DNA from: Deltaproteobacteria bacterium
GTDB lineage: Bacteria > Bdellovibrionota_F > JAHFAK01
Reading direction: 5' to 3'
NCBI GenBank assembly: GCA_023250585.1
Contig: JAHFAK010000029.1
Location: 1 to 19,914, forward strand
Length of the DNA stretch: 19,914 bases
Shown here: piece by piece, positions 1 through 19,914 of the stretch
How the letters are laid out: each line of letters starts with the position of its first letter
Numbering within the stretch: position 1 is the stretch's first letter
Notes under the pieces: generated by a model
Database searches by the model: none
Seen by the model: only the letters and a program-made list of their open reading frames with translations
What the model was told of the DNA's origin: nothing
Program-made: the position numbers and the translations under genes

Positions 1-1
1 T

Positions 2-2592
<2,591 letters not shown>

Positions 2593-2611
2593 GGATGAAT
2601 ATGTAAATAGA

Positions 2612-2695
2612 GTCATTGCGAGGCTCATGTAATGAGCCGAAGCAATCTTTCATGGAAGGAGAGAGCGCCACGCCGCTTTCGCGGCTCGCGATGAC
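2612..2695. repeat. Palindromic intergenic repeat between gyrB and gyrA
   Basis: An 84-bp element begins GTCATTGCGAG and ends CTCGCGATGAC, which are imperfect inverted ends. Inside are smaller hairpins: GGCTCAT/ATGAGCC on the left and GCCGC/GCGGC on the right. The motif GAAGCAATCT and these ends resemble the dispersed GTCATTGCGAG...GAAGCAATC repeats common in intergenic DNA of many bacteria. The element has no stop codon in the gyrA frame, so it artificially extends the gyrA open frame upstream. Confidence 0.7.
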
Positions 2696-2711
2696 AAAGA
2701 AGAAAGAATAT

Positions 2712-5225
2712 ATGGCAGAAAAAATTGAAACACCTAAACAAGAACTCAATAATGTTTTCCCTATTAATATCGAAGACGAGATGAAAGATTCGTACATGAA
2801 TTACGCGATGAGCGTAATCATTGGACGAGCGTTGCCTGACATTCGTGATGGGCTCAAGCCGGTACATAGGCGCGTGCTTTTTGCGATGCATGAGTTGTCA
2901 TCTGCGTATAATAAGCCATATAAAAAATCCGCAAGAATCGTCGGTGAAGTCATTGGTAAGTTTCATCCGCATGGCGATGTAGCGGTGTACGATACCATTG
3001 TTCGTATGGCGCAAGATTTTTCTTTGCGTTATCCATTAATTGATGGGCAAGGTAACTTCGGTTCCATCGATGGAGATCCTCCAGCAGCAATGCGATATAC
3101 CGAAGTGCGCATGGCAAAGATTACCGATGATTTATTGGTTGATCTTGAAAAAGAGACCGTGGAGTGGAGCCCTAATTACGATGAATCTTTAAAAGAGCCG
3201 CAGGTATTACCAGCAAAGATTCCAAACCTTTTAATCAATGGTTCGAGCGGAATTGCTGTTGGTATGGCAACAAATATTCCTCCGCATAATATTAGCGAAA
3301 TTTTGGATGCACTCATTTTTCTCATCGATACTCCGAATGCACCACTTGATAAACTCATGAAAATAGTTCCTGGTCCTGATTTTCCTACAGCAGGAATTAT
3401 TAGCGGGCGGGCAGGAATTAAAAGCGCCTACACTGAAGGACGTGGGATAATCCAAATCAAAGGAAAATACGAAGTAGAACCTATTGCGAAGACCGATCGA
3501 GAACGTATCGTTATTACTGAAATTCCGTATCAAGTTAATAAGGCACGCCTCATTGAACGAATCGCTGAGCTCGTACGCGATAAAAAAATCGTGGGTATCT
3601 CTGATCTACGAGATGAATCAGATAAAGATGGAATGCGTATTGTTATTGAGCTTAAAAAAGATATTCCTCCAACCATCATTATTAATCAGCTCTGCAAGCA
3701 TACGCCATTTCAAGATTCATTTGGTATTATCATGCTTGCGATCGTGAATAATAAACCAAAGATCGTAAATCTCAAAGAAGCACTTTCGCTTTTTATTGAT
3801 TTCCGAAAAGAAATAGTAATTAGAAGAACACGTTTTGAGCTTAAGAAAGCGCAAGCCCGTGCCCATATATTAGAAGGATTAAAGATCGCTCTTGATCATC
3901 TTGATGAAGTCATTGCGCTCATTAAAAAATCGAAGACTCCTGAAATAGCAAAAGAAGCTTTAATGAAAGAATTTAGTTTATCGGCTCTTCAATCCCAAGC
4001 TATTCTCGATATGCGTCTCCAACGTTTGACAGGACTCGAACGTCAAAAGATTCTGGATGAATTAAAAGAAATATTAGAAAAAGTTGAATATTACAAAAAA
4101 CTTCTTGCTGATGAAAAACTTATTTTCGGTATAATTAAAGATGAATTTAAAGAACTGAAAAAAAATTATGGAGATAAACGCAAGACCGAAATTGCTGATG
4201 CACAAGATACAGAGCTTACCTATGAAGATTTAATTAAAGACGAAGATGTCATAGTGACGGTCAGTCATGAAGGGTATATAAAACGTAATGATCTTTCTTT
4301 ATATCGATCACAACGCCGCGGTGGTAAAGGCGCAGCTTCTATGGGGACAAAAGAGGATGACTTTGTTCAAGCTCTCTATAGCACCAGTATGCATACGACA
4401 TTTTTATTCATTACCAATAGAGGAAAGCTCTACTGGCAAAAAGTCTATCAAATTCCTGAAGCATCACGAATTGCACGTGGGCGGCCGCTTATTAATCTTT
4501 TGAATTTATCACCAAATGAAAAAGTGAGAGCTATTTTACCGGTGAAAGAATTTATTGAAGGTTCCTTTATTGCTTGTGCAACTAAGAATGGCGTGGTGAA
4601 AAAGACGGATCTTATGTCTTTTGCGCATCCTCGTACTAATGGGATTATTGCTATTACGATAGACGATGGGGATGAATTAATTGCTGCAGAACTCACTACG
4701 GGAAAACAAGATATCTTGCTTTCAACGAAAACGGGGAAAGCAATTCGCTTTAACGAAGAAGAAGTTCGATCTACCGGTCGAGGAGCTCGTGGCGTCAAGG
4801 GTATAACCTTAAAAGAAAATGATCGTGTAGTGAGTATGGACGTTCTTAACCCTGGAGATGCAGTACTGACCGTAACTGAAAAAGGTTATGGCAAACGCAC
4901 GGATACCGAGGAATACCGGACACAAGGGCGAGGAGGCAGTGGAATCATTACAATTAAGACAACCGAGAAAAATGGTTTTGTCGTTGGAACAATTCAAGTT
5001 CAGGAAAATGACGAAATTATGCTGATTACGAATAAAGGAACTCTCATCAGAACTAAAGTAAAAGATATTTCTGTCTACGGCCGCTATGCTCAAGGTGTTC
5101 GCCTTATTAATGTTCAAGGTGATGAATATGTCGTCAGCGTTGCTCCCATTCGTGAAAGACTTGAAGGAGAAGAAGATCCTATCACTAATGAGAATGAAAA
5201 CACTAATACAGAAGTAGGAGCATAA
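2712..5225 (+). CDS. gyrA: DNA gyrase subunit A
   Basis: This is the DNA-cleaving subunit of gyrase. I chose the ATG at 2712 ([12 protein letters not shown]), giving 837 residues. The open frame extends to a TTG at 2616, but that part is the palindromic repeat. The winged-helix/tower core starts [19 protein letters not shown]. The catalytic tyrosine is Y129 in [10 protein letters not shown]. The quinolone-determining region reads [10 protein letters not shown], with valine at residue 90 where E. coli has S83 and an acidic D94 matching E. coli D87. The GyrA box QRRGGKG is at 534-540 and starts the beta-pinwheel C-terminal domain, which separates gyrase from topoisomerase IV. The protein ends in an acidic tail. 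It follows gyrB by 119 bp and is probably co-transcribed. Confidence 0.96.
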
Positions 5226-5277
5226 AATGTAGAGGTCCTTTACATGCGAGTTTTTCAGATTGTTCTGTAGATCCCCT

Positions 5278-5323
5278 GTCATCGCCGTGGAGACTTTGAT
5301 CTATAAGTCTTTGCGAGAATGAC
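5278..5323. repeat. Degenerate palindromic element downstream of gyrA
   Basis: The outer ends GTCATCGC and GCGAGAATGAC are imperfect inverse complements. The core is a perfect 6-bp stem, AGACTT (5291-5296) and AAGTCT (5305-5310). The ends resemble those of the gyrB-gyrA repeat, so this may be a decayed copy of the same family. It could also help terminate gyrA transcription, but no T-run follows. Confidence 0.35.
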
Positions 5324-5341
5324 TTCACATCTCCCAAGCCC

Positions 5342-5347
5342 TTGACA
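5342..5347 (+). promoter_or_regulatory. Possible -35 box (TTGACA) upstream of the helicase gene
   Basis: A consensus TTGACA lies 63 bp upstream of the GTG start. At 17 bp spacing the -10 position reads TAGTTA, a poor match apart from a TG-like extension before it. A dedicated promoter is therefore possible but only half supported. Confidence 0.35.
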
Positions 5348-5409
5348 AAAATACCGCATCGTGCTAGTTACGTGAGTATAAATTCATAGCGTTCAAAGGG
5401 ATTATAAGG

Positions 5410-8400
5410 GTGAGACGAATCATTCTCGAATCTAAGTTATATTTCATTGGTGTAACATTTGTAAGTTTGGTGAGTATTTCTTCATCTGCTTTTGCTGAAA
5501 ATAAATGTGGTGGGATATTTGGTGGAGAGAAGCAGAAGGGAAAGATCGTTGAAGAAGGGCAGCCAGAAGAAAGAGAAGAAGCAGAACATGCTGATACGCT
5601 CGCTCAAGAAACGCCTCCTGAATCAGTCGTCGAATCTATTTTTGCTACTCATGACAATACTGATGAGTATGCAGTACGAGTACAGGCAGTATTTCGAGAA
5701 CAAGTAGGGAAAGAAGTAAATGAGACTCTGAAATATTATCAACGTCCCTATACAGGTGATTATGGAGGAGAGCAGTTTAGGTTTTTGAAACAGATGCTGT
5801 TGCCGTATATAGGAGTACCTCTCAGAGAAGTACATATCGAACCGAAAGGGAAAGATACCGTTGTCGTTACGACCCCGTATCGGCAGTACACGATTATCAT
5901 TCATGAAGGAATAGCCGTAGATGATATTTATATAGAGCGAAGAGATACAGAGACGACGATTCATATCTCATCATCATATGGAGATTCAGCACACTATGTT
6001 CAGAATCTGATAGCGCTCAAGAATGCATTCAGAGCAGATGAGTGGGTAAATCCGTATTTAGCACATGAAGGCAAGCCTTTTCGATTACGACCCGAGCAGG
6101 TGGAATCAATAGAGTTCGCGCTTTCTCATAGACGCAATGGAAAGCCGAAGAAAGCACCGGTAGCATTAGTGGCCCAGCCAACGGGAATAGGTAAGACGGT
6201 AATCATGGAAGAAGTAGCGGAGCGATTTACCGGAAAGATACTGATCATAGCCGATCAAAATACATTGATAGAACAGATAGCAGAGCGGTTTCGTAAACGA
6301 TTCAGGGATAGAAGCATAGCCTTATTTAATGAAGGAGGATGCGATAATCCTACGGCGGATATAATCATAGGATCGAGACAAACCCTAGGAGGGAGGGGAT
6401 TTTATGAGTATTATAAACGAAATCACTTTCAGTTAATCATGGTAGATGAAGTTCATCATACGGGAGCGAGAGAATATCGAGAGATCATATCGTATTTTAT
6501 GCCAAGCTTGAAGATCTACGATGCGCTCTTGAGAACCCAAGAGTTGATTACGATGATAGAAGATGTCCCCGACACTCTCTATGAAACAATTGTTGAACTT
6601 CATTCCGGTGAGTCAATGAGTGAAGTGTTAGCTCATCATAATCTGACGATGGAACAGTATATCGAGTTTTTAAATAAGCACAGCAGTTTTACAGGGGTTC
6701 AAATAGATCCACAGGGATTAGGAGAAGCAGGGGTAGGCATACGCAGCGCTACGCAGAAACTCTTTGAAATACTTGAAGGGTTTAATATCACGAATGAAGC
6801 AAAAGTATTAATGAAGGGAATAGAGTTTCGTGATGCCGAGGACCGAGTGATAACCCCGCTCGAATTAATTGAGAGATTGAGAGGAAGTAAGCTTGTAGAG
6901 AATCCTAAGTATAGAAAGCTCTTGGGAGATGTCAGTGAGAAGCTCATAGGAATTCCCTTGAGAGAAGAGGATTTCGACTATGCGTTGAATGAACACGTAG
7001 GATTTGAGTTATTGTTAGGAGTGAGTGCGACGCCATGGCATGGAGACTACGATATTGTGAGGAAGATATTTCATGGGAATATATTATATGGGTATTTATA
7101 TGGGAAGAACGGAGACAATGGAGACTTGGAAGTACGGTATGACCATATGGTGAGAAATGCAATACAGATGGGAGATTTAGCACCGGTGTTAGAATATCAT
7201 ATCTTAGATGAAGGAGCGGGAGGGGGGGATATAGGCAAGGTCATAAGTGAAGAAGCGCTGCAATCAATAGCTCAAAGACTGAGCCAAGATGATTTACGCC
7301 AGTATCTGAGCTTAATCAAAGTTATTTTTACGAATAGTATTGATAATGCAGATGCGATTAATGAGTATTTTAATGAGCATTTAGGTCCGTATGGATATGT
7401 AGGAGAAGCATTACATAGTGATGTGCCGAAGGCTAAGAGAAAAGATATATTACGAGATTTAGGAAATCATAGGATCAATTCAGCAACAGCGATCAATATA
7501 TTTAATGAGGGATTGGATTTTCCCGAGATAGCAATGATTGTAATGTTGAAGGCGACATTATCGGCGCGGGTGTATTTACAGGAATTAGGAAGAGCATTGA
7601 GAATAGCGGCAGGAAAAGAGGGAATCATTGTCATTGATTTGGGGGGGAATTATCAGTTGGGAGAACAGCTTTTACAGGTAGTTGATATAGCGAAAGGATT
7701 ATCCCCTCAGATTGAGTTTTATGGGAAGAGGAAAGAACGAAGAGAAAGAGATCATGGAGATAGGCTGATATTAGATACGAAAGTACAAGAGTTATTTACT
7801 GCTGCCGTAGAGAAGAAAAGAATTATCGGTGATTTTATTACATCACTTATTTACGTGAAGGCAAATATCGATGCGTATATTACAGCGCAAGGTTCGAGTA
7901 GGACAACTGAATCACGGGAGATGCGAAGAAGTCCTTCGTATATATATAGTTCAATGTATACTAATTCAATTGGCAGCCTACAAGAAATCGTTGGGTGGTT
8001 GGTGAAACAATCTGAGGGGAAATTAGCAGTAGAGGATTTTAATAAAGAACCGGGGAAGTTTTCTGAACGGTTAACTGAGCTTGGGTTAGTTAAGTTAGTA
8101 TTACCTGTTGAGAATGTGAAGGCAAATATTGATGCGTATATTACAGCACGAGGTTCGAATAGGACAGTTGAATCACAAGCGATGGAAAGAGATCCTTCGT
8201 ATATATATAATTCAATGTATAATAATTATATTGTCAGCCTACAGAAAATCGTTGAGTGGTTGGCGAAACAATCTGAGGGGAAATTAGCAGTAGAGGATTT
8301 TAATAAAGAACCGGAGAAGTTTTCTGAACAGTTAACTGAGCTTGGGTTAGTTAAGTTAGTATTACCTATTGAGAATGTGAAGACAAATATTGATGCGTAT

Positions 8401-8874
8401 ATTACCGGGCGAGGTTCGAATCGGCAAGCTGAAGCACAGGCGATGGGAAGAAGTCCTTCGTATATAAAGAGTACACTGAATCATAATGTAATTGTCAGCC
8501 TACAGAAAATCGTTGAGTGGTTGGCGAAACAATCAGGGGGAGCCTTGACCATAGAAGACTTTAATAAAGAACCGGGGAAGTTTTCTGAACGGTTAACTGA
8601 GCTTGGGTTAGTTAAGTTAGTATTACCTGTTGAGAATGTGAAGGCAAATATTGATGCGTATATTACAGCGCGAGGTTCGAATAGGAGATCTGAATCGCTG
8701 GCGATGGGAAGAAATTCTACATATATATTGACTGCATTTGCTGAGAATTCAATTCTAAGTCTTCAAAAGACAGTACGTTGGTTGGCGAAACAATCAGGAG
8801 GAGCCTTGACCATAGAAGACTTTAACCTTGCTCCAGAGGAATTCAAGAAGAAGCTTAAAGAGTTGGGGTATTGA
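5410..8874 (+). CDS. DEVH-box superfamily 2 helicase with signal peptide and four C-terminal repeats
   Basis: This predicted 1154-residue ATP-dependent nucleic-acid helicase or translocase starts with GTG, with AAAGGGA as ribosome site. Residues 1-29 look like a Sec signal peptide: basic MRR, a hydrophobic core and an SSAFA-E cleavage site. An acidic low-complexity linker follows (about 33-75), then an unrecognised domain. Helicase motifs are motif I QPTGIGKT (256-263), motif II DEVH (346-349), motif III SAT (539-541) and motif VI QELGRALR (724-731), as in ResIII/type I restriction-like helicases. About 190 residues separate motifs II and III, far more than usual, so an extra domain is inserted there. 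From residue 816 four 87-residue repeats follow. Substrate and location are unknown. A helicase with an export signal would act outside the cytoplasm, conceivably in a host, but that is inference. Confidence 0.85.
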   Translation: MRRIILESKLYFIGVTFVSLVSISSSAFAENKCGGIFGGEKQKGKIVEEGQPEEREEAEHADTLAQETPPESVVESIFATHDNTDEYAVRVQAVFREQVGKEVNETLKYYQRPYTGDYGGEQFRFLKQMLLPYIGVPLREVHIEPKGKDTVVVTTPYRQYTIIIHEGIAVDDIYIERRDTETTIHISSSYGDSAHYVQNLIALKNAFRADEWVNPYLAHEGKPFRLRPEQVESIEFALSHRRNGKPKKAPVALVAQPTGIGKTVIMEEVAERFTGKILIIADQNTLIEQIAERFRKRFRDRSIALFNEGGCDNPTADIIIGSRQTLGGRGFYEYYKRNHFQLIMVDEVHHTGAREYREIISYFMPSLKIYDALLRTQELITMIEDVPDTLYETIVELHSGESMSEVLAHHNLTMEQYIEFLNKHSSFTGVQIDPQGLGEAGVGIRSATQKLFEILEGFNITNEAKVLMKGIEFRDAEDRVITPLELIERLRGSKLVENPKYRKLLGDVSEKLIGIPLREEDFDYALNEHVGFELLLGVSATPWHGDYDIVRKIFHGNILYGYLYGKNGDNGDLEVRYDHMVRNAIQMGDLAPVLEYHILDEGAGGGDIGKVISEEALQSIAQRLSQDDLRQYLSLIKVIFTNSIDNADAINEYFNEHLGPYGYVGEALHSDVPKAKRKDILRDLGNHRINSATAINIFNEGLDFPEIAMIVMLKATLSARVYLQELGRALRIAAGKEGIIVIDLGGNYQLGEQLLQVVDIAKGLSPQIEFYGKRKERRERDHGDRLILDTKVQELFTAAVEKKRIIGDFITSLIYVKANIDAYITAQGSSRTTESREMRRSPSYIYSSMYTNSIGSLQEIVGWLVKQSEGKLAVEDFNKEPGKFSERLTELGLVKLVLPVENVKANIDAYITARGSNRTVESQAMERDPSYIYNSMYNNYIVSLQKIVEWLAKQSEGKLAVEDFNKEPEKFSEQLTELGLVKLVLPIENVKTNIDAYITGRGSNRQAEAQAMGRSPSYIKSTLNHNVIVSLQKIVEWLAKQSGGALTIEDFNKEPGKFSERLTELGLVKLVLPVENVKANIDAYITARGSNRRSESLAMGRNSTYILTAFAENSILSLQKTVRWLAKQSGGALTIEDFNLAPEEFKKKLKELGY
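7855..8871 (+). repeat. Four in-frame 261-bp (87-residue) tandem repeats in the helicase gene
   Basis: The repeats start at 7855, 8116, 8377 and 8638, exactly 261 bp apart. The last is truncated to 78 codons before the stop. Each begins VK(A/T)NIDAYIT, continues with G-S-(S/N)-R and an E-A-M-(x)-R...(S/T)YI stretch resembling a helix-turn-helix, then SLQK(I/T)V.WL(A/V)KQS, and ends with a ...FNKEP.KFSE(R/Q)LTELGL stretch. The first halves differ while the second halves are almost identical at DNA level, which points to recent duplication or conversion. Confidence 0.93.
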
Positions 8875-8881
8875 GATGTAT

Positions 8882-8931
8882 CATGTTACCATATTGACAA
8901 ATAAGTAATATTTTGCCAATATAGTAACATG
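8882..8931 (+). promoter_or_regulatory. Operator-like inverted repeat over the AbiEi promoter and start codon
   Basis: CATGTTACCATATTG (8882-8896) and CAATATAGTAACATG (8917-8931) are inverse complements at 14 of 15 positions. The left arm contains a TTGACA -35 box (8894-8899) and the right arm ends in the ATG start codon itself. The -10 box is unclear: TATAGT at 8920 matches well but at 20 bp spacing. No Shine-Dalgarno sequence precedes the ATG. AbiEi-family antitoxins are known to repress their own operon through inverted repeats, so this is a plausible autoregulatory operator. Confidence 0.65.
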
Positions 8932-9501
8932 AATCGTCACAAAATTCTTATCTATTTTAAAAAGCATAAGATCGCTAAAACGTCTGAACTTATATCACTT
9001 TTAGGTAATAAAATGGCAATTATTCGTTTGGCTAATGAAGGAGTTCTCCAGCAAATAGCGAGAGGGTACTATACACTTCCTAAGTTTGATATTTTTTCCG
9101 GATTACTCATCTTAATTGCAAAGTATTATACCCATGGAATTGTATCTGGTCTTATGGCTGCAAAATATTATGATATAACCGATGAAAGCATAGATCGAAT
9201 TGATGTTGATATTGTCTATCCTCATAATATTCGTAATGATTTACTTAAGGTTAAAAGAATTCAACCGAAAAGACTGGTGGGCGTTAAGAAAGTTACTATC
9301 AAAGGATATTCCGTCAAGATATATAATCTTGAAAGGACATTGATTGACGTCTATCTAAAATATGAACGTGGAATTTTTTATAAAGTACTTAAACGAGCCC
9401 AGGCAAAGTATTCCATTAACGTTGATGCGATAAAACGCTATGATGCAGTTTTAAAAACAACTATTTTACACAATATCATGCAGGAATTAGCTGATGCATA
9501 A
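8929..9501 (+). CDS. AbiEi-type antitoxin / transcriptional repressor
   Basis: This 190-residue protein resembles AbiEi family antitoxins. It has an N-terminal winged helix (about 1-50: HKILIYFKKHKIAKTSEL, then the wing ANEGVLQQIARGYYTLP) followed by the basic C-terminal domain typical of the family (...IYNLERTLIDVYLKY...). Members bind operator DNA, repress their operon and counteract an AbiEii nucleotidyltransferase toxin in type IV toxin-antitoxin/phage-defence systems. It starts 54 bp after the helicase gene with its own palindromic promoter. No complete AbiEii gene follows. Only a short overlapping open frame remains before the inverted repeat at 9577, so this looks like an orphan antitoxin or solitary regulator. 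Confidence 0.75.
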   Translation: MNRHKILIYFKKHKIAKTSELISLLGNKMAIIRLANEGVLQQIARGYYTLPKFDIFSGLLILIAKYYTHGIVSGLMAAKYYDITDESIDRIDVDIVYPHNIRNDLLKVKRIQPKRLVGVKKVTIKGYSVKIYNLERTLIDVYLKYERGIFYKVLKRAQAKYSINVDAIKRYDAVLKTTILHNIMQELADA

Positions 9502-9622
9502 ACGTTTTATTGTACGAGCACGAAAGTTTATTAGGGCTCATAATCTCGTTACCTCTTTCCTCTCTCTAACATCTCTTATTTTCCTGTTCAATATATCAGG
9601 TACCCTACACTTAAAGTGCTGA
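9494..9622 (+). pseudogene. Possible truncated AbiEii toxin start (remnant)
   Basis: An ATG inside the AbiEi stop region (GATGCATAA) opens a 42-codon frame starting MHKRFIVRARKFIRAHN and ending in TGA at 9620-9622. The overlap matches the layout expected for a partner toxin gene. The frame runs into the left terminal inverted repeat at 9577, and nothing downstream of the right repeat continues it. No nucleotidyltransferase motif is present. The remnant idea rests on position only, and a random short frame is possible. Confidence 0.3.
9577..9612 (+). repeat. Left terminal inverted repeat flanking the AAA ATPase gene
   Basis: This 36-bp sequence (core CCTGTTCAATATATC then GGTACCCTACAC) matches the reverse complement of 10855-10890 at 33 of 36 positions. 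The inner 30 bp match at 28. Together the two copies bracket a 1.3-kb unit containing one gene. I see no clear target-site duplication at the outer edges. Confidence 0.85.
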
Positions 9623-9650
9623 GGGGGATTAAAAAATAATAAATTGTGCC

Positions 9651-9687
9651 TTTACTTTATTGCTAAAATAGTTTACATTTTAGCAAT
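9651..9687 (+). promoter_or_regulatory. Promoter and perfect 11-bp palindrome abutting the ATPase start
   Basis: TTTACT (9651-9656) and TACATT (9674-9679) form a -35/-10 pair with 17 bp spacing, each matching consensus at four of six bases. A perfect inverted repeat ATTGCTAAAAT (9659-9669) / ATTTTAGCAAT (9677-9687) overlaps it and ends directly at the ATG (9688). There is no ribosome site. The layout suggests a leaderless transcript controlled by a repressor bound to the palindrome. Confidence 0.6.
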
Positions 9688-10851
9688 ATGATTAAGCGAT
9701 CTATTCAATTTAATACCAAGAGGTCTTTTTTTCTCTTTGGTCCACGACAAACAGGAAAAAGTACTCTCATTAATTTACTCTTAGAAAAGAATACATTAGT
9801 CATCAATCTGTTACATCGAGAAGAATTTTTAAAGTTTGAAAAGGAGCCAACATTATTTCGGCAGGAAGTACTAACACACCAAAAGAAATATCCGAACTCT
9901 TGGGTATTTGTTGATGAAATTCAAAAAATACCTACCTTACTCGATGAAATACATGATCTTATTGAATCAAAAAAAATAAAATTTATTCTTACCGGTTCAA
10001 GTGCACGAAAACTAAAGAGAGGAGGAGCGAATTTACTTGCAGGAAGAGCGACAACCTATCATTTATTCCCATTAACCTTTCAAGAGCTTGGCGATGAGTT
10101 TGATCTTGAAAAAGCATTACGCTATGGAACATTACCAGCGTCCTATCTTTCAGCAAACGATGATGCCTATGATTTTTTATCATCATATGTTGTGACGTAT
10201 TTAAAAGAGGAAATTCAGGAAGAGGGGATTGTGCGGAATTTAGGAAACTTTGCACGATTCTTAGATGTGGTTGCAGCCAATGATGGAGAACTCGTCAATT
10301 TTTCGAATATTAGCCGAGAATGTAGCATTCCAATAAAGACAGTACAGTCATATTACGATATACTTGAGGATACTCTTATCGCTCATCGACTGCTTCCTTG
10401 GACAAGAAGTGTGAGAAAACGTTTAGTTGTCCATCCGAAATACTATTTATTCGATACGGGTGTTACTAATCAATTAAGTGGTACATTGTATCAGAAGTTG
10501 AATTCAGTGGTTCGTGGGAGAAGATTTGAGCAGTTTATCATCTTAGAGACACTGCGAACTATTACCTATGCAAAGAGCCCGCTTAAGCTGTTTTTTTGGC
10601 GGAATAATACAGGTACAGAAGTTGATTTTATCTTGGTAAGAGGCGAAGAACCTATTGCAGGCATTGAAATTAAATCAACACCATATCCCCACTTAGTTGA
10701 TTGTACGGGGTTAAAAGCATTGGCCGAAGATTATCCAAGGATACGAAAAATTATTGTAGCTAATGTTACAAGACCATATCATCTCGATGATGTTGAAGTT
10801 ATCCCATGGAAAACCTATATGAAAACATTGGAAGAAGATTTTCTCCATTAA
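9688..10851 (+). CDS. AAA+ ATPase of the AAA_14/DUF4143 family
   Basis: This 387-residue protein has Walker A GPRQTGKST (18-26), Walker B WVFVDE (D76, E77) and the sensor-like LTGSSARK (101-108) typical of AAA_14. A middle winged-helix-like segment follows (about 200-240, ISRECSIPIKTVQSYYDIL). The C-terminal DUF4143 region resembles a PD-(D/E)xK nuclease fold, with candidate residues E281, D313 and E327-x-K329 (GIEIKS). The biochemical role of the family is not established; members are common in accessory regions of bacteria and archaea. Here the gene is the only one between two 36-bp inverted repeats, with the stop codon three bases before the right repeat, so it appears to be carried as a discrete unit. 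No transposase lies in the window. Confidence 0.88.
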   Translation: MIKRSIQFNTKRSFFLFGPRQTGKSTLINLLLEKNTLVINLLHREEFLKFEKEPTLFRQEVLTHQKKYPNSWVFVDEIQKIPTLLDEIHDLIESKKIKFILTGSSARKLKRGGANLLAGRATTYHLFPLTFQELGDEFDLEKALRYGTLPASYLSANDDAYDFLSSYVVTYLKEEIQEEGIVRNLGNFARFLDVVAANDGELVNFSNISRECSIPIKTVQSYYDILEDTLIAHRLLPWTRSVRKRLVVHPKYYLFDTGVTNQLSGTLYQKLNSVVRGRRFEQFIILETLRTITYAKSPLKLFFWRNNTGTEVDFILVRGEEPIAGIEIKSTPYPHLVDCTGLKALAEDYPRIRKIIVANVTRPYHLDDVEVIPWKTYMKTLEEDFLH

Positions 10852-10854
10852 CGA

Positions 10855-10890
10855 AGGTGTAGGGTACCCGATATATTGAACAGGAGAATA
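10855..10890 (-). repeat. Right terminal inverted repeat flanking the AAA ATPase gene
   Basis: The reverse complement of this stretch equals the left copy (9577-9612) at 33 of 36 positions. It contains the palindrome GGTACC. It begins three bases after the ATPase stop codon. Confidence 0.85.
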
Positions 10891-10930
10891 TACACAAAAA
10901 AGTTCTTCTCCATAACTTATTACTATGGAA

Positions 10931-11012
10931 CTGGATCCCGCGGTCAAGCCGCGGGATGACAATTTGAGAGTGTTTCCCGTTTGTCATCCCGTGGCTTGAC
11001 CACGGGATCCAG
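10931..11012. repeat. Compound REP-like palindrome (two inverted hairpin units)
   Basis: Two 32-bp arms (10931-10962 and 10981-11012) are inverted copies, with 30 of 32 positions matching. Each arm is itself a hairpin: CCCGCGG-TCAAG-CCGCGGG on the left and CCCGTGG-CTTGA-CCACGGG on the right. The two differences fall on paired positions, so each stem stays perfect. Both arms share the CTGGAT...ATGACAA ends seen again at 13054-13129. The repeat separates the ATPase unit from the bufferin operon and may also stop transcription. Confidence 0.85.
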
Positions 11013-11087
11013 TAATCATTTTTCCCATTAACTGAGCTGTTACAGGTGAGCTCTTGAATTAGTTGCTTTTTTATAAAGATACGATAC

Positions 11088-11126
11088 TATAATTCCAGTT
11101 TTTCTTACTAACTAATCATAAGGAGA
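11088..11126 (+). promoter_or_regulatory. -10 box and ribosome binding site of the bufferin operon
   Basis: A consensus TATAAT (11088-11093) lies 38 bp before the precursor ATG. The best -35 candidate is TTGCTT at 11063 with a long 19-bp spacer. A strong Shine-Dalgarno, AAGGAGAT (11119/11120-11126), precedes the ATG at 11131, consistent with high precursor output. I see no clear metal-regulator operator. Confidence 0.6.
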
Positions 11127-11130
11127 TGAT

Positions 11131-11409
11131 ATGAAAAAGTCGATCTTAGTCAGTGCTGCAATCGGAGGATTAATTTTCGCAGCTGCTTGTACAAACAACA
11201 AAAGCGCTTCAAAATCAATGCAAGAAGGTGATGCTCAAGCAATGAAAGGTGAATGCCATGGCATTAATGAATGTAAGGGTACGGGAGCATGTGGAGGAGC
11301 TGATACTTCTTGTGCTGGTACCAACACATGTAAGGGCAAAGGCTGGGTTGCAATGACTGAATCTGAATGCAAAGAAAAAGGTGGAACTTTTAAGGAACAT
11401 TCAAAGTAA
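11131..11409 (+). CDS. Bufferin-type (BufA2-like) Cys-rich metallophore precursor
   Basis: This small exported precursor (92 residues) resembles BufA2-type bufferins, ribosomally made peptides that bind copper in the periplasm after cysteine modification. Residues 1-20 form a signal peptide. AAAC (C20) could serve as a weak lipobox, but ordinary cleavage is also possible. The mature part has six cysteines (C42, C48, C54, C61, C67, C80) in family-like contexts: GECHGINECKGTGACGG, SCAGTNTCKGKGWV and ESECKEKGGTF. The DUF692 enzyme gene starts seven bases after its stop and a DUF2063 gene follows that, which is the diagnostic bufABC order. Copper as the metal is inferred from characterised bufferins. 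Confidence 0.82.
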   Translation: MKKSILVSAAIGGLIFAAACTNNKSASKSMQEGDAQAMKGECHGINECKGTGACGGADTSCAGTNTCKGKGWVAMTESECKEKGGTFKEHSK

Positions 11410-11416
11410 TTAATCT

Positions 11417-12235
11417 ATGTCAGATTGTTTTGTGGGGGTAGGACTTCGCACTGTTCATTACCCCCATATCTCCTCAAAGCCGAAAATTCGTATTAAATGG
11501 TTTGAAGCTGTTTCAGAAAATTATATGGACACGAAAGGTCGGCCTTTCGAAGTTTTAACATCACTTCGTCGTGACTTTCCGGTAGCTCTTCATGGTGTTT
11601 CAATGTCCATCGGTTCAGCCTCAGGTGTAAGCCAATCGTATTTAGCAAAGTTAAAAGAGCTTATTAATCATATTGATCCTTTTATAGTTTCCGATCATCT
11701 CTGTTGGGCTCATTTTGGGAATGTTTCCTACAATGATTTATTACCTCTGCCTTTAACTGATGAGACTCTTTCTCTTGTTGTGAATCATATAGACTTTGTC
11801 CAATCATATTTAGGGCGGCACTTGCTTTTTGAAAATGTTTCCTCCTATCTCACCTTTAAACATTCGACGTATACTGAGTGGGATTTTTTAAAAGAAGTCG
11901 TACGACGTTCTGGATGTAAACTTTTACTCGATATTAACAACATATATGTCAATGCTTCTAATCATCGTTTTGATGGATGTGAATTTATTGATGCAATACC
12001 AAATGACTATATAGGCCAAGTTCACATGGCTGGTTTTACTGACATGGGAACCTATTATTTTGATACGCATTCAAAAGAAGTGAGCGATCCGGTATGGAAT
12101 ATGTATCATCGATTAATACAGCGCCATCCAACAGTCCCGGTGCTGCTTGAATGGGATGAAGATATTCCATCGTTTGAGAAGCTTGAAAATGAGGCTCTAA
12201 AAGCCGCAACTATTTGGAGTTCGTATCATGGATAA
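11417..12235 (+). CDS. DUF692 multinuclear non-heme iron enzyme (BufB-like)
   Basis: This 272-residue TIM-barrel enzyme belongs to the DUF692/MbnB/TglH/BufB family, which uses a two- or three-iron centre to oxidise peptide cysteines. Family signatures appear in order: GVGLR (7-11), WFEAVSENYM (28-37), LHG (H59), VSDHLCW (D93, H94), LLFENV (E139, N140), LLLDINN (D172, N174, N175), VHMAGF (H203), DTHS (D216, H218) and LLEWDED (E245, D247). These correspond to metal-binding and active-site positions known in MbnB. It overlaps the next gene by eight bases, so BufB and BufC are translationally coupled. It probably acts in the cytoplasm on the precursor encoded just upstream, before export. Confidence 0.93.
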   Translation: MSDCFVGVGLRTVHYPHISSKPKIRIKWFEAVSENYMDTKGRPFEVLTSLRRDFPVALHGVSMSIGSASGVSQSYLAKLKELINHIDPFIVSDHLCWAHFGNVSYNDLLPLPLTDETLSLVVNHIDFVQSYLGRHLLFENVSSYLTFKHSTYTEWDFLKEVVRRSGCKLLLDINNIYVNASNHRFDGCEFIDAIPNDYIGQVHMAGFTDMGTYYFDTHSKEVSDPVWNMYHRLIQRHPTVPVLLEWDEDIPSFEKLENEALKAATIWSSYHG

Positions 12236-13010
12236 TCTTTCACTCAAAGAAATACAGGAAGCGTTTTCTCACATGATTTATCAGAAGGATCAGGAGAAAA
12301 AATTTATAGCAAGTATAGAGCCTGGCGGGACATTATCTCGAGAAGAAGCAATAGGCGTCTATCAACGCGCATATAAAGCACGATTTACTGAAGCTCTTGG
12401 TGAAACATTTGAGAGCGTGTGGTGGGTTGTTGGAGACCCACAATTTTTTGAACTAGCCGAGGGGTATATTTATAGCCATGCTTCTCATGTTTATAATTTA
12501 TCAAGTTATGGAGCAGAATTCCCACAATTTCTCGAGAAAAATAAACTCACCCAGACGTATCCATTTCTTTCTGACCTCGCAACTTTTGAATGGAGCTTTA
12601 AAGAATTATTTCATACAGAAGATACGCAGGGAATAGACGCTGAAGGCCTCGCACAGATGGCAGAAGATGGTTCTCTTATATTTCGTTTCAAAAAAGCTTT
12701 TCATCTTTTTTCATCCCCTTATGATGTTTTTACTATTTGGGGACAGCGAAAGAACAAAAATAAAGAACATGCCCATATTAATTGGAAAGAAAAAACGTCC
12801 CTCATGATATATAAGTATCAAAAAGAAATGCATATAAAAAAACTGAAAGAGTATGAGTATGCATTATTGACCTTGCTTTACTTGGGCACTCCCCTTGCAG
12901 GAGCTTTACAAAGAGTATCTCAAGAATTTCATTCACTTTCCCCTCAAAACATTTCCGATTTTTTTGCTTTTTTATTTCATGCCCGAGTCATTGAAAGTAT
13001 TGATAAATAG
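12228..13010 (+). CDS. DUF2063 partner protein (BufC/HvfC-like)
   Basis: This 260-residue protein matches the HvfC/BufC family. The N-terminal domain (about 5-130) carries the typical pattern: LSREEAIGVYQRAYKARFTEAL..., then GDPQFFELAEGYIYSHAS, NLSSYGAEFPQFL and LATFEWSFKELF. The C-terminal part is less conserved and is thought in the family to be the peptide-recognition half. BufC-type partners deliver the precursor to the DUF692 enzyme. The start overlaps the bufB-like stop by eight bases. The gene closes the operon and a strong palindrome follows. Confidence 0.88.
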   Translation: MDNLSLKEIQEAFSHMIYQKDQEKKFIASIEPGGTLSREEAIGVYQRAYKARFTEALGETFESVWWVVGDPQFFELAEGYIYSHASHVYNLSSYGAEFPQFLEKNKLTQTYPFLSDLATFEWSFKELFHTEDTQGIDAEGLAQMAEDGSLIFRFKKAFHLFSSPYDVFTIWGQRKNKNKEHAHINWKEKTSLMIYKYQKEMHIKKLKEYEYALLTLLYLGTPLAGALQRVSQEFHSLSPQNISDFFAFLFHARVIESIDK

Positions 13011-13053
13011 TTTTTTGAATGTTAAAAAACATTAGTATTAAAATTAATCTTAA

Positions 13054-13129
13054 TTGTCATTCCCGCGAAGGCGGGGATCCAGTCTTAATAAACTTTGTTT
13101 CTGGATTCCCGCCTTCGCGGGAATGACAA
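13054..13129. repeat. Compound REP-like palindrome before the M16 protease gene
   Basis: Two 29-bp arms (13054-13082, 13101-13129) are inverse complements at 28 of 29 positions. Each contains a small hairpin, CCCGC-GAAG-GCGGG or its complement. The outer sequence TTGTCAT and inner GGATCCAG relate it to the palindrome at 10931-11012. It is open in the M16 frame from a TTG at 13095, but that extension is repeat DNA rather than protein. The structure may terminate the bufferin operon. Confidence 0.85.
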
Positions 13130-13142
13130 CTGGGAGATGTAT

Positions 13143-15977
13143 ATGAAATATAGTATCAGTGCACTTGTATTTCTTTTTACTTTTATAGGAGCTTCTATGG
13201 CGCAAGAGAAAATGAATAAGATTTTTCCTTATCAATACAAAGTTAAAGATTTACCCAATGGATTACGGGTTGTCGTTGTTCCCACGAGTTATCCAAAGCT
13301 TTCACTTCAGATCAATGTACGGGTCGGCTCACGCAATGAAGTAGAACCGGGTAAATCAGGATTTGCACATTTTTTTGAACACATGATGTTTCGCGGAACA
13401 GAAAAATACCCAAGTGAAAAATATCAGGAAATACTCAAAAATATTGGTGCTGATCAAAATGCCTATACCACTGATGATTTTACCAATTACTATATCAACT
13501 GCTCCACAGAAGATTTAGATACCGTTCTTGAGCTTGAAGCTGATCGATTTATGCATCTCAAATATTCTTTGGAAGATTTTAAAACAGAATCACGAGCAGT
13601 ATTAGGAGAGTATAATAAGAATTCTTCAAATCCAATTAATAAGCTCATTGAAGTTCAGCGGGATCACGCATTCCAAAAACATACCTATAAACATACAACC
13701 ATGGGCTTTATAAAAGATGTCGAAGATATGCCGAATCAGTATGAGTATAGTCAGAAATTTTTTGATCGATTTTATCGACCTGAGTATACCAGTATTATTA
13801 TTGCTGGAAATGTAGAGCCAGCAAAAGTTTTTAGCTTAGTTCAAAAACATTTTGGTGTATGGAAAAAAGGAAAATATACTGCAGTAATACCAACAGAACC
13901 TGTGCATAATGGCCCTGTATACGAGCATATTTCGTGGGACGCGCCCACATTACCTCTTATGACCGTTGCTTTTCATGGCCCTGCATATTCGGATACTGAA
14001 AAGAATATGGTTTCATTTGATGTCATTGCAGGCCTTTTCTTTTCTGAGAGTTCTCCGCTTTATCAAAAGCTGGTTATTAAAGAGCAAGTCGTAGATGATT
14101 TCTTTTACAGCTTTCCTAATCAAAAGGATCCATATCTTGTAACGGTCTTTGCGCGAATAAAAGACATAAAAGATGTATGGTATGTTCGTGATGAAATTAT
14201 CAAAACATTTGCAAAGCTCCGATTTGAAACGATTCCGCAAAGCTTAGTGAGTCGTGTGGCACATAATTTGAAATTTTCATTTCTACGCAATCTCGATAAC
14301 GTAACAACCGTAGCCGAATCACTCATAGAATCTCTTGCATTAACTAAAAATGCAGAAGCAATTAATCGAGTGCATGCATTGTATAATCGCGTGACAAGCG
14401 CCGATTTACAAAGAGTTGCGGATCAATATTTGGTTGATAAGAATCTTGTGGTTGTAACGCTTTCTCATGAGAAACTTCCTGACATTAAAAACAAAACAAA
14501 CTCAATTGATGAGATTGTCGCTCGTGCAAAAAAGATTAAAAAGACCATTGAGTTTGTAGAAAAAAGAACCAAAGAACCGCTCATTGATTTTCGTATTCTT
14601 TTTAATGTCGGTAGCGCACTTGATCCAAAAGGTAAAGAAGGCTTAGCCGAATTGACGGCACTACTTATTTCTGAAAGTAGCAGCCGTTCAATGACGTATC
14701 AAGAAATACAAAAAGCTTTCTTCCCCATGGCTGCTTATTTTAGTAATCAGGTCGATAAAGAAATGACAGTCTTTGAGGGAAAAATTCACACAGAGAATCT
14801 TACTGATTATTACGCCATTATTTCTGATATGCTGCTCGATCCTGCATTTAATGAAGAAGATCTCAGTCGAGTCAAAACACAGCTCATAAATGAAATTACG
14901 ATAAACCTTGCACAGAATAATGATGAGGAGTTAGGTAAAGAAATACTCTATGAATTTATCTATCCTAATCATCCGTATGGTCATTTAAATATGGGGCATG
15001 TGAGTGCATTGGAATCAATAACTCTCAAAGATGTCAAAGATTTTTATAAAAAGTATTATACACGAAATACTGTAGTCTTTGGTATTACGGGAAATTATGA
15101 CGAAGCGCTTAAAGAAAAAATTAATCGCGACTTTGAAAAATTAGAAGAAGGTGAAACACAAAAACTATCTCTTCCAGAACCAAATAGTATCAATGGTTTT
15201 GAGGCAGTTCTTGTTGAAAAAGAAACACGTGCGACCGCAATTTCGTTTGGTTTTCCGATTGATATAAATCGATCGGATAAAGATTTCGTTGCACTTTTGG
15301 TTGCACAATCGTATTTGGGACAGCACCGTTCGAGTAATAGCCATTTGTATCAGAGAATTCGAGAGATTCGTGGTATGAATTACGGTGATTATGCGTATAT
15401 CGAATATTTCCCCCATGGCATGTATTTAATGCATCCTGAGGCAAACTATGGACGACAACAGCAGATTTTCCAAATCTGGATTCGTCCGGTAAAGCCTGAA
15501 AATGCTCATTTTGCTACCCGAATTGCTGTCTATGAATTACGTAAGCTTATTAAGAATGGCATTTCAAAAGAAGATTTTTCGGCGACAAAAAATTTCTTAG
15601 GCAAATATGTCGATATTCTCACGAATACGCCAAGTAAACAATTGGGCTATGATCTTGATAGTCGTTACTATAAAACAGATGAGTTTACTAAAGTAATTAA
15701 AGAAAAGCTTCGTACGCTCAAAGTCGAAGATGTCAACAACGCTATCAAAAAATATTTACAAGCAGACAACATTAAATTTGTCTTCATCACCAAAGATGCT
15801 CAAGATCTCAAAAAACGACTTATCGCAAATACTCCATCGCCGATAATTTACGATGCAACAAAGCCCGTTGAGATTTTAGAAGAAGATAAGATTATTCAAA
15901 ATTATCATTTGGATTTTAAAGAAGATAAAGTGCGGGTTGTTCCAGTTACGAATGTGTTTGGAAAAAAATTGTTTTAA
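13143..15977 (+). CDS. Secreted M16 family zinc metalloprotease, two-domain type
   Basis: This is a predicted periplasmic or extracellular peptidase of the M16 (pitrilysin/processing peptidase) family, 944 residues. The chosen ATG has GGGAG six bases upstream. Residues 1-19 are a signal peptide ending GASMA. The inverted zinc motif is HFFEH (H76, E79, H80) with the third ligand E156 in LGEYN, the spacing expected for M16. The N-terminal half is the active unit. The second half (from about 470, DFRILFNVGSALDPKGKEGLAELTALL) is an M16-like unit without HxxEH, as in other fused M16 enzymes. M16 enzymes degrade or trim peptides inside a closed chamber. Its position between two peptide-modification loci makes a peptide-processing role possible, but general peptide turnover is the default. 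Confidence 0.93.
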   Translation: MKYSISALVFLFTFIGASMAQEKMNKIFPYQYKVKDLPNGLRVVVVPTSYPKLSLQINVRVGSRNEVEPGKSGFAHFFEHMMFRGTEKYPSEKYQEILKNIGADQNAYTTDDFTNYYINCSTEDLDTVLELEADRFMHLKYSLEDFKTESRAVLGEYNKNSSNPINKLIEVQRDHAFQKHTYKHTTMGFIKDVEDMPNQYEYSQKFFDRFYRPEYTSIIIAGNVEPAKVFSLVQKHFGVWKKGKYTAVIPTEPVHNGPVYEHISWDAPTLPLMTVAFHGPAYSDTEKNMVSFDVIAGLFFSESSPLYQKLVIKEQVVDDFFYSFPNQKDPYLVTVFARIKDIKDVWYVRDEIIKTFAKLRFETIPQSLVSRVAHNLKFSFLRNLDNVTTVAESLIESLALTKNAEAINRVHALYNRVTSADLQRVADQYLVDKNLVVVTLSHEKLPDIKNKTNSIDEIVARAKKIKKTIEFVEKRTKEPLIDFRILFNVGSALDPKGKEGLAELTALLISESSSRSMTYQEIQKAFFPMAAYFSNQVDKEMTVFEGKIHTENLTDYYAIISDMLLDPAFNEEDLSRVKTQLINEITINLAQNNDEELGKEILYEFIYPNHPYGHLNMGHVSALESITLKDVKDFYKKYYTRNTVVFGITGNYDEALKEKINRDFEKLEEGETQKLSLPEPNSINGFEAVLVEKETRATAISFGFPIDINRSDKDFVALLVAQSYLGQHRSSNSHLYQRIREIRGMNYGDYAYIEYFPHGMYLMHPEANYGRQQQIFQIWIRPVKPENAHFATRIAVYELRKLIKNGISKEDFSATKNFLGKYVDILTNTPSKQLGYDLDSRYYKTDEFTKVIKEKLRTLKVEDVNNAIKKYLQADNIKFVFITKDAQDLKKRLIANTPSPIIYDATKPVEILEEDKIIQNYHLDFKEDKVRVVPVTNVFGKKLF

Positions 15978-15983
15978 AATCAT

Positions 15984-16031
15984 CACATATGCCTACACCT
16001 CAACGGACGGGAAGTAGAGTCACACCTAATT
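15984..16031 (+). repeat. Direct repeat, left copy, bounding the RiPP-like cassette
   Basis: This 48-bp sequence starting CACATATGCCTACACCTCAA and ending GTCACACCTAATT recurs at 18735-18782 in the same orientation, with 44 of 48 positions identical. It lies six bases after the M16 stop and nine before the end of the ABC gene. It could be an attachment-like boundary or a copy of a dispersed genomic repeat. Confidence 0.85.
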
Positions 16032-16040
16032 TCCATTCAC

Positions 16041-17426
16041 CTAATTTTGTCTAACCTCTATGACCGTCTTATTTTTTGCTAATTCATCGATTTTTTGCGA
16101 AATCTTCAGACAATTACTTGGATCTAAATTTGCATCCCATTCATCTAAAAGTACTATTTGTTCTGATACATTCTGATAAATTTCCTCAAAGCTTTTTATT
16201 AACTGTTGTCCAGTTGAGAGACTTACTCCATCATTCAAAAACTCAAGATTATGATTTGCCGGTAAATAATATACATTCTCTTTAAGTTTTTCTTTCATAA
16301 AAATGAGCAAAGAAGATTTTCCAGATCCATTTACTCCTGTAACCAAGAATCTCCCTTTTGAAAAAACCAAATCAAAAATTATACGTGGATCACCGATTTC
16401 TTGAGCTTTACCAGAAGGATGAACTTTGAAAATTTTGATTTGGTCCCAATATATCCTTTTCAAAATATCTATTTTTTCTGGTTGTATAAGAAATGATATT
16501 AGTGTCTTGAGACGATTTTTATGTATAGGAATTTGTGCAATCAAAGAAAGCATATGGTGAGTAAAATTGAGAATTATAAATAGCCGAGGCAAGATGACAA
16601 CATAGGACGCTAAAAAAGTTGTATCTGATGCATGTGTAATCATCGAATAAGTCACAATTATTAAACAAGGAATGAGTGTTAAGAAAGCAATACCGATTGC
16701 GATTATTTGTTGGAATTTTATTGATCCTATTTGTAGCTCCTTTGCCTTTTCAAACCGTTTCCACATTTTCTCTTGCCACAATCGATTATTATACAAATTT
16801 CCTAATACAATATTATCCCAGAAACCTAACAGAGATTGGCCCAAAAGAATTCGAGCATCTTGAGCCATAAGCGCAAGTCGACCTTGCTGTGCACCTTGCC
16901 ACTTTAGTAACATTGAAACTACAAGTAAGCTAAGACCATATGCTAAAAGAAGTTTCCTATCGACAATAAAAGCAATCGTAAGAATATTAAGAACAACATT
17001 AAGACTTGTTGCCAAGAAATCATAAAAATATAGAGCAGCATCTTCTAAAGATCTTGAGGATTCAGTACTTAAAGCAGAAATGCGTCGTTCCTTTTCATCT
17101 TTCTCACTGCTCAACGAAATCTGATTATAGTGAATTTCAGTAAAGTATTGAATAAATCTACGTAGAGACTCTTGTTGCCATGATTTCACTATAACATATG
17201 CTATACCTCCGGGAAAAAAAGGGAGAATCAATGAAGCAACGTAAAGACCGAAATATAAAAGAAATATTTTTTCTGCCTGAATCGCTCGAATAAGTGCAAC
17301 AAGCCAAATCGAACTCGATGCAACAATAAGTTGCTGAAGGACAAGAAAACTCAAACAATAAATAGCATATTTATTAAAGAAAAGTCCCGAAAGTTTCAGA
17401 TGAGATTGTTTGATACTTGTATTCAC
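16041..17426 (-). CDS. ABC exporter with a minimal nucleotide-binding domain
   Basis: This is a half-size membrane exporter with fused ATPase (461 residues), related in layout to cyclic-peptide/SyrD-type exporters. The N-terminal ~300 residues hold about six hydrophobic segments (near 19-45, 53-80, 132-156, 158-175, 240-262, 268-290). The ATPase domain has Walker A GVNGSGKSS (364-372), an atypical signature LSTGQ (403-407), Walker B IVLLDE (D428, E429) and D-loop NLD (433-435). Only 33 residues separate the Walker lysine from the signature, against roughly 100 normally, and the protein ends at the place of the H-loop with VIEVRQN. The start is GTG, overlapping the HExxH gene by 53 bases, which implies coupled expression. 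It probably exports the product of the small upstream peptide gene. It has no C39 leader peptidase domain. Confidence 0.85.
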   Translation of the reverse strand: MNTSIKQSHLKLSGLFFNKYAIYCLSFLVLQQLIVASSSIWLVALIRAIQAEKIFLLYFGLYVASLILPFFPGGIAYVIVKSWQQESLRRFIQYFTEIHYNQISLSSEKDEKERRISALSTESSRSLEDAALYFYDFLATSLNVVLNILTIAFIVDRKLLLAYGLSLLVVSMLLKWQGAQQGRLALMAQDARILLGQSLLGFWDNIVLGNLYNNRLWQEKMWKRFEKAKELQIGSIKFQQIIAIGIAFLTLIPCLIIVTYSMITHASDTTFLASYVVILPRLFIILNFTHHMLSLIAQIPIHKNRLKTLISFLIQPEKIDILKRIYWDQIKIFKVHPSGKAQEIGDPRIIFDLVFSKGRFLVTGVNGSGKSSLLIFMKEKLKENVYYLPANHNLEFLNDGVSLSTGQQLIKSFEEIYQNVSEQIVLLDEWDANLDPSNCLKISQKIDELAKNKTVIEVRQN

Positions 17427-18279
17427 TGCTTAACCTATACACTTCTTTACGACATTTATTGACTAACTCAAGCGCTCGATTTGTTAATAAATTAAAAACA
17501 TTCTTATCTCGATCCAATGAATCAAAAGTTGCTAAACACTTCTTAAGAATAACCTTCGTTGGAGGATGAGCTTTTGGATGTGGTGGATTTAAATCATGTT
17601 TTTCTCTAAAAAGCAAAATTTCAACAGCTACGAGCAAACTATGAAGGACTTTATCTACAGGCCTCGCTTTTGAAAGAATTGCAGACAAACAATAATTTTC
17701 CTTCTGTATGGTTGCGGTGAGGTCTCGATAATGTTGATAACAATATTCATCTAAAAAAAGTAAATTATGGGTAAGTTCATGAATAAAAAATTCGTCACAA
17801 TCGCTATCTACCCAAGTTTCACGTAGATCTGCCCAAATAGTACCAATAGCACATGAGGTTGAACCTCCACTTGCCACTTTTGAAGGCGAGTAAAATACTG
17901 TATTAATAACAAGTTGAAACAAATCAGCAATTTCAGAATATCTTTTTATAAAGTTTTCATAGGCCTTAAAAACAAAATCGGACTTCCTTTCAAAGAATTC
18001 TCTATTGTTGTTAGATAGCATCGTATCTAATAATTTACATTCAATATCGTTGAGAGCACTATCAACACTAAAAAGCTCTATGAGTTTCTTAATAATCAAA
18101 GGATCTTTTTCAAAGTGTAACCCAATAGAAAAGCTGCGAGGTACTTTGGGCTGAAGATAGTTCAAAAATCTATGGTAACCTAATTTTAACTCATTCCTAT
18201 GAAAAATTTCATTATTATAGGGCTTACTCAACAGTATGAGTGTGTTTAAATTATCTCTGCAACCGTTTAAATGATACAT
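17374..18279 (-). CDS. HExxH-motif putative RiPP-modifying protein (peptide hydroxylase-like)
   Basis: This 301-residue protein has a metal-binding HELTH motif (H167, E168, H171) in DEFFIHELTHNLLFLDE and a downstream ARPVDKVLHSLLVAVEI with a candidate third ligand H213. This arrangement resembles the HEXXH family found in RiPP clusters (TIGR04267), some members of which are 2-oxoglutarate-dependent peptide beta-hydroxylases rather than proteases. No signal peptide is present, so it would act in the cytoplasm. The first ~100 residues are unrecognised and may bind the leader peptide. It lies 47 bp after a 57-codon precursor-like gene and overlaps the ABC exporter gene. The family call comes from motif and context only. 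A true metalloprotease that trims the leader is the main alternative. Confidence 0.7.
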   Translation of the reverse strand: MYHLNGCRDNLNTLILLSKPYNNEIFHRNELKLGYHRFLNYLQPKVPRSFSIGLHFEKDPLIIKKLIELFSVDSALNDIECKLLDTMLSNNNREFFERKSDFVFKAYENFIKRYSEIADLFQLVINTVFYSPSKVASGGSTSCAIGTIWADLRETWVDSDCDEFFIHELTHNLLFLDEYCYQHYRDLTATIQKENYCLSAILSKARPVDKVLHSLLVAVEILLFREKHDLNPPHPKAHPPTKVILKKCLATFDSLDRDKNVFNLLTNRALELVNKCRKEVYRLSSEYKYQTISSETFGTFL

Positions 18280-18293
18280 ATTCTCTTAAAATA

Positions 18294-18317
18294 AAGGGAG
18301 ATGGGATAATCTCCCTT
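18294..18317 (-). terminator. Attenuator-like hairpin between precursor and enzyme genes
   Basis: A perfect 9-bp stem (AAGGGAGAT, six-base loop, ATCTCCCTT) lies in the 47-bp gap. Read on the minus strand it is followed by TATTTTAAG, a short interrupted T-run. This looks like a weak intrinsic terminator giving abundant precursor mRNA and partial read-through into the enzyme and exporter genes, a common arrangement in peptide clusters. Confidence 0.65.
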
Positions 18318-18326
18318 ATTCGCAAG

Positions 18327-18500
18327 TCAGTTATTTTGATCAAATGCAATCATTCGTAATACGGGTGGACTACCGCCATCTTGGGCACAAATGTCGTATT
18401 GATCTCTTACCACTTTAACTACATGGGATACTTGGTCAGTAGCTACACCATCACCTTGCTTATTGATGGATTCCAAAAGTTCTTTGATTAGTTGTTCCAT
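18327..18500 (-). CDS. 57-residue RiPP precursor-like peptide
   Basis: A small gene with a strong ribosome site (AGGAGA, seven bases before the ATG at 18500). The frame is open further upstream, but only this ATG has the site. The N-terminal part (about 1-36) is charged, helix-prone and leader-like, beginning MEQLIKELLESINKQ. After C38 comes AQDGG and then SPPVLRMIAFDQNN, a compositionally different, proline- and Asx-containing tail that could be the core. GG at 42-43 resembles a double-glycine cleavage site and would leave a 14-residue core, though no C39 peptidase is encoded nearby. I know no homologue. The call rests on size, leader/core layout, its own sigma-54 promoter, and adjacency to an HExxH enzyme and exporter. 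Confidence 0.7.
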   Translation of the reverse strand: MEQLIKELLESINKQGDGVATDQVSHVVKVVRDQYDICAQDGGSPPVLRMIAFDQNN

Positions 18501-18560
18501 GTTTTTCTCCTTTCTCGAAACGGTTAATCTCAATTGCACAACAGCCTCAAGAAAAGAGTA

Positions 18561-18578
18561 ATGCAAGCTTCGTGCCAA
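18561..18578 (-). promoter_or_regulatory. Sigma-54 (RpoN) promoter of the RiPP-like cassette
   Basis: On the minus strand the site reads TTGGCACG-AAGC-TTGCAT, essentially the sigma-54 consensus TTGGCACG-N4-TTGC(A/T), with the invariant GG and GC exactly 12 bp apart. Transcription would start near 18551, giving a leader of about 50 bases before the precursor ATG. Such promoters are silent without an ATP-dependent activator, so expression is expected to be strictly inducible. Confidence 0.82.
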
Positions 18579-18649
18579 GTTATATTTCGTTGATTTTATT
18601 CAGGAGTAAAGGATCTCAGCATATAGTACTGTATTTATCTTAAAACATT

Positions 18650-18696
18650 TTGTATCTTTTTCAATACAATGGTTCGAAAAATATACGAATGTATAT
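18650..18696 (-). promoter_or_regulatory. Candidate upstream activator sites (two palindromes)
   Basis: Two inverted repeats lie upstream of the sigma-54 site: TTGTAT (18650-18655) with ATACAA (18664-18669), and ATATAC-GAAT-GTATAT (18681-18696). Their centres are about 97 and 125 bp from the GC element, where enhancer-binding proteins usually dock. The sequence is AT-rich, so chance palindromes are possible. Confidence 0.4.
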
Positions 18697-18734
18697 TAAA
18701 ACAAAACAAAAAGAGAGAGCCGACATATGAATTG

Positions 18735-18782
18735 CACATATGCCTACACCTCAACGGACCGACAGTAGCGTCACACCTAATT
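18735..18782 (+). repeat. Direct repeat, right copy, bounding the RiPP-like cassette
   Basis: This copy matches 15984-16031 at 44 of 48 positions in the same orientation. The four differences cluster in the middle (positions 26, 28, 29 and 35 of the repeat), leaving the first 25 and last 13 bases identical. All three minus-strand genes and the sigma-54 promoter lie between the copies. Confidence 0.85.
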
Positions 18783-18809
18783 CTCACCTAAAAAGGGTTC
18801 TCAATCGCA

Positions 18810-18838
18810 TTGCAAATAACCGAAATAGACAGTATACT
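18810..18838 (+). promoter_or_regulatory. Promoter of the DUF6922/nucleotidyltransferase pair, probably leaderless
   Basis: TTGCAA (18810-18815) and TATACT (18833-18838) are separated by exactly 17 bp. Expected transcription start falls at about 18845, one or two bases before the ATG at 18847, and there is no ribosome site. The mRNA would thus be leaderless. Confidence 0.6.
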
Positions 18839-18846
18839 ATGTTTAT

Positions 18847-19140
18847 ATGAAATTAGGAAAAACGAAAAAAAATCTTATTCCTCGTTTACCAAAAAGCTTT
18901 GCTGGATATTTTTGGGATTGTGATCTTAAATCATTGGATCTTAAGACATACCATCGTTTTATCATAGAACGACTCCTCGAATTTGGAGGGCTTGATGCAC
19001 TGGTATGGATACTAAAAAATATTTCACAAAAAGATGTAACGCAGCTTTTAAGATCAAAAAAGACACATGCATTCGATAGAAGAAGTTATCTTTTTTGGAC
19101 GCATGTTACTGCCATGAAGGATGTATGGAAAATTCGATAA
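18847..19140 (+). CDS. DUF6922-like antitoxin
   Basis: This 97-residue protein resembles DUF6922-type proteins: LPKSFAGYFWDCDLKSLDLKTYHRFIIERLLEFGGLDALVWILK, then ...DVTQLLRSKK..., ending near YLFWTHVTAM. These sit upstream of AbiEii/nucleotidyltransferase toxins and are presumed to be their antitoxins. The last 16 bases overlap the next gene, consistent with a coupled pair. Antitoxin function is inferred from position and family context, not from motifs. Confidence 0.7.
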   Translation: MKLGKTKKNLIPRLPKSFAGYFWDCDLKSLDLKTYHRFIIERLLEFGGLDALVWILKNISQKDVTQLLRSKKTHAFDRRSYLFWTHVTAMKDVWKIR

Positions 19141-19760
19141 AGTATTCTATCCTTGATAAAGACAGAAAAAATATTTTACCACAGCTCATTCATTTCAAAA
19201 AATCATTTTATCTTGCAGGTGGGACTGCTCTTGCTCTGCAAATAGGTCATCGATATTCTATAGACTTCGACTACTTCACCCATGCTGACTTTGACAATAA
19301 TGAGTTGTTTTCTAAAATAGAGAAACTATTTGTCACCTACGAGATAAAGCAAATTCAAAATGCTCATAATACATTAAGTGTTTTACTTAACCAGAAAATT
19401 AAATTTTCCTTTTTTAAAATATCAGATACAAATGTTTTACCATTAATTGATACACGATATTTTTTTCTCCTTTCGGCTAAAGAAATTGCCGTTATGAAAC
19501 TTGCTGCACTACTTCGAGCAGCGTATCGAGATTACGTTGATTTATATTATCTTTTCCATGAATACTTCTTGCAAGATATCTTTGAGTTAGCAAAGAAAAA
19601 ATACAAGAACTTTGACGAAGGAGTATATCTTAAATGTTTATTATCCTACGATGATGTAACAATGAGCCCAATACGATTTAAGAAAGGCTTTGAAGTTACT
19701 CCACGACAGATTTTTTCTTTTATAAAAAAAACTACTGCAACCTATTTGAAAAGCCTTTGA
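19125..19760 (+). CDS. AbiEii/MNT-like nucleotidyltransferase toxin
   Basis: This 211-residue protein has the nucleotidyltransferase core YLAGGTALALQIGHRYSIDFDYFT, with G32-G33 and the metal-binding D47-x-D49, and a later AYRDYVDLYYLF typical of AbiEii toxins. These proteins transfer nucleotides to cellular targets such as tRNA and block growth until countered. I chose the ATG at 19125, preceded by AAGG four bases upstream. The frame extends to a TTG at 19095, but that would lengthen the overlap with the antitoxin gene. It converges on a broken phosphate acyltransferase gene. Confidence 0.82.
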   Translation: MENSIKYSILDKDRKNILPQLIHFKKSFYLAGGTALALQIGHRYSIDFDYFTHADFDNNELFSKIEKLFVTYEIKQIQNAHNTLSVLLNQKIKFSFFKISDTNVLPLIDTRYFFLLSAKEIAVMKLAALLRAAYRDYVDLYYLFHEYFLQDIFELAKKKYKNFDEGVYLKCLLSYDDVTMSPIRFKKGFEVTPRQIFSFIKKTTATYLKSL

Positions 19761-19790
19761 TTAGTTTCTCAAGAGCTTCTGGATTATATT

Positions 19791-19914
19791 TTATAACGCT
19801 AAAACTCCTAAGGCAATCGAGTACAGCCTGGTTTCATGCGAATCTGCACGGCTTGTAGTAATGAGTGGGACTTGTGCGCCTACGACAATGCCTGCACTTT
19901 AGCAGAAAGCAGAA
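19791..19914 (-). pseudogene. 3' end of a phosphate acetyl/butyryltransferase gene, apparently frameshifted (partial)
   Basis: On the minus strand the last 35 codons read AGIVVGAQVPLITTSRAD, then SHETRLYSIALGVLAL and stop. The VP.I.TSRADS.ETRL.SIAL signature is that of the C-terminus of Pta/Ptb phosphate acyltransferases, which convert acyl-CoA to acyl phosphate. Upstream, this frame meets a TAA, while the neighbouring frame gives the expected SAKV. One missing G in GCTAAAGTG(G)CAGGC near 19894-19896 would restore a normal protein. It is thus a pseudogene or an assembly error. The rest lies beyond the window. Confidence 0.65.

Follow-up and report, generated by a model that had tools for sequence, protein, structure and literature searches.

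A probable one-enzyme RiPP cassette with an HExxH enzyme and a compact ABC exporter in a deep, poorly sampled bacterial lineage

Can one modifying enzyme, one short precursor and one exporter make up a whole peptide pathway? Three adjacent genes in the window, by which we mean the entire 19,914-bp stretch of DNA analysed here, raise this question. The window is the whole of contig C80, one of the 164 contigs that make up a 2.24-Mb genome, and comes from a deep and poorly sampled lineage. Our answer, to which we give a probability of roughly three in four, is that the genes form a minimal and probably mobile one-enzyme RiPP cassette, in which the HExxH enzyme oxidises the PVLRMIAFD tail of the precursor and the ABC transporter exports the product. 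The cassette looks like a variant, not described before, of a known type of natural-product pathway; searches of open-licence papers by family name and for HExxH RiPPs found no account of this three-gene arrangement.

Gene layout and the HExxH enzyme

The cassette lies at 16041-18500 on the minus strand and encodes a 57-aa peptide (18327-18500), a 301-aa HExxH protein (17374-18279) and a 461-aa ABC half-exporter read from a GTG start (16041-17426). The ORF positions agree with the initial annotation, which had described a tight same-strand unit: the peptide and enzyme genes are separated by 47 bp (18280-18326), and the exporter start lies inside the enzyme gene, giving a 53-bp overlap (17374-17426). 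The peptide ORF has a strong RBS, its ATG at 18500 being preceded by GAAAGGAG, and its product is MEQLIKELLESINKQGDGVATDQVSHVVKVVRDQYDICAQDGGSPPVLRMIAFDQNN. The further claim that no other RiPP enzyme is visible holds for the operon, and the cassette itself contains no leader peptidase gene, but it does not hold for the window, where 11131-13010 (+) is occupied by an MNIO bufferin operon with a neighbouring M16 peptidase gene.

The bufferin operon is separate from the cassette and about 3 kb away. Its precursor is of the BufA2 type (NF050166, 65.4 bits against 60) and is accompanied by a BufB MNIO maturase (NF050167, 342.5 against 310) and a DUF2063/HvfC-like partner. It is a typical representative of a known family of copper-binding RiPPs, found here in a poorly sampled lineage. 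Elsewhere on the contig, and all on the plus strand, are a GyrB with a CxxC...CxxC zinc-ribbon-like N-terminal extension (85-2592), a 1154-aa helicase-like protein with restriction/defence-type matches (5410-8874), AbiEi-like and AAA_14/DUF4143 genes (8929-10851) and a DUF6922 and AbiEii-like pair (18847-19760). The C-terminus of the helicase-like protein carries four 87-aa tandem repeats, encoded by 261-bp repeats at 7855-8825.

The HExxH protein, put forward at the outset as a modifying enzyme, scored above the curated cut-off of NCBIfam TIGR04267, the aKG-HExxH peptide beta-hydroxylases (57.1 against 40 bits, E 2.2e-15, residues 118-257). Close relatives score 55-70 bits, and the enzyme family is uncommon, being present in 6 of 386 diverse genomes. 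No Pfam family, peptidase families included, was matched at E <= 1, and on this ground a housekeeping zincin metalloprotease was rejected. The proposed active-site residues H167, E168 and H171 and the candidate H213 were invariant in each of the three alignments made; residues conserved across the alignments also include G138, S142, G146, W149, D160, S199 and R206. This pattern suggests that H167 and H171 are metal ligands, with E168 catalytic and H213 probably the third metal ligand, and that R206 is a possible aKG contact.

An AlphaFold2 model of the enzyme had a mean pLDDT of 63 and was better around residues 90-120 and 150-290. The best structural match of this modest-confidence model was the HExxH domain of ChlBH (PDB 8s5f), with a Foldseek probability of 0.99-1.0 and a VIA-align Z of 11.9 over 183 residues at 3.8 A. 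SjiH-Ni (22ob) came second with Z 9.9 and the remainder had Z 7.2 and below; the rows under these two (C3PO, 14-3-3) were read as chance helical matches. An unrelated protease did not head the comparison, the best unrelated match standing at Z 7.2. Searched against the PDB by sequence, the enzyme profile found 8s5f only at E 0.54, thus the likeness to ChlBH is carried by the structural comparison. In ChlBH the HExxH domain comes into play once a fused radical SAM domain has formed a cyclophane, whereas the window enzyme is free-standing in a cassette with no radical SAM partner. By family and fold, the protein is most likely an aKG-HExxH peptide beta-hydroxylase, its activity being predicted.

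The precursor tail and relatives of the cassette

In a maximum-likelihood tree the window enzyme, Moraxellaceae-group relatives and two Bacilli enzymes formed one clade (support 100/99), and the Bacillota and SPbeta-phage enzymes formed a separate one. A tblastn search against plasmids found an enzyme on plasmids of Acinetobacter sp. SAAs474/470 (33% over 91% of the window enzyme). On the SAAs474 plasmid the order is a 71-aa peptide, the HExxH gene and an ABC gene whose product is homologous to the window exporter (28% over 453 aa, E 4e-39). The same three-gene order recurs in A. gerneri, on a 295-kb contig, and in G468, a Moraxellaceae-group genome of the family of A. gerneri, where the cassette sits between genes that we named purC-like and parC-like from reading their sequences. 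In G723 (Bacilli, locus L049) a 72-aa peptide ending YGPLRMFATDTANKS is encoded directly before the HExxH gene, where the contig comes to an end; an MFS gene is found upstream. In more distant relatives, from Bacillota and SPbeta phage, a peptide and an HExxH enzyme go with an MFS exporter, and the peptide frequently carries a motif of the PLRMQIH type. The one genome of the window's class that was searched gave no match, and an enzyme-profile scan of viral contigs found no relative. Short ORFs beside distant TIGR04267 enzymes (L013 2539-2694, L014 7757-7957) are possible further precursors; one of them lies next to a presumably YcaO-like gene.

The conserved unit of the precursor is PVLRMIAFD, residues 46-54. 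Peptides of the window and of the three relatives with all three genes have a common C-terminal motif, [PV][LM]RMIA[FY][DEN], and the tails aligned with that of the window read IPLRMIAYE in Acinetobacter 474, LPLRMIAYN in A. gerneri, APMRMIAYD in G468 and GPLRMFATD in G723. Conservation of the peptide beside its enzyme extends to four further enzymes of the clade nearest the window and, more loosely, to Bacillota. Of the two refuting outcomes named in the initial annotation, a best structural match to an unrelated protease and a peptide not conserved beside the enzyme, neither was observed. The best 7-mer common to the window, Acinetobacter 474, G468 and G723 peptides was LRMIAFD, with a score of 78. 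In this close set of the window and three independent relatives, the score lay above all 2000 shuffles, which averaged 38.3 +/- 3.9 with a maximum of 62. The tail outscores every shuffle and three other genomes have the same order of genes, so the cassette is more than chance. The G468 peptide gene is out of frame at an A8 run and split between two frames (L044 5276-5441), which is either an assembly error or real slippage; with this gene broken, not every copy of the cassette need be active.

Among Bacillota peptides encoded upstream of an HExxH gene, the tail reads PLRMQIH in Exiguobacterium, Priestia, G885 and S. warneri, VVRMALHD in G824, VFVMQIHD in Peribacillus and VLVMQLHD in Cytobacillus; it reads VVQNMQIHD on an S. 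aureus plasmid and RFVMILKE in SPbetaL1. Met is present in every one of these tails. Of these, only PLRMQIH and VVRMALHD fit the profile of the close clade (p 0.005-0.04). Taken one at a time, the other distant peptides (SPbeta, Peribacillus, Cytobacillus) gave no significant match to this profile, and they are tied to the close clade by position and enzyme, not by the motif test. A direct link between the window motif and the distant Gram-positive peptides was rejected, 1900 of 2000 shuffles being equally good when scored from the window peptide. At the Bacillota loci L024, L028, L046 and L048 the pattern used found no motif-type peptide. The precursor itself had no match in Pfam or NCBIfam at E <= 1, in PHROGs at <= 0.01 or among plasmids, and no paralogue in its own genome.

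The initial annotation had placed the modification on the tail after C38 or after the double glycine at 42-43. The tail after GG does contain the conserved stretch 46-54, but neither C38 nor G42-G43 is conserved in relatives, where residues 47-54 are, and both were rejected as the core boundary. Known chemistry offers a guide to what happens in this stretch. The C-terminal Gln of PosA and PflA is beta-hydroxylated by aKG-HExxH relatives (PMC12636437), another relative hydroxylates Pro in PesA, and family members also beta-hydroxylate His, Asp and Phe (PMC13060819). Because characterised relatives beta-hydroxylate C-terminal residues, beta-hydroxylation would be expected by analogy within PVLRMIAFD.

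The closest known systems are larger. The pfl and pos clusters of Pseudomonas (PflC, PosC) resemble the cassette in having a TIGR04267/IPR026337 enzyme that acts at the precursor C-terminus, an -RM- tail motif and no protease, but their leader is of the NHLP type, they contain a Gln run, and they encode an MNIO-nitroreductase, a GNAT and two transporters besides (PMC12636437). The window cassette, by contrast, makes do with a single modifying enzyme; its leader is short and belongs to no known family, and its tail is different. In the pes cluster of the nitrilobacillins, the aKG-HExxH enzyme PesO likewise modifies a residue beside a conserved C-terminal Arg motif, but an MNIO, an asparagine-synthetase-like nitrile synthase and M16 peptidases are also present (PMC13060819).

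The compact exporter, the hairpin and mobility

The exporter has a Walker A motif at residues 364-371, the signature LSTGQ at 403-407 and Walker B/DEW at 424-430. Its transmembrane half is nearest to NF045998, the Mbov_0121-family peptidase-containing ABC transporter of mycoplasmas, which was the best family found at a sub-threshold 48.7 bits against a cut-off of 500. The match begins at profile position 144 and, compared with this family, the window exporter lacks the C39 peptidase domain and about 65 residues of the ATPase. The same stretch, between Walker A and the signature, is absent in comparison with MsbA and SAV1866, whose chain residues 388-466 and 388-458, respectively, align with profile positions 367-379 and 369-374. 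In the ABC fold this stretch would hold the Q-loop together with the greater part of the helical subdomain. The compact ATPase is common to all seven exporters aligned, with Walker A, STGQ and DEW kept. Exporters with this shortened ATPase are that of the window (16041-17426, minus strand) and relatives at loci L018, L023, L044, L076, L077, L078 and L083. In the window exporter alone the terminal H-loop His is replaced by Gln; relatives keep the His.

The exporter is not confined to HExxH partners. On plasmids of Moraxella osloensis and Methylophaga thalassica it is paired with a DUF6875 protein, a short ORF and the DUF6875 gene standing directly before the compact ABC exporter (L077 4141-4992, L078 4114-4988). 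The upstream ORF encodes 52 aa and is annotated in Methylophaga, encodes 40 aa and is unannotated in M. osloensis, and is unrelated to the window peptide. On a Psychrobacter plasmid and in genome G117 the exporter has no recognised partner. Its occurrence with both HExxH and DUF6875 proteins suggests that a single type of exporter works with more than one modifying enzyme; DUF6875 proteins may themselves modify peptides and are a candidate new family. Conversely, one enzyme type appears from gene neighbourhoods to be served by ABC or MFS exporters.

A hairpin is predicted in the gap between the peptide and enzyme genes (18294-18317, minus strand; fold z -2.9) and is probably an attenuator or partial terminator. 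It is the sole terminator-like site found in 15950-18850, although shuffled versions of the region have an average of 1.3 such sites. A stem-loop was predicted at this junction in 10 of 10 operons folded, from unrelated sequences; besides the window, z was -3.7, -6.5, -3.6 and -5.6 in the other four of the first five operons and -5.5, -2.8, -1.3, -2.4 and -2.9 in five further ones. Leaky terminators that keep precursor in excess over enzyme are known in other RiPP operons. The hairpin fits such a leaky terminator, which would hold the precursor above the level of the enzyme.

The cassette sits between two direct copies of a 48-bp repeat, about ATATGCCTACACCCCAACGGACGGGAAGTAGCGTCACACCTATTT, one just past its 3' end (15984-16031, +) and the other past its 5' end (18735-18782, +), which are 92% identical and in the same orientation. 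The genome has about 20 copies, in many cases with CACCTATTT repeats behind them, and some form inverted pairs. Relatives of the cassette are located on plasmids and on an SPbeta-type phage. We infer that the cassette probably spreads as a mobile element; the 48-bp repeats may be only dispersed intergenic elements.

The proposed pathway and its rivals

Taken together, TIGR04267 membership, the ChlBH fold and the conserved peptide beside the enzyme support the one-enzyme RiPP system first proposed, with hydroxylation and export as its predicted steps. The 57-aa precursor would be translated with an N-terminal part, about residues 1-43, acting as leader. The single aKG/Fe(II)-dependent HExxH enzyme would bind it and oxidise at least one residue within P46-V-L-R-M-I-A-F-D54, beta-hydroxylation being the likeliest reaction, whilst the hairpin between the first two genes would hold precursor above enzyme levels. 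The ABC half-exporter, as a homodimer, would then move the product out. Counting against this reading are the modest enzyme model, the non-significant motif link to the most distant peptides, the broken G468 peptide gene, the H-loop Gln of the window exporter and the lack of a leader peptidase gene.

This last point leads to two other roles for the enzyme. It could be the leader peptidase itself, freeing a small unmodified peptide (a signal or a bacteriocin) that the exporter moves out: the cassette has no other protease, the exporter has no C39 domain, and the characterised relative PflC hydrolyses when the leader is absent. With the full-length precursor, however, PflC oxidises rather than hydrolyses (PMC12636437), and both TIGR04267 and the nearest fold, ChlBH, point to aKG chemistry, making a peptidase quite improbable. 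Alternatively, the enzyme might both hydroxylate and cut oxidatively at the A52 alpha-carbon. I51 would then end in a C-terminal amide, the other fragment would be keto-acyl FDQNN, and no protease would be needed; the cassette has none. PosC and PflC break the backbone at the Ala of ARMD (QARMD), and PosC requires just a small residue, Ala or Gly, at the cut (PMC12636437); in each of the five close-clade members, A52 comes after a conserved RM-[IF]. Yet Ile or Leu takes the place of A52 in Bacillota peptides, contradicting a general rule, and R-M and A are ordered differently from ARMD. Such a cut, which we infer throughout, is unlikely.

It is also conceivable that the peptide acts as a small regulator or a toxin and that its gene simply moves along with those of the enzyme and exporter, given the AbiE-type genes on the same contig and the relatives on plasmids with toxin-antitoxin genes. 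The motif, however, is confined to the tail, the peptide gene lies directly upstream of the enzyme gene with a hairpin between them, and peptides of this kind are what the enzyme family works on; we find this reading very hard to credit. Beyond the one-enzyme cassette that we favour lies a more ambitious proposal: a complete one-enzyme pathway combining hydroxylation with a cut at A52 and no protease, a new class of ABC exporter without Q-loop or helical subdomain, and a modular mobile platform that swaps HExxH for DUF6875 and ABC for MFS. We regard this too as unlikely.

Characterised aKG-HExxH enzymes in the literature consulted come from multi-enzyme clusters, and their chemistry is hard to isolate. 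One modifying enzyme with a short precursor would be the simplest test bed for the family's own chemistry. With the cassette and its relatives, that chemistry would reach a deep lineage of bacteria from which few genomes have been sampled, plasmids of Moraxellaceae and a phage of the SPbeta type. The shortened exporter ATPase offers a way to ask how small an ABC engine can be and still work, and the presence of DUF6875 in place of HExxH next to this exporter marks DUF6875 as a candidate new family of peptide-modifying enzymes.
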